Assembly: GCF_000143845.1 (NCBI RefSeq)
Contig: NC_014363.1
Span: 295,186-359,185 of the forward strand
Reading direction: 5' to 3'
DNA from: Olsenella uli DSM 7084
GTDB lineage: Bacteria; Actinomycetota; Coriobacteriia; Coriobacteriales; Atopobiaceae
Length of the DNA stretch: 64,000 nucleotides
Every line of letters begins with the position of its first letter. The first letter of the stretch is position 1. Positions 1 through 64,000 of the stretch are shown here, one piece after another. The notes below the pieces were generated by a model. That model had not been told where the DNA came from. It did not search any database and saw nothing but the letters and a program-made list of their open reading frames with translations. Both the position numbers and the translations under genes were made by a program.

Positions 1-1
1 C

Positions 2-1369
2 AAGTGGTCGGATGACGTTGCGCATGAGTATTACGTACCCGGCTTCCCCGACGCGGGCATCATCGCGGACAAGACGGCGGAAGATGAGCTTAGGGAGCTT
101 GTAACGCAATACTGGGCGGTCTATTCGATGGACCTCCCCCATGCGGAGCCGAGCGATCCGGCGCTCAACCACTGGCAGGGCGGCAAGCAGTGGAATCCCT
201 ATGACTTCAACTACGAGACGGACGTGCTGACCGTCGATTCAACGGACTACAACGTCCGCGGCGACATCCAAGAGCGTGGGGAATCGAGCACCGCCGTCGT
301 GAAGCACGAGGTGGGCGATACCGTGAACCTCGACCTTCAGCTCGACCTCGACGTGTTCAAGCGGGTGCGCAACACCGCGCTTCTGGCGGTCATCAACTCG
401 GAGTTCCCGGCATATTACACGATGCTCAACGACCTGCCCGAGAACGGCCTTGCGAGCTCGGACGGCGCGTTTGCCTTCGTGCTCGACCTGCCCGAGGGCC
501 TCGAGGCCACCGATTCGACCACCTACAAGCTTACGGGCATCGACGGTTTCGATTTGAGCGTCTCGAAAGAGAAGGGCGGCAAGAGGCTCGTGGTGAAGGC
601 GCGCCTCAAGCCTCACGGGGAATACGAGCCCCTGAAGGACCTATACGCACGCATCCAGGGCGTGCGGTCCGCGACCCTGAGCATCGATGGCCTCAAGGTG
701 ACCGACCAGGTGGCGCGCAATCAGGACAGCACGGTGGTCGCCTACGCGTACGGCGCGCACGAGGTCGTGAGCTCCTCGAGCAACGATGCGATCATCAACA
801 AGGATACGTCCGCGCAATACGATAACAAGCATTGGTACGCCCGCATCCCCATGCTCTTCGCCGCGAAGCAGAACGATGCCGGGCGCGACGTGGCCGCTCC
901 GGCCGACAAGCCCAATCTCATGACCTACAGCTTCAGGGTGGATGCTCCCGGAACCTGCACCGTGACCTTCGTGAACGATGGCGATACCTACGCCTCCGTC
1001 AAGGCCGAGCGAGGCAAGACGATCGACGGCGATGCCCTGACGGACGAATCCATGCCCGCGAACCCCTCCAAGGACGGATGCGTCTTCAAAGGTTGGAACA
1101 CCGCGCAGGACGGCACGGGCGATGCGTTCGACGGCTCGACCGTGGTCAACGGTGACATGACGGTCTATGCCGACTACGTCAAGAAGCCGGTGCCGCAGCC
1201 GGGACCTCCGTCGCAGCCGAAGGCACCGGCAGCTACGCCAAAGGCGAAGGTGCGCCGTGCTCTGCCGCAGACCGGAGATCCCGCTCTTCCCGTTGCTCCC
1301 GTCGCCGTGGGAGTCGCAGCTGTTGGCACTCTGCTTGTCGGTGCAGCGCTGCGGTGTCGCGCACATTAG
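2..1369 (+). CDS. LPXTG-anchored surface protein, 5'-truncated by window edge
   Basis: The frame is open from the first base, so the true start lies upstream. 455 residues are visible. The body has no catalytic motif I recognise and looks like extracellular beta-rich adhesin sequence. Near the C-terminus (nt ~955-1180) is one InlB/Listeria-Bacteroides-type repeat (VTFVNDGDTY...FKGWNTAQDG...MTVYADYV). A Pro-rich wall-spanning linker (PQPGPPSQPKAP) follows, then an LPQTGD sorting signal, a hydrophobic segment and a short basic tail. By family knowledge a sortase would link it to peptidoglycan. The ligand is unknown. A strong hairpin terminator follows the stop. Confidence 0.85.
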   Translation, partial: KWSDDVAHEYYVPGFPDAGIIADKTAEDELRELVTQYWAVYSMDLPHAEPSDPALNHWQGGKQWNPYDFNYETDVLTVDSTDYNVRGDIQERGESSTAVVKHEVGDTVNLDLQLDLDVFKRVRNTALLAVINSEFPAYYTMLNDLPENGLASSDGAFAFVLDLPEGLEATDSTTYKLTGIDGFDLSVSKEKGGKRLVVKARLKPHGEYEPLKDLYARIQGVRSATLSIDGLKVTDQVARNQDSTVVAYAYGAHEVVSSSSNDAIINKDTSAQYDNKHWYARIPMLFAAKQNDAGRDVAAPADKPNLMTYSFRVDAPGTCTVTFVNDGDTYASVKAERGKTIDGDALTDESMPANPSKDGCVFKGWNTAQDGTGDAFDGSTVVNGDMTVYADYVKKPVPQPGPPSQPKAPAATPKAKVRRALPQTGDPALPVAPVAVGVAAVGTLLVGAALRCRAH

Positions 1370-1410
1370 CGTGCGGCGTCTCGCGGCGCCCTCGCACAGA
1401 CCCAAGTCGG

Positions 1411-1440
1411 GTGCGGCTGGCAGGATGCCAGCCGCACCTT
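1411..1440 (+). terminator. Rho-independent terminator
   Basis: A perfect 12-bp stem (1411-1422 with 1426-1437) has a 3-nt loop and is followed by CTTTT. It lies between the convergent surface-protein and AlkD genes. Confidence 0.85.
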
Positions 1441-1468
1441 TTGCATGTCATGAGACGACATGCCTGCG

Positions 1469-2143
1469 TCAGCGCTTCAGCGTCTTGAGGTAGGCCTTCT
1501 GCTCGTCGGTGACCCTACGGCTTTCGCGCGCCTTCTGGATCGTCTTGTTGTGGACCCAGGGTGCGAGGCTGCCACGCTGCAGGTAGGGGACAGTCGCGTC
1601 CCACTGCTTCGCGAGCGCCGTCGCGAAGAACCAGGCGATCATCATGTTGACGTAGTACTCCTCCGAGTGGACGGATGCGGGAACCTCCAGGAGATCGGCC
1701 TCGAAGTTGTCGTCCAGGAAGTGCGTCATCAGCATCTCCAGGCCAAAGCGACAGGTGTAGGTCTCCCTCGAGGAGGACCAGCCCCGTATCTTGTCGAGAA
1801 GGTCCGCCTTGTGCCCCTTGAATGCCTTCGGGGACATGACATCGCAGACGGCCCAGTTGTCCACGTGGGGAAGGAACAAGTCCACTGCGGCAATGCAGGT
1901 CTCGTAGTCCCTCATCTCGGAGACCAGCAGGGCATGAAGGACGTCCTCGTCGTAGTAGTCGTGCGGCAGCCTGGTCAGGAACTCGGTCGCCTCCAAACCA
2001 TCGGAAAGCGACTTGGCAAGCCTTCGCGCATCGGGCACGCGGACGCCGATGAACCTCTCGGTCGGCACGTTCGGGGTCAGCTTCGCCTGGAAGGCGGCGT
2101 ACTTGGGATCCCGCAGCTCGAAGAGCCTGTCTCGTATGGGCAT
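1469..2143 (-). CDS. AlkD-like DNA alkylation repair protein
   Basis: 224 aa, the usual size for the HEAT-like AlkC/AlkD DNA glycosylase family, which excises alkylated bases such as 3-methyl- and 7-methylguanine. The motif DNWAVCD places W97 and D101 four residues apart, matching the catalytic Trp/Asp spacing of AlkD. Many paired helices rich in Leu/Ala fit HEAT-like repeats. The start at 2143 has a GGGAG ribosome site about 8 nt upstream. It lies 33 bp downstream of the EcfT gene on the same strand and may share its transcript, but no functional link is obvious. Confidence 0.85.
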   Translation of the reverse strand: MPIRDRLFELRDPKYAAFQAKLTPNVPTERFIGVRVPDARRLAKSLSDGLEATEFLTRLPHDYYDEDVLHALLVSEMRDYETCIAAVDLFLPHVDNWAVCDVMSPKAFKGHKADLLDKIRGWSSSRETYTCRFGLEMLMTHFLDDNFEADLLEVPASVHSEEYYVNMMIAWFFATALAKQWDATVPYLQRGSLAPWVHNKTIQKARESRRVTDEQKAYLKTLKR

Positions 2144-2176
2144 GGCGCGTCTCCCTTCGGCGTTATGGCAGGGTGG

Positions 2177-2923
2177 CTACAGTAGCACTCCCGCCGCCAC
2201 CAGCGCCACGCAGAGCGCAAGCGCGGCGGCGTCTCGCGCCGCCATGGGGTAGCGCTTGAAGCTGCTCTCGCGCGTGCGCAGGTAGAAGCCTCGCTGCTCG
2301 GCTGCGAGTGCCGTGGCGTCCGTCTTCCCCACGGAGCCCACCAACAGGGGCACGCACAGCGGCAGCATCAGCCTGAGCTTGCCGATGGGGTTCTTGGTGT
2401 CGTACTCGACCCCGCGTGCCGTCTGCGCCTCCACGATCGCGTTCATCTCCTGGCCGAACACGGGCACGAAGCGCAGTGCCGTGGTGAACGTGAACGCGTA
2501 GCGGTAGGGGACGTGCAGCACCTCCACGCACGCGTTCGCGAGATCGTTCAGCCTCGTCACGCCCAGCATGAGGATGAGCGGCAGAGCCACACCCAGGAGG
2601 CGCAGGCAGGCCTTGCCTCCCGTGACGAACCCCTCCGTGGTCGCCCACGCGAAGACCGTCCCACCGCCGCGCACGAAGACGGTCTGCAGCAGCAGCATCA
2701 CCACGGCGAGCGGGACCACCAGCTTGAGCAGCGAGACGAGCTTGCCCATGGAGCGGGAGTAGGCGCCCAGCGCGAACGTGAGGGCGAGAAGCCCCACGAG
2801 CATGGGGTAGGTGTCCGCCAAGAACGTCGCGACGATGATGGCCGCGGCGATGCCCAGCTTGGTCACGGGGTTCAGCCGGTGCAGAAGCGTGTCTCCGGGG
2901 ACGTAGTCGATGACGTTGACCAC
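2177..2923 (-). CDS. ECF transporter transmembrane component EcfT
   Basis: 248-aa membrane protein of the CbiQ/EcfT family, which couples ATPases to substrate-binding S components in energy-coupling-factor vitamin and amino-acid importers. It starts at a GTG with AAGGAG 10 nt upstream. It has several hydrophobic segments (residues ~25-75, 85-125, 225-248). The cytoplasmic region carries the family's Ala-Arg-Gly motifs (QTARGVEYD and AAEQRGF), which contact the ATPases. It lies downstream of the S-component gene on the same strand, so the two probably share the Trp-attenuated transcript. No EcfA ATPase gene is in the window. Confidence 0.88.
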   Translation of the reverse strand: MVNVIDYVPGDTLLHRLNPVTKLGIAAAIIVATFLADTYPMLVGLLALTFALGAYSRSMGKLVSLLKLVVPLAVVMLLLQTVFVRGGGTVFAWATTEGFVTGGKACLRLLGVALPLILMLGVTRLNDLANACVEVLHVPYRYAFTFTTALRFVPVFGQEMNAIVEAQTARGVEYDTKNPIGKLRLMLPLCVPLLVGSVGKTDATALAAEQRGFYLRTRESSFKRYPMAARDAAALALCVALVAAGVLL

Positions 2924-3036
2924 GGCGGACCATCTCCTTGGTTCCTTGGTGGGGTCGGCGATGCCGAGGGCCTGCCCGATCCGACGGGACGGTGACCGGA
3001 CGGGACAGGCCGAACGGGACAGTCGAGGAGGGCGGA

Positions 3037-3603
3037 CTATCTCTTGAGAGCCTTGCGGACGGGGGCGTAGAGTGCCTGGACGAGGATGGCATTGAAGACG
3101 CCGGTGGCAAGGATCACAGGGAGCATGGCCGCAGCGAGTTCCTGGGCGGCTCCGATCATCGCGATCTTGATGATCATGAAGATGACGCCGGAGACCACCG
3201 TGGTGACAAGGGTCCCAAGCGCGGGGACGAACTTCTCGGCGCTGCCGCGCATGCCGGCGCTCACGATGAGGGCCATGAGCATCGCGGCTGCGCCCTCGGC
3301 CGCGAAGTCGACGAAGGGCGATGTGGTGGTGATCTGGATCACTGCCGCAGAGATGAGGCCAATGACCAGGGCCTGGGTGACGTTGGGACGGATGACCAGA
3401 ATGGTGAGGCAGAAGGCCGAGATGATGAACTCGGGGCTGATCATGCCACCGGAGATGCTCGAGATGGCCTTGCCTACCGTGAAGTTGAGGATGAACCCGG
3501 CCGCGAGGAGGACGGCGAGGAGGACGAGGGCGCGGACGTCGAGCTTGCCGCGGTCGGGGGAGGTGACGGTGCGGGCCTGCTGGGAGCTGGTGTTCTCGGA
3601 CAT
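3037..3603 (-). CDS. ECF transporter S component, probably tryptophan-specific (TrpP-like)
   Basis: 188 aa with about five hydrophobic segments and a short charged N-terminus. It resembles small S components such as TrpP (SGGMISPEFIISAF, then the IRPNVTQALVIGLISA stretch). The start at 3603 has AAAGGAA about 7 nt upstream. The substrate call rests mainly on context: the mRNA leader encodes a peptide with three consecutive Trp codons followed by an attenuator. The protein itself contains no Trp, as expected of something made during Trp starvation. Assignment to the S-component class is good. Trp specificity is an inference. Confidence 0.75.
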   Translation of the reverse strand: MSENTSSQQARTVTSPDRGKLDVRALVLLAVLLAAGFILNFTVGKAISSISGGMISPEFIISAFCLTILVIRPNVTQALVIGLISAAVIQITTTSPFVDFAAEGAAAMLMALIVSAGMRGSAEKFVPALGTLVTTVVSGVIFMIIKIAMIGAAQELAAAMLPVILATGVFNAILVQALYAPVRKALKR

Positions 3604-3690
3604 GGTCTGGTTCCTTTCGTCTGGCTCACTGTGCCGTATGTGATGGGATGCGCACTGCCTGCTTGGGATGGGGCGCACGAGCACAAAGAA

Positions 3691-3717
3691 GAGGCTCCCG
3701 GCCAAACCGGGAGCCTC
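3691..3717 (-). terminator. Trp attenuator terminator hairpin
   Basis: A perfect 11-bp stem (3707-3717 with 3691-3701) with a 5-nt loop. On the minus strand it is followed by TTCTTTGT. It sits between the leader peptide and the S-component gene. It can also terminate plus-strand RNA (CTCTTT follows). Confidence 0.85.
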
Positions 3718-3749
3718 TTTACCTCGCGAAGATATGGCGCGAGAGACTC
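3711..3749 (-). promoter_or_regulatory. Antiterminator competing with the Trp attenuator
   Basis: Minus-strand RNA from 3749 can fold as GAGUCU paired with AGGCUC (the left arm of the terminator). This is continued by CUCGCG paired with CGCGAG (3738-3743 with 3723-3728), with a small bulge. The fold removes the terminator's 5' arm. Its 5' strand overlaps the leader-peptide stop codon, so a ribosome that finishes the leader would block it. Structures were found by eye, not by energy calculation. Confidence 0.65.
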
Positions 3750-3828
3750 ACGATCGACCGACCGCTTGCGAATCGCGCCACCACCAGTTCATGGACGTGC
3801 CTGCGTTGGCTGTGACGATGCGGTTCAT
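3748..3828 (-). CDS. Trp leader peptide (26 aa, WWW)
   Basis: Short reading frame MNRIVTANAGTSMN, then Trp15-Trp16-Trp17, then RDSQAVGRS and TGA. GAGGAG lies 8 nt before the ATG. The three consecutive Trp codons (3778-3786) sit about 30 nt before the antiterminator. This is the classical layout in which a ribosome stalled for charged tRNA-Trp allows antitermination. It precedes the ECF S-component gene. Confidence 0.85.
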   Translation of the reverse strand: MNRIVTANAGTSMNWWWRDSQAVGRS

Positions 3829-3886
3829 CTCTGGCGCTCCTCTCGAATGATTTGTCGTGTGACGGTCTACACTTGTGTTGTGGAGG

Positions 3887-3916
3887 ACTATACGTCCGCT
3901 GCCGCCCTCGCCGCAA
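3887..3916 (-). promoter_or_regulatory. Candidate promoter of the Trp-attenuated ECF operon
   Basis: On the minus strand TTGCGG (3911-3916) and TATAGT (3887-3892) are separated by 18 bp. The start would fall near 3880, leaving a ~50-nt leader before the leader-peptide ATG. Hexamers were matched by eye only. The rest of the 3604-4085 gap holds no other gene that I can see. Confidence 0.5.
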
Positions 3917-4085
3917 GGCTCGTTGTGTAAACGCTTGGTAACGAGGGCCTGAAGGCATGGGGCAAGATCGACCATGAGGGGGTCGCGTGTGGCAACGAGG
4001 CGCGTCACCGCCTGCGGCAGCTGGTAGGGGGTGACGCCCGCGTCCACCACCGCGACGCCAAGTCGCCCGCAAGAAAGGACCCGCC

Positions 4086-4823
4086 ATGCGCATTACTCAT
4101 ATCTACCACAGTGGCTTTGCCGTCGAGCTCGCCTGCTGCACACTGCTCTTCGACTGGTACACAGGCGAGCTCCCCAGGCTCCGCTACGACCTGCCGCTCG
4201 TCACGCTCGTCTCGCACGAGCACTCCGACCACTACGGACGCTGCATCTGGTCGCTGCGCGAGCAGTTCCCCAACGTGCGCTACGTGCTGGACGAGGACGT
4301 TGCGGCAGACGCCCCGGCCGATGCCCGCGTGACCGCCGTCGAGCCGCACGAGTCCTACGAGCTGCAGCTCGATGGCATGGGCAGCCTGCCCGACGCTGCC
4401 GGCGCTACCGTCCCGCTCTCCGTCGAGACCCTGGAGTCCAACGACGAGGGTGTGGCATTTCTCGTCCGTGCCTGTGGCACCTCGGCCTTCTTCTCGGGCG
4501 ACCTCAACTCGTGGCAGTGGGCACGCCCGGCCGAGCAGAACGCGGCGTCCGAGAAGTTCTTCCGCACGGAGCTCTCGCGCATCGTCCCTGGCCCCGTTGA
4601 CCTTGCCTTTGTCCCGCTCGACCCACGCCTTGAGGACCCGGCCGCTGGCATTGCCGCCCTTATGGACGTGGTTGGCGCCCGCGCGCTCTTCCCCATGCAC
4701 TACTGGGATGCCAGCGCGGCCGCTCGCGCCCTCATGTCAGACGCTCGCCTTGCACCGTACTTGGGCATAACGCACTTTGAGGACGTCTGCGAGCTGCCAG
4801 ACCCGGTCACACCCTCGGCCTGA
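4086..4823 (+). CDS. MBL-fold metallo-hydrolase
   Basis: 245 aa. The metallo-beta-lactamase signature HEHSDH is at residues 44-49, a GDLN motif lies near residue 137 and MHYWD is near the C-terminus. Together these supply the His/Asp ligands for a two-metal site. It belongs to the short UlaG/YycJ-like MBL branch and its substrate cannot be named. AAAGGA precedes the ATG by 8 nt. It is a single-gene unit, divergent from the ECF operon and convergent with the next gene. Confidence 0.85.
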   Translation: MRITHIYHSGFAVELACCTLLFDWYTGELPRLRYDLPLVTLVSHEHSDHYGRCIWSLREQFPNVRYVLDEDVAADAPADARVTAVEPHESYELQLDGMGSLPDAAGATVPLSVETLESNDEGVAFLVRACGTSAFFSGDLNSWQWARPAEQNAASEKFFRTELSRIVPGPVDLAFVPLDPRLEDPAAGIAALMDVVGARALFPMHYWDASAAARALMSDARLAPYLGITHFEDVCELPDPVTPSA

Positions 4824-4845
4824 CGCCGCCCTAGGGGGCCGTCCC

Positions 4846-5628
4846 TCAAATCCTCCGGACACCCTCCCAGACCCACATGATGAGCGGAGCGGGAATGACC
4901 TTGCCGGCGATCCGCATGAGAAGGCCGGTGACGCAGCAGGTGGCAACGGGGTAGTTTGCGGCGTTCACGAGCATCGACCAGCGCACCACACGACGTGCTC
5001 CCAGCATGGGGAAGGGGTGGCGCACGGTCTGGCCGTTGGCCGTCCGGCGCGCGACGTCGATGAACTCGGTCTTCACCCAAAGCGGGCACACGGCGGTCAC
5101 GTGGATGCCCCGCCCCCGCAGCTCAAAGCGGAGCGCTCGCGTGTAGCTTCTCACGAACGCCTTGCTTGCCGCGTACACGTTGAGCCCCGGAAGCGGCTGG
5201 AACGAGGCGCTGGACGCAACCTGGACGATGCGCCCGCCGTCTCGCATGTGCGCAAGCGCTACCTGCGTCACGTCCACCAGCGCACGGCAGTTGAGGTCGA
5301 CCATGGAGTCGGCCTCGGCAAGCGTCATGTCCGCATACGTGCCAAACTTGCCAAAGCCTGCCGCGTTCACAAGGAGCCCCACCTCGAGGGAGGGGTCGTC
5401 GCACGCCTCCTCGTCGAGAATCGCCTGGAGCGTCGTTGCCGCAGACCCCTCCGTGAGGTCCAGGGGTAGCGCGCGCACGGGGGTCGAGAGCTCCTTGGCA
5501 AGCGCGTGGAGCCGCTCCTCTCGGCGCGCGATGGCCCAGATCTGGTCGAAGCTGCCATGGGCGTCCGCCCAGCGTGCGTACTCGCGGCCCAGCCCGCTCG
5601 AGGCCCCGGTTATGAGAGCTATGCGCAT
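4846..5628 (-). CDS. Short-chain dehydrogenase/reductase
   Basis: 260 aa. It has a classical SDR Rossmann start (ITGASSGLG, residues 6-14), NAAGFG, a catalytic YAASK (Tyr-x-x-x-Lys) and a preceding Ser (ASSAS). It reduces or oxidises a carbonyl/alcohol with NAD(P)H, and the substrate is not predictable. I chose 5628 as the start because an AAGGAGG lies just upstream and it puts the nucleotide-binding motif at the N-terminus. The C-terminal ~50 residues are hydrophobic, so membrane association is possible. Confidence 0.9.
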   Translation of the reverse strand: MRIALITGASSGLGREYARWADAHGSFDQIWAIARREERLHALAKELSTPVRALPLDLTEGSAATTLQAILDEEACDDPSLEVGLLVNAAGFGKFGTYADMTLAEADSMVDLNCRALVDVTQVALAHMRDGGRIVQVASSASFQPLPGLNVYAASKAFVRSYTRALRFELRGRGIHVTAVCPLWVKTEFIDVARRTANGQTVRHPFPMLGARRVVRWSMLVNAANYPVATCCVTGLLMRIAGKVIPAPLIMWVWEGVRRI

Positions 5629-5784
5629 GCGACCTCCTTCCAATGGATCCAGCAAGCCACGTGCGCCATGATAGCGCCCACGCGCGCAGGGTTTGCTCCC
5701 ATCCTGCCCTGCGTCCCAAATCCCCCCACGATGCTTGCCGCGTGCCTGGTCATCGGGTGACCCCACACGGCATCTGCATGAGGC

Positions 5785-5817
5785 GACCCCCGGCCGAGTC
5801 GCGGTTGGCCGGGGGTC
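5785..5817. terminator. GC-rich hairpin, possible terminator
   Basis: An 11-bp perfect stem (5785-5795 with 5807-5817) in the gap downstream of the lipoprotein gene. There is no U-tract on either strand, so termination activity is uncertain. Confidence 0.45.
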
Positions 5818-5896
5818 GGGGGTGGGTGGTCCCCAAGGAGAGATGGAAGGAACGGGAGAGCTGGGGCCAGGGGGAGCGGCACCGAGAAGGGATGCG

Positions 5897-6481
5897 CTAG
5901 CCCACCTGGCTGGTGTTGCCCTGGATGGTCTTGATGGCGTCGACGGCCTCGGAGACCTCGCACTTGGCGAGGATGGCCTTGCCGAGCTCGCTGCCCATGT
6001 CGATGGTGATGGTGCCGTCATCGTTGACGGTCACGCCAAAGGTGATGGAGTTGCCGGAGAGCTCGTCGGTGATGGTGATGAGCCTCTCGCCGTTCTGGTC
6101 GGTCGCGGTTGCTGCGCCCATGAAGCTCACGTGGGCCATCTTCTCGGCGTTGAGGAAGAAGATGCCTGTCTTGGACCCGTCGCCGTTGCCCACGTAGTAG
6201 ACGGTCTCGCCGCTTTCGGCGACGCCCATGTAGGCCTCGGTGATCTCTGAGGTGGCGATGGAGTAGGTCTTGCCGGAGCTGCCGCTCGTCGAGTTGTCGG
6301 AGGTGGTCGAATTCTGGCTCGTGGTGGTGTCGTCGGTCCTCTGCTCGGTGGAGGTCGACTCGGTGGCGACGGCGTCGGAGTCCTCGTCGGCGCCGGAGCC
6401 GCCACAGGCCGTGAGGGCGACAGGGGAGGCGAGGAGGACGAGGGCGAGGCCGACGGTGACGATGCGGTTCCTGTTGAGCAT
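5897..6481 (-). CDS. Secreted lipoprotein of unknown function
   Basis: 194 aa. The N-terminus is a lipoprotein signal peptide with lipobox LTAC (Cys26). A Ser/Thr/Asp-rich linker (~30-70) leads to a C-terminal globular domain of about 120 residues with alternating beta-like stretches. I do not recognise the domain. The start has AGAGAGGAA upstream. A copy of the recurrent 18-bp motif lies 86 bp before the start. It lies downstream of the LuxR gene on the same strand but is separated by ~170 bp with its own motif. Confidence 0.8.
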   Translation of the reverse strand: MLNRNRIVTVGLALVLLASPVALTACGGSGADEDSDAVATESTSTEQRTDDTTTSQNSTTSDNSTSGSSGKTYSIATSEITEAYMGVAESGETVYYVGNGDGSKTGIFFLNAEKMAHVSFMGAATATDQNGERLITITDELSGNSITFGVTVNDDGTITIDMGSELGKAILAKCEVSEAVDAIKTIQGNTSQVG

Positions 6482-6566
6482 GGTGGTTCCTCTCTGCGTG
6501 CCATGGTTTCCTGTGGAGCTGTCGTGCTGCTGAAAGGAATCCTATGGGACCGCTGGTGCCCGTACA

Positions 6567-6583
6567 TCATCCCAAAGTATTAG
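6567..6583 (-). promoter_or_regulatory. Recurrent motif site A
   Basis: The minus strand reads CTAATACTTTGGGATGA. This matches the consensus CTCATRCYWWGGNATGAG found upstream of several nearby genes. It is 86 bp before the lipoprotein start. Confidence 0.5.
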
Positions 6584-6651
6584 GGGCCGAGCCGAGAAGC
6601 GAGGGGCACACCAGGGTAGCGGGCCCTCAGGGCTGCCCCCATCTCGCATTG

Positions 6652-9015
6652 TCACACCAGGTGGAGACGGCGGGCTTCACTGGCAGCCTGGGCGCGCCTG
6701 CTCACGCCGAGCTTGGTGAGGATGTGGCTCACATGGGTCTTCACCGTAGGCAGCTTGATGCCCAGAAGCTCGCCGATCTCAGCGTTGCTCTTGTCCTGGC
6801 AGATGAGACGCAGCACCTGGCCCTCCGTCTTGGTGAGGGGCTCTGCCGGTCCCGAGGGCGACGACATGAAGTTGGGGTAGTGCGACGCCTGGGCGCGGGC
6901 ACCCCTCACAAGACGCGCCAGCTGGTCTTCGTCCACGCCCATCTCCTTGGCGTGCCTTCGGGCCTCAGTGAGCAGCGGCAGCACGGCTGCGCCGTACAGC
7001 GTGATGGTGCGCACGTACCCATAGCGCTTTGCCTGGTCAAGCGCATCGGCAATCCATCGTCTCCAGTCGTCCTTGCCGCTGCGCCATGCGGCAATGGCCG
7101 CGAGCACGTCGTAGTGGATGCAGTCGATGACCCTGTCGCGGGACTTCACGTACTCGCTGAGCGTGGACATGAGCCGAAGCGCCTCGTCGTAGCGCGATTC
7201 CGAGATGTACACCTGGCTTACGGTCTTGTAGATGTAGCGGTTCAGGAAGTCGAGCGGCTTGGAGAAGTCCGGTGCGCTCTCCTCGAGCCACGCATGAGCG
7301 CGCTCGGTCTGCCCCAGGCGCAGCCAGGCGTGGCAGCGCAGCGCATCGAGGTTCGCAACGATCCTTTTGCGCTCGGGAATCTCGCTCTGGGCGAAGTGGC
7401 GCCTGTGGAGGTCGAGAAGCGCCAGCGCCTGACGCGCATCCCCGCAGTACATGAGGTTCCTGCACTGGATGCCAATGGCAGCAAACTCGATGGAGGGGTC
7501 ACCGTTGCGCCTGATCTTGGGGAGGACGGCGTTCACCCGCGCAACGTAGGGGGTAACGTCCTCGCCCTTTTCGAACTTGCTCTCGCAGAGGGCGACCTCG
7601 ATGCAGCCCACGGCGAGCCTCCCCAAGGCGCGCTCGACGAGCTTGCCGATGAGGACGCAGGTCTTCTCGTCTGTGGGGACCCAAGGGCTGAGATCGCGTC
7701 CGCCGTTGATGATGCTGGGCATGGCGCTCGTCATGGAGGGCGTGAGTTCTGGGTCGTCGCTGGCGTTCACCTTCGCGAGGGCCCCCACGGCATCCGTGAG
7801 GCTTATCAGGCGACGATGGGGGAGCGCCAGGTCGAGATAGGCGAGGTTGGCGTTGGCAACATGCCTTTCGTCTCGCGTGCGCTCCGGTGCGCTTGCGTAG
7901 TCCTTAAGCTCGGTGTACCAGCGCTCCGACCCAACGGCGTCCATGAGCATTGAGTCGAGCAAGCTCATGGTGCGCATGAGCCTGGGAGAGGCGCATATCA
8001 TGCCTTCGGGAAGGTCGTGGTAGTAGTGCTCGAGCTCGCAATAGGTTCCGCTGCCGGGGTTAAGCCGTGCGTGCTCGTCTAGGATCGCAAGCATGCGCGC
8101 ACCGTTCTTGGCGCGCGAGCACAGATCGAGCGCGTTTATGTAGTTGCCCTGGGCTACGTAGTAGTCTACGGCACGCTCGACCATGGGCGAGCGTGCGGCA
8201 TCCTCGTAACGGCGCATGAGCTCCCACTGACAGAAGGCGCGCATGCCTGGGTTCACGTTCCAGCCTTGGCTGTCGCGCGTGACAAAGCATGTGGTGTGTT
8301 GGAGCGCGTCGAGGAGCATCTCGCCGTCGGCTTCGCCGAGCACGCTTGTGAGAAGGGACTCGTCAATCCTGTCGAAGAGCGGTATGAGCAGCATGAGCCC
8401 CTGGACCTTTGGGTCGAAGCGTCGGTTGAACTCGGACTCGAAGTAGCGCATGGCCTCGTCGGTGAGGTCCTCCTCCCACGCGTCCTCGCCGTGCAGGATG
8501 TGCGCGAGGGCGAGCGAGACCGCCAGGGGATAACGGGACGTGACGGCGGCGATGCGCTCGACCAGCCGGGGTGTGGGAGCAAGGCCGTTGGCCACCAGGA
8601 GGCGCGCTATGTCCGTGTCGGTGAAGTAGAGGTCATCGTTCGTGACGATGAGCAGGTCACCCTTGGCGAAGAAGGGCGTAAGCCATCCGGGCATGGGCGC
8701 GCGAGAGATGAAGACGAAGCGCGTGTCGCCGCATTGCGCGACCACGGACGCGAGCGCCGCGCCCTGGGAGACGGAGACGGCATCGTGGATGTTGTCCACG
8801 AGGACGGCGTCATGCCCCCGTGCCGTCTCGACGGTGACGGCAACGCCGACGTCGGTCGTCTCGGCGTTGACCTCCAGCACGTCAAGGCCTTGGAGCACGC
8901 GGTGGGCAAACTCGGTCTTGCCAAAGCCGAGGGGGGCGCAGATGAACGCGAGGCGGGTGCAGCTCCATTGCGCCCAGAGGTACTCGTCAAGCTCTAGGGG
9001 AATCTTGTTCAGCAT
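6652..9015 (-). CDS. LuxR-family transcriptional regulator with N-terminal ATPase (MalT/LAL-like)
   Basis: 787 aa. The N-terminal P-loop APLGFGKT (~residues 27-34) begins an NTPase domain. A long helical region with paired-helix character fits the TPR-like sensor of MalT/LAL regulators. The C-terminal ~65 residues are a LuxR HTH (LTKTEGQVLRLI...SNAEIGELLG...TVKTHVSHIL). In this architecture a ligand and ATP promote multimerisation and activation of sigma-70 promoters. The inducer is unknown. Start at 9015 (ATGCTGAAC) with GGTGAG upstream. A degenerate version of the 18-bp motif at 9089-9107 lies ~74 bp before the start, so self-regulation is possible. Confidence 0.9.
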   Translation of the reverse strand: MLNKIPLELDEYLWAQWSCTRLAFICAPLGFGKTEFAHRVLQGLDVLEVNAETTDVGVAVTVETARGHDAVLVDNIHDAVSVSQGAALASVVAQCGDTRFVFISRAPMPGWLTPFFAKGDLLIVTNDDLYFTDTDIARLLVANGLAPTPRLVERIAAVTSRYPLAVSLALAHILHGEDAWEEDLTDEAMRYFESEFNRRFDPKVQGLMLLIPLFDRIDESLLTSVLGEADGEMLLDALQHTTCFVTRDSQGWNVNPGMRAFCQWELMRRYEDAARSPMVERAVDYYVAQGNYINALDLCSRAKNGARMLAILDEHARLNPGSGTYCELEHYYHDLPEGMICASPRLMRTMSLLDSMLMDAVGSERWYTELKDYASAPERTRDERHVANANLAYLDLALPHRRLISLTDAVGALAKVNASDDPELTPSMTSAMPSIINGGRDLSPWVPTDEKTCVLIGKLVERALGRLAVGCIEVALCESKFEKGEDVTPYVARVNAVLPKIRRNGDPSIEFAAIGIQCRNLMYCGDARQALALLDLHRRHFAQSEIPERKRIVANLDALRCHAWLRLGQTERAHAWLEESAPDFSKPLDFLNRYIYKTVSQVYISESRYDEALRLMSTLSEYVKSRDRVIDCIHYDVLAAIAAWRSGKDDWRRWIADALDQAKRYGYVRTITLYGAAVLPLLTEARRHAKEMGVDEDQLARLVRGARAQASHYPNFMSSPSGPAEPLTKTEGQVLRLICQDKSNAEIGELLGIKLPTVKTHVSHILTKLGVSRRAQAASEARRLHLV

Positions 9016-9088
9016 GGGCGCTCACCGTTCCTGGAGGGCATGCGACGCGGTGACCGGCAGTGTTGGTGACGCCATCTGGACCCTCCGA

Positions 9089-9107
9089 ATCTCCCAAGAC
9101 GCATGAG
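9089..9107 (-). promoter_or_regulatory. Degenerate recurrent-motif site before luxR gene
   Basis: Plus strand ATCTCCCAAGACGCATGAG. The right half (CGCATGAG) and the CCCAAG core match the consensus, but the spacer is 2 nt longer and the left arm is poor. I list it because its distance to the start (~74 bp) fits the other sites. Confidence 0.3.
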
Positions 9108-9164
9108 ACGCCCGGCCACGGATAGCTATCATGGTAGTCGTAAAGACGACTGAGCGCAGACGCA

Positions 9165-9212
9165 AAGCGCCCTGTGGGCGCCCCCAAGCGGGGGCACCCG
9201 GAAGGGGCGCTT
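9165..9212 (-). terminator. Branched hairpin terminator
   Basis: Outer stem AAGCGCCC (9165-9172) with GGGCGCTT (9205-9212) encloses an inner GCCCCC/GGGGGC hairpin. On the minus strand it begins at the stop of the 124-aa gene and ends in CTTTG. Confidence 0.6.
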
Positions 9213-9587
9213 CTACAGGTTAAGTGCCTCTAGCTCGGAGGCCGTGGCCTCGACGAGCTTCTCGATCTTCTTGACGTTGCCGCCAAGGACGGAGCCAAAG
9301 GAGAAGAGCCCGCCGGTCACGGTATCGAAGGCGGCATTGACGAGCTGGTCGCCGACGCCCACCATCTGGTTCTTCTGGATCAAGATCTTGTTCTTGCCCT
9401 GAACCATCACCCACACCTGGTTCTGGCGGTCGAGCGGCGGGAACACGATTACGTCCGCAAAGCCGTTCTTCACGAGCTCGGGCTTGCCTGCGGTGAACTT
9501 CTCGTCCTTGATGCGGTCGAACAGCTCCTTCTCGTTCGCGAAGCTCTGGCTGGTCCTAACGGTCTTGAGCTTGAATCCAAATGCCAT
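9213..9587 (-). CDS. Conserved small protein of unknown function
   Basis: 124 aa, soluble and rich in Lys and hydrophobic residues, with no signal peptide. I do not recognise a family. It contains VWVMVQGKNKILIQKNQM and a C-terminal amphipathic helix. It is divergent from the zinc-ribbon and SPFH genes, and both sides of the shared 240-bp gap carry a copy of the recurrent 18-bp motif. This suggests the three genes act together. CAGGAG precedes the start. Confidence 0.7.
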   Translation of the reverse strand: MAFGFKLKTVRTSQSFANEKELFDRIKDEKFTAGKPELVKNGFADVIVFPPLDRQNQVWVMVQGKNKILIQKNQMVGVGDQLVNAAFDTVTGGLFSFGSVLGGNVKKIEKLVEATASELEALNL

Positions 9588-9674
9588 GTTGGGACTCCTG
9601 TTCGTGCGAGATCTTTAGGCGCACACGGTGCCGCCCCGATTGAGCGCAGTGTGCGGGCTTGTTCGGCGAATGTC

Positions 9675-9692
9675 CTCATGCCAAAGTATGAG
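9675..9692 (-). promoter_or_regulatory. Recurrent motif site B1
   Basis: CTCATGCCAAAGTATGAG is an inverted repeat (arms CTCATGC/GTATGAG) 88 bp before the 124-aa gene start. Confidence 0.6.
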
Positions 9693-9731
9693 CCTCCTTT
9701 TGCCGTGGGTGTCTATCCGCTGGCAGGCGGT

Positions 9732-9749
9732 CTCATACCTTGGAATGAG
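9732..9749 (+). promoter_or_regulatory. Recurrent motif site B2
   Basis: CTCATACCTTGGAATGAG is an inverted repeat (arms CTCATAC/GAATGAG) 77 bp before the zinc-ribbon gene start. Confidence 0.6.
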
Positions 9750-9825
9750 GTTGCCATTGCGGGGTCTTCCTAGAATCTGCGCAACGTACCAAACAGCCCC
9801 GTTCCAGCGCGTGAAAGGATGTCCC

Positions 9826-10398
9826 ATGGAAGCGATCTCGATGAGGTGCCCCAACTGCATGGGCGACGTCATCCCCTTTGACAACGGCGCCTTTGGCCGC
9901 TGCGCCAGCTGCGACAGCGTCTTCAGGCTCAGGGATGGCGAGACTGCGGGCGCCGCCACGGCTGACTTCGAGGACGGCGCTGACGACACTGACGACGCCT
10001 TCGACTTCGAGTCCTTCTTCCAGAACGCCTACGACGAGTACGTAGACGACGAGTCCGACCTCTCCGACGCCTACTTTGGCGACCGTCTGGACAGCAACCG
10101 CTCCAAGATCGACGCCGCAGTGAGGCGCTTTGACATCGATGACGACGATGCCGAGGAGGTCTACTGCGTGGTCGACACGACGATCTTTGGCAGCTGCAAG
10201 GTGGGCTTCGCCGTTACCGTATCTGGCCTCTACATGGTTGACGAGGACGGCGATTCCGCCTTCCTCGACTGGGACGACTTCGATGACTGCCGCATCGAGC
10301 GCGACGGCGGCAAGCTCATCATTGGTGGACACCCCTTCATCATGTCCACCGACGAGGCCAGGATCGTCGCCCGCGTGATGCGCGACCTCCAGGATTAG
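9826..10398 (+). CDS. Zinc-ribbon protein with acidic linker
   Basis: 190 aa. Two CxxC pairs (CPNC at ~8-11 and CASC at ~27-30) form an N-terminal zinc ribbon. A very acidic Asp/Glu-rich stretch (~45-90) follows, then a C-terminal beta-rich domain (VVDTTIFGSCKVGFAVT) that looks like a small PH-like or sandwich fold. The start at 9826 has GAAAGGA upstream. It sits 32 bp before the SPFH gene and is probably co-transcribed with it. Function unknown. The pairing suggests an adaptor for the SPFH protein. Confidence 0.75.
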   Translation: MEAISMRCPNCMGDVIPFDNGAFGRCASCDSVFRLRDGETAGAATADFEDGADDTDDAFDFESFFQNAYDEYVDDESDLSDAYFGDRLDSNRSKIDAAVRRFDIDDDDAEEVYCVVDTTIFGSCKVGFAVTVSGLYMVDEDGDSAFLDWDDFDDCRIERDGGKLIIGGHPFIMSTDEARIVARVMRDLQD

Positions 10399-10430
10399 CA
10401 CGGACGCCGGCAGGAAGGGAGAGGTATCAC

Positions 10431-11867
10431 ATGGCACTCATCAAGGCGGCACTTGGGGCCCTCACCGGCAACCTCGCCGACCAGTGGAAAGAGATGATCT
10501 ACTGCGAGGCCCTTGACGCCGATGTCCTGTGCGTCAGGGGCCAGAAGCGTACGGGTGCACGCAGCACCAACACCAAGGGCGACGACAGCATCATCTCCAA
10601 CGGATCGATCGTGGTCGTGAACTCCGGCCAGTGCATGGTCATCGTCGAGCAGGGCAAGGTCGTGGACTTCTGCGCCGAGCCGGGCGAGTACACCTACGAC
10701 TCAAAGGCGGCGCCCTCCGTCTTCACGGGAGGCCTTGGCGCAGGGCTTCTCGACACGTTCAAAAACATTGGCAGGCGCTTCACGTTTGGCGGAGACACCG
10801 GACTTGACCAGCGCGTCTATTACTTCAACACCAAAGAGGTCATGGGCAATCGCTATGGCACCCCCACGCCCGTGCCCTTCCGCGTGGTCGACAACAACAT
10901 AGGCCTCGACATGGACGTCTCCGTGCGCTGCAACGGCGAGTTCTCCTTCAAGGTCGCAGATCCCCTGCTCTTCTACAAGAACGTCTGCGGCAACGTGGAG
11001 GAGCCCTTCACGCGCAACATGATTGCCCCCCAGCTCCGAAGCGAGCTTCTCACGGCCCTACAGCCAGCCTTCGCGCGCATCTCCGCGATGGGCGTGCGCT
11101 ATTCTGCCATCCCGGCGCACACCGAGGAGGTCTCGGCCGCGCTCTCGGACATCCTCTCCAAGAAGTGGCGCGAGGTCCGCGGCATCCAGATCGTGGCCTT
11201 TGGCGTGAACGCCATGGCAGCAGACCCGGAAGACGAGAAGGCCATCAAGGAGCTCCAGCGCACGGCGGTCATGCGAGACCCCCGCATGGCGGCGGCGAAC
11301 CTCGCCTCTGCGCAGGGCGACGCCATGCGCGCTGCCGCCGGAAACGCTGCCGGTGCCTTCGTGGGCCTTGCCGGCATGAACATGGCCCAGATGGCAGGCG
11401 GCGTGAACGCCCAGGACCTCTTCCAGATGGGCGGACAGGGCGGATACCCCGATGGGCGTCCGGGCGGCCACCCGCAGGGCGGTTGGGGCACGCTGGGTGG
11501 AGGCTGCCCTGGAGCCCCCGACGGCTATCCCGGCGCATCGCAGCCCGGCGCGGAGCCGGCTGGTGCCGCAGCGCTTGAGGCGGACTCCGCCATGGCGCAC
11601 GCGGCCGCTGTCCCAACGGCCGATGCCTCCGTCCCGCCGACCGAGCCTGCGCCAGAGCCTCCAGAGGCAGCTGCCGGCGGCACCTGGGCCTGCCCTACCT
11701 GCGGGACAGCCAACCGGGGCAAGTTCTGCCCCGAGTGCGGCACGCCCAAGCCCAAGCCCCGCTATCGCTGCGACAAGTGCGGCTGGGTGCCCGAGGACCA
11801 GACGCGTCCACCCAAGTTCTGCCCCGAGTGCGGCGACCGCTTTGACGAGGGCGACGTCGAGCGGTAG
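10431..11867 (+). CDS. SPFH-domain protein with C-terminal double zinc ribbon (YdjI / virion-core-like)
   Basis: 478 aa. Residues ~1-290 form an SPFH/virion core-like domain of the type seen in Bacillus YdjI, with SNGSIVVVNSGQCMVIV near the N-terminus and Ala-rich helices after it. A Gly/Pro-rich linker follows (~310-420). Two zinc ribbons (CPTC/CPEC and CDKC/CPEC) occupy the last ~60 residues. Such proteins typically oligomerise at membranes. A clear GGGAGAGG site precedes the ATG. The neighbouring zinc-ribbon protein and the divergent 124-aa gene are likely partners. Confidence 0.85.
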   Translation: MALIKAALGALTGNLADQWKEMIYCEALDADVLCVRGQKRTGARSTNTKGDDSIISNGSIVVVNSGQCMVIVEQGKVVDFCAEPGEYTYDSKAAPSVFTGGLGAGLLDTFKNIGRRFTFGGDTGLDQRVYYFNTKEVMGNRYGTPTPVPFRVVDNNIGLDMDVSVRCNGEFSFKVADPLLFYKNVCGNVEEPFTRNMIAPQLRSELLTALQPAFARISAMGVRYSAIPAHTEEVSAALSDILSKKWREVRGIQIVAFGVNAMAADPEDEKAIKELQRTAVMRDPRMAAANLASAQGDAMRAAAGNAAGAFVGLAGMNMAQMAGGVNAQDLFQMGGQGGYPDGRPGGHPQGGWGTLGGGCPGAPDGYPGASQPGAEPAGAAALEADSAMAHAAAVPTADASVPPTEPAPEPPEAAAGGTWACPTCGTANRGKFCPECGTPKPKPRYRCDKCGWVPEDQTRPPKFCPECGDRFDEGDVER

Positions 11868-11945
11868 TGCCCGGGTTCTTCTCGGCCCATGCGGGTCGTG
11901 GGGGGCGCCCTTGCCTGGCGTGCGTCTTGTCACGGCAGGATACCG

Positions 11946-11963
11946 CTCATACTTCGGGATGAC
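11946..11963 (+). promoter_or_regulatory. Recurrent motif site C
   Basis: CTCATACTTCGGGATGAC, 77 bp before the large surface-protein start. Confidence 0.55.
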
Positions 11964-12039
11964 GCCAGTGGGGGTGGGCCGGGAGAGAATCGCCAAGGAG
12001 AGGAACTCTTTCGTCGGAACCCCTTGGATTGGAGCGGTC

Positions 12040-15000
12040 ATGAAAGGTCATACGCCTGGGCCGCGCTGGCGAGCGACCCTCGTTGGTGCGGCACTCGCAC
12101 TTGCGCTGGCGGCTATCCCCGGCACCGCCTGGGCAGTCACCACGTACTCTCCGGACAACCAGCTCACGAAGGAGGACTACGCGGCCCTGGGCCTCGCGAT
12201 AGACGACTCGGTGCCCGACAACGCGGTTGGCATGGCTCCCTACGATGCGTCGTCTGAGGGCGCAACCACCACGCTCTTCTCCCATAGCGGCGTCTACGTG
12301 GCGGCCAACGGGGCAAACGCCAACAACTACACGCTGCGCAGCAAGCTCAACACCATGAGACAGTTCTACACCAAGGAAGTGAAGCCCGTATCGCCCTTCT
12401 CGCCCAAGGTCGTGCCGGCAGATCCCAAGACCTTTACGAACGTGTACGACAAATACGGAGGCATGCACGGTGCATACCCCTTCTATAAGCTCTCCAACAA
12501 GAAGCCGGACACCTACTACGGCGGCATTAAGACGTCCCCGCTGAGCGACAACACGAACGACGTCCTCAAGGATGCCACCAACAATGGCTTTGACGGCATC
12601 TATGCCACCAGCGTCGCATACGACCAGGGAAGCGGTTACAAGGACCACATCGCTGAGCTGCGCGTCTATGGGGACAATGCTTCGATGACGACGGAAGGGG
12701 GCGTCAAGATAGCGGGCGGCTTTGCCGTCAAGCTCTACGAGCTCGACGCCTCGGGCAGGCGCAGTGAGGTGGCAAGCCTCTCCCCCTCCATCGACTCGGC
12801 GGCCATAGACGAGGTCGTCGCCAAGTTCCCCCGCCTCAAGGACGCCTATCGCTCGTTCACCTACCTCGACAACGGCTATCTGCAGGAGAACGATGCGATG
12901 TTCGAGGTCCAGGCGGGAGATGTCGACAACGATGGGGTGGACGAGATCTTCGCCTATGTTGGCATTCATCACGATGTCGACGGCGTGCGGCAGGCCTGCA
13001 TAGACATGTGGGACCTTCAGGGCGGCGAGTGGGTCCATAGCGAGGTGTGGGTGGACTGCGGCCAGGCGTCCCACTACGTCACCCCGTCAGGTGCCGGCCA
13101 TGGAGACTGCAGCTGGCATGCCCCTGTAGTGACGATGGTCACAGGCAACTTGGACCGTGCGGGCGGAGACGAGCTTGCCGTCACCACCTCCGCGCCGTCG
13201 AACCACCAGAAGCCGAGCGACGTGGCGCGCTGCCACATCTACACCTGGGATTCCGAGAACGGCACGCTCACAGGAGTACCCGCCCTGGACGAGGAGGTGG
13301 GTGTCCCCTACATCCCCCTCTCCACGCCAGATGGCAGCGCCGCCATGGTCTCTGCGGGCTGTGCCTTTGGGACCTTTGCGACGGGCAATGGCACGACCGC
13401 CGACGCCTTCGTGATTGCGGGCTGGGACTGCGACGGCGCCTCGACGGGAAGCTACCACAACTTCAGCTATGCGTTCGTGTACTTCGACCAGCCTTCCGGC
13501 AGGTACGTGGTCAGGGGCTACGATGCGGACAGCAGGCGTCGCGCCCTTGGCCGGGACGCAAAGCGCATCATGGACTCCGCCATGGAGCATCTTGGCGATG
13601 ATGAGCGCTACTTCCCCACGCTGGCTCCCTTTGCCGTTGCCTGCGCCCGCCTGCAGGGCCTTGACCAGATCTCCAGCGGGGGCATCGAGAACGACGCCGT
13701 GCTTCTGGGCGGGGACGTGTACGACTTCATGCTCTTCTCTCCCTCTGCCGCCTCCACCGAGCCCATTGGCAGCATGAGCCTCACGTCCGCCCAAGCAAAC
13801 CAGAGGGGACACAAAAAGGGCAAGGACCAGGTCTGGATCGGAGACGTGCGCGTGGGTGCCGTCACGGGCGACAGCAACTACAAGGAGAGCTTCCTTGCGG
13901 TCACCGGTGTGCGCAGGGACGACGACCCAGGTGACGACGACGACTACTACTGGATGGACATCTCGCACTTCACGGCGCAGTTCTCCAAGAGCAAGTTCAC
14001 GGGATACCAGACCGGCGAGGAGGGCGTCATCTGCGAGGGCGTCCGCGTGAACGACACCTACGGCACCTGGGTGAGCCTGTGCCTTCCCAACGTTGACCAC
14101 AAGGGTGTACAGGTGCGCTTCAAGGCCATGGACAAGTTCTATACGGCTCCGCAGCTCCTTGCCGTAATCGAGGACTCCCCCTACTTCCAGGACCTCCAGG
14201 ACGCCTACGGCTACCTCAACTACGGGGGAACCAACTTTGGCCAGGACAGCAGCAGCACCACTGGCACGGGCGTATCGGTGGAGGGTGCCGCGGGCGGCTT
14301 CATGGAGGGCACGGCCAACTTCCTCTTCGCAGCGAAGATGCGCGGCGAGCTGCAGGCCACGGTCAGCTACGACCACGAGAGCGCGAGCACGCTCTCATAC
14401 GGCGCCACCTTCGAGGCGCACGCCGGCGAGGGCAACAAGGCAGTGGTCTACACCGTCCCCTTGATCTACTACCACTACGAGTACAGAGACCCGTCGGTGG
14501 ACGACGACTGGCACGATACGGTGTCGTCCGTGTACCTGAAGCCCACGATCGCCATGGTGGGCGAGGAGATCTGGGATGCATCCTGCAAGAAGCTCGGCAT
14601 GCCGAGACTGACAAGAACGCAGACCGAGAAGGGAATCCTGGGCAACGTCACGGGAGACCCCTCAAGCTATACCCTCGACGCGCTCACGGTGCTGCCTGGC
14701 AGCACGACAGCGTTTAGCAGCAACACGACGACAACCGTCACGAACAGCTCGGGCAGCACCGTCTCGCAGAAGATCTCGGTCGAGGAGGAGAAAAGCTCGT
14801 CGATCGGTGGTGGCGTTGCTCTGGCGTACGAGAGCGGCTGGGGCGTGGGCTTCCTGGGTAACGAGGGCCTTGCGGGCGTGTGCTTCGACGCCTCGGCGGG
14901 AGGGTCGCACATAACGTCCAATGCCACGGGCTTCGATTTCGAGGGCCTCGTGGACAACGTTCCCGAAAAGGCGGAGGGGCGTTCCTTCGATTGGCAGCTC

Positions 15001-16227
15001 CGGGTATGCAAGAGCGACGAGAAGATGCCGGATGACGGGACGAAGCCCTCGGACAACCAGTACTGGATCGTGGGCTATGCGGTGAGCAACGTGACCACGG
15101 ACGGGGTGGGTGCCGTAAGCGGGCTTGCCGTGACGGGCACCACCGACCACTCCGTGACGCTCTCCTGGAACCCCACGCTCAAGGATGACAGCCCATACCA
15201 GTATGGAGTCGTCATGGTCGCCCAGGACGGCACGGGCGGCACCATGCACCTCGTGGACCAGGGAGCCACAAGCTATACGTGGGAAGGCCTTGTCGCCAAC
15301 ACGACGTACCAGTTCTACGTCGTGCCCGCCTCGGGCACCGATGAGCAAAGCGCGACGGAGGAGGGCGTGAAGTCGCCCACCGTAAGCGCCAAGGTGCTTC
15401 CGTCCGGGCATACCTTCGAGCTTGACGGCGCGAACGTCGTTGGCGCGGCGGACGCATCCTCGCGCAAGGCCACCGTTGCCGTAGGCGGGGAGCTCAAGCT
15501 TCAGGAAACGGCCCTCTACCAGCAGCCCAGTACCGACCCCAACAACACGGACGGATATGAATCGGTTGAGCCCACCTTCCATTGGTATCGCCTGAGCCCC
15601 TACAACAACACCGGCAAGGACGGTCAGGAATGGACCTTCGTGGGCAAGGGGCTAGACGTCACCTACAGGAGGGATAGGGAGACTGCCTTGTCCGAAGACA
15701 GCTTCGAGGAAGGCCCGACGCTCGCGCCGGCAGGCACGTCCTACACCTCCACGCTCACCATCCCCTCCGTTTCGGCAGAGGATGATGGCTCGATGTGGCG
15801 CTGCGACGTCTACGTGTCCGACGTGGTGGTCTACTCGCAGGTGGTCACCTTGGACGTCACGCACACGATCGTGAACTCCACGAGCAGCAGCTTCGAGGAA
15901 AAGGGCTCCGCGAGAATCCTCCCGGGACTGCTCTCCATCTTCAGGAGAGCCAACCACTCGGAGATCGTCACCATACCTGATGCCAAGCCGGATCCCGATG
16001 ACGCAGGAGGCGAGGGGCAGGACGCCTCGCAGGACGACGCAAAGCAAGAGAGGGATGGAACGGGAGGTGGCAGCGAATCCGCTTCGAGGCAGCCTTCTGC
16101 TGGGGCGTCTGGCACGCCCAACACGGGCGACGCTATGCCGAGCCCAACCTCCCTCGCCCTCCTTGGCGCAGCCGGTGTGACGTCCCTTTTGTGCGCTCTG
16201 CTCCTCACAAGGCGCCGAAGCGGGTGA
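12040..16227 (+). CDS. Large secreted, probably cell-wall-anchored multidomain protein
   Basis: 1395 aa. A signal peptide (residues ~1-31, ending GTAWA) is followed by ~1000 residues without a firm family match. Asp-rich repeats such as AGDVDNDGVDEIFAY and TGNLDRAGGDELAV resemble FG-GAP/beta-propeller calcium loops. A Thr/Ser-rich segment precedes GGGVALAYESGWGVG (~925-940). A fibronectin type III domain spans ~1024-1120 and an Ig-like domain ~1124-1277. A disordered acidic linker, TPNTGD, a hydrophobic segment and RRRSG end the protein. This tail looks like a sorting signal with a Thr in place of Leu. The start at 12040 has GGAG 5 nt upstream. A terminator follows. Likely an adhesin or extracellular binding protein. 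No catalytic residues recognised. Confidence 0.8.
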   Translation: MKGHTPGPRWRATLVGAALALALAAIPGTAWAVTTYSPDNQLTKEDYAALGLAIDDSVPDNAVGMAPYDASSEGATTTLFSHSGVYVAANGANANNYTLRSKLNTMRQFYTKEVKPVSPFSPKVVPADPKTFTNVYDKYGGMHGAYPFYKLSNKKPDTYYGGIKTSPLSDNTNDVLKDATNNGFDGIYATSVAYDQGSGYKDHIAELRVYGDNASMTTEGGVKIAGGFAVKLYELDASGRRSEVASLSPSIDSAAIDEVVAKFPRLKDAYRSFTYLDNGYLQENDAMFEVQAGDVDNDGVDEIFAYVGIHHDVDGVRQACIDMWDLQGGEWVHSEVWVDCGQASHYVTPSGAGHGDCSWHAPVVTMVTGNLDRAGGDELAVTTSAPSNHQKPSDVARCHIYTWDSENGTLTGVPALDEEVGVPYIPLSTPDGSAAMVSAGCAFGTFATGNGTTADAFVIAGWDCDGASTGSYHNFSYAFVYFDQPSGRYVVRGYDADSRRRALGRDAKRIMDSAMEHLGDDERYFPTLAPFAVACARLQGLDQISSGGIENDAVLLGGDVYDFMLFSPSAASTEPIGSMSLTSAQANQRGHKKGKDQVWIGDVRVGAVTGDSNYKESFLAVTGVRRDDDPGDDDDYYWMDISHFTAQFSKSKFTGYQTGEEGVICEGVRVNDTYGTWVSLCLPNVDHKGVQVRFKAMDKFYTAPQLLAVIEDSPYFQDLQDAYGYLNYGGTNFGQDSSSTTGTGVSVEGAAGGFMEGTANFLFAAKMRGELQATVSYDHESASTLSYGATFEAHAGEGNKAVVYTVPLIYYHYEYRDPSVDDDWHDTVSSVYLKPTIAMVGEEIWDASCKKLGMPRLTRTQTEKGILGNVTGDPSSYTLDALTVLPGSTTAFSSNTTTTVTNSSGSTVSQKISVEEEKSSSIGGGVALAYESGWGVGFLGNEGLAGVCFDASAGGSHITSNATGFDFEGLVDNVPEKAEGRSFDWQLRVCKSDEKMPDDGTKPSDNQYWIVGYAVSNVTTDGVGAVSGLAVTGTTDHSVTLSWNPTLKDDSPYQYGVVMVAQDGTGGTMHLVDQGATSYTWEGLVANTTYQFYVVPASGTDEQSATEEGVKSPTVSAKVLPSGHTFELDGANVVGAADASSRKATVAVGGELKLQETALYQQPSTDPNNTDGYESVEPTFHWYRLSPYNNTGKDGQEWTFVGKGLDVTYRRDRETALSEDSFEEGPTLAPAGTSYTSTLTIPSVSAEDDGSMWRCDVYVSDVVVYSQVVTLDVTHTIVNSTSSSFEEKGSARILPGLLSIFRRANHSEIVTIPDAKPDPDDAGGEGQDASQDDAKQERDGTGGGSESASRQPSAGASGTPNTGDAMPSPTSLALLGAAGVTSLLCALLLTRRRSG

Positions 16228-16245
16228 CGGCCTTCTCCGCCACTC

Positions 16246-16276
16246 ATGCGGCCCCTGGCTTTCGCTGGGGCCGCAT
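16246..16276 (+). terminator. Hairpin terminator after large surface protein
   Basis: A 10-bp perfect stem ATGCGGCCCC/GGGGCCGCAT with an 11-nt loop, followed by CCGTTT. Confidence 0.65.
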
Positions 16277-16305
16277 CCGTTTGCGGAGCCTCGCGTTTGC
16301 AGCGA

Positions 16306-16323
16306 CTCATACTTCGGCATGAC
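16306..16323 (+). promoter_or_regulatory. Recurrent motif site D
   Basis: CTCATACTTCGGCATGAC, 87 bp before the small membrane-protein start. It differs from site C at one base. Confidence 0.55.
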
Positions 16324-16409
16324 GCAGCGAGCGGTGCCGCCCCTTAGCATGTCATGCCAGATGGGGGCTCGACGCCTTGAGCCCGGGGACACAGACCAAG
16401 GGAGCTTCA

Positions 16410-16838
16410 ATGGATCGGAACAGCACCAACAAACCCGCTGGCAGCAGCATCCTTCGCGTGGCATCGATCATCTTGATCGTCTACGCCGTCATCACCCTCG
16501 TCTCGGGCCTGTTCATGATGATGGGCGTCTACATGGTTGCCGCTGACGCAGACGTCAACATTGCAACCGGCATTGCGGCCATCGTGGGCATCGTGGCCTT
16601 CCTTGGCGGTCTCCTCAACCTCTTCGTGGGCGTGGTGGGCTTCAGGGCCTCCAAGCGCAACGACAGGAACACACTGGCCCTTGTGCTGGGCGTCATCAGC
16701 GTGGTCTTTGGCATCTACGGCATCACCACCGCCATCGGCACCGGTGACGCGGGCTCCATCGCAAACGCCGTGGCAGGCATCATCCTGCCGGCGCTGTACC
16801 TCTATGGTGTCATCGAGACCAGAAGGCGCGTCGCCTAG
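16410..16838 (+). CDS. Small four-helix membrane protein
   Basis: 142 aa with four hydrophobic segments (~14-42, 50-78, 90-108, 118-134) and a short polar N-terminus. It resembles generic DUF-type four-TM proteins, and no function can be assigned. GGGAG lies 5-6 nt upstream of the ATG. It is a single-gene unit with its own copy of the recurrent motif upstream. Confidence 0.75.
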   Translation: MDRNSTNKPAGSSILRVASIILIVYAVITLVSGLFMMMGVYMVAADADVNIATGIAAIVGIVAFLGGLLNLFVGVVGFRASKRNDRNTLALVLGVISVVFGIYGITTAIGTGDAGSIANAVAGIILPALYLYGVIETRRRVA

Positions 16839-16991
16839 CGTCGATGCCCAGTTGCGCACCCGCGGGGTCGCTCGCCTACGGTTACCCTCCGCTCCCGCAT
16901 GGGGGCTAGCCGTTCCATCGTCCGTGCGGCGATAATCGGGGGAGTAAGGTCAGGACGGGGGAGAAGGGCCGGTTCCAAGGGGGAGTGTCCG

Positions 16992-18104
16992 ATGGAGACG
17001 AGGCCGTACGTTTCGTGGGAGCTCATGAACTCGTTCCTCACCGATGCGTTCAAGGGGTATGGCGTGCCCGAAAGGGATGCTGCCATCTGTGCGGACGTGT
17101 TGCTCGAGAGCGACCGTCGCGGCATCGAGAGCCATGGCTGCAACCGCTTCAAGCCCATCTACATCGACCGCATCAAGCGCGGCACGCTCCTGCCCAAGAC
17201 CAACCTCGAGGTCGTGAGGGAGACCCCCACCACCGTGGTGGCGGACGCACACGACGGCATGGGCATGGTCGCCTCGCACCGCGTGATGGAGATGCTCATC
17301 GGGAAGGCCAAGGACAGCGGCATGGCGGGCGGTGCCATCCGCAACTCCACGCACTATGGCATCGCGGGCTACTGGGCGACGATGGCGAGCAAGGAGGGAA
17401 TGATCGGGCTCACGGGCACCAACGCACGTCCCTCGATAGCCCCGACCTTCGGCGTGGAGAACATGATGGGCACCAACCCGCTCACGTTCGCGCTCCCCAC
17501 CGACGAGGAGTTCCCGTTCTGCATCGACTGTGCCACATCCATCGTGCAGCGTGGCAAGATCGAGTACTATGCACGAGAGGGAAGGCCCACGCCGGCAGGC
17601 ATGGTCGTGGCCGAGGACGGCTCCACCGTCACGGACTCCCAGCAGATCTTGGGAATGCTGGTGGATGGCACGGCGGCGCTCGCGCCTCTGGGCGGCGGTC
17701 CCGGTGACGAGATGTGCGGCTACAAGGGCTATGGCTACGCCGCGACGGTCGAGATCCTCTCGGCCGCGCTTGCGGGCGGCCAGTTCATGAAGGCGCTCAC
17801 GGGCGTGGCGCCCGACGGCTCGTCGCAGATGTACCACCTCGGGCACTTCTTCTTCGTGGTGGACCCGGACGCGTTCTGCGGGCGGGAGACCTTCCGCAAG
17901 ATCGCGGGCGACATCTGCCGTGAGCTGCGTGCCTCGAACAGGGCTCCCGGTTACGAGCGTATCTTTACGGCAGGCGAGAAGGAATACCTTGCGTGGCTGG
18001 ACCGCAAGGACAGGGGCGTGCCTGTCGGTGAGGCGGTGCAGAGGGAGTTCGTCCAGGTGCGAGACGAGCTGGGACTTCCGTATCGCTTCCCGTTCGAGAA
18101 GTAG
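16992..18104 (+). CDS. Ldh2-family malate/L-lactate/ureidoglycolate-type dehydrogenase
   Basis: 370 aa, typical for the Ldh_2 (MDH/LDH type 2) NAD(P)-dependent oxidoreductases. It shows the family signatures RRGIESHG near residue 45 (active-site His), NSTHYGIAGYW (~120-130) and PTFGVENMMGTNP (~155). The substrate is a 2-hydroxy acid, but its identity is not set by sequence. The start at 16992 has GGGAG 6-7 nt upstream. It is convergent with the B3/B4 gene and ends at a strong hairpin. Confidence 0.88.
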   Translation: METRPYVSWELMNSFLTDAFKGYGVPERDAAICADVLLESDRRGIESHGCNRFKPIYIDRIKRGTLLPKTNLEVVRETPTTVVADAHDGMGMVASHRVMEMLIGKAKDSGMAGGAIRNSTHYGIAGYWATMASKEGMIGLTGTNARPSIAPTFGVENMMGTNPLTFALPTDEEFPFCIDCATSIVQRGKIEYYAREGRPTPAGMVVAEDGSTVTDSQQILGMLVDGTAALAPLGGGPGDEMCGYKGYGYAATVEILSAALAGGQFMKALTGVAPDGSSQMYHLGHFFFVVDPDAFCGRETFRKIAGDICRELRASNRAPGYERIFTAGEKEYLAWLDRKDRGVPVGEAVQREFVQVRDELGLPYRFPFEK

Positions 18105-18132
18105 GCGGCAAACCGAGGGGCAGCCAGCATGT

Positions 18133-18165
18133 GGCCCCCAGGCGTTCTGCGGACGCCTGGGGGCC
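18133..18165. terminator. Bidirectional hairpin terminator
   Basis: A perfect 13-bp stem (18133-18145 with 18153-18165) between two convergent genes. Confidence 0.6.
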
Positions 18166-18219
18166 GAGGCCCCAAGCCCAGGATCGGGCACCACGACGAT
18201 CTAGCGCAGCCTGCCAGGC

Positions 18220-18918
18220 TCATTCCCGCAGTTCCAGCCCTTCTCCGGCGTGAACGACGTATGTCTCGAACTCCACGTCCGGCATGCATGTCACCAGGTC
18301 GTCTCGGATCCGTCCGAGCGCCTCCAGGCGATACCCGACGGACGTGTTGGCGTTGCCTTGGATGATGAAGATCGCGTTCCCCGTCTCGTCGTCGAACTTG
18401 TAGCGCTCGCCGTCGCGGACGTCGAGCCAGGCCATGATCCCCTCTGCGTCACGGTAGACGTAGTCCGTCTTGGCCACGTGCTTCTCCGTGGAGAGAATCG
18501 GGAGGAAGACGCCCTCCTCCTTGCTGACGGTGAACTCTATCCGCTCGTGAACCTTGTCGAGGTCGTGCCCGCCTATCGCCAGCAGAGAGCGCAGCGACTC
18601 CACGTTGTAGATGTCGATGATGCTGTTGATGTGCGGGATGGAACCGCGATGCTGGATGTTGCGTATGAGCGCGGGGACGGTGGGCGGGTTTCTCTTGGCG
18701 CTGCGCCCCACGCTCTGCAGCAGATCCCTGTAGCCCTGGACTACCGGGTGGTCGAGGACCTCGCTCATGTCGCAGCCCAGCGCCCAGTCCTCCATCTCCC
18801 TCTGCTTCTTCAGGAACGCATCGGGCAGGGGGGCCTTCGGGTCCACGTTTCTTGCCGTCCCGACCACAATGCTTTTGATTCCGAGCCCCGCAATGCTCTC
18901 GTTGGCTAACAGTCTCAC
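18220..18918 (-). CDS. B3/B4 tRNA-binding-domain protein
   Basis: 232 aa. It matches the stand-alone B3/B4 domain proteins related to the editing domain of phenylalanyl-tRNA synthetase beta chain (RNPPTVPALIRNIQHRG, then SIIDIYNVESLRS, then GNANTSVGYRLE). These are thought to act on aminoacyl-tRNA or free amino acids, but the exact reaction is not established. It begins at GTG 18918 with GGGAG upstream. A weak recurrent-motif copy lies ~72 bp before the start. Confidence 0.85.
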   Translation of the reverse strand: MRLLANESIAGLGIKSIVVGTARNVDPKAPLPDAFLKKQREMEDWALGCDMSEVLDHPVVQGYRDLLQSVGRSAKRNPPTVPALIRNIQHRGSIPHINSIIDIYNVESLRSLLAIGGHDLDKVHERIEFTVSKEEGVFLPILSTEKHVAKTDYVYRDAEGIMAWLDVRDGERYKFDDETGNAIFIIQGNANTSVGYRLEALGRIRDDLVTCMPDVEFETYVVHAGEGLELRE

Positions 18919-18989
18919 GGCAGCTCCCTTCGCCGACGCTTCTCAATGAGCGCCATTCGGTCTTGGGACGGCGGATGTGAGGTAATGGT

Positions 18990-19007
18990 ATCCCAAAATA
19001 CTTCGAG
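18990..19007 (-). promoter_or_regulatory. Weak recurrent motif site E
   Basis: The plus strand reads ATCCCAAAATACTTCGAG. It keeps the ATCCCAAA core and its spacing (~72 bp before the B3/B4 start) but not the right arm. Confidence 0.35.
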
Positions 19008-19067
19008 GCTCAGGACTGTCAGGACCTGGATGGACTGGCAGACGTTTGGTCTTGTGGTCGAGAACAG

Positions 19068-19853
19068 CTAACCTGCCTGATCCTGGGTCGTCTGTTGGGC
19101 TGGGAGGCCCTTGCGGAGCATGGCGGCGTAGGCATCCGGATCGCCCATTATCCGCTCGCAGTGTCCGAAGCCGGTCCATACCCTGAGGGTCGCGTTGGGG
19201 TATAGCCGGGGGATCACCTTCCGAGCACGGCTGAGGTCGAAGTCCCTCTCGCCATATGCGAAGGTGCACCGGCGTTGGACGTCAGGCGAGAGGGCGGGTG
19301 GTTCCACGTTGCCACAGTCATGCACGATGTTGCGAATGCTCAGCTCGCTCATGGCGATGAGGCTCTCGGCCATGGGTCGTGCCGCCTGGGGGCCATAGAG
19401 CTCGCCCATCTTGCGGATGGCGAGCTGGGGGTTGGCGGCTGCCCTTCTGTGCTTGCTCAGGAACATTCGTCTCACCACGGCTTCCTTCGCGCGTGCCCCG
19501 ACGAACATGCTCGTGCCCTCAAAGAAGAGGCGGTCGAATGTGAGGTCCGGGTACTTGAGGAGCTCGAGGAGGACGATGCCGCCAAGTGAGGCGCCAAAGC
19601 CGAGGGAGAGGTGCGTCTGCCCGTGCCCAATGAGCCAATCGCGGATCTGGTTGGCCTCCATGGCGGCCGAACGATATTCCGTGGAGGTTGCCTCTCCATG
19701 GGAGGAGAGGTCGGGAATCAGATAGTGGAGGTTGTTGCCCATCCTATCGGCTACGATGAGTCGCATGCCCTCCGCCGAGGAGAGCATGGGATGGATGAGC
19801 AGCGCCGTGGGAGCCTCGCTGCTGCTAGAAGGCGCGTATTCGTGCATCTTCAT
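19068..19853 (-). CDS. Alpha/beta-hydrolase family protein
   Basis: 261 aa. It has a hydrolase-like opening (ALLIHPMLSSAEGM), a nucleophile elbow-like GFGASLGG (~89-96) and a late GFGHCERIMGDP that supplies the His. The Ser nucleophile fits Gly-x-Ser-x-Gly only loosely (GASLG). It could be an esterase or a non-catalytic relative. The start at 19853 is preceded by GGAGACGCC. It is downstream of, and probably co-transcribed with, the PanE-like reductase 46 bp away. Confidence 0.75.
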   Translation of the reverse strand: MKMHEYAPSSSSEAPTALLIHPMLSSAEGMRLIVADRMGNNLHYLIPDLSSHGEATSTEYRSAAMEANQIRDWLIGHGQTHLSLGFGASLGGIVLLELLKYPDLTFDRLFFEGTSMFVGARAKEAVVRRMFLSKHRRAAANPQLAIRKMGELYGPQAARPMAESLIAMSELSIRNIVHDCGNVEPPALSPDVQRRCTFAYGERDFDLSRARKVIPRLYPNATLRVWTGFGHCERIMGDPDAYAAMLRKGLPAQQTTQDQAG

Positions 19854-19899
19854 GGCGTCTCCGACCTCGTTTCCGTAGGGGTTTCTGTTTGGCTTGCCG

Positions 19900-20868
19900 T
19901 CATGTCCCCCACCGCCTGCAGACCTCATTCCAGTTGCCCATCCGAGCGAGGAGAGCGTCCCAAGCGGGCATGGGGAAGTCTGGGGCGAGCCCTCGTATCC
20001 GCTCGAATCCCACCTCGAGGTCACGCATCTCGTCCGGGGCATGCCTGCAGTGGTCGTCCACGCAGAGCGTCCCTATCTTTGTGCGAGCCACGATCCATAC
20101 GACGGCAAGCCACATGCGGGTCTTGAGCCCTCCGTCGAGGAGCCCCTCGTTGCCTTCGGGTGCGACGGGGTGGCCGAGCCGTGCGAGGAGCGCATAGCCC
20201 TCACCCTGGGCGGCTACCATTTGGCGGAGCAGCTCGTGCGATGCCGCGCGTAGGTCGCAACCGCAGAGGTAGGAGACAAAGCACATTGGCAGCACTGCAG
20301 CGGCGTGATAGAGGAGCCAATCCTCGAAATCATGGGTCCAGTTGGGTCGATACCCGCCCGTGAACACACGGGCAAGAAGGTTCTTGTCGGAAGCCGTGGG
20401 CTCGCCATGGAGCGGTGCAACGTCGAGCCCCGTGGCACCCCATCGTACGCATTCGACATGGTCCGCCTTGCGGATGCCGGCGGTGCTTTGGAAGCCAAAG
20501 AGCACGCGCCTGGCATGTCCGTGCGACCTGAGCCGGTCGGCAAGCTCCTGGGCGCGCAGGTTGTTGCCGACAAGCACGAGCAGGTCCGCATCGATGCCCT
20601 CGAGCTGGTCGAGGGCGGCTATCTGCTGGTCCTGCCGCATGACGGAGAAGGCCACATCGAAGCGCTCGCCCTGGGGGATGCCATCGACCACATATGGGTG
20701 GTCGATGGTGGTCTTGTGCTGCACATGGTGGTGGATTACGAGTCCCCTGTCGCGGATGGTGTCACCCCACCGTCCCCGTGCGACCACGGTGACGGCGTTT
20801 CCCGCATCGCAGGCCGCGTGCGCCAGGTAACTCCCTATGACACCGATGCCGACAACGAGGACGTCCAT
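19900..20868 (-). CDS. Ketopantoate reductase-like (ApbA/PanE) oxidoreductase
   Basis: 322 aa. The N-terminus is a Rossmann dinucleotide site (VVGIGVIGSYLAHA). A C-terminal helical domain follows, as in PanE, which reduces 2-dehydropantoate with NADPH in pantothenate synthesis. The middle is divergent and the family's catalytic Lys is not obvious to me, so another 2-oxoacid substrate is possible. I chose ATG 20868 rather than GTG 20874 because GGGGAGAG then lies at proper distance. The hydrolase gene follows on the same strand. Confidence 0.75.
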   Translation of the reverse strand: MDVLVVGIGVIGSYLAHAACDAGNAVTVVARGRWGDTIRDRGLVIHHHVQHKTTIDHPYVVDGIPQGERFDVAFSVMRQDQQIAALDQLEGIDADLLVLVGNNLRAQELADRLRSHGHARRVLFGFQSTAGIRKADHVECVRWGATGLDVAPLHGEPTASDKNLLARVFTGGYRPNWTHDFEDWLLYHAAAVLPMCFVSYLCGCDLRAASHELLRQMVAAQGEGYALLARLGHPVAPEGNEGLLDGGLKTRMWLAVVWIVARTKIGTLCVDDHCRHAPDEMRDLEVGFERIRGLAPDFPMPAWDALLARMGNWNEVCRRWGT

Positions 20869-20947
20869 GGGCACGCTCTCCCCAGCGAGGCGTATGCTTA
20901 ATGCAGTAACATAAGGTTAACACTGATGGGATTGAAGGGGGAAGGTC

Positions 20948-21445
20948 ATGGCGAGGGGCGAGTCCAGTCACCTTCCCTATGCGGGCGTCGGACCCCTCTA
21001 CGTTGCCGCCATCATTGTGTTGACGGCAATGGGCGTGGCACTGAGCCAGCTTGGCCTCATCCCCCATACGGGCTGGCCGGTCCCGGTCGTTTTGCGTGTC
21101 GCTCTGGGCATCGTGCTGATTGCGCTTGGAATCGTGGTATGGCTCGCGGCGGTCCTCGGTGCGGGCATAGACGAAGGGATCCGCGAGAACCGCCTGGTGA
21201 CCACGGGCATCTACGCGTGGGTGCGAAACCCGATCTACGTGGCCTTTGGCATGGCGTGTACGGGAGCGATCGTGATGGCGGGCAACGTCTGGCTGCTCGT
21301 CCTGCCCCTCCTGTTCTGGGCGCTCCTCACGGCGCTCATGCGGCATACCGAGGAACGTTGGCTCCTGGACCTCCATGGCAGCGAGTATCGTGCGTACTGC
21401 AAGTGCGTCAACCGCTGCATCCCCTGGCCACCATGCTGGCGCTAG
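20948..21445 (+). CDS. Isoprenylcysteine carboxyl methyltransferase-like membrane protein
   Basis: 165 aa with four hydrophobic segments. The conserved C-terminal motif (LVTTGIYAWVRNPIYVA, then EERWLLDLHGSEYRAYC) is that of the ICMT/PEMT family, which transfers methyl groups from SAM at the membrane. Bacterial members are mostly uncharacterised and the substrate cannot be named. GGGGGAAGG precedes the ATG. It is divergent from the PanE-like gene. Confidence 0.85.
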   Translation: MARGESSHLPYAGVGPLYVAAIIVLTAMGVALSQLGLIPHTGWPVPVVLRVALGIVLIALGIVVWLAAVLGAGIDEGIRENRLVTTGIYAWVRNPIYVAFGMACTGAIVMAGNVWLLVLPLLFWALLTALMRHTEERWLLDLHGSEYRAYCKCVNRCIPWPPCWR

Positions 21446-21596
21446 GCCTGTCTGCCAAAGGTGCGCGTGAGGCTCCGTCAGCTCGGTCGCTTGGCCTATG
21501 CTGTGCCTCCCGCCTCCACCGCCCCTCTTCTCGCAGGCGATTCCGTCGGGGCGGGGTGATGGGCCATCGCCCCGCCCCGGTTACGCGTGCCTTGCG

Positions 21597-22376
21597 CTAC
21601 AGGTTGGCCTCCAACGCCCTCACGAGGAACTCCGTCCCGCCATCCCCGGCTGCGGCGTCGTAGTAGTCTCTGAAGCGTGGGTCATCCAGGTATCCACGCA
21701 CCAGCGCCAGGTGCGTCTCGCGGTCGTAGGCCTCGCCCCAGTGGATGCGTATCCAGCGCTCGTGCATGCGAGCGAGCTCCGCGGCCTCATCCCCCTTGGG
21801 GTCGTCCGACGCCATGGCAAGGCGCAGCTGCACCTTGATGGCCTCCTCGAGCAGGTCCTTCGCGTCCCATTCGTCGCGCGTGAGCGACATGATGCGCTCG
21901 TTGGTCGCATCGATGGCCGCGTTACCGTAGCGCTCGCGCGCTTCGATTCCGTACGTGCCCTCGAACTCCTTTAGGCTTTGGGCCTTGATGGCCCCGAATC
22001 TCTTCTCGTCGTCCATGTTCTCGATCCCTTCGATTGCCGCGATGGCTGTTTCCGTGCGGGCTATCGCGTCCGTCAGCGACTTCTCCTGCGCGCGCAGGGT
22101 CTTGAGGTGCGACTCGAGGGTATCCCGCAGGTTTGCCTGCGAGTCCTTGAGCAGGCGACGGATGGTCGTGAGGGGAAGGCTGCAGGCGCGCATCGCGAGT
22201 ATCTGCGACAGGCGCCTGACGTCGCGGGGGCCATAGGTGCGGTACCCGTTCTCCGCTCGAGTGGGCTCAAGGAGCCCCATGTCCTCGTAATGGCGGAGCG
22301 TGCGTGCACTCACGCCCGCCATCCGGGCCAACTGCCCCACGCTGTAGTGCCTTCCCGCTGGCCTCGACTCGTCCAT
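21597..22376 (-). CDS. MerR-family regulator with TipAS effector domain
   Basis: 259 aa. The N-terminal MerR winged HTH (YSVGQLARMAGVSARTLRHY, residues 11-30) is followed by a coiled-coil dimerisation helix (~80-115). A C-terminal ~140-residue TipAS/antibiotic-recognition-like domain contains MHERWIRIHWGEAYD. Such proteins sense drugs such as thiopeptides and activate their own and efflux genes. A pair of 21-bp direct repeats upstream may be its operator. No drug-efflux gene is adjacent. Confidence 0.9.
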   Translation of the reverse strand: MDESRPAGRHYSVGQLARMAGVSARTLRHYEDMGLLEPTRAENGYRTYGPRDVRRLSQILAMRACSLPLTTIRRLLKDSQANLRDTLESHLKTLRAQEKSLTDAIARTETAIAAIEGIENMDDEKRFGAIKAQSLKEFEGTYGIEARERYGNAAIDATNERIMSLTRDEWDAKDLLEEAIKVQLRLAMASDDPKGDEAAELARMHERWIRIHWGEAYDRETHLALVRGYLDDPRFRDYYDAAAGDGGTEFLVRALEANL

Positions 22377-22401
22377 GTCACACCCCCAAGGACATCATGG
22401 G

Positions 22402-22449
22402 GCTTTGCGTAACGAGAAGGTCAACGAGGCTTTACGCGACGAGAAGGCC
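22402..22449 (-). promoter_or_regulatory. Direct-repeat operator candidate of merR/tipA-like gene
   Basis: Two repeats of GCTTTRCGYRACGAGAAGG with a 27-bp period (22402-22422 and 22429-22449) lie 26-73 bp upstream of the start. On the minus strand TTGACC and CATGAT are separated by a long 19-bp spacer that overlaps one repeat, a typical MerR-activated promoter layout. Confidence 0.55.
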
Positions 22450-22603
22450 AAGGGGACGTCTGGACGTTGCTATGGGCGAGTGGTATAGGCGTGACCATGC
22501 GACCTCTACTGACAGCCTTAGGTTTTCTGATCTCCACCCCGAAGGCGTCTTGGGATGGGGCCGACGTGCTGCTTGGCCGAGGGGCCTGCCTGCCAGAGGT
22601 CTC

Positions 22604-23167
22604 TCACGCCTCCCAGATGTCCCGCTCCTCTCGGCTGGGAACCTGTCCCTTGGTGGCCTTCCTCCCTGCCCTGAACCCAAGGGCCAGGAAGACGATCCCG
22701 GACACCACGAAGAGGAAGCCAAACACGGCTGGGATCCAGAACGAGACGGGGCCCTCATGCCTGAGGAACGCCTGCATCAGGAACATGATGCCGAGCATGA
22801 TCTGCGAGAAACCGATCGCATAGAGGTGGGAGCTCCTCTTCTTGGCCTGCCGCTCGACGTCCTGTCGGTCGGTGTAGAGCGCGAAGGGCTCGCCCGACGC
22901 CTTCTTTCGCAGGTACACCCTGTCGGCGTACTCGGCGACTACGGAGGCGCCGGTCTGCTCGAGGAAGTCGAGGTAATCGCGCCTCCTCTCCTTCTCGGAG
23001 TATTGCGGGATGTCGACCTTGTATTGGAACGCCGCGGGGGACACGTCCTCGAACTCGTAGGTCCCGTTGCTGTAGGAGAGTAGCATCATGCCCTGTGCGC
23101 CCTGCTCGTTCAGCCACTTCTCCTCTTCGTTGATGTCGAGGAAGGCCTTCTTGACCCTAGTCTTCAT
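22604..23167 (-). CDS. DUF2812-family membrane protein
   Basis: 187 aa. A cytosolic N-terminal part has the DUF2812 hallmark (EEEKWLNEQGAQGMMLLSY). Two C-terminal hydrophobic segments (~115-135 and 142-165) follow, then a basic tail. DUF2812 proteins are nearly always encoded with a PadR regulator, as here: the start codon overlaps the padR stop by 4 nt (ATGA). The pair is thought to form an envelope-stress or drug-sensing unit, but the activity is unknown. Confidence 0.88.
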   Translation of the reverse strand: MKTRVKKAFLDINEEEKWLNEQGAQGMMLLSYSNGTYEFEDVSPAAFQYKVDIPQYSEKERRRDYLDFLEQTGASVVAEYADRVYLRKKASGEPFALYTDRQDVERQAKKRSSHLYAIGFSQIMLGIMFLMQAFLRHEGPVSFWIPAVFGFLFVVSGIVFLALGFRAGRKATKGQVPSREERDIWEA

Positions 23168-23490
23168 GACAACTCCCCCTTCAGCTTGCGTGCGTTTTCC
23201 AGCAGCTCTTCCAGTCTCTTGACGTCGCGCTCGAAGACCCGCCGTCCCTCGTCGGTGATGACGTACTCCTTCTTCCTGCCGTCCATCCGCCCTTCGAGCG
23301 GCGTGACCCAGCCCTTCTTCTGCAGGGTCTCCAGCGCTCCGTACAGCGTTCCGGCCCCAGGGCTCACACGATGGTCGGTCATCTCGCCTATGTCCTTCAT
23401 CAGGGCGTATCCGTGGGCTGGATGGTGAAGCCTCAGCAGGATGTAGAAGACCGTCTCCGTTAGCGCTCCCTGGTTTGCCGAACCTCCCAT
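23164..23490 (-). CDS. PadR-family transcriptional regulator
   Basis: 108 aa, a short PadR (subfamily 2-like) winged helix with HPAHGYALMKDI, SPGAGTLYGALETL and GRKKEYVITDEGRR. It is a repressor that typically controls its own operon. It is translationally coupled to the DUF2812 gene. AT-rich palindromes 65-90 bp upstream are candidate operators. Confidence 0.92.
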   Translation of the reverse strand: MGGSANQGALTETVFYILLRLHHPAHGYALMKDIGEMTDHRVSPGAGTLYGALETLQKKGWVTPLEGRMDGRKKEYVITDEGRRVFERDVKRLEELLENARKLKGELS

Positions 23491-23554
23491 GCCGACCTCC
23501 TTTCCGAGCGTGCGTTTCTCCCTACTCCGTACGTGCCGTCACTACTACTTTCTC

Positions 23555-23581
23555 CGATATATCGTTAAACGTAATATAACG
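23555..23581 (-). promoter_or_regulatory. AT-rich palindromes upstream of padR
   Basis: CGATATATCG (23555-23564, perfect) is fused to CGTTAAACGTAATATAACG (23563-23581, CGTTA/TAACG ends). This is the only AT-rich block in the area and a likely PadR operator/promoter. Confidence 0.5.
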
Positions 23582-23759
23582 ACATCCGTAATAGTCGTCA
23601 AGGACCTTTTTGAAAAAAATAGCCAGCGTTCTCAGGTTGCGCACCGTTTTACTTGCTCAAGAGGTAGGTGAGAGAAGGAGCTCGGGCGCTTTGTGGGGAA
23701 CATCGATGCGGTCGCTGCGGTGTGTGGGTCATCTCGTGGTGAGGAGGGCGATCTCCCGC

Positions 23760-23930
23760 ATGTGCGTTAGCAAGTCCACCATTGCCGTCACCGTCGTGCT
23801 GCTGATCCTGGGTGCCATTGCCTGGATACCAATCGTGCTTGGGCTTGGGGCCTTGGCCGCGGTGGCGTGTCTCACCATATGGGTGCTCGTCGCGAGCCTC
23901 TGGCTGGCAGATGTCTCTCCGATGGGTTAG
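23760..23930 (+). CDS. Small two-helix membrane protein
   Basis: 56 aa. After MCVSK it is almost wholly hydrophobic, with two adjacent transmembrane segments (~6-26 and 29-50), and ends ADVSPMG. GGAGGG lies 10-11 nt upstream. Too short for family assignment. It could be a genuine small protein or a chance frame in GC-rich DNA. Confidence 0.4.
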   Translation: MCVSKSTIAVTVVLLILGAIAWIPIVLGLGALAAVACLTIWVLVASLWLADVSPMG

Positions 23931-24244
23931 GCACTTCTTCTCGAAGGCTCGCGCAGACGGAGCAACGTCTGGGGGTTGCGGTCACCCCTTGGGATATGGA
24001 CAAGGGGGTGGAAGTCGTTTGCCGTTCTCGGCGGTGCGATCATTGGGGTAGGCCTTGTGGCGGTTGCCACATCCGACAGCTTCCCGCGGAAAGCCGTCGG
24101 TTTCCGAGAAGTTCCAGGTAGGCGTGTTGCAGGTCTAGCAGCTTTCTGCGGGGAGTCGTTGGCTTCCCTGCCTGCTGTAGGGTGACGCGGTGAGCGTCGG
24201 ACCCGTCGCTCCTGGCGGGTTCGGCCCTGTTGCTGACGGCTTGC
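23931..24244. other. Gap without a convincing gene; decayed tandem repeat
   Basis: The 314 bp hold no supported gene. A 28-nt direct repeat (24078-24105 and 24140-24167, period 62) differs only by transitions. A frame through this region encodes one transmembrane-like stretch (WKSFAVLGGAIIGVGLVAV), which may be a remnant of a membrane protein. Confidence 0.4.
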
Positions 24245-24946
24245 CTACAACTCTCGACGAGCATACAGCTGCACCGTAATCAGCATGCTGACGAGGTGCA
24301 GCACGAGCGCAATCACGACCACTCCCACAACGAGCGGAAGGACGGATCCGCCACCTTCGATCATCGCGACGATATCGGCCATGGCGGCGGACAGCGGACC
24401 GTCGTTGCCGACGAGCGTGCCACCGCCCACAAACAAGAGGCATAGCACCACGGGGACCAGGCGCACCGCGCGGGTGAGTCCGGACCTCATGCCCAGGGGG
24501 AACATCACGTCCACCATGACAAGGACCGCCGCGACACTGAGTGCCGGTACGGCCCATATGGTCTTGTGGGTCTCCTCCGTGAGGACGAGCGGGGCAAGGT
24601 ACGAGTCTGCTCCCAGCGTGGAGGCGACGGCAGAGAGAGCGCATGCGACGGCGGCACCGAGTAGGGCTGACAGGATGGCGACGGCGAGCGATGCCAGGTA
24701 GCGTCCCACCACCACGTTCTGGCGGCTTATGGGTAAGGTGAGGCGAAAGCCCTGCCATCCGTTCGCCTCATCGTAGGCAAGCGTCGAGAAGACGTAGGAC
24801 ATGAGGGTCATTGCCGGGACCGCTCCTCCTGTGGCGACGGATTGGGTCGCAACGGAGACAAAGACGCTCACCAGGGTCGAGACTGCCAAGAGCTGGGCGA
24901 GAAGGCGTCCCGTTGCCGTCAGCTCCGCTTGGATCGTGGTCCTCAT
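24245..24946 (-). CDS. ABC transporter permease (ABC-2 type)
   Basis: 233 aa with six hydrophobic segments and a short cytosolic N-terminus, an ABC-2-type permease. The segment TLPISRQNVVVGRYLASL is typical of the family. It is the membrane partner of the ATPase encoded immediately upstream (4-nt overlap). Start at 24946 with GGGAGAGG upstream. The operon is headed by a GntR/YtrA-type regulator, so export of, or resistance to, an envelope-active compound is likely. Confidence 0.85.
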   Translation of the reverse strand: MRTTIQAELTATGRLLAQLLAVSTLVSVFVSVATQSVATGGAVPAMTLMSYVFSTLAYDEANGWQGFRLTLPISRQNVVVGRYLASLAVAILSALLGAAVACALSAVASTLGADSYLAPLVLTEETHKTIWAVPALSVAAVLVMVDVMFPLGMRSGLTRAVRLVPVVLCLLFVGGGTLVGNDGPLSAAMADIVAMIEGGGSVLPLVVGVVVIALVLHLVSMLITVQLYARREL

Positions 24947-25821
24947 AGAGCCTCTCCCTTCAGGGTGAGTAACATGTACTCGTCGAGAGATGCGCGTTCG
25001 CAAGTGACGGTGGGAAGGGCGTCGTGCAATAGCTTGCGGTCGGGCACCAGCACGTCAGAGCTATATCCGTTTCTGAGGATTCGCAAGACTCCCTGCCCGA
25101 ACAGGCCGGCCCGCATGATCCTCTCGACGTCTTCCGACTTGCAGCGGGCGATGCCAGACGTGTCGCAGATGTCTTCCAGGGTCTTCTCGAACACCTTGCG
25201 CCCGCCGTCGATGCATACCACAATGTCGGCCAGCTTCTCCAGGTCGGTCGTGATGTGGCTGGACATGAGGATGCCCCGTCCCTCGTGGGACATGTGGTCG
25301 CGCAAGAGGTCAAGCACTTCGTCGCGGGCCAGGGGGTCCAGACCGGACGTGGCTTCGTCGAGTAGCAGCAGGTCAGGTTCGTGGGCGAGGGCGAATGCCA
25401 GTTGCAGCCTCATCCCCATGCCGCGGGAGAGCCTCCTGACCTTCTTCGTCGCCGAGATGCCAGCGTCTCTCAGCAACGTGTCGAAGCGACCCTGTCGCCA
25501 GCTGCCAAACGCGCGACGCCCCAGCCTGCCGACGTCTGCAGCCGTCATCTCCGCAGGAAACGGACAGCTGTCCAGGACGACCCCGATGCGTCGCTTGACT
25601 TCCACGCAGGGCCCGTCGTCGTCGGCCCTCCCAAACAGCTCGATGTGTCCGGCATCAGGGAAGATCAGGCCGAGAACGGCCTTCATCGTGGTGCTCTTGC
25701 CCGCGCCGTTTTTGCCGATAAGGCCGACCACGTGACCGTCTGGTACGCTGAGCTCCATCTTTTGAAGGGAGAAGTCCCCATAGGACTTCGTGAGTCCCTG
25801 TATCTTGAGCAGATCTGGCAT
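24943..25821 (-). CDS. ABC transporter ATP-binding protein
   Basis: 292 aa. Walker A GKNGAGKST (~37-45), signature-like LSRGMGMRLQ, Walker B LLLLDEAT and an H-loop (MSSHITTD). The signature lacks the usual LSGGQ Gln pattern, as in YtrB-like ATPases. A ~70-residue C-terminal extension follows. It overlaps the permease gene by 4 nt and follows the GntR gene by 45 bp. Confidence 0.92.
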   Translation of the reverse strand: MPDLLKIQGLTKSYGDFSLQKMELSVPDGHVVGLIGKNGAGKSTTMKAVLGLIFPDAGHIELFGRADDDGPCVEVKRRIGVVLDSCPFPAEMTAADVGRLGRRAFGSWRQGRFDTLLRDAGISATKKVRRLSRGMGMRLQLAFALAHEPDLLLLDEATSGLDPLARDEVLDLLRDHMSHEGRGILMSSHITTDLEKLADIVVCIDGGRKVFEKTLEDICDTSGIARCKSEDVERIMRAGLFGQGVLRILRNGYSSDVLVPDRKLLHDALPTVTCERASLDEYMLLTLKGEAL

Positions 25822-25866
25822 GAGTCGCTCCTTACGCTCCGTGGACGGATTTACGGGCAGGCGTCG

Positions 25867-26244
25867 CTACATATCGGCTTCGGCAAGCGTGTCGAGCATC
25901 TCGTGCAGATCGGTCACGGTGATCCCTGCCGCACTCGCATCTGCCAGGGCCTGTTCGAGCAGGCCCTCCACCTCACGAAGCCTCTCCTCGCGCAGCAGCT
26001 CGAGGTTGCCGCGCGCGACGAAGCTGCCCCGACCCTGGACCGTCTCGATGAAGCCGAGGGACTCGAGGTCAGAGTAGGCGCGTTTGGTGGTGATGACGCT
26101 CACGTGGAGGTCTCCCGCAAGCGCCCTGATCGAAGGCAACTGCTGGCCCGCGGCAAGGTCGCCCGAGAGGATGGCTTCCTTCACCTGGGAAGATATCTGC
26201 TCGTAGATGGGTCGTTCGCTTGTGTTCGATATGACGATGTCCAC
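25867..26244 (-). CDS. GntR-family regulator, YtrA subfamily
   Basis: 125 aa. The N-terminal winged HTH (RPIYEQISSQVKEAILSG, then QQLPSIRALAGDLHVS) is followed by only ~50 residues, the short dimerisation arm typical of YtrA regulators. It represses the ABC operon it heads. A perfect 10-bp inverted repeat 85-116 bp upstream is the likely operator. Confidence 0.92.
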   Translation of the reverse strand: MDIVISNTSERPIYEQISSQVKEAILSGDLAAGQQLPSIRALAGDLHVSVITTKRAYSDLESLGFIETVQGRGSFVARGNLELLREERLREVEGLLEQALADASAAGITVTDLHEMLDTLAEADM

Positions 26245-26328
26245 CCGTCGCCCCTCTCCCGCGACCTGTGACTGGCATCCCAGCCATTACCATGGTGCAG
26301 CTTGGCAGCCGTACCTTTCCTGTATAAT

Positions 26329-26360
26329 TGTATATATATGATAGATACAGTATATATACA
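26329..26360 (-). promoter_or_regulatory. GntR/YtrA operator, perfect inverted repeat
   Basis: TGTATATATA (26329-26338) and TATATATACA (26351-26360) are exact inverted repeats with a 12-bp spacer. The flanks hold TATACA/TATAAT-like hexamers, so a promoter probably overlaps it. Confidence 0.65.
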
Positions 26361-26509
26361 CTAAGCACGGTCGTCAACGGTGAACGCCACGCGTCACTCA
26401 CTTCTGCCATATGTCCAGTCCTTGCGCAATCATGTGTCCCATTCGATGTGGCCGCCAGTCCTGTTCGGCGTGAGCATGGGTCTTTCCCGGTGTAATCACG
26501 GACCCCGTG

Positions 26510-26716
26510 TGTAACAAAATCGGCGGTTATGTGTGGTTTCCAAGGCCTTGAACCGGACGCCTTTCCCTATGGGCAGATTCTTCATAAAATGATATATAGA
26601 TATAACTGCGTATATATGTTTTGATTCGGACGAGTAGCATGCTCTGTCGGTCCGTCTCGAGTGTGTGGCGACAAAAAGTAGAGAGAAAACCACACATAAC
26701 CGCCGATTTTGTTACA
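26510..26716. repeat. Inverted-repeat-bounded element 1 (possible inverton or MITE)
   Basis: A perfect 30-bp inverted repeat (26510-26539 and 26687-26716) bounds a 147-bp AT-rich interior. Each arm reads TGTAACAAAA, then TCGGCGGT, then TATGTGTGGTTT. The outer blocks recur in element 2 (42657-42851) while the middle 8 bp differ. There is no coding sequence and no clear target duplication. Confidence 0.65.
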
Positions 26717-26720
26717 TGCA

Positions 26721-26752
26721 GTGATTCTGGGTCCGCTTGGGCCCAGAATCAC
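26721..26752 (-). terminator. Hairpin terminator of the ZIP gene
   Basis: An 11-bp stem GTGATTCTGGG/CCCAGAATCAC, immediately after the ZIP stop on the minus strand. Confidence 0.65.
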
Positions 26753-26759
26753 GACCCGC

Positions 26760-27557
26760 CTAGCCCAGACCCACGTCAAGGGCCATCATCACGGTGAAGC
26801 CGAGCGCAAAGGCTATGACGCCCCAGTTGGAGTGCTCCCCCTCGCTCATCTCGGGGATGAGTTCCTCCACGACAACGTACATCATGGCACCGGCAGCGAA
26901 GCTCAGCAGGTGGGGGAGGGCGGCCGTCACCTGGCTGGCAGCGGCGATGGTGATGACGGCCCCGATGGGCTCGACGATGCCCGACGCAAAGCCGCCTAGG
27001 AACGCCCGCGACTTGCTGTCACCCCCGGCGCGCAGCGGCATCGAGATGATGGCTCCCTCGGGGAAGTTCTGGATTGCGATGCCCAGCGAGAGAGCGAAGG
27101 CACCCGCTGCGGTGAGAGCCCGGCTTCCCGCCAGGAGGCCCGCATACGCCACGCCCACGGCCATCCCCTCGGGGATGTTGTGGAGCGTGACGGCCAGTAC
27201 CATGAGGGAGTTGCGGGTAAGCCCGCTGCGTGGCCCCTCCGCCTTGGAGGCGCCCAGGTGCAGGTGGGGGATGACGCTGTCGAGCACCAGCAAGAACGCG
27301 ATCCCCACCCAGAATCCCACGAACGCCGGGACCCAGGCCATGCGTCCCATGCCCCCGCTGCTCTCTATGGCAGGAATGATGAGCGACCAGATGGATGCTG
27401 CGACCATGACGCCGGCGGCAAAGCCCGTGAGGATGCGGCTGACCGTCCTGCTGAGATTGCCTCGCATGAGGAAGACCATCGCCGCGCCTGCCGTGGTACC
27501 AAAGAGCGGCAGGCCCAGACCCACGAAGAGGTTCGAGAGGGAATCCGAGACGTCCAT
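26760..27557 (-). CDS. ZIP-family divalent metal transporter
   Basis: 265 aa with about eight hydrophobic segments. The metal-binding motifs HNIPEG (helix 4) and QNFPEGA (helix 5) are those of the ZupT/GufA branch, which imports zinc and other divalent metals. A His-containing loop (PHLHLGASKAEG) lies between helices 3 and 4, and EELIPE follows. It is a single-gene unit. No metal-responsive operator was recognised upstream. Confidence 0.92.
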   Translation of the reverse strand: MDVSDSLSNLFVGLGLPLFGTTAGAAMVFLMRGNLSRTVSRILTGFAAGVMVAASIWSLIIPAIESSGGMGRMAWVPAFVGFWVGIAFLLVLDSVIPHLHLGASKAEGPRSGLTRNSLMVLAVTLHNIPEGMAVGVAYAGLLAGSRALTAAGAFALSLGIAIQNFPEGAIISMPLRAGGDSKSRAFLGGFASGIVEPIGAVITIAAASQVTAALPHLLSFAAGAMMYVVVEELIPEMSEGEHSNWGVIAFALGFTVMMALDVGLG

Positions 27558-27755
27558 GTAACGCTCCTTGTATCCAAGCCGTGGCGGCCTCTGGGGGAAT
27601 GCTTGGGGGCCGGCGTCTCAACCCCCTCAGAATCGCCCGAGGCTATGAGCCACACTAATCTAGCCATCGCACAGGTTCCTGATACCCGCTGGATGCCTTT
27701 CGAGCCGTGCGGCATTACGACAGCGAGAAAAGGCAAAAGAAGCGAGAAGAAAGAG

Positions 27756-27791
27756 GCGGCCATCCCGTAGGGCGACTGCCCGGATGGCCGC
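27756..27791 (-). terminator. Terminator of hydroxyacyl-CoA dehydrogenase gene
   Basis: A 10-bp stem GCGGCCATCC/GGATGGCCGC, followed on the minus strand by CTCTTTCTTCTC. Nothing else is evident in the 27558-27863 gap apart from the ZIP gene's upstream region. Confidence 0.7.
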
Positions 27792-27863
27792 TCGTCGTTG
27801 CACGGGGGCATATGGGTACGCTCATGGCACCCGTTGCCCCTGTGCGACGCGTGACGCCATGCG

Positions 27864-28799
27864 CTACTTGTGGTAGTCGAAGAAGCCCTTGCCGGCGTTG
27901 ACGCCCGTCTCGCCTGCGTCGATCTTGGCCTTGAGCTTGGATGCGATCTTGCCCTGGACGGTCTCGGGGTCCTTGGAGCGCGGGTCCATGATTACGATGT
28001 TGTAGGCGGTGGTCAGCCCGACGACGTCGAGGATGCGGAACGGACCGGCAGGTGCGCCTGTGCCCAGCTGCCAGGTCTTGTCGATGGTCTCGGGGTCGGC
28101 GACGCCGTTTGCCCAGAGTGCCTCGGCGGCGTTCAGGAAGGGCACGAGCATGGAGTTGAGGATGTAGCCCGGCTGCTCCTTGTGCAGGCACAGGGGCACC
28201 ATGCCGATGGCCTCGGCGAACTCGACGACCTGGTCGTAGTACGCCTGTCCGGTGCCGGCGTGGCCCATGACCTCGCCGGTGTTGTTGCGCCAGATCTCGT
28301 TGGCGAAGTGGAGGGCCAGGTACTTCTCGGGACGGCCGGTGGCCTCGGCGAAGGCGCTGGGAAGCATGGTGGAGGAGTTGGTGGCGATGACGGTCCTCTC
28401 GGGGAGGTGCTTGGCGAGCTCCTGGTAGAAGGCGATCTTCTGTGCCGGGTCCTCGGCGATGGACTCGATCACCAGATCGGCGTCTGCGGCCTCGTCGTAG
28501 CTGGTGGTGAGCTTGAGGCTGGCGTAGGCGCGCTCGACCTGCTCCTTGAGGGCGTCGATGCCGGCGTCGTCGGGACGCTCCGGCCCGAAGCCGCGTGCCC
28601 AGGCCGCTGGGTTGGTCTTCGCGGCCTCAAGGGTCTGCAGGTAGATGGTGCGCAAGCGCTCGAACTTGGGCTTGGCTCGTCCGATGGAGGCGTCGCTTCT
28701 CAGCCAGACGGTGACGTCGAAGCCCCGAAACGCGCTCTGGAACGCGATCTGGCTGCCGAGCACGCCACCGCCCGCAACGGTTACCTTCTTGAAGTCCAT
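27864..28799 (-). CDS. 3-hydroxyacyl-CoA (3-hydroxybutyryl-CoA) dehydrogenase
   Basis: 311 aa. The N-terminal Rossmann fold begins VAGGGVLGSQIA. ATNSSTM and LHFANE carry the catalytic Ser/His region of 3-hydroxyacyl-CoA dehydrogenases. The C-terminal domain (GFFDYHK end) fits the dimerisation fold. It converts 3-hydroxyacyl-CoA and 3-ketoacyl-CoA with NAD(P). It stands alone with no thiolase or crotonase neighbour, so the pathway is uncertain. A U-rich terminator follows. Confidence 0.9.
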   Translation of the reverse strand: MDFKKVTVAGGGVLGSQIAFQSAFRGFDVTVWLRSDASIGRAKPKFERLRTIYLQTLEAAKTNPAAWARGFGPERPDDAGIDALKEQVERAYASLKLTTSYDEAADADLVIESIAEDPAQKIAFYQELAKHLPERTVIATNSSTMLPSAFAEATGRPEKYLALHFANEIWRNNTGEVMGHAGTGQAYYDQVVEFAEAIGMVPLCLHKEQPGYILNSMLVPFLNAAEALWANGVADPETIDKTWQLGTGAPAGPFRILDVVGLTTAYNIVIMDPRSKDPETVQGKIASKLKAKIDAGETGVNAGKGFFDYHK

Positions 28800-29036
28800 G
28801 GACCAATCCCTTCTCGTCGCGACGCCCTACGCCCCGATGGGCGAAGGGCGCCTTTTCGTATACGCACGCTTGTGAGGGGAGTGTTCCCATATTTCCCATG
28901 GGCAATCGGTGGTTGCGACAAATTTCAGGCCATGGGCCAAGGTGGCGCTTCGACGGGGTCGCGCTGGGTACAAGGGGAGGGTCATCGACGATCTGGATGG
29001 GGATCCGTCACGTGATTCCCGAAGGGGGAGAGCAGC

Positions 29037-29405
29037 ATGGATCTTGTGACGATCGTTCTGGCCACGCTTGTGGCCGTGGAGTTCCTCTACATCATGTACC
29101 TTGAGGCCTTTGCAACCACATCCGAGAAGACCGCGCAGGTCTTTGGCATGCCCGTCGAGGAGCTGGGCCGTGACTCCGTCAGGACGCTCTTCAAGAACCA
29201 GGGTATCTACAATGGCCTTGTGGCGGTCATGGTGCTGGTGTCCGTCTACCTGTTTGCCAGCCTTCCCGTCATCATCATGCTCATGTGCTTCATCATCCTG
29301 GTGGCGCTCTATGGAAGCCTGACCAGCAACCCCCGTATCATCCTCATGCAAGGTGGCCTCGCCATCCTGACGCTCCTGAGCGCCATCTGGACCTTGTTGG
29401 TGTAG
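29037..29405 (+). CDS. DUF1304 membrane protein
   Basis: 122 aa with four hydrophobic segments. The conserved DUF1304 pattern is visible: EFLYIMYLEAFATTSEKTAQ at the start, LFKNQGIYNGLVA in the middle and QGGLAILTLL near the end. Function unknown. The start has GGGGGAGAG upstream. It is a single gene, divergent from the dehydrogenase. Confidence 0.92.
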   Translation: MDLVTIVLATLVAVEFLYIMYLEAFATTSEKTAQVFGMPVEELGRDSVRTLFKNQGIYNGLVAVMVLVSVYLFASLPVIIMLMCFIILVALYGSLTSNPRIILMQGGLAILTLLSAIWTLLV

Positions 29406-29512
29406 GTGCCCACCGACCAGTGGGAGGCCTGGTCGGGAAAGGCGTACTGCCTTTGCCGTCGTGTGCCCGCCATGGACCGCCCGTGGAGGGCCTGGCGTCC
29501 GATGCCCGTCGG

Positions 29513-29571
29513 TTGACACCCGTGGGTCCCTCCCTATACTGATAAAACGAAATTTGAATTCAATTTCATTC
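29513..29571 (+). promoter_or_regulatory. Sigma-70 promoter with overlapping Fur-family box
   Basis: TTGACA (29513-29518) and TATACT (29535-29540) have a 16-bp spacer. The near-palindrome GAAATTTGAATTCAATTTC (29549-29567) starts at the expected transcription start, a repressor position. It probably controls the regulator and the zinc ABC operon. Confidence 0.65.
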
Positions 29572-29688
29572 TGATGGGAGATTCTCGTCCTGGCGAGTGG
29601 CTTTTGTTGCGGTGAGTGATCTCGGGACGATTTCGTTTCGGCGGGCGGTCCCGTCCTGCCGGGTATGTGCATGGGAAGGAGCGACGTG

Positions 29689-30102
29689 GTGGCAAGAGGG
29701 AGCTACAACACGCGCCAGCGCAAGGCCGTCCAGGCCTTCCTGCAGGATCATGCCAGTCGCTACCTCAGCGTCGATGATATCTATGCCATGTTGCGCGAGC
29801 AGGGCGTCGAGGTGGGTCGCACGACGGTCTACCGCACGCTCGAGGCCTTCGTCGGCGAAGGCCTCGTCTCCAAGGCGACCATGCCGGACGGGGGCGAGTC
29901 GCGCTATCGCCTGGTCGAGCCGGGCCACGAGGAGGCCGGTCGGCTCGTCTGCCTGGACTGTGGGCGTGTCATATCCATCGATTGCGCCGCTTTTCAGGAG
30001 TTCTCCCGTCACGTGCGCTCCGACCACGACTTCGACGTCGACCTTGCGCGTACGGTGCTCTACGGCCGCTGCTCCGCATGTCGTACGGGGGTCGCCCGAT
30101 GA
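29689..30102 (+). CDS. Fur-family metalloregulator (Zur-like by context)
   Basis: 137 aa from GTG 29689. GTG 29686 and ATG 29665 are alternatives, but AAGGAG at 29676-29681 fits 29689 best. Winged HTH (RGSYNTRQRKAVQAFL, then VGRTTVYRTLEAF), then the dimerisation domain with two CxxC pairs (CLDC, CSAC) for structural zinc. The usual HHDH sensor stretch is replaced by GHEEAGRL, so metal sensing may differ from classical Fur. It precedes a zinc-type ABC operon. Confidence 0.88.
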   Translation: MARGSYNTRQRKAVQAFLQDHASRYLSVDDIYAMLREQGVEVGRTTVYRTLEAFVGEGLVSKATMPDGGESRYRLVEPGHEEAGRLVCLDCGRVISIDCAAFQEFSRHVRSDHDFDVDLARTVLYGRCSACRTGVAR

Positions 30103-30353
30103 TGGCCCCCTTTCATGTCGCAACGGATTGCACCGAAACGGCCCGTATCGCCGCGTCTCGCTCTACCGCAGGCCGTGCCGCCATGTCCGTGCGCTCCGCC
30201 ACAACGCGTACGGCTGCCGTTCGGGGTGCCTTGCTGGCGGTGCTCTCGCCCGTGGCGCTGGGGGTACGTCTGGACATCTAGGCCATCCTGCTCCGGCCGA
30301 CGACCAGGCGATCACGACCCGTCAGACATATTCACGTCACTTTAGGAGGACCT

Positions 30354-31379
30354 ATGCGCTCCAGCATTCTCGGCAACATCAACCTTTCCTGCACCAGGCG
30401 CGGCATGCTGGGCCTTTCCGCTCTCGCCGCGGGCTCCATCCTGGCAGGCTGTTCCGCCGCTGGTATGAAGGGCGGTTCGTCAGATGCTTCCGGCGACGCC
30501 AAGCTGAAGGTCTCCGCAAGCTTCTATCCCATGTACGACTTCGCCCAGAAGGTGGGCGGGGACCGCGTGGACGTGACCTGCCTCGTGCCGGCGGGAACCG
30601 AGCCCCATGACTGGGAGCCCTCGACGTCCGACATCCGTGCGATCTCCGAGACGGACGTGCTCGTCTACAGCGGTGCAGGCATGGAGCATTGGGTGAGCGA
30701 CGTCCTCGACGGCATCTCCAACGACAAGCTCGTGACCGTCGAGGCCAGTGACGGTGTCAAGCTGCGGGAGCTTTCCGCGGAGGCCCAGGCCGAGGAGGCG
30801 GAGGAGCACGCTCACGAGGGCCATGACCACGATCACGGCCACGGCGAGGATGCCTCGGCCACCGACCCGCACGTGTGGCTCGCCCCCCTCAACGCCAAGA
30901 CCCAGCTTGGCAACATCCGTGACGCCCTCGTGAAGGCCGACCCGGATGGCAAGGAGACCTACGACGCCAACTTCGAGAAGTGGGCGGCGGAGCTCGAGAC
31001 CCTGGACTCCGAGTTCTCGAACGGCCTTACCGACCTGCCCAACAAGACCATTGTCGTCTCGCACGAGGCCTTTGGCTACCTCTGCGACGCCTATGGCCTC
31101 ACGCAGATGCCCATCGAGGGCATCGAGGCCGACAGCGAGCCTGATGCCCAGCAGATGGCAAAGATCGTCGAGTTCGTGCAGGCGAACAACGTCAAGACGA
31201 TCTTCAGCGAGGAGCTGGTGAGCCCTAAGGTCGCCCAGGCCATCGCCGACGCCTCCGGCGCGTCCGTCGAGGAGCTCAACCCCCTCGAGGGGCTCTCCGA
31301 CGAGGAGCTTGCCGCAGGCGAGGACTATCTCTCCGTCATGCGTTCCAACCTCGATGCGTTGAAGAAGGCACTCTCCTAA
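30354..31379 (+). CDS. Zinc/manganese ABC transporter substrate-binding lipoprotein (ZnuA-like)
   Basis: 341 aa. A twin-Arg-containing lipoprotein signal (TRRGMLGLSALAAG, lipobox LAGC) is followed by a cluster A-I substrate-binding protein. A His/Glu/Asp-rich loop (HAHEGHDHDHGHGED, ~155-170) marks zinc-type members. Metal-site His residues lie in EPHDWEPS, DPHVWLAP and SHEAFGY. AGGAGG precedes the ATG by 5 nt. Its stop overlaps the ATPase start. Confidence 0.92.
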   Translation: MRSSILGNINLSCTRRGMLGLSALAAGSILAGCSAAGMKGGSSDASGDAKLKVSASFYPMYDFAQKVGGDRVDVTCLVPAGTEPHDWEPSTSDIRAISETDVLVYSGAGMEHWVSDVLDGISNDKLVTVEASDGVKLRELSAEAQAEEAEEHAHEGHDHDHGHGEDASATDPHVWLAPLNAKTQLGNIRDALVKADPDGKETYDANFEKWAAELETLDSEFSNGLTDLPNKTIVVSHEAFGYLCDAYGLTQMPIEGIEADSEPDAQQMAKIVEFVQANNVKTIFSEELVSPKVAQAIADASGASVEELNPLEGLSDEELAAGEDYLSVMRSNLDALKKALS

Positions 31380-32140
31380 TGACCGTTGGCACCTCTCAGG
31401 GAACCCACGCACCCATGTCCGGCACGTCTGTCACAGACGTGCCCGCATCCGACGTGTCCCCATCCCGCGTCCCTCCCGTCACGCTCGAGGGCGTCCACTT
31501 CTCCTATCGAGGCGAAGAGGTGCTGAGAGGTGCGGACCTTACGGTGGGCGCGGGTGAGATCTGCGCCCTCGTGGGCGATAACGGTGCCGGTAAGTCCACG
31601 ATCGCGCGTCTCGTCGTGGGGGAGCTTCGGCCCTCCCGTGGCGGGGTGCGCCTCTTTGGCCGAGACCCGCTGCATTTCCGGGACTGGAAGAGGGTCGGCT
31701 ATGTTCCACAGCTCCCGTCCGAGGCGGTCTCCCGCTTCCCGGCCAGCGTGTTCGAGCTGGTCGATGCCAGCCAGTGCCGGTCGCCTCGTGTGGGCTTGGC
31801 GTCGCGGCGCACGCGCAGGCGGCGCAGCATCGAGATGCTGGGTCGCGTGGGCATGGCAGACTTCGGCAGGCGGCTCATCCGCGAGCTCTCGGGTGGTCAG
31901 CTGCAGCGCGTTCGCCTGGCATGCGCACTCGTGAATGACCCACGGCTGCTCATCTTGGACGAACCCACCACGGGCCTGGACAGCGTGAGCCGCTCCGCGT
32001 TCTATAGCCTCGTCGCCGAGGCACATGTCTCGCACGGCCTTGCCATCCTGCTCGTCACCCACGACCTTGATGCGCTCCCAGAGCTTGACTGCAGCGTGGT
32101 CGAGGTCGTGGACGGGCTCGCGCGCAAGAGGGGGGAGTAG
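31379..32140 (+). CDS. Metal ABC transporter ATP-binding protein (ZnuC-like)
   Basis: 253 aa. After a ~35-residue leader it has Walker A GDNGAGKST, a Q-loop (YVPQLPSEA), the LSGGQLQR signature, Walker B LLILDEPT and H-loop THDLD. It starts inside the stop of the binding-protein gene, so translation is coupled. It energises metal uptake with the permease encoded 4 bp downstream. Confidence 0.93.
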   Translation: MTVGTSQGTHAPMSGTSVTDVPASDVSPSRVPPVTLEGVHFSYRGEEVLRGADLTVGAGEICALVGDNGAGKSTIARLVVGELRPSRGGVRLFGRDPLHFRDWKRVGYVPQLPSEAVSRFPASVFELVDASQCRSPRVGLASRRTRRRRSIEMLGRVGMADFGRRLIRELSGGQLQRVRLACALVNDPRLLILDEPTTGLDSVSRSAFYSLVAEAHVSHGLAILLVTHDLDALPELDCSVVEVVDGLARKRGE

Positions 32141-32144
32141 GCGG

Positions 32145-32948
32145 ATGCTGGAGTACGTGTTCATGCAGAGGGGACTGCTGGTGGGATCCCTTTTGGGCAT
32201 CGCTGTCCCCCTGGTGGGCGTCACCATCGTCCTCAAGCGCCTCTCGATGATCGGGGACGCGCTCTCGCATACCTCGCTCGCCGGCGTGGCCGGGGGCCTC
32301 GTGGCAGGGGCGAGTCCCGTGGCGGGTGCCATCGTGGCCTGCGTGGGCGGCGCCCTCTGCATCGAGGGCATACGGCGCAAGTTCAAGGATCAGTCCGAGC
32401 TTGCCGTCGCCGTGGTCATGGCGACGGGCATCGGTCTGGCGGGCGTGCTCTCGGGCTTCGTCCCCAACGCCTCGAGCTTCAACAGCTTCATGTTCGGTAG
32501 CATCCTCACCGTGACGGAGGGCGAGGTCCTCTCCATTGTGGTGGTCAGCGTGGTCTCCGTTGCCCTGTGCGTCACCCTGCGTCGCGAGCTCTTCCTCATG
32601 TCCTTCGACGAGAGGCACGCACGTGTGGTCGGGGTGCCGGTGGGCGCCGCGAACTTCGTCTTTGTCATGGTCGTGGCGCTGGTGGTTGCCGTCGCGTCGC
32701 GCACCGTGGGCTCGCTCATCGTGTCGTCCATGATGGTGGTTCCGGTGGCCTGTGCCCTTCAGCTCGCGCGCAGCTGGCGCCAGACCTGCATCATTGCGTG
32801 CTCCATCGGGGTCCTCACCACCGTCTCGGGCCTGGTGGTCTCGTACTACCTTGGTCTCAAGCCAGGCGGCACCATCGTTCTCGCGGCCGTCGCCCTGCTC
32901 CTTCTGGTGCTTTCCGCCAAGAAGCTGGCCGCGACCTTGCGACGCTGA
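32145..32948 (+). CDS. Metal ABC transporter permease (ZnuB-like)
   Basis: 267 aa with about eight hydrophobic segments, of the ABC-3 permease family. The conserved opening MQRGLLVGSLLGIAVPLVG and KRLSMIGDALSHTSLAGVA are characteristic. It completes the ZnuACB-type operon. The last ~20 residues form a membrane helix and a basic tail. Confidence 0.92.
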   Translation: MLEYVFMQRGLLVGSLLGIAVPLVGVTIVLKRLSMIGDALSHTSLAGVAGGLVAGASPVAGAIVACVGGALCIEGIRRKFKDQSELAVAVVMATGIGLAGVLSGFVPNASSFNSFMFGSILTVTEGEVLSIVVVSVVSVALCVTLRRELFLMSFDERHARVVGVPVGAANFVFVMVVALVVAVASRTVGSLIVSSMMVVPVACALQLARSWRQTCIIACSIGVLTTVSGLVVSYYLGLKPGGTIVLAAVALLLLVLSAKKLAATLRR

Positions 32949-33216
32949 TGCCGGCGGCACCGCTTGTCCCACATAACGCTACCATAGGTGCTTTCGCGTA
33001 CATCGCCTCCCCCAATATATGTAACGTGTAGGCCGGTCGGGGCTTGCATATCTATTGAGATTAGAGATAATGTCTCATACAAGGAGAGTCTCGTGGTTCG
33101 CATGGGCTGCGGCCATTGATGATCACAGAGGTGAAGACCAGGTCGTATAGGCATACTTGCGTTCGTTTGTCTGCCCCATGGCCAATGGGGTTCGGAGGAA
33201 TCGGCAGGGTATCCAG

Positions 33217-36200
33217 ATGAGGGTCACCAGTAATAAAAAGAAGCTTGGTTTTGAAATCCTTCGGGGGGGGGCGCTCTCTGTCCTCCTGACCGTCGCTATG
33301 CTCGCGGTTGCCACCGTTGCGTGGGCTGCAGGTAGTTCAACAGATCTGAAGGACTTCATAACTGCGGTCGACGTCACGGGTGGCACGCTTAACCAGGACG
33401 GGAGCATTACGGTCAAGCCCGGCACGGAGCTGACTTTGGGACTCTCGTTTGAGGAGACGTCTGGTCTGCAGTTCGACAACGGATCCCTCACGTACGACCT
33501 GCCGAGCGGCTTCGACTTTGCTGCGCAAAGCGGGACGTTCCCCATGTCCATCACCGATGGCGGTGGCACCACGACCATGAACGTGCCCTATGCCATCTCT
33601 GACGGCAGGCTTACGGTCACGTGGCCGACGGACGATCCGACTGCCTACCAGAAGCTTGTCGATGCGGCGAACGCCAAGTTCAACATCTCCATAAAAGGCA
33701 CGGTGACGGATGCGAACGGAGACGTTCACTTCGGCGGCGACGTGACCAAGAAGTTCAACCTCGACGATTCCCATGATGTGTCCATAGCCAAGTCGGGCTA
33801 CGTGGGCGATGACGGCAAGATCCACTACACCGTCACGGTGCATTCGACGGGAGTGAACAAGAACGTCCACGTGACGGATTCGATTTCGGGCACGGCGCTC
33901 ACTTACGACAGCGACTCGCTCGCCATCTCGGGCATCAGCTCCTCGTATACGGGCGGCACGTCGGGCAACGGCTTCGACATCACGATTCCCATCATGAGGA
34001 ATGGTGAGACGGCGACCATCACCTATACCGCCACCATCGACTATTCCAAGATCACGGACAACGGGACCGCCGGTCAGACGGGGAACAAGGTTACGGTCGA
34101 GACGCCCGACACTCCGGGCAAGACGGAATCGAAGGATTTCGCCAACCAGATCTCGATCTCGACCATCAGCAAGACCGGAACGGCTGCGACCTCGCCGACG
34201 ACCTCCAACGGCAGGACGTATCGCAGCGTCACATGGAACATCGACGCCAACAAGGAACGTCGCGTGTCACTGGCAGGCAAGAGCATCAGCGACCAGATTG
34301 CCCCTGAGTCCCAGGGCATCATGAGGTACTCGGGCGCGGGCATCAGGATCGACGTGTACGACGAGAGCGGCAGCTTCAAGGAGACGCGCACCCTCACCTG
34401 GGCGCAGCTCGGTGTGGGCGACCTGTCCTCCGCGACCTCGTGGAGGTACGACGTCCCCTCGACCGACGGCAAGTACGAGTACAAGGTCTCCTACACCACC
34501 GACGTCGACATCACGGACACCTTGCAGTCTCAGACGGTCAAGAACAACGCGACCGAAGTCACGCCCAACGGCGACAAAAGCACGGACGGTCAGGCGACGG
34601 TCAATCCCGCCTTCAACGTTGACGTCAAGAAGAAGGCCACCAAGGTCTCTGGGACCGAGGTGACGTGGCAGTTCCACGTCACCGTCCCAAAGGACGGCTA
34701 CACGAAGCTCGAAGCCACCGACATCCTGCCGAACACCTACCTGAACGGCCAGACCGTCTATGACTCGCTGGTTGACGGTTCCATTCAGGTCGACGGGCTG
34801 GCAAGTGGTGAGTCGTACAGCGTCGATGCCAGCGAGACCGGCAAGGTCAGGTTCGTCTTCTACAAAGACGCCGCGAAGACGCAGCCGGGGGCCATTGGCA
34901 CGGGCTCCGAGCGCACGATAACGGTCACTCTCAAGACAAGGTTCAACGAGGACTGGATCGACGCCGTCAACAACGGTACGGCGCAGGACTATCAGAAGAC
35001 GCACACCAACAACGTCAGGGTCACGGCAAATGACGTGTCCAAGGACGCATCGGCCAGCGTGAACCCGGGCTTGAGCCATGGAATAACGAAGGGCGGCGAT
35101 CAATCGGGGACGCGCCATGTCGGCGAATGGGACAGCGGCATCGACCTGCCGGTGTACAGGTACGAGGTCGTGCTCACCGGGGTCTCAAGCGACAGCTTCA
35201 CGATCACCGACAGCTTCGATACCTCCATCCTGGAGTACTACGCGTCCGACGCACACGACGCAGCCCATATCTATGGGGGCACGCAATACGGGTAGTATGA
35301 CGGCAACGTCACCTTCACCACCACGCCCACGAGCACGGGGATGACCATCAACGTATCTTCGCTGCCCAAGACCAGTAGTGGAAGCTACTACAGCCACTAC
35401 AAGCTGGTCTACTACCTGACGGTAAAGGATGCAGACGCCCTGAAGGCGCTCAGGCAGAGGGCCACGGACAACAACGGCAAGACCACCATCGACAACACGG
35501 TCAACTGGGATGGCAACGAGGGCAAGAGGAGCATCGACTACAGCTACGACTTCCTGGGCAAGAACCTGACCAAGTGGCCCAACCCCAGCAGCAACGACCG
35601 TACGGCGAGCTATACCATCACGCTCAACCCCGCGGGCACGGACATCAACCCCGACGGTGACACGCTCACCCTGAAGGACACGATGACCAACCAGGTCCTC
35701 GACGTGAGCTCGATCAAGGCCACTCCCAGCGAAGGCGTGACCTACGATTACGACGTCGCCACCAAGACGCTCACGGTCACGTTCCCCGATGCCACTCCGG
35801 TGACGCTCACCTACAACGCGACGGTCATCGGCACGGGCAACGTCCAGTACTCCAACACGGCGTCGCTTTCCGGCCAGAGCAAGACGACTACCCAGACGGG
35901 GAACTTCAGCTCGAGCGGCAGCGGCAGCGCCTCCATCCCCTCGATCAAGCTGCTCAAGTATGCCAAGGGCGATCTGACCAAGAAGCTCGAGGGTGCCACC
36001 TTCGCGCTGTACAACGCAGACGCCAACGGAGATATCGACAGGAACAACCCAGTGAGGGACAAGGACGGCAGCAACGTCACCTTCACCTCCAACAGCCAGG
36101 GCATCGTGGACATCAAAGGCGGTCAGACCACGGTCGGATGGACGATCGAGGAGGGCAAGACCTACTACCTCGTCGAGACGCAATCTCCTGACGGCTACAA

Positions 36201-36420
36201 GCTCGATCCCACGCCCATCAAATTCACCGTCACCGACAGTCCGACGGAGGACGACCAGTACATAAGCGGCTTTACCTTGCAGGTGGCGAACGAAGAGGGC
36301 AGCAACGGCTTCGTCCTCCCCGACACGGGCGGTACGGGCACGGTCCTCTCTCGTATGGCATCACTCGTGTTGCTGGCAGGCGCGGCATTTGGGCTCAGGA
36401 GGCTTCGCAGGGGCATGTGA
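33217..36420 (+). pseudogene. Pilus tip/ancillary adhesin interrupted by in-frame TAG; G9 tract near 5' end
   Basis: 1067 codons in one frame, with TAG at 35293-35295 (codon 693). Signal peptide (~1-37, ending TVAWA), then repeated beta-sandwich adhesin/isopeptide domains. After the TAG the same frame continues with another sandwich domain and a SpaA/Cna_B domain (GATFALYNAD...YYLVETQSPDGY). It ends with the sorting signal LPDTGG, a membrane helix and basic tail. Nine consecutive G (33263-33271) lie in the signal-peptide codons. The start is uncertain: ATG 33217 has only a distant GGAGGA, and ATG 33178 is possible. As read, the product is a truncated, unanchored protein of 692 aa. An intact gene would be the tip subunit of the pilus encoded downstream. 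Confidence 0.8.
33263..33271 (+). repeat. Homopolymeric G9 tract in coding region
   Basis: A run of nine G inside the signal-peptide codons of the first pilus gene. In the current length the frame is open downstream. A gain or loss of one G would shift the frame. Confidence 0.85.
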
Positions 36421-36536
36421 GCGCGGACGCATACGGCCGATGGGCCCATGACGAGGATGCCGCCCAAGGATGTCACTGCTGGACAGGTGGTCAAGCCGGT
36501 ACAGGACAAGCACGACGTACCAAGAAAGGAAAGGCA

Positions 36537-38072
36537 ATGGTAAGAAAAAGCGGGCTTTTGAAGGGGGCACTTGCCCTGCTTGCAGTTTTCCTGCTGGCAG
36601 TCGCACTGGTTCCCGCGGCAGCGTTCGCCGACACGACGACTCCCCACACCATCACGGTAAGCGAGCCCTCGGGCCAGGTCGATACGCACTCCTACGAGGC
36701 CTACCAGGTCTTCACGGGCACATATGACAGCGCCAGCAAGCAGCTTCAGGGCATCACCTGGGGCTCCGGCGTCGATGGCGACGCCCTGCTCGCCGCGCTG
36801 AAGGCCGACGCCATCATCGGCTCCAAGTTCGCCAGCGCGACCGACGCCGTGACCGCGGCTGCAGCCATGAGCGGCATCATCGACAAGTCGGTTGATGCCG
36901 AGGCCCTGGCCAAGGTCGTCGCGGCCCACCTGTCCTCGACGAAGGTCACCTCCGCCAACGGCAAGATCGACGTCGTCGGCGACGGCTACTACCTCATCAA
37001 GGATGCCTCTGCATCGCTGACCAGCGACACCTACTCCAAGTACATCCTGCAGGTCGTGGGAGACACCGAGGTGACCGCCAAGGACACCACCACGACCTCC
37101 AAGAAGGAGGTCAAGGACACCAACGACACCACCGGGGTGACCTCCGATTGGCAGAACACCGCCGACTACGACATCGGTGACGCCGTGCCCTTCAAGCTGA
37201 CCGGCACCGTGGCCTCCGACTACGCCGACTATCCCGCACCGTACTACTTCGCGTTCCACGACAAGTACGTGAAGACCCAGCTCGGCGATCCCCAGAACGT
37301 GGTCGTGAAGATTGACGGTACCGAGGTCGACTCCAGCAAGTACACGGTCTCCACCACATCCGAGGGCTTCGACGTGGTATTCAGCGACCTCAAGCAGACC
37401 GCCGCTCAGGCTGGCTCCACCATCACGGTCGAGTACACCTCCGAGCTGCTCACCGGTGCCAACGTCGGCTCTGCGGGCAACGTCAACGCCAGCAACATCG
37501 AGTTCTCTAACGACTCCAACAACGACCAGCACCATGGCAGGACGCCCGACGACACCGTTATCGTCTTCACCTACAAGGTGGTTGTGAACAAGGCCAACGA
37601 GGCCAGCCAGCCACTGGCGGGCGCCGAGTTCACGCTGACCAAGACGATGAAGGACGGCTCCACCAAGACCATCGCCGTCACCACGGCACAGGCGGGCACC
37701 CAGTTCAACTTCACTGGTCTCGATGACGGCGAGTACACCCTCACGGAGACCAAGACCCCTGAGGGCTACAACACCCTCGACCCGATCAAGTTCACCGTCA
37801 CCTCCGTCAAGGATGACGCGGGCAAGACGCTGGTCAGCATCAATGGCGTCACCACTACGGGAGAGATCGATCTGGGCACTGCCACCCAGAAGGCGAGCGT
37901 AGACACGACCGCTGGCACTATCACCACCACCGTGGTCAACAAGTCCGGCTCCACGCTTCCCTCCACAGGCGGCATGGGCACCACCGTTCTCTACGGCCTT
38001 GGTGCGCTGCTGGTCGTCGGCGCGGGTGTTGGCCTGTACATCAGCCGTCGCAAGGGTCACGAGGAGGCCTAG
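36537..38072 (+). CDS. Major pilin, sortase-polymerised
   Basis: 511 aa. Signal peptide (~1-30, ending AAAFA), an N-terminal domain and a fimbrial isopeptide D2-type domain (YDIGDAVPFKLTGTVASDY). A C-terminal Cna_B-like domain follows (QPLAGAEFTLTK), with the E-box YTLTETKTPEGYN. LPSTGG, a hydrophobic segment and RRKGHEEA form the sorting signal. The fold is that of backbone pilins such as FimA/FimP or SpaA, joined by sortase C through a pilin-motif Lys. GAAAGGAAAGG lies just before the ATG. It is followed by a hairpin and the sortase gene. Confidence 0.92.
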   Translation: MVRKSGLLKGALALLAVFLLAVALVPAAAFADTTTPHTITVSEPSGQVDTHSYEAYQVFTGTYDSASKQLQGITWGSGVDGDALLAALKADAIIGSKFASATDAVTAAAAMSGIIDKSVDAEALAKVVAAHLSSTKVTSANGKIDVVGDGYYLIKDASASLTSDTYSKYILQVVGDTEVTAKDTTTTSKKEVKDTNDTTGVTSDWQNTADYDIGDAVPFKLTGTVASDYADYPAPYYFAFHDKYVKTQLGDPQNVVVKIDGTEVDSSKYTVSTTSEGFDVVFSDLKQTAAQAGSTITVEYTSELLTGANVGSAGNVNASNIEFSNDSNNDQHHGRTPDDTVIVFTYKVVVNKANEASQPLAGAEFTLTKTMKDGSTKTIAVTTAQAGTQFNFTGLDDGEYTLTETKTPEGYNTLDPIKFTVTSVKDDAGKTLVSINGVTTTGEIDLGTATQKASVDTTAGTITTTVVNKSGSTLPSTGGMGTTVLYGLGALLVVGAGVGLYISRRKGHEEA

Positions 38073-38116
38073 CCTCAGCACAGGCCGATAACTCTTCTTG
38101 TCACGTATGAAACGGC

Positions 38117-38146
38117 GCTCCCCTCGGCGCATCAGCCGAGGGGAGC
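38117..38146 (+). terminator. Intercistronic hairpin between major pilin and sortase
   Basis: A perfect 12-bp stem GCTCCCCTCGGC/GCCGAGGGGAGC with a 6-nt loop and no U-tract. It likely attenuates transcription or stabilises the pilin mRNA, so that the sortase is made in smaller amount. Confidence 0.6.
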
Positions 38147-38164
38147 GATGAGGTAAAGCACCCG

Positions 38165-39013
38165 ATGAAGAGGCATCTCTCCACAATCCTGCTGGCCTTC
38201 GCTCTTTTGGTTGGCATGGGACTTCTGGTTTATCCGAGTGCCAGCGACTGGTGGAACTCCTTTCATCAGTCCCAGGCGATTGCGGGCTACATACGTCAGG
38301 TGGAGAGCAACCCCGACGAGGAGAACCAGGCAATCTGGGACGCCGCCGTGGCATACAACCAGGGCTTGGATACGAGCGACGGGCGCTTTGTCCTGAGCAG
38401 CGAAGAAAAGGAGGTGTACGAGGGGATGCTGGACGTCACCGGCACGGGGATTATGGGCTATGTCTCGATTCCCAAGATCAGCGTCAGCCTGCCTATCTAT
38501 CACGGGACTGACGATACGGTGCTCCAGATCGCCATAGGGCACATACCGGGTTCTTCGTTGCCGGTCGGTGGTGAGGGCACACATACGGTCATCTCGGGTC
38601 ATCGCGGACTCCCTTCGGCACGCCTCTTCACGGACATAGATCAGCTGGCCGAGGGAGACCATTTCGTCCTCCACGTCCTTGGCAGAACCCTCACCTACGA
38701 GATCGACCAGATCCTCACGGTTCCCCCTGATGATCTGGACGCCCTCGGCATCGAGGGGAGACAGGACCTATGCACCTTGGTGACCTGTACCCCCTATGGG
38801 GTGAACACGCATCGGCTTCTGGTGCGCGGCCACAGGGTCCCCAATGACCCCGAGCCCAGCGATGGGGACGTACGTACGATCGGCTGCCTGCCGTTCGTAG
38901 GAGCATTCGCGGGCGCGGGACTCGTGATCCTCGTGACCACGGGCCTGGCCCGCCGCAAGAGAGGGAAGCCGCATGATGGACCGCGACACGCACGCAGGAT
39001 GGGTCGGAGGTAA
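38165..39013 (+). CDS. Class C (pilin-polymerising) sortase
   Basis: 282 aa. N-terminal membrane anchor (~7-25), catalytic domain with ISGHRG (His), TLVTCTPYG (Cys208) and HRLLVRG (Arg217). A C-terminal second transmembrane segment and a very basic tail follow, as in class C sortases. It cleaves LPXTG-type signals and forms isopeptide bonds between pilins. The stop lies 4 bp before the next pilin start. Confidence 0.94.
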   Translation: MKRHLSTILLAFALLVGMGLLVYPSASDWWNSFHQSQAIAGYIRQVESNPDEENQAIWDAAVAYNQGLDTSDGRFVLSSEEKEVYEGMLDVTGTGIMGYVSIPKISVSLPIYHGTDDTVLQIAIGHIPGSSLPVGGEGTHTVISGHRGLPSARLFTDIDQLAEGDHFVLHVLGRTLTYEIDQILTVPPDDLDALGIEGRQDLCTLVTCTPYGVNTHRLLVRGHRVPNDPEPSDGDVRTIGCLPFVGAFAGAGLVILVTTGLARRKRGKPHDGPRHARRMGRR

Positions 39014-39017
39014 GAAC

Positions 39018-39974
39018 ATGTTCACTTCCAGGCGCAAGGTTGGGCCGGGCGGTCACGTCGCCCACGCCGTCGTCGCCGTCCTGTGCGCGATGGCGATCGT
39101 GCTGACGTTGGGCATGCCCGCCCGTGCCGCAGCGGCCGAGGCTTCCATAGTGGTGGAGAACTGCCCTGTGGACGGTCGGACGGTCACGGCATACCGTGTC
39201 GCGGACATGGACTCGTCGTACAGCTCGTGGAGTGCCGTCGCGGCGCTCTCCGGCCTTGCCGGGGAGACGGGCATCGACCTTTCGGCGCTTGGCGAGGGAA
39301 CGACCGCCGCAGAGCTGCAGTCCGTTGCCCAGACCCTCGTGGGATACGTATCGGCCAACCCAAATGGCTTCGGCTCGGCGACTGCCACCGTCCGCGACGG
39401 GAAGGCAGCACTGACGAAGCTCGAGCCGGGACTCTATCTGGTGACCATCGAGAACGTGACCTCGGGTGGCGTCAGCTATGTCTTCGAGCCCCACCTGGTT
39501 GCGGCTCCCGGCTGGGACGGGGGAACCTTCAGCTTTGACCGCATCGTGCAGGCAAAGTACATCAAGGAACCCGCAAAGGAGTTTGCCAACCACGTCACGA
39601 AGGTCTGGTCTGGGGACTCGGGGTCCGTCAGACCCAAGTCAGTCATCGTGGACATCTATGACGGGAGCCAGCTCTACAGGACCGTCGAGCTTCATGAGGG
39701 CAATGGTTGGTCCTTCTCGTGGGATGGCGAGGGTGACTGGTCGGTCAAGGAGCGTATGGATGGTATGGGCCCCTACACCAGTCGCATCGCGTCGTCAGTC
39801 AAGACGGATGGCGCACGCATGGACACCTCGATCACGGTCACCAACTCTTACGTGGGCCCCCCGGCTCCCGGCAGGCTTGCCCAGACAGGCGATGGCACCG
39901 ATCCCCTTCCCGCCCTGGGGCTGCTTGTGGCAGCAGGCGTGCTCGTTGCCGTCGGCGTTCGCGTCAGGCGCTAG
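39018..39974 (+). CDS. Ancillary pilin with LAQTG sorting signal
   Basis: 318 aa. Signal peptide (~1-40), an N-terminal pilin-like domain and one Cna_B domain (HVTKVWSGDSGSVRPKSV...YDGSQLYRTVEL). It ends RLAQTGDG, a hydrophobic segment and RVRR. The sorting motif is LAQTG, not LPXTG. The start at 39018 is chosen for the GGAGG 7 nt upstream. An earlier in-frame ATG (38973) would overlap the sortase. Probably a minor or base pilin of this pilus. Confidence 0.85.
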   Translation: MFTSRRKVGPGGHVAHAVVAVLCAMAIVLTLGMPARAAAAEASIVVENCPVDGRTVTAYRVADMDSSYSSWSAVAALSGLAGETGIDLSALGEGTTAAELQSVAQTLVGYVSANPNGFGSATATVRDGKAALTKLEPGLYLVTIENVTSGGVSYVFEPHLVAAPGWDGGTFSFDRIVQAKYIKEPAKEFANHVTKVWSGDSGSVRPKSVIVDIYDGSQLYRTVELHEGNGWSFSWDGEGDWSVKERMDGMGPYTSRIASSVKTDGARMDTSITVTNSYVGPPAPGRLAQTGDGTDPLPALGLLVAAGVLVAVGVRVRR

Positions 39975-40029
39975 CACCCCGCCAAGCCTCGCCCTGTCTC
40001 GAAACTGTATCCGATGGTAAACTTTCCCT

Positions 40030-40064
40030 GACCATCCCCGCCTCTGGACGAGGGTGGGATGGTC
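40030..40064 (+). terminator. Hairpin, probable end of pilus operon
   Basis: A 9-bp stem GACCATCCC/GGGATGGTC in the gap after the last pilin gene. No clear U-tract. Confidence 0.45.
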
Positions 40065-40112
40065 GTGCAGGGACGGTAAGGCAGGCAAGCAGCAGAGAGA
40101 GGGTGTTGTCCC

Positions 40113-41171
40113 ATGAAGGGCTATGCAATGCTCAAGATTGGCGAGTCTGGTTGGATCGAGAAGGACGTGCCCAAGTGTGGTCCGCTCGATGCCATCGTCA
40201 AGCCGCTCGCAGTCGCCATCTGCACCTCGGATGTCCACACGCTGTGGGAGGGTGCAATCGGTGATCGCCACGACATGATCCTCGGCCACGAGGCCTCCGG
40301 CGAGGTCGTCGAGGTCGGCTCCGAGGTCAAGGACTTCAAGCCCGGCGACCGCGTCCTCGTCCCCGCCATCACACCCGACTGGAACTCCCTCGAGGCCCAG
40401 GCTGGCTACTCCATGCACTCCGGCGGAATGTTGGCCGGCTGGAAGTTCTCCAACTTCAAGGACGGCGTCTTCTCCGAGTTCTTCCATGTCAACGACGCGG
40501 ACGGCAACCTCGCGCACATGCCCGAGGGCATGGATCCCGCCGACGCCTGCATCCTGTCCGACATGGTCCCCACCGGATTCCATGCCGTCGAGCTCGCTGA
40601 CGTCCAGTTCGGCGACACCGTCCTCGTCGTGGGCATCGGTCCCGTGGGCCTCATGAGCGTCGCCGGCGCGGCCCTGCGCGGCGCCTCGCGCATCATCGCC
40701 GTCGGCACCCGTCCCGTCTGCGTCGAGGCGGCCAAGGGCTACGGTGCCACGGACTTCATCTCCTACAAGGACGGCCCCATCGACGAGCAGGTCATGGAGC
40801 TCACCGGTGGCAAGGGCGTGGACCGGGTCTGCATGGCCGGTGGCGGGGTGGAGACCTTCGAGCCCGCCGTCAAGTGCCTCAAGCCCGGCGGCAAGATCGG
40901 CAACGTCAACTACCTGGGTTCGGGTGACTACGTCAACATCCCGCGTGTCGAGTGGGGCGTCGGCATGGGTCACAAGGACATCCGCGGCGGCCTCATGCCG
41001 GGAGGGCGTCTGCGCATGGAGAAGCTCTCCAGCCTGGTCACGGCTGGCAAGCTCGACCTGCATCCCGAGGTCACGCATCTCTTCCACGGGTGGGATCGTA
41101 TCGAGGAGGCGCTGTTCCTCATGAGGGACAAGCCCGCCGACCTCATCAAACCGGTCGTTGCCATCGACTAG
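40113..41171 (+). CDS. Zinc-dependent secondary alcohol dehydrogenase (TbADH/CbADH-like)
   Basis: 352 aa, the exact length of the Thermoanaerobacter/Clostridium NADP(H)-dependent secondary alcohol dehydrogenases. Catalytic zinc ligands Cys37 (VAICTSDVH), His59 (GHEASGE) and Asp150 (LSDMVPTGFH) are all in place. The nucleotide site is GIGPVGLM, and VGTRP replaces VGSRP at the NADP phosphate pocket. It interconverts secondary alcohols such as isopropanol and ketones. It is a single gene. The CobW GTPase follows 180 bp later on the same strand. Confidence 0.92.
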   Translation: MKGYAMLKIGESGWIEKDVPKCGPLDAIVKPLAVAICTSDVHTLWEGAIGDRHDMILGHEASGEVVEVGSEVKDFKPGDRVLVPAITPDWNSLEAQAGYSMHSGGMLAGWKFSNFKDGVFSEFFHVNDADGNLAHMPEGMDPADACILSDMVPTGFHAVELADVQFGDTVLVVGIGPVGLMSVAGAALRGASRIIAVGTRPVCVEAAKGYGATDFISYKDGPIDEQVMELTGGKGVDRVCMAGGGVETFEPAVKCLKPGGKIGNVNYLGSGDYVNIPRVEWGVGMGHKDIRGGLMPGGRLRMEKLSSLVTAGKLDLHPEVTHLFHGWDRIEEALFLMRDKPADLIKPVVAID

Positions 41172-41351
41172 CATCGCGCACTGGTTGGTGGTGCATGCCG
41201 TTTGGCTCCGCACCCCGTCTGGCGCATGCACGACTGCTCGGGGCCGCCGTCTCTGGACGGCGGCTCCTCTGGATGTCCATGTGTTGCGCGAGGCCAATCG
41301 GGGCCGGCGGGTCGCAAGGGGCTGTGGATACGCGATCCGGTAGGGGGCAGC

Positions 41352-42365
41352 ATGAAGGTTCTTGTCGTCTCGGGGTTTCTGGGCGCGGGCAAGACGACGT
41401 TCATACAGGAGCTCATCCGCAGGACGGGCCAGGATGCCGTCATATACGAGAACGAGTACGGCGAGGCGGACGTCGACGCCCGGCGCCTGCGCTCGGGCTC
41501 CGACCTCAAGGTGTGGGAGTCCGTCGAGAACTGCATCTGCTGCTCTGGCAAGCAGGACTTCGCCACGTCGGTCCTCACGATCTCCAACATGCTCGATCCC
41601 GAGTATCTCATCGTGGAGCCCACGGGCGTGGCACGTCTCAGCCGCGTCATGGAGAACCTCGCACAGGTCGCCTGGGAGCGCATCGAGCTTCTGGCGCCCG
41701 TCACCATCGTGGACGCCGGCGCCTGGGAGGCGCAGCGCAGGAACGCCCCCGAGGTCTTTGACGATCAGGCGAGAAGCGCTGCGACCATCGTGGCCTCGAA
41801 GGCCGGGGCCGTAGGCGCAGCCGAGGCTGTGGCGCGGCTTGCGGCGGAGCTCAATCCGGGCGCGGAGCTCGTGACCGGCGCCTGGCGCAAGCTGCCAGAC
41901 GAGTGGTGGTCGTCCCTCCTGGCGCGCGCCATCGGCGGCGGTACGGCTATGGATGGCGTGGCGGAGGATGGCCTTAGCCGCGATGCCGGGGCGAACGCGT
42001 CGGACGAGCTCGAGACCATGGCGCTGGACCATGTGAGTCTCCCCACCCCAGGGCATCTGCTGTGGATTTTGGACGCGCTCTCGGCGGGCGTGTTCGGCCG
42101 GCTCGACCGGGCGAAGGGCGCCCTGTCCTGCGGAGGCCAGTGGGTCCGCTTCGACCTGGTGGAGCGGGCCTGGGCGGTTACGGGCGCCGAGGAGGCCGAG
42201 GGGGCCCGCTGCGTCTTCATCGGGCGTGACCTCTATCGCAATGGCCTGCGCGAGGTGTTTGTCCCCGCGCTCTGGCGCGACGAAGCCGAGACTTTTCATC
42301 ATCACGACCATGGCTACGACCATCATGACCACGCCTGCGATCACACCATGGAACGCCGTCGGTGA
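41352..42365 (+). CDS. CobW/COG0523-family GTPase, putative metallochaperone
   Basis: 337 aa. G1 motif GFLGAGKTT (residues 8-16), the CxCC metal motif NCICC (~59-63), IVEPTG, and a C-terminal CobW_C domain. It ends in a His/Asp tail (HHHDHGYDHHDH) that could bind Zn or Ni. COG0523 GTPases deliver metals to target enzymes. The zinc alcohol dehydrogenase just upstream is one possible client (inference from adjacency only). Confidence 0.88.
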   Translation: MKVLVVSGFLGAGKTTFIQELIRRTGQDAVIYENEYGEADVDARRLRSGSDLKVWESVENCICCSGKQDFATSVLTISNMLDPEYLIVEPTGVARLSRVMENLAQVAWERIELLAPVTIVDAGAWEAQRRNAPEVFDDQARSAATIVASKAGAVGAAEAVARLAAELNPGAELVTGAWRKLPDEWWSSLLARAIGGGTAMDGVAEDGLSRDAGANASDELETMALDHVSLPTPGHLLWILDALSAGVFGRLDRAKGALSCGGQWVRFDLVERAWAVTGAEEAEGARCVFIGRDLYRNGLREVFVPALWRDEAETFHHHDHGYDHHDHACDHTMERRR

Positions 42366-42656
42366 CACGGGGCTGCCTCCGAGCCTGGCCTTGACTGCTG
42401 TGGGGGAGACACCTCCACAGGCTACTTTTGTGGGCAACGAGCGCGGGTAGGCCCGTCTCCGAGGTGCTGCATACCTCCCTGTAGCCTTCAAGACGGCGTC
42501 AGGACATGTCGCTTACCAGAAGAGAAGCGTGGAAGAGCCGGATCTTGGGAAAGTTCGGGTCACCAAGGGATGTGCCGCGAGGTGACGAAGGACGCTGGCG
42601 AGGGCTTTGTTGGGTACACCATGTCTCGAGCGACACGCTGCCCCTCGAGCAAAAAA

Positions 42657-42851
42657 CTGGATGTAACAAAACTGACAGGTATGTGTGGTTTGACCGACGC
42701 TTGCGGCGCTCTCAGCAATAGAAAACAACTCTTTTTGTTGTAAATGCAACGAAAAGACCGCTCTTATAACTTCGTAGGGGCCCATTCGTCTCCGTGAGGC
42801 CATCGCAAGAGTGTCCGAACTACACATACCTGTCAGTTTTGTTACATCCAG
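42657..42851. repeat. Inverted-repeat-bounded element 2 (possible inverton or MITE)
   Basis: Perfect 30-bp arms (42657-42686 and 42822-42851), with imperfect pairing continuing ~20 bp inward. Each arm reads CTGGA, TGTAACAAAA, CTGACAGG, TATGTGT. Outer blocks match element 1 (26510-26716); the central 8 bp differ but are identical within this pair. The interior (135 bp) has a small hairpin (ACAAC/GTTGT) and no gene. Confidence 0.65.
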
Positions 42852-42935
42852 CTTCCAACGCGGCGCTATGGTGCCTTCTCCCCCATGCCGCAACGACGGC
42901 ATCCCCTGGCACGTGGGCAAATAAGCGCGCAAAGA

Positions 42936-42965
42936 GGGGTTGCAGCGCAATCGTGCTGCAACCCC
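42936..42965. terminator. Hairpin terminator of pflB
   Basis: An 11-bp stem GGGGTTGCAGC/GCTGCAACCCC with an 8-nt loop. The minus strand continues CTCTTTGC, the plus strand CGTTTC. Confidence 0.65.
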
Positions 42966-43137
42966 CGTTTCGGCCGGCCCCTCTCCTTGGTTGACCTGCG
43001 GCTACATGCCCTGTAACTACATGCCAACCATTGGTCTGACCTGACCGACACGTCGGCCAACGCGTGCGTGGACCAACGGGCCCACCAGCATCCGGACCAG
43101 CAGCTCGACCAGCGGGCCTGCCGGCCGGGCTGCTCGC

Positions 43138-45411
43138 TTACATCCTGTCGTGGCAGGTGCGGGCGATGACGTCGAGCTGCTGCTCGCGCGTGAGGTCGAT
43201 GAACTTCACGGCATAGCCGGAGACGCGGATGGTGAAGTTGGCGTACTCGGGCTTCTCGGGGTGCTCCATGGCGTCCTTGAGCTTCTCGACGCCAAATACG
43301 TTGACGTTGAGGTGGTGGGCACCGGCGGCAAAGTAGCCGTCCATGACGTTGACCAGGTTGGCCTTGCGCTGGTCGAGGTCGTTGCCCAGGGCGCTGGGGT
43401 TGATGGTCTGGGTGTTGGAGATGCCGTCGAGCGCATACTCGTAGGGGAGCTTGGCCACGGAGTTGAGGCTGGCGAGAAGGCCGTTCTGCTCGGCCCCGTA
43501 GGCGGGGTTGGCACCTGGTGCGAAGGGGGTGTACGCCTTGCGGCCGTCGGGCGTGGCAGCGGTGGCCTTGCCATAGACCACGTTGGAGGTGATCGTCAGG
43601 ATCGAGGTGGTGGGCTCGGAGTCGCGATAGGTGTGGTGCTTCCTGATCTTGCCCATGAAGGTCTTGAGCAGCCACACGGCGATGTCGTCGGCGCGGTCGT
43701 CATCGTTGCCGTAGCGCGGGAAGTCGCCCTCGGTCTCGAAGTCCACGATCATGCCGTCCTCGTCGCGCACGCACCTGACCGTGGCGTACTTGATTGCGGA
43801 GAGCGAGTCGACGACGTGGGAGAAGCCGGCGATGCCCGTGGCGAAGGTGCGGCGGACGTCGGTGTCGATCAGGGCCATCTCGGCGGCCTCGTAGTAGTAC
43901 TTGTCGTGCATGTACTGGATGAGGTTGAGGATGTTGACGTAGAGGCCCGCCAGCCAGTCCATCATGAGGTCGAACTTGTGCATGACCTCGCCATAGTCCA
44001 AGAGCTCTGAGGTGATGGGCGCGATCTCGGGGCCGACCTGCATGTTCTTGCCGGTCTTCTTGTCGCGGAACTTGACGTCCTTGCCGCCGTTCATCGAGTA
44101 CAGCAGGCACTTCGCGAGGTTGGCACGAGCCCCGAAGAACTGCATCTCCTTGCCGGTCTGCGTTGCGGAGACGCAGCAGCAGATGCTGTAGTCGTCGCCC
44201 CAGACGGGTCGCATGACGTCGTCGTTCTCGTACTGGACGGACGAGGTGTTGATGGAGACCTTGGCCGCGTACTGACGGAAGGCCACGGGCAGGCGATTGG
44301 AGTAGAGGACGGTCAGGTTGGGTTCGGGTGCCGGTCCCATGTTCTCGAGGGTGTGCAGGAATCGGAAGTCGTTCTTGGTCACCATGTGACGCCCGTCCAT
44401 GCCAAGGCCGGCCATCTCGAGGGTCGCCCAGACGGGGTCTCCGGAGAACAGCTCGTTGTAGCTGGGGATGCGGGCGAACTTGACCATGCGGAACTTGAGG
44501 ACGATGTGGTCGACGAGCTCCTGGGCCTCCTGCTCGCTGAGGATGCCGGCGGCAAGGTCGCGCTCGATGTAGATGTCCAGGAACGTGGAGATGCGCCCTA
44601 CGGACATGGCGGCACCGTTTTGGGTCTTGATGGCCGCGAGGTAGCCGAAGTAGAGCCACTGGAAGGCCTCGCGGGCGTTGGTGGCCGGTCGGGAGATGTC
44701 GTAGCCGTAGATCTGGGCCATGTCCTTGATGCCACGGAGCGCACGGATCTGCTCTGCAATCTCCTCGCGCAGACGGATGATGTCATCGGTCATGGTGCCA
44801 TCGCCGCAGTCGAGAAGGTCCTGCTGCTTCTTGGCGATCAGGAAGTCGATGCCGTAGAGCGCGACGCGACGGTAGTCGCCGACGATGCGGCCGCGGCCGT
44901 AGGTGTCGGGCAGGCCCGTCACGATGTGGGAGTGGCGGGCGGCGCGCATCTCGGGGGTGTAAGCGTCGAAGACGGCCTGGTTGTGGGTCTTGTGATACTC
45001 GTTGAAGATCTTGTCGTACTTGTCATCGACGTGGTAGCCGTAGTTCTCGGCCGCCTGCTGTGCCATCTTGATGCCACCGTAGGGCATGAAGGCACGCTTG
45101 AGGGGCTTGTCGGTCTGGAGGCCCACGACCCTCTCGAGGTCCTTGAGTTCGGGGTCGATGTAGCCGGGACCATAGGCGGTCAGGCCGCTCACGACCTCGG
45201 TCTCGCAGTCGAGGACGCCCCCCTTGGCGCGCTCTTCGGCCTGGAGCTGCTGGACCTTGCCCCATAGCCGATCAGTCGCGTCGGTTGGGCCGGCGAGGAA
45301 GGACTCGTCGCCGTCGTAGGCGCTGTAGTTCCTCTGGATGAAGTCGCGGACGTTGACGTCATCCACCCAGTGGCCACCAGTAAAGCCGCCCCACTCTTCA
45401 CGCAGTTGCAT
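43138..45411 (-). CDS. pflB: Formate C-acetyltransferase (pyruvate formate-lyase)
   Basis: 757 aa, the usual PFL length. Active-site Cys pair Cys412-Cys413 in ICCCVSA and the glycyl radical site Gly732 in RVSGYAVKF. It splits pyruvate plus CoA into acetyl-CoA and formate in anaerobic fermentation and needs PflA to install the radical. Its ATG abuts the pflA stop (TAG-ATG), so the pair is translated as one unit with the activase first. An FNR-type promoter lies upstream of the pair. Confidence 0.96.
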
Positions 45412-46173
45412 CTAAGCCTCCTTGGCCTCGTTGTCGAGCGGAACGTCCTGCTCTCCTCGCAGGATGCGCTCCGCATTGATCACTCTCTCGTGGCTGGGGG
45501 GTTGCACTCCCCCCAGCGTGTAGGGGATGTTCAGCTGCTCCCACTTGTAGGCGCCCAGGCTGTGGTAGGGCAGCACCTCGATTCGCTCGACGTTGTCGAG
45601 CGTCTCTATGAACCCTCGGGTCCGGCGCAGGTACCCGTCGTTGTCGGTGATGCCGGGAACGAGCACGTGCCTGATCCAGACGGGGACCCTGGCCTCCGAG
45701 AGGTAGCGCAGGCAATCCAGGATGTTCTCGTTGCCATGGCCGGTGAGGGATCGGTGCTCCTGGGCGTCGATGTGCTTGATGTCCGCCAGGACGAGATCCG
45801 TGACCCCCATGAGCTGGACAAAGGTGTCGAAGAAGGGCGACGTGCGGGTGAAGGGGGCAAGCGAGCTGTCCAGGCAGGTGTTGACGTGGCGCTCGTGCGC
45901 CTTGGTGAAGAGCTCCAGCACGAACTCGGCCTGCAGCAGCGCCTCGCCACCGCTCACGGTGATGCCGCCCTGGGGGCCCCAGTAGCCGCGGTAGCGCTCC
46001 GCCTTGTCGAGAAGGTCGTCCGCGCTCGTCTCGCTGCCCTTGTCCAGGGGCCAGGTGTCGACGTTGTGGCAGTAGCGGCAGCGCATGGGACAGCCCTGCA
46101 GGAAGATGAGGAAGCGCACGCCAGGGCCGTCGGCCGAGCCAAACGATTCTGTCGAGTGAACTCTGCCCAGCAT
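45412..46173 (-). CDS. pflA: Pyruvate formate-lyase activating enzyme
   Basis: 253 aa radical-SAM protein. The CxxxCxxC cluster is in GCPMRCRYCHN near residue 30, followed by GGITVSGGEALLQ and HVLVPGITD, as in PflA. It uses SAM and a 4Fe-4S cluster to form the glycyl radical on PflB. I chose ATG 46173 over TTG 46179 because of GAGGGGG 8 nt upstream. It precedes pflB in the operon, the reverse of the common pflB-pflA order. Confidence 0.94.
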   Translation of the reverse strand: MLGRVHSTESFGSADGPGVRFLIFLQGCPMRCRYCHNVDTWPLDKGSETSADDLLDKAERYRGYWGPQGGITVSGGEALLQAEFVLELFTKAHERHVNTCLDSSLAPFTRTSPFFDTFVQLMGVTDLVLADIKHIDAQEHRSLTGHGNENILDCLRYLSEARVPVWIRHVLVPGITDNDGYLRRTRGFIETLDNVERIEVLPYHSLGAYKWEQLNIPYTLGGVQPPSHERVINAERILRGEQDVPLDNEAKEA

Positions 46174-46216
46174 CTGCAACGCCCCCTCGCCAGCGAGAAA
46201 CTGCAGTACAGGAGGA

Positions 46217-46258
46217 AATCTACCTGCTGGTCGTGGGACGTTCCTTGATTACAGTCAA
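46217..46258 (-). promoter_or_regulatory. FNR-type site and -10 element before pflA
   Basis: TTGATTACAGTCAA (46245-46258) matches the FNR consensus TTGATnnnnATCAA with one mismatch. On the minus strand TAGATT (46217-46222) is correctly placed for a start near 46210, which puts the FNR site at about -41.5, a class II activation position. Confidence 0.7.
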
Positions 46259-46373
46259 GTAAAAAGGGAATCGTGAAAATTGACGGGACCAAAAGGGCGC
46301 ATGCGATGACGTCGTGGGCCATACCGCGTGGGCCATACCGGGCCATGGCTCCCTGCGAGCGCGGGCGCTGGGG

Positions 46374-47027
46374 CTACTCCGGGTGCTCCGAGATCTCCTT
46401 GAGGGCGACGCGGTCGACCACCTGCAGGCGGCCGCGCCCCAGACGGCGGACGACGCCCTCGTGCTCGAAGGCGCTGATGTTGCGCGAGACGGTCTCGGGC
46501 CTGAGGCCGACGGAGCTGGCGATGTCCTCGAGCTTGAGGTTGATCTCGGAGCCGATGCAGCGTGCGTCGCGATGCAGCAGGTACTCGGCCAGGCGACGCC
46601 GCGGGTCCCTGATGCCCAGTATCATGACCTTCTCCTCCGCATCGACCAGCTCGGTTCCGATCATGCGGATGATGCCCATGGCGACGTCGGGGTGGCTGGC
46701 AAGCAGCGCCTCGAAGTCGGTCCGGTGGATGCTGCATAGGTCTACCTTGCTGAGGCAGCCCACGGAGTAGTGGTAGACGTTGTCCTCTATGAACATGCCA
46801 TGCCAGATCGCCTGCCCGTCGTGCAGGACGTCCAGGACGTACTCCTCGCCGTCCGAGTCCGTGCGGAAGGTCTTTATCCTGCCCGAGCGGACGATGAGGA
46901 TGGACTCGATGGGGTCGCCCTCGTGCACCAGTATGCTTCCCCGGGGGTGCGACGAGTGGCGTGCGCTTGCGAGAAGCTCACGCTTCGCCTCGGCCGGCAG
47001 GCCCGCGAACATGCGAATGTTATCCAT
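46374..47027 (-). CDS. Crp/Fnr-family transcriptional regulator
   Basis: 217 aa. N-terminal cyclic-nucleotide-binding-like beta-barrel (HPRGSILVHEGDPIESILIV) and a C-terminal Crp-type HTH (LKLEDIASSVGLRPETVSRN). The recognition helix has E-x-x-S-R, as in FNR. It lacks the N-terminal Cys cluster of E. coli FNR, so redox sensing is not evident. Start at 47027. It lies directly upstream of pflAB on the same strand, and an FNR box sits between them, so it is the obvious candidate activator. Confidence 0.9.
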   Translation of the reverse strand: MDNIRMFAGLPAEAKRELLASARHSSHPRGSILVHEGDPIESILIVRSGRIKTFRTDSDGEEYVLDVLHDGQAIWHGMFIEDNVYHYSVGCLSKVDLCSIHRTDFEALLASHPDVAMGIIRMIGTELVDAEEKVMILGIRDPRRRLAEYLLHRDARCIGSEINLKLEDIASSVGLRPETVSRNISAFEHEGVVRRLGRGRLQVVDRVALKEISEHPE

Positions 47028-47319
47028 GCAGGCCGCACCCTTGTCGTGCCGGGCGCATGGAGTTCCCTTGGACTGGGCAGTTCCCCTGGACGTCATGGGC
47101 ATCGTTCCTCCCGGACGACGTGTCGCGCGACTCGCGTGCCTCCCGGCCCCCTGTGACTGGCAACACCGCGCTTTGGTGACGCTGCGTCTGATTCTATCCG
47201 TTTGGCCGTGCAGGGGTCGGCGCATGTGCGCCGCCTGCGGGGGCGGGCAGCCCAGGGGGGCGTGACCCCATGCGTCCCCCGTATAATCAGGACGGCTTTC
47301 TTCCGACGGGGGTGCTTCC

Positions 47320-48210
47320 ATGGGAAAGAGGGGCGTAGACGCCGTCCTTGCCAAGAGGGCTTCGGACCGGCAACGTGCCAGCTCACTGGCGTGTGGGCTC
47401 GGGGTGCCGGTCTGTCTGGATCCGGACGAGCTGGGACCAGAGACGACCCTGCTCGTCGTCGGTGCCGAGGGCCTCTCCCTGGAGTGGGATGGCATGGTGC
47501 TGAGGGGTGACTTCTCTCGCATGGCGCGTCGGCTGAGGCCATCTGGGCTCTCCCACGAGCTTCTGGTGAGGGCCGCCCGCGTAAGAGGGCACAGGCAAGT
47601 CGCCCCCTCGCGGGGGGAGACGCCCGAGCCGAGTTCGCGCATCGGTGCCGGCTCCAGGGTGCCATGGGCGATTGACGCCACCGCCGGCATGGGCGAGGAC
47701 TCCCTGCTGCTTGCTGCGGCGGGCTTCAGCGTCGACCTCTACGAGCGCGATCCCGTGATAGCCGCGCTGTTGCGCGACGCCCTCGAACGGGCGGCAGAAG
47801 ACCCGCTCCTTGCGGGCGCGATAGGTCGCATGAGGCTGCACGAGGAGGACAGCGTTCCCGTTCTGGAAGGGCTCGCGTGTACGGGCCCCTCGGTCGGGCG
47901 CGGGCCGGGCGGACCGACCCTTTCCCCACCGGACGTCGTGTTCTTGGACCCCATGTTCCCCACGCGGCAGAAGAGCGCCTCGGCCAAGAAGAAGCTCCGG
48001 ATGATCCAGCGGCTGGAGGAGCCGTGCGATGCGGAGGGACGCCTGGTAGGCGCCGCACTTGCCGCCGGTCCGCGCAAGGTGGTCGTCAAGCGGCCGCTCA
48101 AGGGCCCCTGCCTGGGTGGCGTCAAGCCGGCGTACGCCCTTGCCGGCAAGGCGGTCAGGTACGACTGCCTAATACCTGCATCTATGAGATACGATTTGCA
48201 TAATATATAA
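47320..48210 (+). CDS. RsmJ-like 16S rRNA methyltransferase
   Basis: 296 aa. SAM-binding motif AIDATAGMGEDSLLLA (~113-128), acidic YERDPV, catalytic-type FLDPMFPTRQKSASAKKK and VVVKRPLKG. These are the signatures of RsmJ (YhiQ), which makes m2G1516 in 16S rRNA. The ~100-residue N-terminus is longer and more divergent than in E. coli. It is a single gene, divergent from the Crp/Fnr gene. Confidence 0.88.
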   Translation: MGKRGVDAVLAKRASDRQRASSLACGLGVPVCLDPDELGPETTLLVVGAEGLSLEWDGMVLRGDFSRMARRLRPSGLSHELLVRAARVRGHRQVAPSRGETPEPSSRIGAGSRVPWAIDATAGMGEDSLLLAAAGFSVDLYERDPVIAALLRDALERAAEDPLLAGAIGRMRLHEEDSVPVLEGLACTGPSVGRGPGGPTLSPPDVVFLDPMFPTRQKSASAKKKLRMIQRLEEPCDAEGRLVGAALAAGPRKVVVKRPLKGPCLGGVKPAYALAGKAVRYDCLIPASMRYDLHNI

Positions 48211-48684
48211 TCAAAATAGAAAATATGAACATAACGTCAGACTTTGCGCCATATGCGAGAAAGGCCTCTGGAAGGGGTTTGGGAGCTTGGTCACCCTGCT
48301 TTCCAGGGTCGTGCCCAAAGCAATGCTGTCAAAGTTAAAAGTTGGTACGGCACATCTCCTCCCCCGATGTCGGGATGTTGGTGGGAAGACGGCCACCGGA
48401 TCGGTCCAGCTGTCTCGAAGCACTCCCTCTATATATCCTAGAGAAATACCATATTCAATATACTGAATTATATACTCGTTCTTTGCGATCCCTGAAAGAA
48501 ATTGTGACCTACAAGACGAGCGAAGGGGCGGAAAAACGACGCTCGCGCACCGGAACCCTACCGTTCGCCAGAACGGGCGCTGCCCGACACTCGGCCCTGT
48601 TGCCCTCACATAACGAGAGCCTTTCACCATTCCATCTCAGTGGTGCGCAGTGTACAGATGCTGTTCGGAGTGGAGGGTGACGAA
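48211..48684 (+). promoter_or_regulatory. 474-bp upstream region of the choline BMC operon
   Basis: No gene is supported here. AT-rich blocks at 48185-48235 and 48430-48480 contrast with the GC-rich flanks. The second block holds the inverted repeat ATTCAatatacTGAAT (48453-48468) directly followed by TATACT (48471-48476), a possible -10. No good -35 is present, which suggests an activator-dependent promoter. Confidence 0.4.
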
Positions 48685-49779
48685 ATGGAAGAAGCGTCGG
48701 CGATTGGCGTTGCGAGGCGGAAGAAGAGGGAGCTCGACGCGAGCTTCTTCAAGAAGGGCATCCTGGTCGCCCTGTTCTCCAGCCTGATGTATGGCTTCTA
48801 CACGGCCTTCATCACCGCAGGGGAGAGCTCCTCCCTATGGCTCGGCTGGCTCCAGGCCATCAGCCCCACCGCCTTCCTGGCGGTGTTCATCCTCCCGACG
48901 GTCGCCAGTGCCATCAACGACTCCTGCAGTGCGCTCTGGGCCCTTGGCATCACCGCCAAGCAGGGGAAGCTTGCCGACTTCGGTCGCACCGTCAACACCA
49001 AGCCGGGGGTGATCCTCATCCTCAGCGCCCTCGTCGGCGGCCCCATCGCGACGGTCGCCTACATCATCGCGCTCTCCCAGGCAGGCACCATCGTCGTTCC
49101 CATTGCGGCCCTCAATCCCGCCATCGGTTCGATTCTCTCGCGCATCCTCTACAAGCAGGAGCTCGGTCCCCGCAAGATCGCCGGTATCGCGATCTGCGTG
49201 GTTGCGGGCCTCATGATCGGCTCGGCGAGCCTCACGGGGGACTCCTCCTCCAACATCGTCCTGGGTCTCGTGCTCGCGTTCGTCGCGGCCCTCGGCTGGG
49301 GGGCGGAGGGCTGCATCGCCGGCTACGCCTCCTGCATGATCGACACCCAGATCGGGATCACCATCCGCCAGTGCGTCTCGGGCATCGTGGAGCTCCTCGT
49401 GGTCCTGCCCGTCCTCTCCCTCGTGGGTGGCGTCTCCCTGCAGCAGACCTTTGGCTACGTGGGCGCTGCGATCACCGACCTGCCCACCATCGTCTGCTTC
49501 GCCGTCGCGGGCTTCTCTGCCTACAAGTCCTTCGCAAGCTGGTACCGCGGCAACTCGATGTGCGGCACCGCCCTCGGCATGGCCTGCAACGGCACCTACA
49601 CCTTCGTTGCGCCGCTCGTGACCTGGATCATCGTCGGCCTGGTCATGGGTGTGGACGGCTATGCGCTCGCGCCCATCGCCTGGGTGGCCGCGATCGTGAT
49701 GATCGTCGGCATCCTCGTCATAGCGGTTGACCCCAAGGAGCTCTTCGGAAAGAAGGAGGCCGAGAATGCGTCCGCTTAA
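48685..49779 (+). CDS. DMT/EamA-superfamily transporter, first gene of the choline BMC operon
   Basis: 364 aa with ten hydrophobic segments in two EamA-like halves (GTIVVPIAALNPAIGSILSR in the first half). ATG 48685 is chosen for the GGAGGG 7 nt upstream; frames before it lack a ribosome site. DMT-type carriers head several cut loci, so import of choline or export of a product is likely (inference). Its stop overlaps the next start by 14 nt. Confidence 0.8.
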   Translation: MEEASAIGVARRKKRELDASFFKKGILVALFSSLMYGFYTAFITAGESSSLWLGWLQAISPTAFLAVFILPTVASAINDSCSALWALGITAKQGKLADFGRTVNTKPGVILILSALVGGPIATVAYIIALSQAGTIVVPIAALNPAIGSILSRILYKQELGPRKIAGIAICVVAGLMIGSASLTGDSSSNIVLGLVLAFVAALGWGAEGCIAGYASCMIDTQIGITIRQCVSGIVELLVVLPVLSLVGGVSLQQTFGYVGAAITDLPTIVCFAVAGFSAYKSFASWYRGNSMCGTALGMACNGTYTFVAPLVTWIIVGLVMGVDGYALAPIAWVAAIVMIVGILVIAVDPKELFGKKEAENASA

Positions 49780-50029
49780 CTACGCAATGCTCAAGTACTT
49801 CACCACCGCAGGCGAGGCCTGCGTGGATGACGTCATGACGGCCCTCAAGGGCGACTACTCCTCGTTCTCGGCCTTCAAGCGCGACAAGATGCAGGAGGCG
49901 CTCATGACGGCCGAGAAGAACGGTCTCATCGCAGAGTCGCGAGTCGACCTTGACTCCAACGGGGACCTGCGCGTGTTCTACAGCGCCACCCCCGAGCAGC
50001 GAGACACCATCAATTCGTACATCCAGTAG
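49766..50029 (+). CDS. Small winged-helix-like protein of the choline BMC operon
   Basis: 87 aa. Sequence such as LNYAMLKYFTTAGEACVDDV and KMQEALMTAEKNGLI suggests a winged-helix fold like small DNA-binding or adaptor proteins, with no effector domain. I do not recognise a named family. It overlaps the transporter stop by 14 nt and ends 11 bp before a shell gene with a GGAGG site. It could be the operon's regulator or a structural adaptor. Confidence 0.7.
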   Translation: MRPLNYAMLKYFTTAGEACVDDVMTALKGDYSSFSAFKRDKMQEALMTAEKNGLIAESRVDLDSNGDLRVFYSATPEQRDTINSYIQ

Positions 50030-50040
50030 GAGGCGGGCCA

Positions 50041-50339
50041 TGCGCTATAGGGGTGAGGAGGCCATCGGCCTCATCGAGACGATCGGGATGGTTCCGGCGA
50101 TCTATGCGGCGGACGCGATGCTCAAGGCTGGTGACACGGAACTCGTCAGCTACGAGAACGTTGGCTCCACCTTGGTCACGATCGTCGTCAAGGGCGACGT
50201 CGCGGCATGCGAGGCCGCAGTCAAGGCCGGCAGGGAGGCTGCCTCGAGCATCGGGAAGCTCACGGCCTCGAACGTCATGAAGCGCCCGGTTCCGCCCATC
50301 GGCGACGTCGTCTCCGTCCATGACGTCGACTTCAACTAG
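50041..50339 (+). CDS. BMC-H shell protein
   Basis: 99 aa single BMC domain (EAIGLIETIGMVPAIYAADA, then GDVAACEAAVKAG). It assembles as hexamers tiling the microcompartment facets. The C-terminal ~20 residues (RPVPPIGDVVSVHDVDFN) extend beyond the core. GGAGG lies before the ATG. It is distinct in sequence from the triplicated copies at 58.8-60.1 kb. Confidence 0.95.
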
Positions 50340-50350
50340 GAGGTTGTCCT

Positions 50351-50662
50351 ATGGCAAGCGAGGGTATGAACGCGCTTGGCGCAATCGAGACCTTTGGGCT
50401 CGTCTGGGTGCTTGAGGCGGGCGACGCCATGTGCAAGGCAGGTGACGTCGAGCTGATCGGCTACGAGAACACCGCCTCCGGCTACATCTCGATCCTCGTC
50501 CAGGGCGACGTCGCGGCATGCGAGGCCGCAGTCAAGGCCGGCGTCAAGGCAGTCGAGGAGCTTGGGGCCGAGGTGTACAGCTCGGTCGTCATTCCCAGGC
50601 CCCACCCAAGTCTCAAGAAGATCACCGAGAAGTACACCGTCGAGAAGCTCCTGCCCTACTAG
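50351..50662 (+). CDS. BMC-H shell protein
   Basis: 103 aa single BMC domain (NALGAIETFGLVWVLEAGDA, then GDVAACEAAVKAGVKAVEE) with a short C-terminal extension (SLKKITEKYTVEKLLPY). It shares an exact GDVAACEAAVKAG stretch with the previous gene, including the DNA, which suggests paralogy with local conversion. AGGAGG precedes the start. Confidence 0.95.
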   Translation: MASEGMNALGAIETFGLVWVLEAGDAMCKAGDVELIGYENTASGYISILVQGDVAACEAAVKAGVKAVEELGAEVYSSVVIPRPHPSLKKITEKYTVEKLLPY

Positions 50663-50673
50663 GGAGGCATCCG

Positions 50674-52218
50674 ATGTCTCTCATCGATAACGACCTCCTC
50701 TCGATTCAGGAGGCACGGATCCTTCTGGAGCATGCTGCCGAGTCCGTGGAGGTCCTCGAGGGGCTGCCGGCGGCGCTGGTCGATGACTTCCTCTGCCACC
50801 TGGGCGAGCGACTTGTTCCCATGGTCGGGGAGTACGCGCAGGAGGCCTATGCCGAGAGCGACTACTGCTCGCCCGAGGACGAGGCAACGCTCACCAGGTG
50901 GGTCCTCACGGACCTGTTGGATGACGTTCGCGCCCAGACCCCGGTGCAGAGGATCATCCGCTCGCGCAACGGCTCGGCGGAGGTCTGCCTGCCCAAGGGG
51001 GTCGTCGTGTCGCTGCTCCCGGACTGGCTTGCGGTTCCCACGATGCTGAGCCAGCTCTTCATGGCGGCGCATTCCAAGAGCCCGATCGTCTTCTCCGCGA
51101 GCGCCCGCATCCATGCCACGTGCGAGAGGGTCATGGCGGACGTGCTCGAGGTGGCCGAGTTCTGCCACTACCCCTGCGAGGCGCTGGGGTTCCTCAGCAT
51201 CTTCTGTCCCGAGGGGGAGGAGTGGGTCTGCTCGCAGCCATGCGTGCGCGTGGTGATCGACTCCCGCGAGGAGTCCGGTGGCCACGACTTCGATGCCGCC
51301 GGCAGAGACGTGTACCACGCCACGCTCGGCAACAACCCCGTGTTCGTAGAGTCCTCGGCGGACCTGGCGGCCTGTGCGGACGAAATCGTTCGCGGCAAGT
51401 CGTTCTGCTACGGCATGCTTCCCGGGGCGGAGCAGAGCATCGTGGTCGAGAGGGACGTGGACGAGGACTTCCAGTCCGAGCTTCGCCGCCGTGGGTGCTA
51501 CTTCCTCTCCGACGAGCAGGCGGACCGACTGGTCGACGCGCTCTTCATGCCGGATGGCACCCCCTACCGCGAGCTGATTGCGAAGAGCGCCTTCGACCTT
51601 GCCAGGCGCGCGGACATCACGGTGCCCGAGAGCACCAAGGTGCTCGTGGTCGAGAAGCCCTACGTGAGCGAGTACAGCTTCTTCTCGAAGGCCAAGTTTG
51701 GCCCCGTGCTCTCGTATTACGTGGAGGACAGCTGGCGTACGGCATGCGAGAAGTGCATCGAGCTGATCCTGAACAGCGGCCACGGCAACGCGCTCTCGAT
51801 CTTCTCGAAGGACCCCGAGGTGATACGGCAGTTCATCCTCAAGAAGCCCGTGGGAAGGGTGCTCGTGAACGTGAGCACCGGACTCGGCTGCATAGGTTGC
51901 CACAGCGACCTCCCCAAGACCCTGACGGTGACCGGCTGGGACTGTGCCACCACCTCTGAGCTGGGTGTCACCTATGGGGACTTCGTGCGCAGGCGTCAGG
52001 TGGGAGTCGGGACGGGGCCTCTCTCGCACGAGCTTCTCGAGAGGGCGAGCTCGTGCGATCACACGCCGGTCACGGTGAGGATACGCATCCCAGACCCGGG
52101 AGGACCGCATGACGAGGGTCTGATGGGATCCGCGGAAGCAGGCAAGGAACCGGAGAGTTCGGAGAGTTGGTTCTCCGGTGTAGTCAAGGCAATGCGCAAC
52201 GATTCTGAAGAGGAGTGA
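50674..52218 (+). CDS. Pseudo-aldehyde dehydrogenase (catalytic Cys missing)
   Basis: 514 aa, aligned over its length with CoA-acylating BMC aldehyde dehydrogenases. The catalytic region reads [19 protein letters not shown], whereas the operon's other aldehyde dehydrogenase has SKTFDNGTICASEQSVI. The active Cys (Cys251 there) is Pro250 here. NAD-binding features are also degenerate. It is therefore probably a structural or regulatory homologue, not an enzyme. Cys245, five residues earlier, is unlikely to substitute. The start at 50674 has AGGGAGG upstream; cutC begins 2 bp after the stop. Confidence 0.85.
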
Positions 52219-52220
52219 GA

Positions 52221-54764
52221 ATGGATATCAAGGAGTTTGCGAAGGAGTTGTCCGAGGCGACCAAGGACATGTCCGACGAGCAGCGCGCCACTGTCCGCCA
52301 GATGTTCGAGAAGGTGGCCAACCAGCTCGACGCCCCTCTTGGCGAGGCTCCCGCGCACGGAGCTGGCAGCGAGCCCTACGACGTCCCCGAAGGCCCGACC
52401 GACCGTCAGGTCCGTCTGAAGGAGAACTTCCTCAAGCAGGTGCCGAGCATCACCATGTACCGGGCCCGTGCGGTCACCGAGATCATGAAGGCCAACCCCG
52501 GCATGCCGCGGATCGAGCTGCGCGCGAAGGCGTTCCGTCGCTGCTGCGAGACGGCGCCGCTGGTCATCCAGGACGACGAGCTCGTCGTCGGCGCCCCCTG
52601 CGGCGCCCCCCGCGCCGGCGCGTTCTCGCCCGACCTCGCTTGGCGCTGGCTGCGCGACGAGCTCGACACCATCGGCGAGCGCCCGCAGGATCCCTTCTAC
52701 ATCTCCGAGGAGGACAAGCAGTACTGCCGCGACGTGCTGTTCCCGTTCTGGGAGGGCAAGTCCCAGGACGAGGTCTGCGAGGACCAGTACCGCGAGGCAG
52801 GCGTCTGGACGCTCTCGGGCGAGTCGTTCGTCTCCGACTGCTCCTACCACGCCATGAGCGGCGGCGGCGACTCCAACCCCGGCTACGACGTCATCCTCAT
52901 GAGGAAGGGCATGCTCGACATCCAGGAGGAGGCCAAGCAGCACCTGGCCCAGCTCGACTACGCGAACCCGGACGACCTCGATAGGATCTACTTCTACAAG
53001 AGCGTGCTCGATACCACCGAGGGCGTCATGATCTACGCGAAGCGCATGAGCGACTACGCCGCCAAGCTCGCTGGGGAGTGCCACGACGCCAGGCGCAAGG
53101 CCGAGCTCGAGCAGATCTCCAAGATCCTCGCGTACGTCCCCGCCCACAGGCCCCGCACGTTCTGGGAGGCCGTGCAGTCCGTCTTCGTCATCGAGAGCCT
53201 CCTCCCGGTCGAGGAGAACCAGACGGGCATGTCGATCGGTCGCGTCGACCAGTACATGTACCCCTTCTACAAGGCCGACATCGAGGCCGGTCGCATCACG
53301 CCGTACCAGGCCTTCGACATCGCAGGCTGCATGCTCATCAAGATGAGCGAGATGATGTGGGTCACCTCACGTGGCCAGTCCGAGTTCTTCGCCGGGTACC
53401 AGCCCTTCGTCAACATGACGCTCGGCGGTGTCACCCGTCAGGGCCACGATGCGACCAACGAGCTCACCTACCTGCTCATGGATGCAGTTCGTCACGTCAA
53501 GGTCTACCAGCCCTCCGTCGCCTGCCGCATCAACAACAAGTCTCCCGAGAAGTACATGCGCAAGATCGTGGACATCGTCCGCTCGGGCATGGGCTTCCCC
53601 GCCTGCCACTTCGACGACTCGCACATCAAGATGATGCTTGCCAAGGGCGTGAGCGTCGAGGACTCCCGCGACTACTGCATGATGGGCTGCGTCGAGCCGC
53701 AGAAGTCCGGCCGCCTGTACCAGTGGACCTCGACCTCCTACACCCAGTGGCCGATCTGCATCGAGCTCACGCTCAACCACGGCGTCCCCCTGTGGTTCGG
53801 CAAGCAGGTCACTCCCGATCTGGGCGATCCCTCGCAGTACAAGACCTACGAGGAGTTCGATGAGGCCGTCAAGAAGACCATCTACTACGTGACCAAGTGG
53901 ACCGACGTCGCCACCGTCATCTCCCAGCGCGTCGCCCGCGACGTCGCCCCCAAGCCCCTTATGTCCATCATGTTCGAGGGATGCATGGAGAGCGGCAAGG
54001 ACGTCTCTGCTGGCGGCGCGATGTACAACTACGGCCCCGGCGTCGTCTGGACTGGCCTGGCAACCTATGCCGACTCGATGGCTGCCATCAAGAAGCTCGT
54101 CTTCGAGGACCACAAGTACACGCTCACCCAGCTCTTCGATGCGATGAAGGCCGATTTCGAGGGCTTCGAGCAGCTGCGGAAGGACTGCCTCGACGCCCCG
54201 AAGTACGGCAACGACGACGACTTCGCCGACAGCATCGCTGCTGACATCGTCGACTACACGGAGCACATCCACCTGGACTTCAAGACCCTGTATTCGCACA
54301 TGTCCACCGGCACCCTCTCGATCTCGAACAACACTCCGTTCGGCGAGATGACCGGCGCAAGCGCGAACGGGCGCAAGGCCTGGACCCCGCTCTCCGATGG
54401 CATCAGCCCCACCCAGGGCGCCGACTTCCGAGGTCCCACCGCCATCATCAAGTCGGTCTCCAAGCTGTCCAACGACTCCATGAACATCGGCATGGTCCAC
54501 AACTTCAAGCTCATGAGCGGCCTGCTCGACACGCCCGAGGGCGAGAACGGCCTCGTCACGCTCCTGCGCACCGCCTCGATGTTCGGCAACGGCGAGATGC
54601 AGTTCAACTATCTCGACAACAAGACGCTCATCGATGCCCAGGAGCATCCCGAGAGGCATCGCGACCTCGTCGTCCGCGTCGCAGGGTACTCGGCGTTCTT
54701 CAACGAGCTCTGCAAGGACGTCCAGGACGAGATCATCAGCCGCACGATGCTCGAGAAGTTCTAG
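52221..54764 (+). CDS. cutC: Choline trimethylamine-lyase (glycyl radical enzyme)
   Basis: 847 aa. [10 protein letters not shown] holds the thiyl Cys490 and base Glu492. RVAGYSAFF holds the radical Gly822. [10 protein letters not shown] and [11 protein letters not shown] match the CutC choline pocket. All fit CutC (Cys489/Glu491/Gly821 in Desulfovibrio) better than glycerol or propanediol dehydratases. It cleaves choline to trimethylamine and acetaldehyde. Residues 1-40 form an amphipathic helical extension that may target the enzyme into the shell. ATG 52221 follows AAGAGGAG. The activase gene lies 63 bp downstream. Confidence 0.95.
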
Positions 54765-54827
54765 GTAGGGTTCACAAGGCCATCGGGGTGCCACGTCGTG
54801 GCAGGTCACAGGAAGGGAGAGGTTGCA

Positions 54828-55772
54828 ATGAGCCACGAGCAGAGCAGCGTGGAACGCAAGGTACGCATCTTCAACCTTCAGAAGTACAACATGTACGACG
54901 GCCCCGGCGTGCGCTCCATGGCCTTCCTCAAGGGATGTCCCCTGCGTTGCAAGTGGTGCTCGAACCCCGAGAGCCAGCAGCGCGGGCATGAGGTCATGTT
55001 CAAGCGTGCCAACTGCGTCGACTGCGGGGCTTGCGTGGCGGCGTGTCCCGTCAACGTCCACAAGATGATCGATGGCAGGCATGTCGTTGACCGCAGCATC
55101 CCGTGCATCGGGTGTCGCAAGTGCGAGAAGGCCTGCATGTACCACGCCCTGGAGGTGATGGGGGACGACCGTACGATCGATGACGTCATTGCCTTCTTTG
55201 ACGAGGACGCGGACTTCTACCGCATGTCTGGCGGAGGCATCACCCTCTCTGGGGGAGAGGTGCTCGCCCAGCCGGAGGCGGCCCTGTCCATCCTTATGGC
55301 CGCGAAGGCACGCGGCTACCACACCGCGATAGAGACCTGCGGCTATGCGAGTGCGCCGACGATCATGAAGGTCGCCCGCTACGTCGACCTGTTCCTGTTT
55401 GACATCAAGCAGATGGACCCTGTGAAGCACAAGTACTGGACGGGCGTGAACAACGAGCAGATTCTCTCCAACGTGCGGGAGCTCCTTGAGAACGGATACA
55501 ACGTCCGCGTCCGCATGCCCCTGCTCAAGGGGGTGAACGACTCCAAGGAGGAGATCGACGCGGTGATCGCGTTCTTCAAGCCCTACCGCTACCAGAAGAA
55601 CTTCGACGGGGTTGACCTGCTCCCGTACCACAAGCTGGGCGTCGGCAAGTATGCGTCGCTCGACCTCGACTACGAGATCAAGGATGACCCGTCGCTGGAC
55701 GACGGCGAACTCAACCGCATCGAGGGATGGATCAAGGGTGCCGACTTCAAGGTCAATCTCGTCAGGCACTAG
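54828..55772 (+). CDS. cutD: Choline TMA-lyase activating enzyme (radical SAM)
   Basis: 314 aa. Radical-SAM CxxxCxxC at Cys37, Cys41 and Cys44 (GCPLRCKWCSNPE). Two inserted ferredoxin-like clusters follow: CVDCGACVAACP (63-74) and CIGCRKCEKAC (93-103), as in GRE activases other than PflA. SGGGITLSGGEVLAQPE follows. It installs the glycyl radical on CutC. ATG 54828 is chosen for GGGAGAGG upstream. Confidence 0.95.
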   Translation: MSHEQSSVERKVRIFNLQKYNMYDGPGVRSMAFLKGCPLRCKWCSNPESQQRGHEVMFKRANCVDCGACVAACPVNVHKMIDGRHVVDRSIPCIGCRKCEKACMYHALEVMGDDRTIDDVIAFFDEDADFYRMSGGGITLSGGEVLAQPEAALSILMAAKARGYHTAIETCGYASAPTIMKVARYVDLFLFDIKQMDPVKHKYWTGVNNEQILSNVRELLENGYNVRVRMPLLKGVNDSKEEIDAVIAFFKPYRYQKNFDGVDLLPYHKLGVGKYASLDLDYEIKDDPSLDDGELNRIEGWIKGADFKVNLVRH

Positions 55773-55789
55773 CCAGTACCAGCCGAAGC

Positions 55790-55804
55790 GCCCCCTTCGG
55801 GGGC
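55790..55804 (+). other. Small intercistronic hairpin after cutD
   Basis: GCCCCC-TTC-GGGGGC, with no U-tract, 18 bp after the cutD stop. Possibly an mRNA processing or stability element. Confidence 0.4.
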
Positions 55805-55829
55805 AAGGAAGGATAGGGAGGAGGATGGC

Positions 55830-56453
55830 ATGCACTACGTTACCGAGGACGAGCTGCGCGAGGCCTATGCCCGGGAGGCGTTTGGCTCCTACGAGCTCCC
55901 TGAGGATGCACGGCTCACTCCGGGCGCCAGGCAGTTCCTGATCGACTTCAGGGTGAGATTCGAGGCCGATGCGTCGCGAGCGGGCTCGCGCGTACGGCCG
56001 CACGAGGGCCCAGGGGCAACGCATCGCGAGGACGGCGTGGGGCTGGATGCGCTCGTGTACGACGCTAACCTCCTTGGCGCCCGGCTTCGGCTCCTCGCCC
56101 GCAGGACGCTTGGGGTCGACAATACGGTCGCCCGCGAGGCCGAGGGAATCGGGCGCAAGTGGCAGGAGGCATGCGTCGCGGGTGACCTTGCCGATGGCGA
56201 ACAGGAGCCGGGGCAGTGCGAAAGTCCCCTCGGGCCAGCGCCGGTCCCCGCCCTTGACGCGGGCATCCACCCCGTCTTCTTCGAGATGGCGTGCGTCCAT
56301 GCCCAGATAGGCCGGTATGCACGTTCGTGGGCAGGGGCTCAGGAGGGGATGGGCCCGACGGAGGCCAGGGTCGTCCGGTGTTGGCTCGCCGACGCGGCGT
56401 GCGCGTGCGCGTTGCTCGAAGGGGCGATCGCCCGTGCGGAAGGGGAGGTGTAG
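55830..56453 (+). CDS. EutT-like (cobalamin adenosyltransferase-type) BMC protein
   Basis: 207 aa. The N-terminus (VTEDELREAY...LPEDARLTPGARQFL) matches EutT/EutQ-type BMC proteins, which share a LTPSARELL-like segment. The rest is helical, with several Cys near the C-terminus (CWLADAACACALL). EutT makes adenosylcobalamin, but this pathway is B12-independent, so the activity may be lost or different. The EutT CCxxC motif was not found. It is 3 bp before the eutJ-like start. Confidence 0.55.
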   Translation: MHYVTEDELREAYAREAFGSYELPEDARLTPGARQFLIDFRVRFEADASRAGSRVRPHEGPGATHREDGVGLDALVYDANLLGARLRLLARRTLGVDNTVAREAEGIGRKWQEACVAGDLADGEQEPGQCESPLGPAPVPALDAGIHPVFFEMACVHAQIGRYARSWAGAQEGMGPTEARVVRCWLADAACACALLEGAIARAEGEV

Positions 56454-56456
56454 CGG

Positions 56457-57305
56457 ATGGTAGACCTTGAGAGGGCAAATCGCAGGCTCGAGGAGCTGCT
56501 CGACTGCGTCGACCATCCCAGGACGGTGCGAGAGGGACAGCGGCTCTACTGCGGGCTCGACCTCGGCACCGCCTTCATCGTCCTCGTCGTGCTTGACGAG
56601 GACGGCAACCCCGTCGACTGCAAGTACCGATTCGCGAGCGTCGTGAAGGACGGCATGGTCGTGGACTACGTGGGTGCCTGTGACATCGCGCGGGCGCTCA
56701 AGGAGGAGGCCGAGAAGGAGCTGGGCGCCGAACTCGTGGAGTGTGCGGTGGCCATCCCGCCCGAGACCGAGGCGCTCGACGGTGGGGTCGTGCGCAACGT
56801 CGCGGAGAGCACGGGACTCGAGTGCACCGCGGTCTTCGACGAGCCCACTGCGGCAAACCTGCTCATCGGCACCACGGACGGCGCCGTGGTCGACATCGGC
56901 GGAGGCACGACGGGAATCTCCGTCTTCAAGGATGGCAAGGTCGTGGAATGCGTCGACGAGTCGACCGGGGGGACGCACTTCTCGCTCGTGCTTGCGGGGG
57001 CGAAGGGGCTGAGCTTCGACGAGGCCGAAGTCTACAAGAGGGACCCCGGACATCACGCGGAGGTCCTGCCCATCGTCTCGCCGACCATAGATAAGGTGAC
57101 GACGATCATCCAGCGCGCGTGTCGTAGCCACGACGTGCCAGAGGTGATTCTCGTCGGAGGGACCGCGGAGCTGACGGGCATCGAGGACAGGGTCCAGAGG
57201 CACCTCGGGATCGACGTTCACAAGCCGAGCCACCCCATGTTCGTCACGCCCATGGGCATCGCGCTTGGGTGCGTGCTCAAGGCGAGGGGGCGCGAGGATG
57301 GTTGA
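56457..57305 (+). CDS. eutJ: EutJ-like actin/Hsp70-fold BMC protein
   Basis: 282 aa. Phosphate-1-like CGLDLGTAFIVLVVLDEDG (~32-50), then FDEPTAANLLIG, then AVVDIGGGTTGISVFKDGK, and adenosine motif VILVGGTAELTGI near the C-terminus. These are the nucleotide-binding signatures of the ASKHA family, close to EutJ, a putative chaperone for BMC enzymes. It has no substrate-binding C-terminal domain of a true DnaK. It overlaps the next gene by 8 nt. Confidence 0.9.
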   Translation: MVDLERANRRLEELLDCVDHPRTVREGQRLYCGLDLGTAFIVLVVLDEDGNPVDCKYRFASVVKDGMVVDYVGACDIARALKEEAEKELGAELVECAVAIPPETEALDGGVVRNVAESTGLECTAVFDEPTAANLLIGTTDGAVVDIGGGTTGISVFKDGKVVECVDESTGGTHFSLVLAGAKGLSFDEAEVYKRDPGHHAEVLPIVSPTIDKVTTIIQRACRSHDVPEVILVGGTAELTGIEDRVQRHLGIDVHKPSHPMFVTPMGIALGCVLKARGREDG

Positions 57306-57603
57306 CGTGAGGGTCATCAAGGCTCCGGCGCCCGGAACCATGCAGATCATCCGGCAGAGGAGCGGGGCGCGCTGGGGCGAGGACTTTAGGCCCGCCGCAG
57401 TCGGCCTCGTCCAGGGCAAGCTGATCGAGATGGTGGTCGCAAGCGACATCGCAGAGAAGACCGCCGGCGTGGTGGTGACCGACATCCGCGGCTCGTGCCC
57501 CCAGAACATGGTGATGCTTGCCATTGCCGGGGAGACCGCGGAAGTCATGGAGTGCCTGGGGAAGATCCGGGACGGAAAGGACGCAACCCATGATTGTCGG
57601 TAG
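57298..57603 (+). CDS. GrpU-like BMC-domain shell protein (possible Fe-S site)
   Basis: 101 aa from ATG 57298. A divergent BMC fold: AVGLVQGKLIEMVVASDIAE and AIAGETAEVMECL replace the usual BMC-H motifs. DIRGSCPQNMVML carries a Cys in a GSCP loop, the position where GrpU shell proteins of glycyl-radical compartments bind an iron-sulfur cluster at the hexamer centre. The family call is from memory of that motif. It overlaps eutJ by 8 nt and eutN by 14 nt. Confidence 0.7.
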   Translation: MVDVRVIKAPAPGTMQIIRQRSGARWGEDFRPAAVGLVQGKLIEMVVASDIAEKTAGVVVTDIRGSCPQNMVMLAIAGETAEVMECLGKIRDGKDATHDCR

Positions 57604-57859
57604 GCTCATCGGCTCCATCTGGGCCACCCGTAAGTACGACGAGCTCAGCGGGATGAAACTCATGCGCGTCGAGGTCATCGCGGGCGACGAGGCGGGAAAG
57701 CAGCTCATCTGCGTCGACACCATCAGCGCGGGGGTCGGGGACAGGGTGATAGTCACCACGGGTGCCTCGGCCTACCTCTTCGTTCGGGACGAGTTCCAGA
57801 AGAACGTTCCCGTCGATGCGGTAATCGTGGGAATCATCGACGAAGACGTGAATCTCTAG
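57590..57859 (+). CDS. eutN: EutN/CcmL BMC-P vertex protein
   Basis: 89 aa. Starts MIVGRLIGSIWATRK, with CVDTISAGVGDRVIVTTGASA and a final AVIVGIIDEDVNL, the EutN_CcmL (Pfam) pattern. Pentamers cap the shell vertices. The start overlaps the GrpU-like stop. A GAAAGGAGGAAG site follows for the next gene. Confidence 0.95.
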   Translation: MIVGRLIGSIWATRKYDELSGMKLMRVEVIAGDEAGKQLICVDTISAGVGDRVIVTTGASAYLFVRDEFQKNVPVDAVIVGIIDEDVNL

Positions 57860-57876
57860 GAAGAAAGGAGGAAGGG

Positions 57877-58779
57877 ATGAAGAAACTCGTAAGCGCGCAG
57901 GACGTCGTCTCCGCAGCGGAGAGGCACGAGTCCATCTACGTGGACGGAAACACCATCGTGACTCCCCAGGCGCGTGACGTCGCAAAGGAGCGCGGCGTGT
58001 GCATCCAGGGCGGTCCGGCGGCGGTCCGCCCGACGCACGGCTCTCCCGAGACCTGCCACGAGGCCGGGCTTCCACACGAGGAGGAGGGCGGTGAGCCCGT
58101 CCTCTCTGCCGACGAGCTCGAGCGCGTCATCACCGCCGCCCTCGAGAGGGGCATATGGACGAAGGATGACATCGAGGGCCTGTTCGGAAGGGAGGGTCAC
58201 TCCGCTGATCCCGACGTTGTCCCAGTGGGGGTCTCCGGGCGTCACATCCATCTGTCCCAGGGGGACCTCGAGCGGCTCTTTGGCACTGGCCACCAGCTCA
58301 CGCCGATCAAGGACCTGAGCCAGCCCGGGCAGTTCGCCGCCAAGGAGTGCGTGACCCTTGCGGGTCCCAAGGGGGTCATCCAGAAGGTGCGCGTACTTGG
58401 TCCCGTCCGTCCCCAGACGCAGGTCGAGATCCTGGCGGGCGATACGTTCAAGCTGGGGGTTCCCCAGGCGATCCGCCTCTCCGGGCACCTCGAGGGGACG
58501 CCGGGCGTGACCGTGGTCGGTCCTGAGGGCTCCGTGGTCCTCGACGAGGGCGTCATCGTGGCAGCGCGCCACATCCACATGAACCCGGCGCAGGCGGCCG
58601 AGCGTGGCTTCCATGACGGCCAGGTGGTGTCCCTCAAGATCGACGGCGAGCGCGGGGGCCTGCTCGACAACGTCATCGTCCGTGTGACCGAGGGCGGGAA
58701 CCTCGACTGTCACATCGACACGGAAGAGGCGAACGCGTTCCACGTCAAGTGCGGTTCGACGGTTCGGGTAGTTCGGTAG
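57877..58779 (+). CDS. pduL: PduL-type phosphotransacylase
   Basis: 300 aa. Two PTAC halves with metal-binding HxH motifs: VSGRHIHLSQGD (~118-129) and AARHIHMNPAQ (~228-238). The first ~45 residues (KKLVSAQDVVSAAERHESIY) form the BMC-type targeting extension seen in PduL/EutQ proteins. It converts acetyl-CoA to acetyl-phosphate, recycling CoA in the lumen. It lies between the vertex gene and the triplicated shell genes. Confidence 0.95.
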   Translation: MKKLVSAQDVVSAAERHESIYVDGNTIVTPQARDVAKERGVCIQGGPAAVRPTHGSPETCHEAGLPHEEEGGEPVLSADELERVITAALERGIWTKDDIEGLFGREGHSADPDVVPVGVSGRHIHLSQGDLERLFGTGHQLTPIKDLSQPGQFAAKECVTLAGPKGVIQKVRVLGPVRPQTQVEILAGDTFKLGVPQAIRLSGHLEGTPGVTVVGPEGSVVLDEGVIVAARHIHMNPAQAAERGFHDGQVVSLKIDGERGGLLDNVIVRVTEGGNLDCHIDTEEANAFHVKCGSTVRVVR

Positions 58780-58823
58780 GCGGAGCATACAGGCTCAAAA
58801 ACTAGACCCAGGGAGGAAACAGC

Positions 58824-59108
58824 ATGGCAAGCACGACTGAGGCGCTCGGAATGATCGAGACCAAGGGCATGGTCGGTGCCGTCGAGGCGGCGGACGCCAT
58901 GGTCAAGGCGGCGAACGTCAGGCTCGTCGGCAAGGAGCGCGTCGGGGGCGGCCTGGTCACCGTCTTCGTCCGCGGCGACGTGGGGGCCGTCAAGGCCGCG
59001 ACCGACGCGGGCGCCGCGGCGGCGCAGCGCGTGGGCGAGCTCCTGAGCGTCCACGTGATCCCGCGCCCGGACGGCATGGTCGAGTCCATCCTGCCCCACG
59101 CCGAGTAG
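58824..59108 (+). CDS. BMC-H shell protein, copy 1 of 3
   Basis: 94 aa: [20 protein letters not shown], pore-loop region [12 protein letters not shown], and [13 protein letters not shown]. The DNA from 58805 through the coding region is repeated exactly 360 bp later. CAGGGAGGAAACAGC before ATG is a strong ribosome site. Likely the bulk facet hexamer. Confidence 0.96.
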
Positions 59109-59183
59109 CGACACCAGTGGCAAAACTTCGAGAGGGAACCATGAGACGGGCTTGGAAGCCCACTGACCCAGGGAGGAAACAGC

Positions 59184-59471
59184 ATGGCAAGCACGACTGA
59201 GGCGCTCGGAATGATCGAGACCAAGGGCATGGTCGGTGCCGTCGAGGCGGCGGACGCCATGGTCAAGGCGGCGAACGTCAGGCTCGTCGGCAAGGAGCGC
59301 GTCGGGGGCGGCCTGGTCACCGTCTTCGTCCGCGGCGACGTGGGGGCCGTCAAGGCCGCGACCGACGCGGGCGCCGCGGCGGCGCAGCGCGTGGGCGAGC
59401 TCCTGAGCGTCCACGTGATCCCGCGCCCGGACGGCATGGTCGAGTCCATCCTGCCCCAGGCCGAGGCCTAG
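59184..59471 (+). CDS. BMC-H shell protein, copy 2 of 3
   Basis: 95 aa. Identical to copy 1 except for the last residues (PQAEA for PHAE). Upstream DNA from 59165, including the ribosome site, is also repeated, so the whole unit was duplicated. Confidence 0.96.
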
Positions 59472-59475
59472 TCAG

Positions 59476-60087
59476 ATGACGACGAGGAAGCCCGGGCAGG
59501 AGGGGGACGCCGGGCGTGCGGCGTCCCCCCGCCCCGCGGGGGATGAGGGAGGGCGCGAGGTCGACAAGGCCCCCGCGAAGCCTGCGAAGTCAACGGCGAA
59601 ACAGGGAAGCGGCAGCCGCACCTCCGCGTCCCGCACGGACCAGTCGGCAGCAGCCGCCAAGGTGGCGCAGCCGGCCCCTGGCGATGCGGATGCTCCCACA
59701 ACCAAGAACGAACCAGCGTCTGGGGCCGAGGGCCTCGAGACGACCCAGAAGGCGGCCCGGCCCAAGGAGGCCGTGCCCCACCACAACAAGGAGGTAGCAC
59801 CAATGGCCAACATCATCGAGGCGCTCGGAATGATCGAGACCAAGGGCATGGTCGGTGCCGTCGAGGCGGCGGACGCCATGGTCAAGGCGGCGAACGTCAG
59901 GCTCGTCGGCAAGGAGCGCGTCGGGGGCGGCCTGGTCACCGTCTTCGTCCGCGGCGACGTGGGGGCCGTCAAGGCCGCGACCGACGCGGGCGCCGCGGCG
60001 GCGCAGCGCGTGGGCGAGCTCCTGAGCGTCCACGTGATCCCGCGCCCGGACGGCATGGTCGAGTCCATCCTGCCCCACGCCGAGTAG
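59476..60087 (+). CDS. BMC-H shell protein, copy 3 of 3, with 109-aa N-terminal extension and internal start
   Basis: 203 aa. Residues 1-109 are low-complexity, rich in Ala, Pro, Lys and Gly and predicted disordered ([14 protein letters not shown]). From Met110 the protein is the same BMC-H domain as copies 1 and 2, with only the first few residues changed (MANII). An AAGGAGG (59788-59794) 8 nt before the in-frame ATG at 59803 indicates internal initiation of the 94-aa short form. The long start has only a weak site and follows copy 2 by 4 bp. Confidence 0.9.
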
Positions 60088-60132
60088 CGACACGTCCCAC
60101 CACGATACGTCTGCTAATCGGAAAGAGGCAAC

Positions 60133-61794
60133 ATGCAGGAATACGACTACGACCTCCAAAGCGTCCAGGCGGCGCGCGACCTGGCGCGCAAGGGCCAGGT
60201 CGCGGCAAACCAGATCGCGAACTACAGCGCCGAGCAGATCGACCGTATCCTTTGCGCGATGGTCGAGGTGGCGGAGAAGAACGCGGTGGAGCTTGCCGAG
60301 ATGGCCGTCGAGGAGACGACCTTCGGCAACGTCCACGACAAGATCTACAAGAACCACATGGCGTCCGGCCTGCTCTACGAGCAGATCAAGGACCAGAAGA
60401 CCATCGGCGTCATCGACGTGGACGAGAAGAGGCAGGTCATCACGATCGCGGAGCCGGTTGGCCTGGTGATGGGCATCGTCCCCTCCACCAATCCGACCTC
60501 GACGGTCCTCTACAAGTCGATGATCGCCATCAAGGCGCGCAACGCCATCGTCTTCTCGCCGCATCCCAAGGCCGCCAAGTGCACCAACCTCGCCATCAGG
60601 CTCATGAACGACGCGGCCGTCGCCGCAGGCGCCCCCGAGAACGTGATCCAGGGCGTGAGCATGGCCACCATCGCCGCGACGGACGAGCTCATGCACGCCC
60701 CCGAGGTCAAGATGATCATCGCGACCGGTGGCCCCGGCATGGTCAAGGCCGCCTATAGTTCCGGCAAGCCCGCCCTTGGCGTGGGCGCCGGCAACTCCCC
60801 TTCCTACATCGAGCGCACCGCCAACGTGCATGATGCGGTCCGCCAGATCATGGCGTCCAAGACCTTCGACAACGGTACCATCTGCGCTTCCGAGCAGAGC
60901 GTCATCTGCGAGACCTGCAACCGCGACGAGGTCGTCGCGGAGTTCAGGAAGCAGGGTGGCTACTTCATGTCCGAGGGGGAGTGCGACAAGGTCTGCAGGA
61001 TCCTGTTCCGCAACGGGCACTCCATGAGTCCCAACTTCGTGGGTCATGCGGCTGCGGACATCGCAAAGGCGGCGGGCATCGTCGTCCCCGCCGACACGAG
61101 GGTCCTCATCGGCGAACAGCACGGCGTTGGCGACAGGTGGCCCCTCTCGTACGAGAAGCTCACGACCGTCCTTGGGTTCTATGTCGTCTCGGACTGGCAC
61201 GAGGCCTGCGACCTCTCCATCGCGCTGCTGCAGAACGGCATCGGCCATACCATGAACATCCATACCGAGGACAAGGAGATCGTTCGCAAGTTCTCCATCA
61301 AGCCCGCGTCGCGCATCCTCATCAACACGGGCGGCACCCAGGGCGGCACGGGCCTCTCCACCGGCCTCGACGTCGCGCTGACGCTTGGCTGCGGGACCTG
61401 GGGCGGCAGCTCGGTCTCCGAGAACGTCGGGCCGCAGCACCTGATCAACATCAAGAGGGTGGCGAACGGCACCGTCGAGCCCGACCAGGTCGCCGCTGCG
61501 GACGAGACCTTTGCCAAGTGGCATCCCGAGCTGGCCGCCGAGTACGGCTGCGTTTCACGCGCACAGGGTTGTGACCACGCCACGTCTCCCTGTGGCGTCC
61601 CGACCAAGGAGGCCGAAGTCGGGATCGAGACGCCTGTGGGCCACGGCACGAGCGGCATCAGCTACTCTGTCGGTTGCAATTCCTGCAGTGGAAAGGCCAC
61701 ACAGGAGCCGACACAGAGGACGGACGACACCATTGACGCAGCAGAGCTCAAGAGGATGGTCGACGAGCTCGTCGCGGCGTTCCGCGGAGAGTAG
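60133..61794 (+). CDS. cutF: CoA-acylating acetaldehyde dehydrogenase (BMC)
   Basis: 553 aa. Catalytic Cys251 in DNGTICASEQSVI, NAD region VPSTNPTSTVLYK, TGGPGMVKAAYSSG. It converts acetaldehyde to acetyl-CoA. A Cys-rich linker (SVGCNSCSGK) leads to a C-terminal amphipathic helix (IDAAELKRMVDELVAAF), a typical encapsulation peptide. GAAAGAGG precedes the ATG. The symbol follows the naming of cut-locus aldehyde dehydrogenases and is less certain than the function. Confidence 0.93.
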   Translation: MQEYDYDLQSVQAARDLARKGQVAANQIANYSAEQIDRILCAMVEVAEKNAVELAEMAVEETTFGNVHDKIYKNHMASGLLYEQIKDQKTIGVIDVDEKRQVITIAEPVGLVMGIVPSTNPTSTVLYKSMIAIKARNAIVFSPHPKAAKCTNLAIRLMNDAAVAAGAPENVIQGVSMATIAATDELMHAPEVKMIIATGGPGMVKAAYSSGKPALGVGAGNSPSYIERTANVHDAVRQIMASKTFDNGTICASEQSVICETCNRDEVVAEFRKQGGYFMSEGECDKVCRILFRNGHSMSPNFVGHAAADIAKAAGIVVPADTRVLIGEQHGVGDRWPLSYEKLTTVLGFYVVSDWHEACDLSIALLQNGIGHTMNIHTEDKEIVRKFSIKPASRILINTGGTQGGTGLSTGLDVALTLGCGTWGGSSVSENVGPQHLINIKRVANGTVEPDQVAAADETFAKWHPELAAEYGCVSRAQGCDHATSPCGVPTKEAEVGIETPVGHGTSGISYSVGCNSCSGKATQEPTQRTDDTIDAAELKRMVDELVAAFRGE

Positions 61795-61807
61795 GGCGTG
61801 TGGGGCC

Positions 61808-62599
61808 TTGGACCTCTCGGCCTTCTATAGCGATCTCGACCGCCTCTACGGCGAGCCGGGCACGGACGTCAAGGGCTTCCTTCGCGAGGCGCTGAGACGT
61901 GCCCGGCTTGCCGGGGACAGGAGTGCGGAGGCCTCGGTCTCGAACGAGCTGGGGAGCGTCCTCAGGCTACGTGGTGACCTCCACGAGTCGGAGGAGCTCT
62001 ACGTCGAGGTCCTCCGCATGCTCGACGAGCTCTCGGCCGAAGGCGCCGAGGTGGCCCGTGCGCTTGTCAACCTTGGGGACGTCTACGTTGCGCAAGGGCG
62101 CAACGTCGCTGCGATAGACGCGTTCGACCGCGCCGAGGCACTGCTGGGGGAGGGGCATCCCTACGAGGTGAGCGCGATCTGCAACAACCGGAGCAGCGCG
62201 TACCGGGCCCGAGGGCGCTTCCGCGAGGCACGGGCCGACCTCAGGAGGGCGAGGCACCTTCTGGAGCGCGTGCCGAACTCCGAGGGGAGGCGGGCGACCA
62301 ACGCCGTCAACCTCGCCCAGGTCCTGACGGACGAGGGCAGGCTCGAGGAGGCACAGGAGGTCATCGCGGGGGCGCTTGAGACGTACGAGACGCTGGGCGC
62401 CGGCCGCGACGTCCACCGACCGCATGCGCTCTCCACCGCCGCGCGCATCGCCTACCTGAGGGGTGGCTACGCCGCTGCGGCCGCCCTCTACCGCAAGGCC
62501 GCCGAGGTCCTGCGGGACAAGCTGGGGGATGCGCCGAACGTGAGGCTCCTCGAGCGGAGGGCGGGGCAAATGGACGCGCTGGACGCGTCCGCCAAGTAG
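61808..62599 (+). CDS. Tetratricopeptide-repeat protein
   Basis: 263 aa. TPR-like helix pairs span most of it (VSNELGSVLRLRGDLHESEE; ALVNLGDVYVAQGRNVAAI; AVNLAQVLTDEGRLEEAQEV). I place the start at TTG 61808, 13 bp after the aldehyde dehydrogenase stop, because the upstream part of the frame runs through that gene. The start is uncertain. Probably a scaffold for the DUF4037/DUF4125 proteins encoded next. Confidence 0.75.
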   Translation: MDLSAFYSDLDRLYGEPGTDVKGFLREALRRARLAGDRSAEASVSNELGSVLRLRGDLHESEELYVEVLRMLDELSAEGAEVARALVNLGDVYVAQGRNVAAIDAFDRAEALLGEGHPYEVSAICNNRSSAYRARGRFREARADLRRARHLLERVPNSEGRRATNAVNLAQVLTDEGRLEEAQEVIAGALETYETLGAGRDVHRPHALSTAARIAYLRGGYAAAAALYRKAAEVLRDKLGDAPNVRLLERRAGQMDALDASAK

Positions 62600-62603
62600 G
62601 GGA

Positions 62604-62650
62604 GGCCCCTTGCGGGGGCTCAAGACCGGTCGCCCCCCGAGGGCGGCACG
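62604..62650 (+). other. Intercistronic GC-rich hairpins
   Basis: GCCCC/GGGGC (62605-62619), then a CCGCCC-type stem, in the 75-bp gap before the DUF4037 gene. No U-tract, so likely mRNA structure rather than a terminator. Confidence 0.35.
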
Positions 62651-62674
62651 GCATAGGGGAAAGCAAGACGTGTG

Positions 62675-63616
62675 ATGAAGGGCATGGAGCTTGCGAGTCG
62701 ATATTACGGGACGTTCGGTCCCGCGCTCGTGTCCGGGCTCCCGTACTCCGTCGAGTCCCAGCTTGCCTTCGGCCTCGTCGGTCCCGGATCGGAATGCCTG
62801 GGCTTCGACGACGAGCTCTCCCGTGACCACGACTTTGGGCCGGGGTTCTGCGTCTGGGTTCCGCGTGACCTCTATGCGAGCCTGGGTGACGAACTCTCGC
62901 GGCGCTACGCATCCCTTCCGAGGGAGTTCATGGGCGAGAGGCGCGTGGACACCGCCCTTGCGGGCCAGCGCGTGGGCGTGTTCGAGACGGAGTCCTTCTA
63001 TCGGACGTTCACAGGCCTGGAGCGGGAGCCGCAGGGGGTCGCGGAGTGGCTGAGGATCCCCGAGCAGCTCCTCGCCATCGTCACGGGCGGAGAGGTCTTC
63101 AGGGACCCGAGCGGTCGTTTCTCGCATATCCGTCATGTCTACCAGGGGTTCTATCCCGAGGAGGTCATCCGCAAGAAGCTGGCTGCAAACATGGCGGTCA
63201 TGGCGCAGTCCGGCCAGTACAACCTCGGACGTTGCCTGCGCCGCCAGGACCTCGTGGCCGCAGGCTGCGCCCGCACGGAGTTCCTGTGTGCGGCCATGGC
63301 CTCGCTGCACCTGCTCGCGCGCACCTACATGCCGTTCTACAAGTGGTCCTTCCGCTCGCTGTCCGAACGCGCGCACGTGGGCGGACCCATCTGTGCGCTG
63401 GTGCGCAGGATCGCCTCCGCTCCCGTGGCAGAGGTCTCGCAGGCCGACGTCGAGCTCCTCTCCGGCGTCATCCTACGCTGCGTCCTCGCGCTCGGCTGGG
63501 CGACGGGGGGCTCGGACTTCCTGCTCGATGCGGCCACGTCGGTGTGGCAGGGCATCCCCAACGACTACCTTCGCGACAGGCCACTGAACGAGGGGGCTTA
63601 TTCCAATGGCATGTGA
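62675..63616 (+). CDS. DUF4037 domain protein (nucleotidyltransferase-like)
   Basis: 313 aa from ATG 62675 (GTG 62672 also possible). LGFDDELSRDHDFGPGF (~44-60) is the DUF4037 hallmark, with the spaced Asp residues of a nucleotidyltransferase-type metal site. RKKLAANMAVMAQSGQYNL lies in the C-terminal helical half. The reaction is unknown. Its stop overlaps the DUF4125 start by 11 nt, and these two families commonly sit side by side. Confidence 0.85.
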   Translation: MKGMELASRYYGTFGPALVSGLPYSVESQLAFGLVGPGSECLGFDDELSRDHDFGPGFCVWVPRDLYASLGDELSRRYASLPREFMGERRVDTALAGQRVGVFETESFYRTFTGLEREPQGVAEWLRIPEQLLAIVTGGEVFRDPSGRFSHIRHVYQGFYPEEVIRKKLAANMAVMAQSGQYNLGRCLRRQDLVAAGCARTEFLCAAMASLHLLARTYMPFYKWSFRSLSERAHVGGPICALVRRIASAPVAEVSQADVELLSGVILRCVLALGWATGGSDFLLDAATSVWQGIPNDYLRDRPLNEGAYSNGM

Positions 63617-64000
63617 GAGATGCGACAACGCCGCCCGCAGCTCTTACGGGCGCCGGCTCGAGCGACGCGCGGATGCGGAGCGGCTCCTCTCCCGGCCCGC
63701 CGTCGTGCGGGTGATGGGGGACCGAGGGCTCGATGGCGCCCTGCAGAGGGACCTCTGCCGCGTCGTGTCGCTTGAGTGGGAGCAGTTCGGCATGGTGAGG
63801 GGCATGGACGGCCGCGCGGGATGCCAGGACGACCCCAGGCGTTTCCTCGCCTATCGCTGTGCGCAGTACCTGGCCTTCCCGCACCAGATGATCCCACGGG
63901 TCCTGGCGGAGCTGGAGCGGGCGGAGCTCGAGGGCAGGAACCTCGTGGAGGAGAAGTACGCGCGCATGATGGCCGTGACGGATCCGGACGCCTACAGGGA
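63606..64000 (+). CDS. DUF4125 family protein, 3'-truncated by window edge
   Basis: 131 residues visible. WEQFGMVRGMDGRAGCQDDP and GRNLVEEKYARMMAVTDPDAY match the DUF4125 pattern. A CxxC pair (CERC) is at the N-terminus. ATG 63606 overlaps the DUF4037 stop, so the two are co-translated. Function unknown. Confidence 0.85.
   Translation, partial: MACERCDNAARSSYGRRLERRADAERLLSRPAVVRVMGDRGLDGALQRDLCRVVSLEWEQFGMVRGMDGRAGCQDDPRRFLAYRCAQYLAFPHQMIPRVLAELERAELEGRNLVEEKYARMMAVTDPDAYR

Follow-up and report, generated by a model that had tools for sequence, protein, structure and literature searches.

Paired-arm intergenic DNA elements with phased lengths in Olsenella uli and related bacteria

Introduction

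What are the paired inverted repeats that stand at two places in a 64,000-nucleotide stretch of the Olsenella uli chromosome, and do their arms serve a recombinase, a transposase or something else? The stretch, referred to here as the window, covers positions 295186-359185 of the single-contig genome (2,051,896 bp), and the two elements, E1 and E2, are its two longest closely spaced inverted repeats. The original prediction took the arms for tyrosine-recombinase inversion sites, with conserved flanks around a core that varies between elements and is matched within each, and named a miniature transposable element (MITE) as the alternative. We find that E1 and E2 belong to a family of short non-coding elements, apparently not yet described, that occurs in a group of anaerobic bacteria; among the papers searched, none on repeats of such a type in Olsenella or Atopobium was found.

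Results

The left arm of E1 (26510..26539, + strand) reads TGTAACAAAA-TCGGCGGT-TATGTGTGGTTT and the right arm (26687..26716, - strand) is its perfect inverted copy, the two, 147 bp apart, forming a 30-bp inverted repeat that was recognised both as a repeat and by profile match. In E2, the left arm (42662..42691, + strand) reads TGTAACAAAA-CTGACAGG-TATGTGTGGTTT and the right arm (42817..42846, - strand) has the same core and 2 mismatches at its inner end. Weaker conserved outer flanks lie at 42652-42661 and 42847-42856, and the E2 repeat runs outward to about 42654-42854 at 95%. Inverted repeats are thus present exactly where they had been predicted. E1 is located between a GntR regulator gene on the left (25867..26244, - strand) and a ZIP transporter gene on the right (26760..27557, - strand), the 3' end of the latter being 44 bp away, and E2 is located past the 3' end of pflB, the gene for pyruvate formate-lyase (43138..45411, - strand).

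The pattern TGTAACAAAA-N8-TATGTGTGGTTT had 4 matches in the window against 0 in 100 dinucleotide shuffles, which bears out the predicted conserved flanks around a variable 8 bp, and 26 matches genome-wide against 0 for the reversed control. A chance repeat was rejected on the shuffle counts and the reversed-pattern control. The further genomic copies that the original prediction proposed to look for exist: the neighbourhoods of the pattern matches, when read, yielded 15 elements, each with both arms, and a profile search added a single arm without a partner (genome 1300059-1300096), 43 nt past a stop codon. In genome order, the outer-to-outer lengths are 207, 185, 230, 207, 197, 206, 206, 207, 197, 230, 228, 185, 185, 186 and 185 bp. 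All 15 elements are intergenic and most are at 3' gene ends, between 6 convergent, 8 co-directional and 1 divergent gene pairs as read from rough gene calls. No element is located at 641-1389 kb of the genome (p=0.025 for a gap this large), a region that contains a dif candidate (1067.6 kb) and the solo arm, which is the sole arm inside this ter-side region. Just left of E8, part of the outer half-arm is repeated in tandem (genome 1495165-1495180). No convincing match to the O. uli arm sequence was found when 139 further genomes of the family were searched. A match in G025 was discounted, having no partner arm and lying, by our reading, inside coding sequence, as were matches in genome and viral collections, which were single and in number near the chance expectation; E1 was not found in phages.

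All 30 O. uli arms have TG..ACA (positions 1, 2 and 5-7) and TATGTGT (19-25) without variation; outward of the arms, a less strongly conserved AAAgCtGGA reaches over 10 bp. A palindromic insertion target was rejected because the O. uli genome contains no copy of the joined-flank motif AAAGCTGGATCCAGCTTT, and the outer flank was therefore counted as part of the arm. We also rejected a small ORF starting from the invariant ATGTGT, since such ORFs vary widely in length, and those with 20 codons in the 185-bp group do not resemble one another in sequence. In 6 of the 15 elements, both arms carry a matching variable segment between the conserved boxes: the 8-bp core (positions 11-18) agrees at 8/8 positions in five and at 7/8 in one, and the cores of the other nine match at chance level only. 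With positions 10 and 27-28 added to the core (11 variable positions), the two arms are identical in 5 of the 15 elements, as against 0 of 210 comparisons between different elements. Core matching within elements is far from chance and, with nine elements at chance level, it arises in discrete events, not as a gradual trend. The predicted pair-matched core therefore stands for six O. uli elements, and nearly universally for the relative G039, and does not stand for the other nine.

The relatives, sampled in stretches, were G038, G039 and G077, with only the region downstream of rpoC considered in the others (30 relatives at rpoC). Inverted-arm elements with other sequences were found downstream of rpoC in G038/G039 and G077. 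The congeners G038 and G039 contain 25 elements each, with arms wholly unlike those of O. uli, such as GGAGCG-WWWN-GGCCCC-AAGTGCGTG, and G077 contains at least 9 in 400 kb. In samples of 400 kb each from G039 and G077, paired-arm families make up most of the long, close inverted repeats. A second family in G077 (family B) has arms of the form CGTTTCCCCAGC-variable-GACTGTACAGTC; five were found, all exactly 155 bp in length, for example at L151 12946-13102 and L159 11430-11586. The boxes are invariant in 30/30 arms in O. uli and 50/50 arms in G039, and the interiors have 50-60% identity or less. Behind the outer box, the arms of both genera can have either an A-rich or a T-rich tract. The variable positions 7-10 of the G039 arms match at 88-100% within elements versus 32-48% between elements. 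Downstream of rpoC in G113 (L121), we observed a different kind of repeat, consisting of dense, degenerate short intergenic repeats such as TCTAAGAATCGGC and TTGCTCCGCGA.

The O. uli elements differ in length by steps of about 11 bp (185/197/207/229). For ten groups without recognisable kinship, and with the period left free, the period was estimated to 11.0 bp (R=0.90, p=5e-5); counted as four length classes only, the phasing is weaker, with p about 0.01 by hand estimate. This phasing prompted a search for a replicate in the relatives, and the lengths in G039 (162/163, 174/175, 184/185 and 195-197) independently yielded a period of 11.0 bp (R=0.945, a value reached in 0 of 20000 simulations; 11 interior groups). 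The homologues L187 (174 bp) and L184 (184 bp) differ by a clean 10-bp insertion. Spacing in whole turns, which is the test for a DNA-loop site of the paired-operator type, was thus found in both O. uli and G039, and the 11-bp step fits the helical repeat of 11.1-11.6 bp for lac loops in vivo (PMC1762422). The lengths in G077 family A, 134/135 and 143/144, are 9 bp apart, which is no clean turn; this family is either an exception or contains too few elements.

The interiors of the O. uli elements are mostly unrelated to each other. Related interiors of 185 bp were found in E2, E12, E13 and E14 (50-60% identity, almost no indels), and another interior is common to E7 and E8 (58% identity). A central motif, AGATATAACTGCGTATATATGT in E1 (26598..26619, + strand), keeps one fixed distance to an arm in E1, E3, E5, E7, E8 and E9, and is shifted from this position by about whole turns in E4, E6, E11 and E13, where some matches are weak. 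Elements of the 185-bp group have a palindrome at their centre, TCTTTTTGTTGTAAATGCAACGAAAAGA in E2 (42730..42757), at a position common to E12, E13, E14 and, with a different sequence, E15; in E2, E12 and E14 it is similar to the outer half of the arm, and compensatory changes are seen in the hairpin. Many elements thus contain a central motif or palindrome, and in several the motif was looked for and not detected. Ten G039 elements have a central motif AATCCTGGGCTTTTG, whose distance is 68-69 bp to one arm and either 91 or 101/102 bp to the second.

Clear orthologues in G038 were identified for 23 of the 25 elements in G039, all of them in place and with the interior in the same orientation; high identities for the inverted orientation in this comparison were an end-gap artefact, the interiors not being palindromes. 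The orthologous interiors are 95-100% identical, and the arms differ by 7 mismatches in 1288 positions by our count. The remaining two elements have counterparts in G038 at diverged loci, and there are no differences in presence or absence between the two genomes. In the L247/L212 pair, with lengths of 185 and 184 bp and interiors that are about 70% identical by reading of the alignment, all four arm substitutions are present in both arms. Three elements in O. uli and G039 are located at the same gene and gene end: the 3' end of rpoC (at 148 bp in O. uli, E14, and 271 bp in G039), the 3' end of pflB (at 291 bp in O. uli, E2, and 176 bp in G039) and the 5' end of rplE. About 0.3 shared gene ends would be expected by a hand calculation. 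A fourth pair, beside a gene for a Cys/Met-metabolism enzyme, is at opposite gene ends and was left out of the count.

The tyrosine recombinases found in O. uli were two XerC/D-like proteins and two partial matches, and no serine recombinase was found in this genome. None of them is located beside an element. The linked recombinase that the original prediction proposed to look for was thus not found, and an unlinked one could still be at work. One XerC/D-like protein adjoins an hsdS inversion locus (L109, genome 1909000-1917000), in which inverted copies of hsdS (type I restriction specificity) at about 1179-5541 contain a 314-bp perfect and a 111-bp near-perfect inverted repeat, with a tyrosine recombinase gene beside them (genome 1912487); this locus is likely phase-variable. 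It contains no arm match, and its recombinase was rejected as one that acts on the elements. A candidate dif site, AACTGCGATAATATATCTTATGTAAAGT, was identified at genome 1067604-1067632. As only one half of it resembles the arms, namely their inner half, the arms were not taken for Xer/dif sites. A simple sigma-70 scan of E1 identified no promoter inside the element. The only sigma-70-like site near E1 (26349..26377, - strand) is outside it, toward the GntR gene, and the number found was no higher than in shuffles. An invertible promoter in the interior of E1, as had been suggested, is not supported, given this placement and the location of most elements at 3' gene ends.

Discussion

The sequence-specific boxes, the phased spacing and the central site together point to a protein that synapses two arms on the DNA. 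The most likely explanation, for which we consider the chances nearly balanced, is that each element is a chromosomal synapsis, or loop, site, vertically inherited, at which a predicted protein binds both arms and ties a short loop. In such a scheme, a clade-specific DNA-binding protein complex would recognise the arm of ~26-40 bp via its outer and inner boxes, and the bound inverted arms would be brought together such that the element of ~160-230 bp is bent into a small loop, with help from the central motif or palindrome in many copies. With so short a loop, both arms would have to be on the same helix face, and only lengths differing by one turn of intracellular DNA, ~11 bp, would be kept. 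The elements would be old and would stay in place by vertical inheritance, mostly past 3' gene ends, and all arms of a genome would change in sequence along with the binding protein. The sequences show the family and its distribution, the phasing, the central motif, the matching within pairs, vertical inheritance and the absence of inversion between two congeners; the binding protein, the loop, a change of the arms in step with the protein and whatever advantage the cell may gain are what we infer.

The matched cores would mean either that the arms are repeatedly made identical or that matching is required for the site to work; the source can be template switching, the action of a recombinase on the pair, or selection. 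Template switching homogenises the arms of inverted repeats and can invert spacers, mostly shorter ones (PMC8604942). Simple binding to a site does not require matched cores, and this counts against a loop site, as does the fact that no binding protein was found. The three shared positions at rpoC, pflB and rplE could be insertion hot spots, the 9-bp difference in G077 family A and the constant length of family B do not follow the turn, the O. uli phasing is weaker over four length classes, and in several elements the central motif was not detected. One close likeness is to the paired operators of lac-type repression loops, which also consist of two helically phased sites at a similar distance, with an in-vivo repeat of about 11 bp (PMC1762422). 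The elements differ from these in standing away from promoters as a rule, in being dispersed as a family, and in their long inverted arms, matched cores and additional central site.

Copies of unit size at unrelated places, whose homology ends near the arm ends, are also what resident miniature mobile elements of the MITE or REPIN type would leave, as old or slowly replicating copies whose arms are the ends bound by a transposase. The intergenic positions would then be tolerated, with 3' positions preferred, the phased lengths would mirror the distances over which a transposase achieves synapsis, and the occurrence of two or more arm families in G077 would be natural. We nevertheless regard this as rather unlikely. 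The O. uli elements have no target-site duplication, direct repeats being fewer than in shuffled pairing, and on this the MITE alternative, as the original prediction put it, also fails. No full-length parent was found, all O. uli arms belonging to short elements or to the solo arm, and no autonomous parent with these ends was found in 139 genomes of the family. The Y1 transposase of the RAYT type (PF01797) is absent from O. uli, G038 and G039, with one match in G077. There are no near-identical copies, every clear G038/G039 orthologue is in place, and the interiors drift while the arms are conserved. The lack of target duplications and of a parent, together with the stable positions, argues against an ordinary MITE.

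Like Correia-type and other bacterial MITEs, the elements are of 100-250 bp with terminal inverted repeats and no coding capacity; they differ in the absence of a target-site duplication and a parent and in their stable positions, clade-specific arms and phased lengths. With the REP/BIME and REPIN sequences of enterobacteria and pseudomonads they share the organisation as short, dispersed, non-coding inverted site pairs between genes, long-lived and vertically inherited. However, the copies here are far fewer, the bipartite arms are longer and lack an internal palindrome, the spacing is quantised by the turn, the cores are matched within the element, and three of the four genomes searched have no RAYT transposase.

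It is very unlikely, in our judgement, that the two arms base-pair into a stem, whether in a transcript or in single-stranded or cruciform DNA, with the matched cores as compensatory base pairs. The matched and varying cores in G039, the L247/L212 substitutions that changed in both arms together and the central hairpin of the 185-bp group are consistent with a stem. However, pairing does not need invariant box sequences, the cores of nine of the 15 O. uli elements match at chance only, apart from the 185-bp group the interiors in the main show no better folding than shuffled sequences, and phasing of the spacer is unexpected for RNA. An Rfam search at gathering score identified tRNAs only, and no Rfam family at the element sites.

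Least probable of the readings considered is that the arms are recombinase sites with the matched core as crossover (overlap) region and an interior that flips: the core matched within elements, the helical phasing that synapsis of close sites would likewise require, and the 11-6-11 layout with an 8/11 match of one arm half to the candidate dif (our reading) would suit it, but all 23 clear G038/G039 orthologues have the same orientation, nine O. uli elements have unmatched cores, the matching extends past an 8-bp overlap to positions 27-28, the outer arm half is unlike dif, and the single orientation, the lack of a linked recombinase and the lack of a promoter in E1 argue against an invertible promoter. 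What remains of the proposed recombinase-site architecture are the paired protein-type sites, the conserved flanks and the core matched within elements; inversion is not supported. Invertons and phase-variable promoters with tyrosine-recombinase sites, and the dif modules of Acinetobacter, similarly have inverted sites of ~28 bp in which conserved flanks enclose a variable centre. The elements here differ from them in showing no inversion between congeners and in having no promoter or gene inside and no linked recombinase.

Returning to the loop-site explanation, a broader and more tentative proposal, possible in our view and no better than that, is that the elements represent a new class of loop-anchoring element in the Atopobiaceae, with sites that stay at the same gene ends across genera, a lineage-specific predicted protein whose recognition sequence changed in concert at every site of a genome, and turn-quantised spacing. 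If so, DNA loops in living cells would be revealed by sequence alone, and the spacing in dozens of natural site pairs would be a record of the helical repeat in vivo, about 11 bp per turn. To our knowledge, looping has not been measured in these bacteria. The elements would also point to a new architectural or recombination protein in the Atopobiaceae, with those at rpoC, pflB and rplE as ready-made test sites.

The window contains repeats of another kind. Direct repeats of 300 nt with 94-100% identity were observed in three copies at 58805-60083 and 50051-50542, along with a related repeat of 181 nt, and these repeats are probably within coding sequence.
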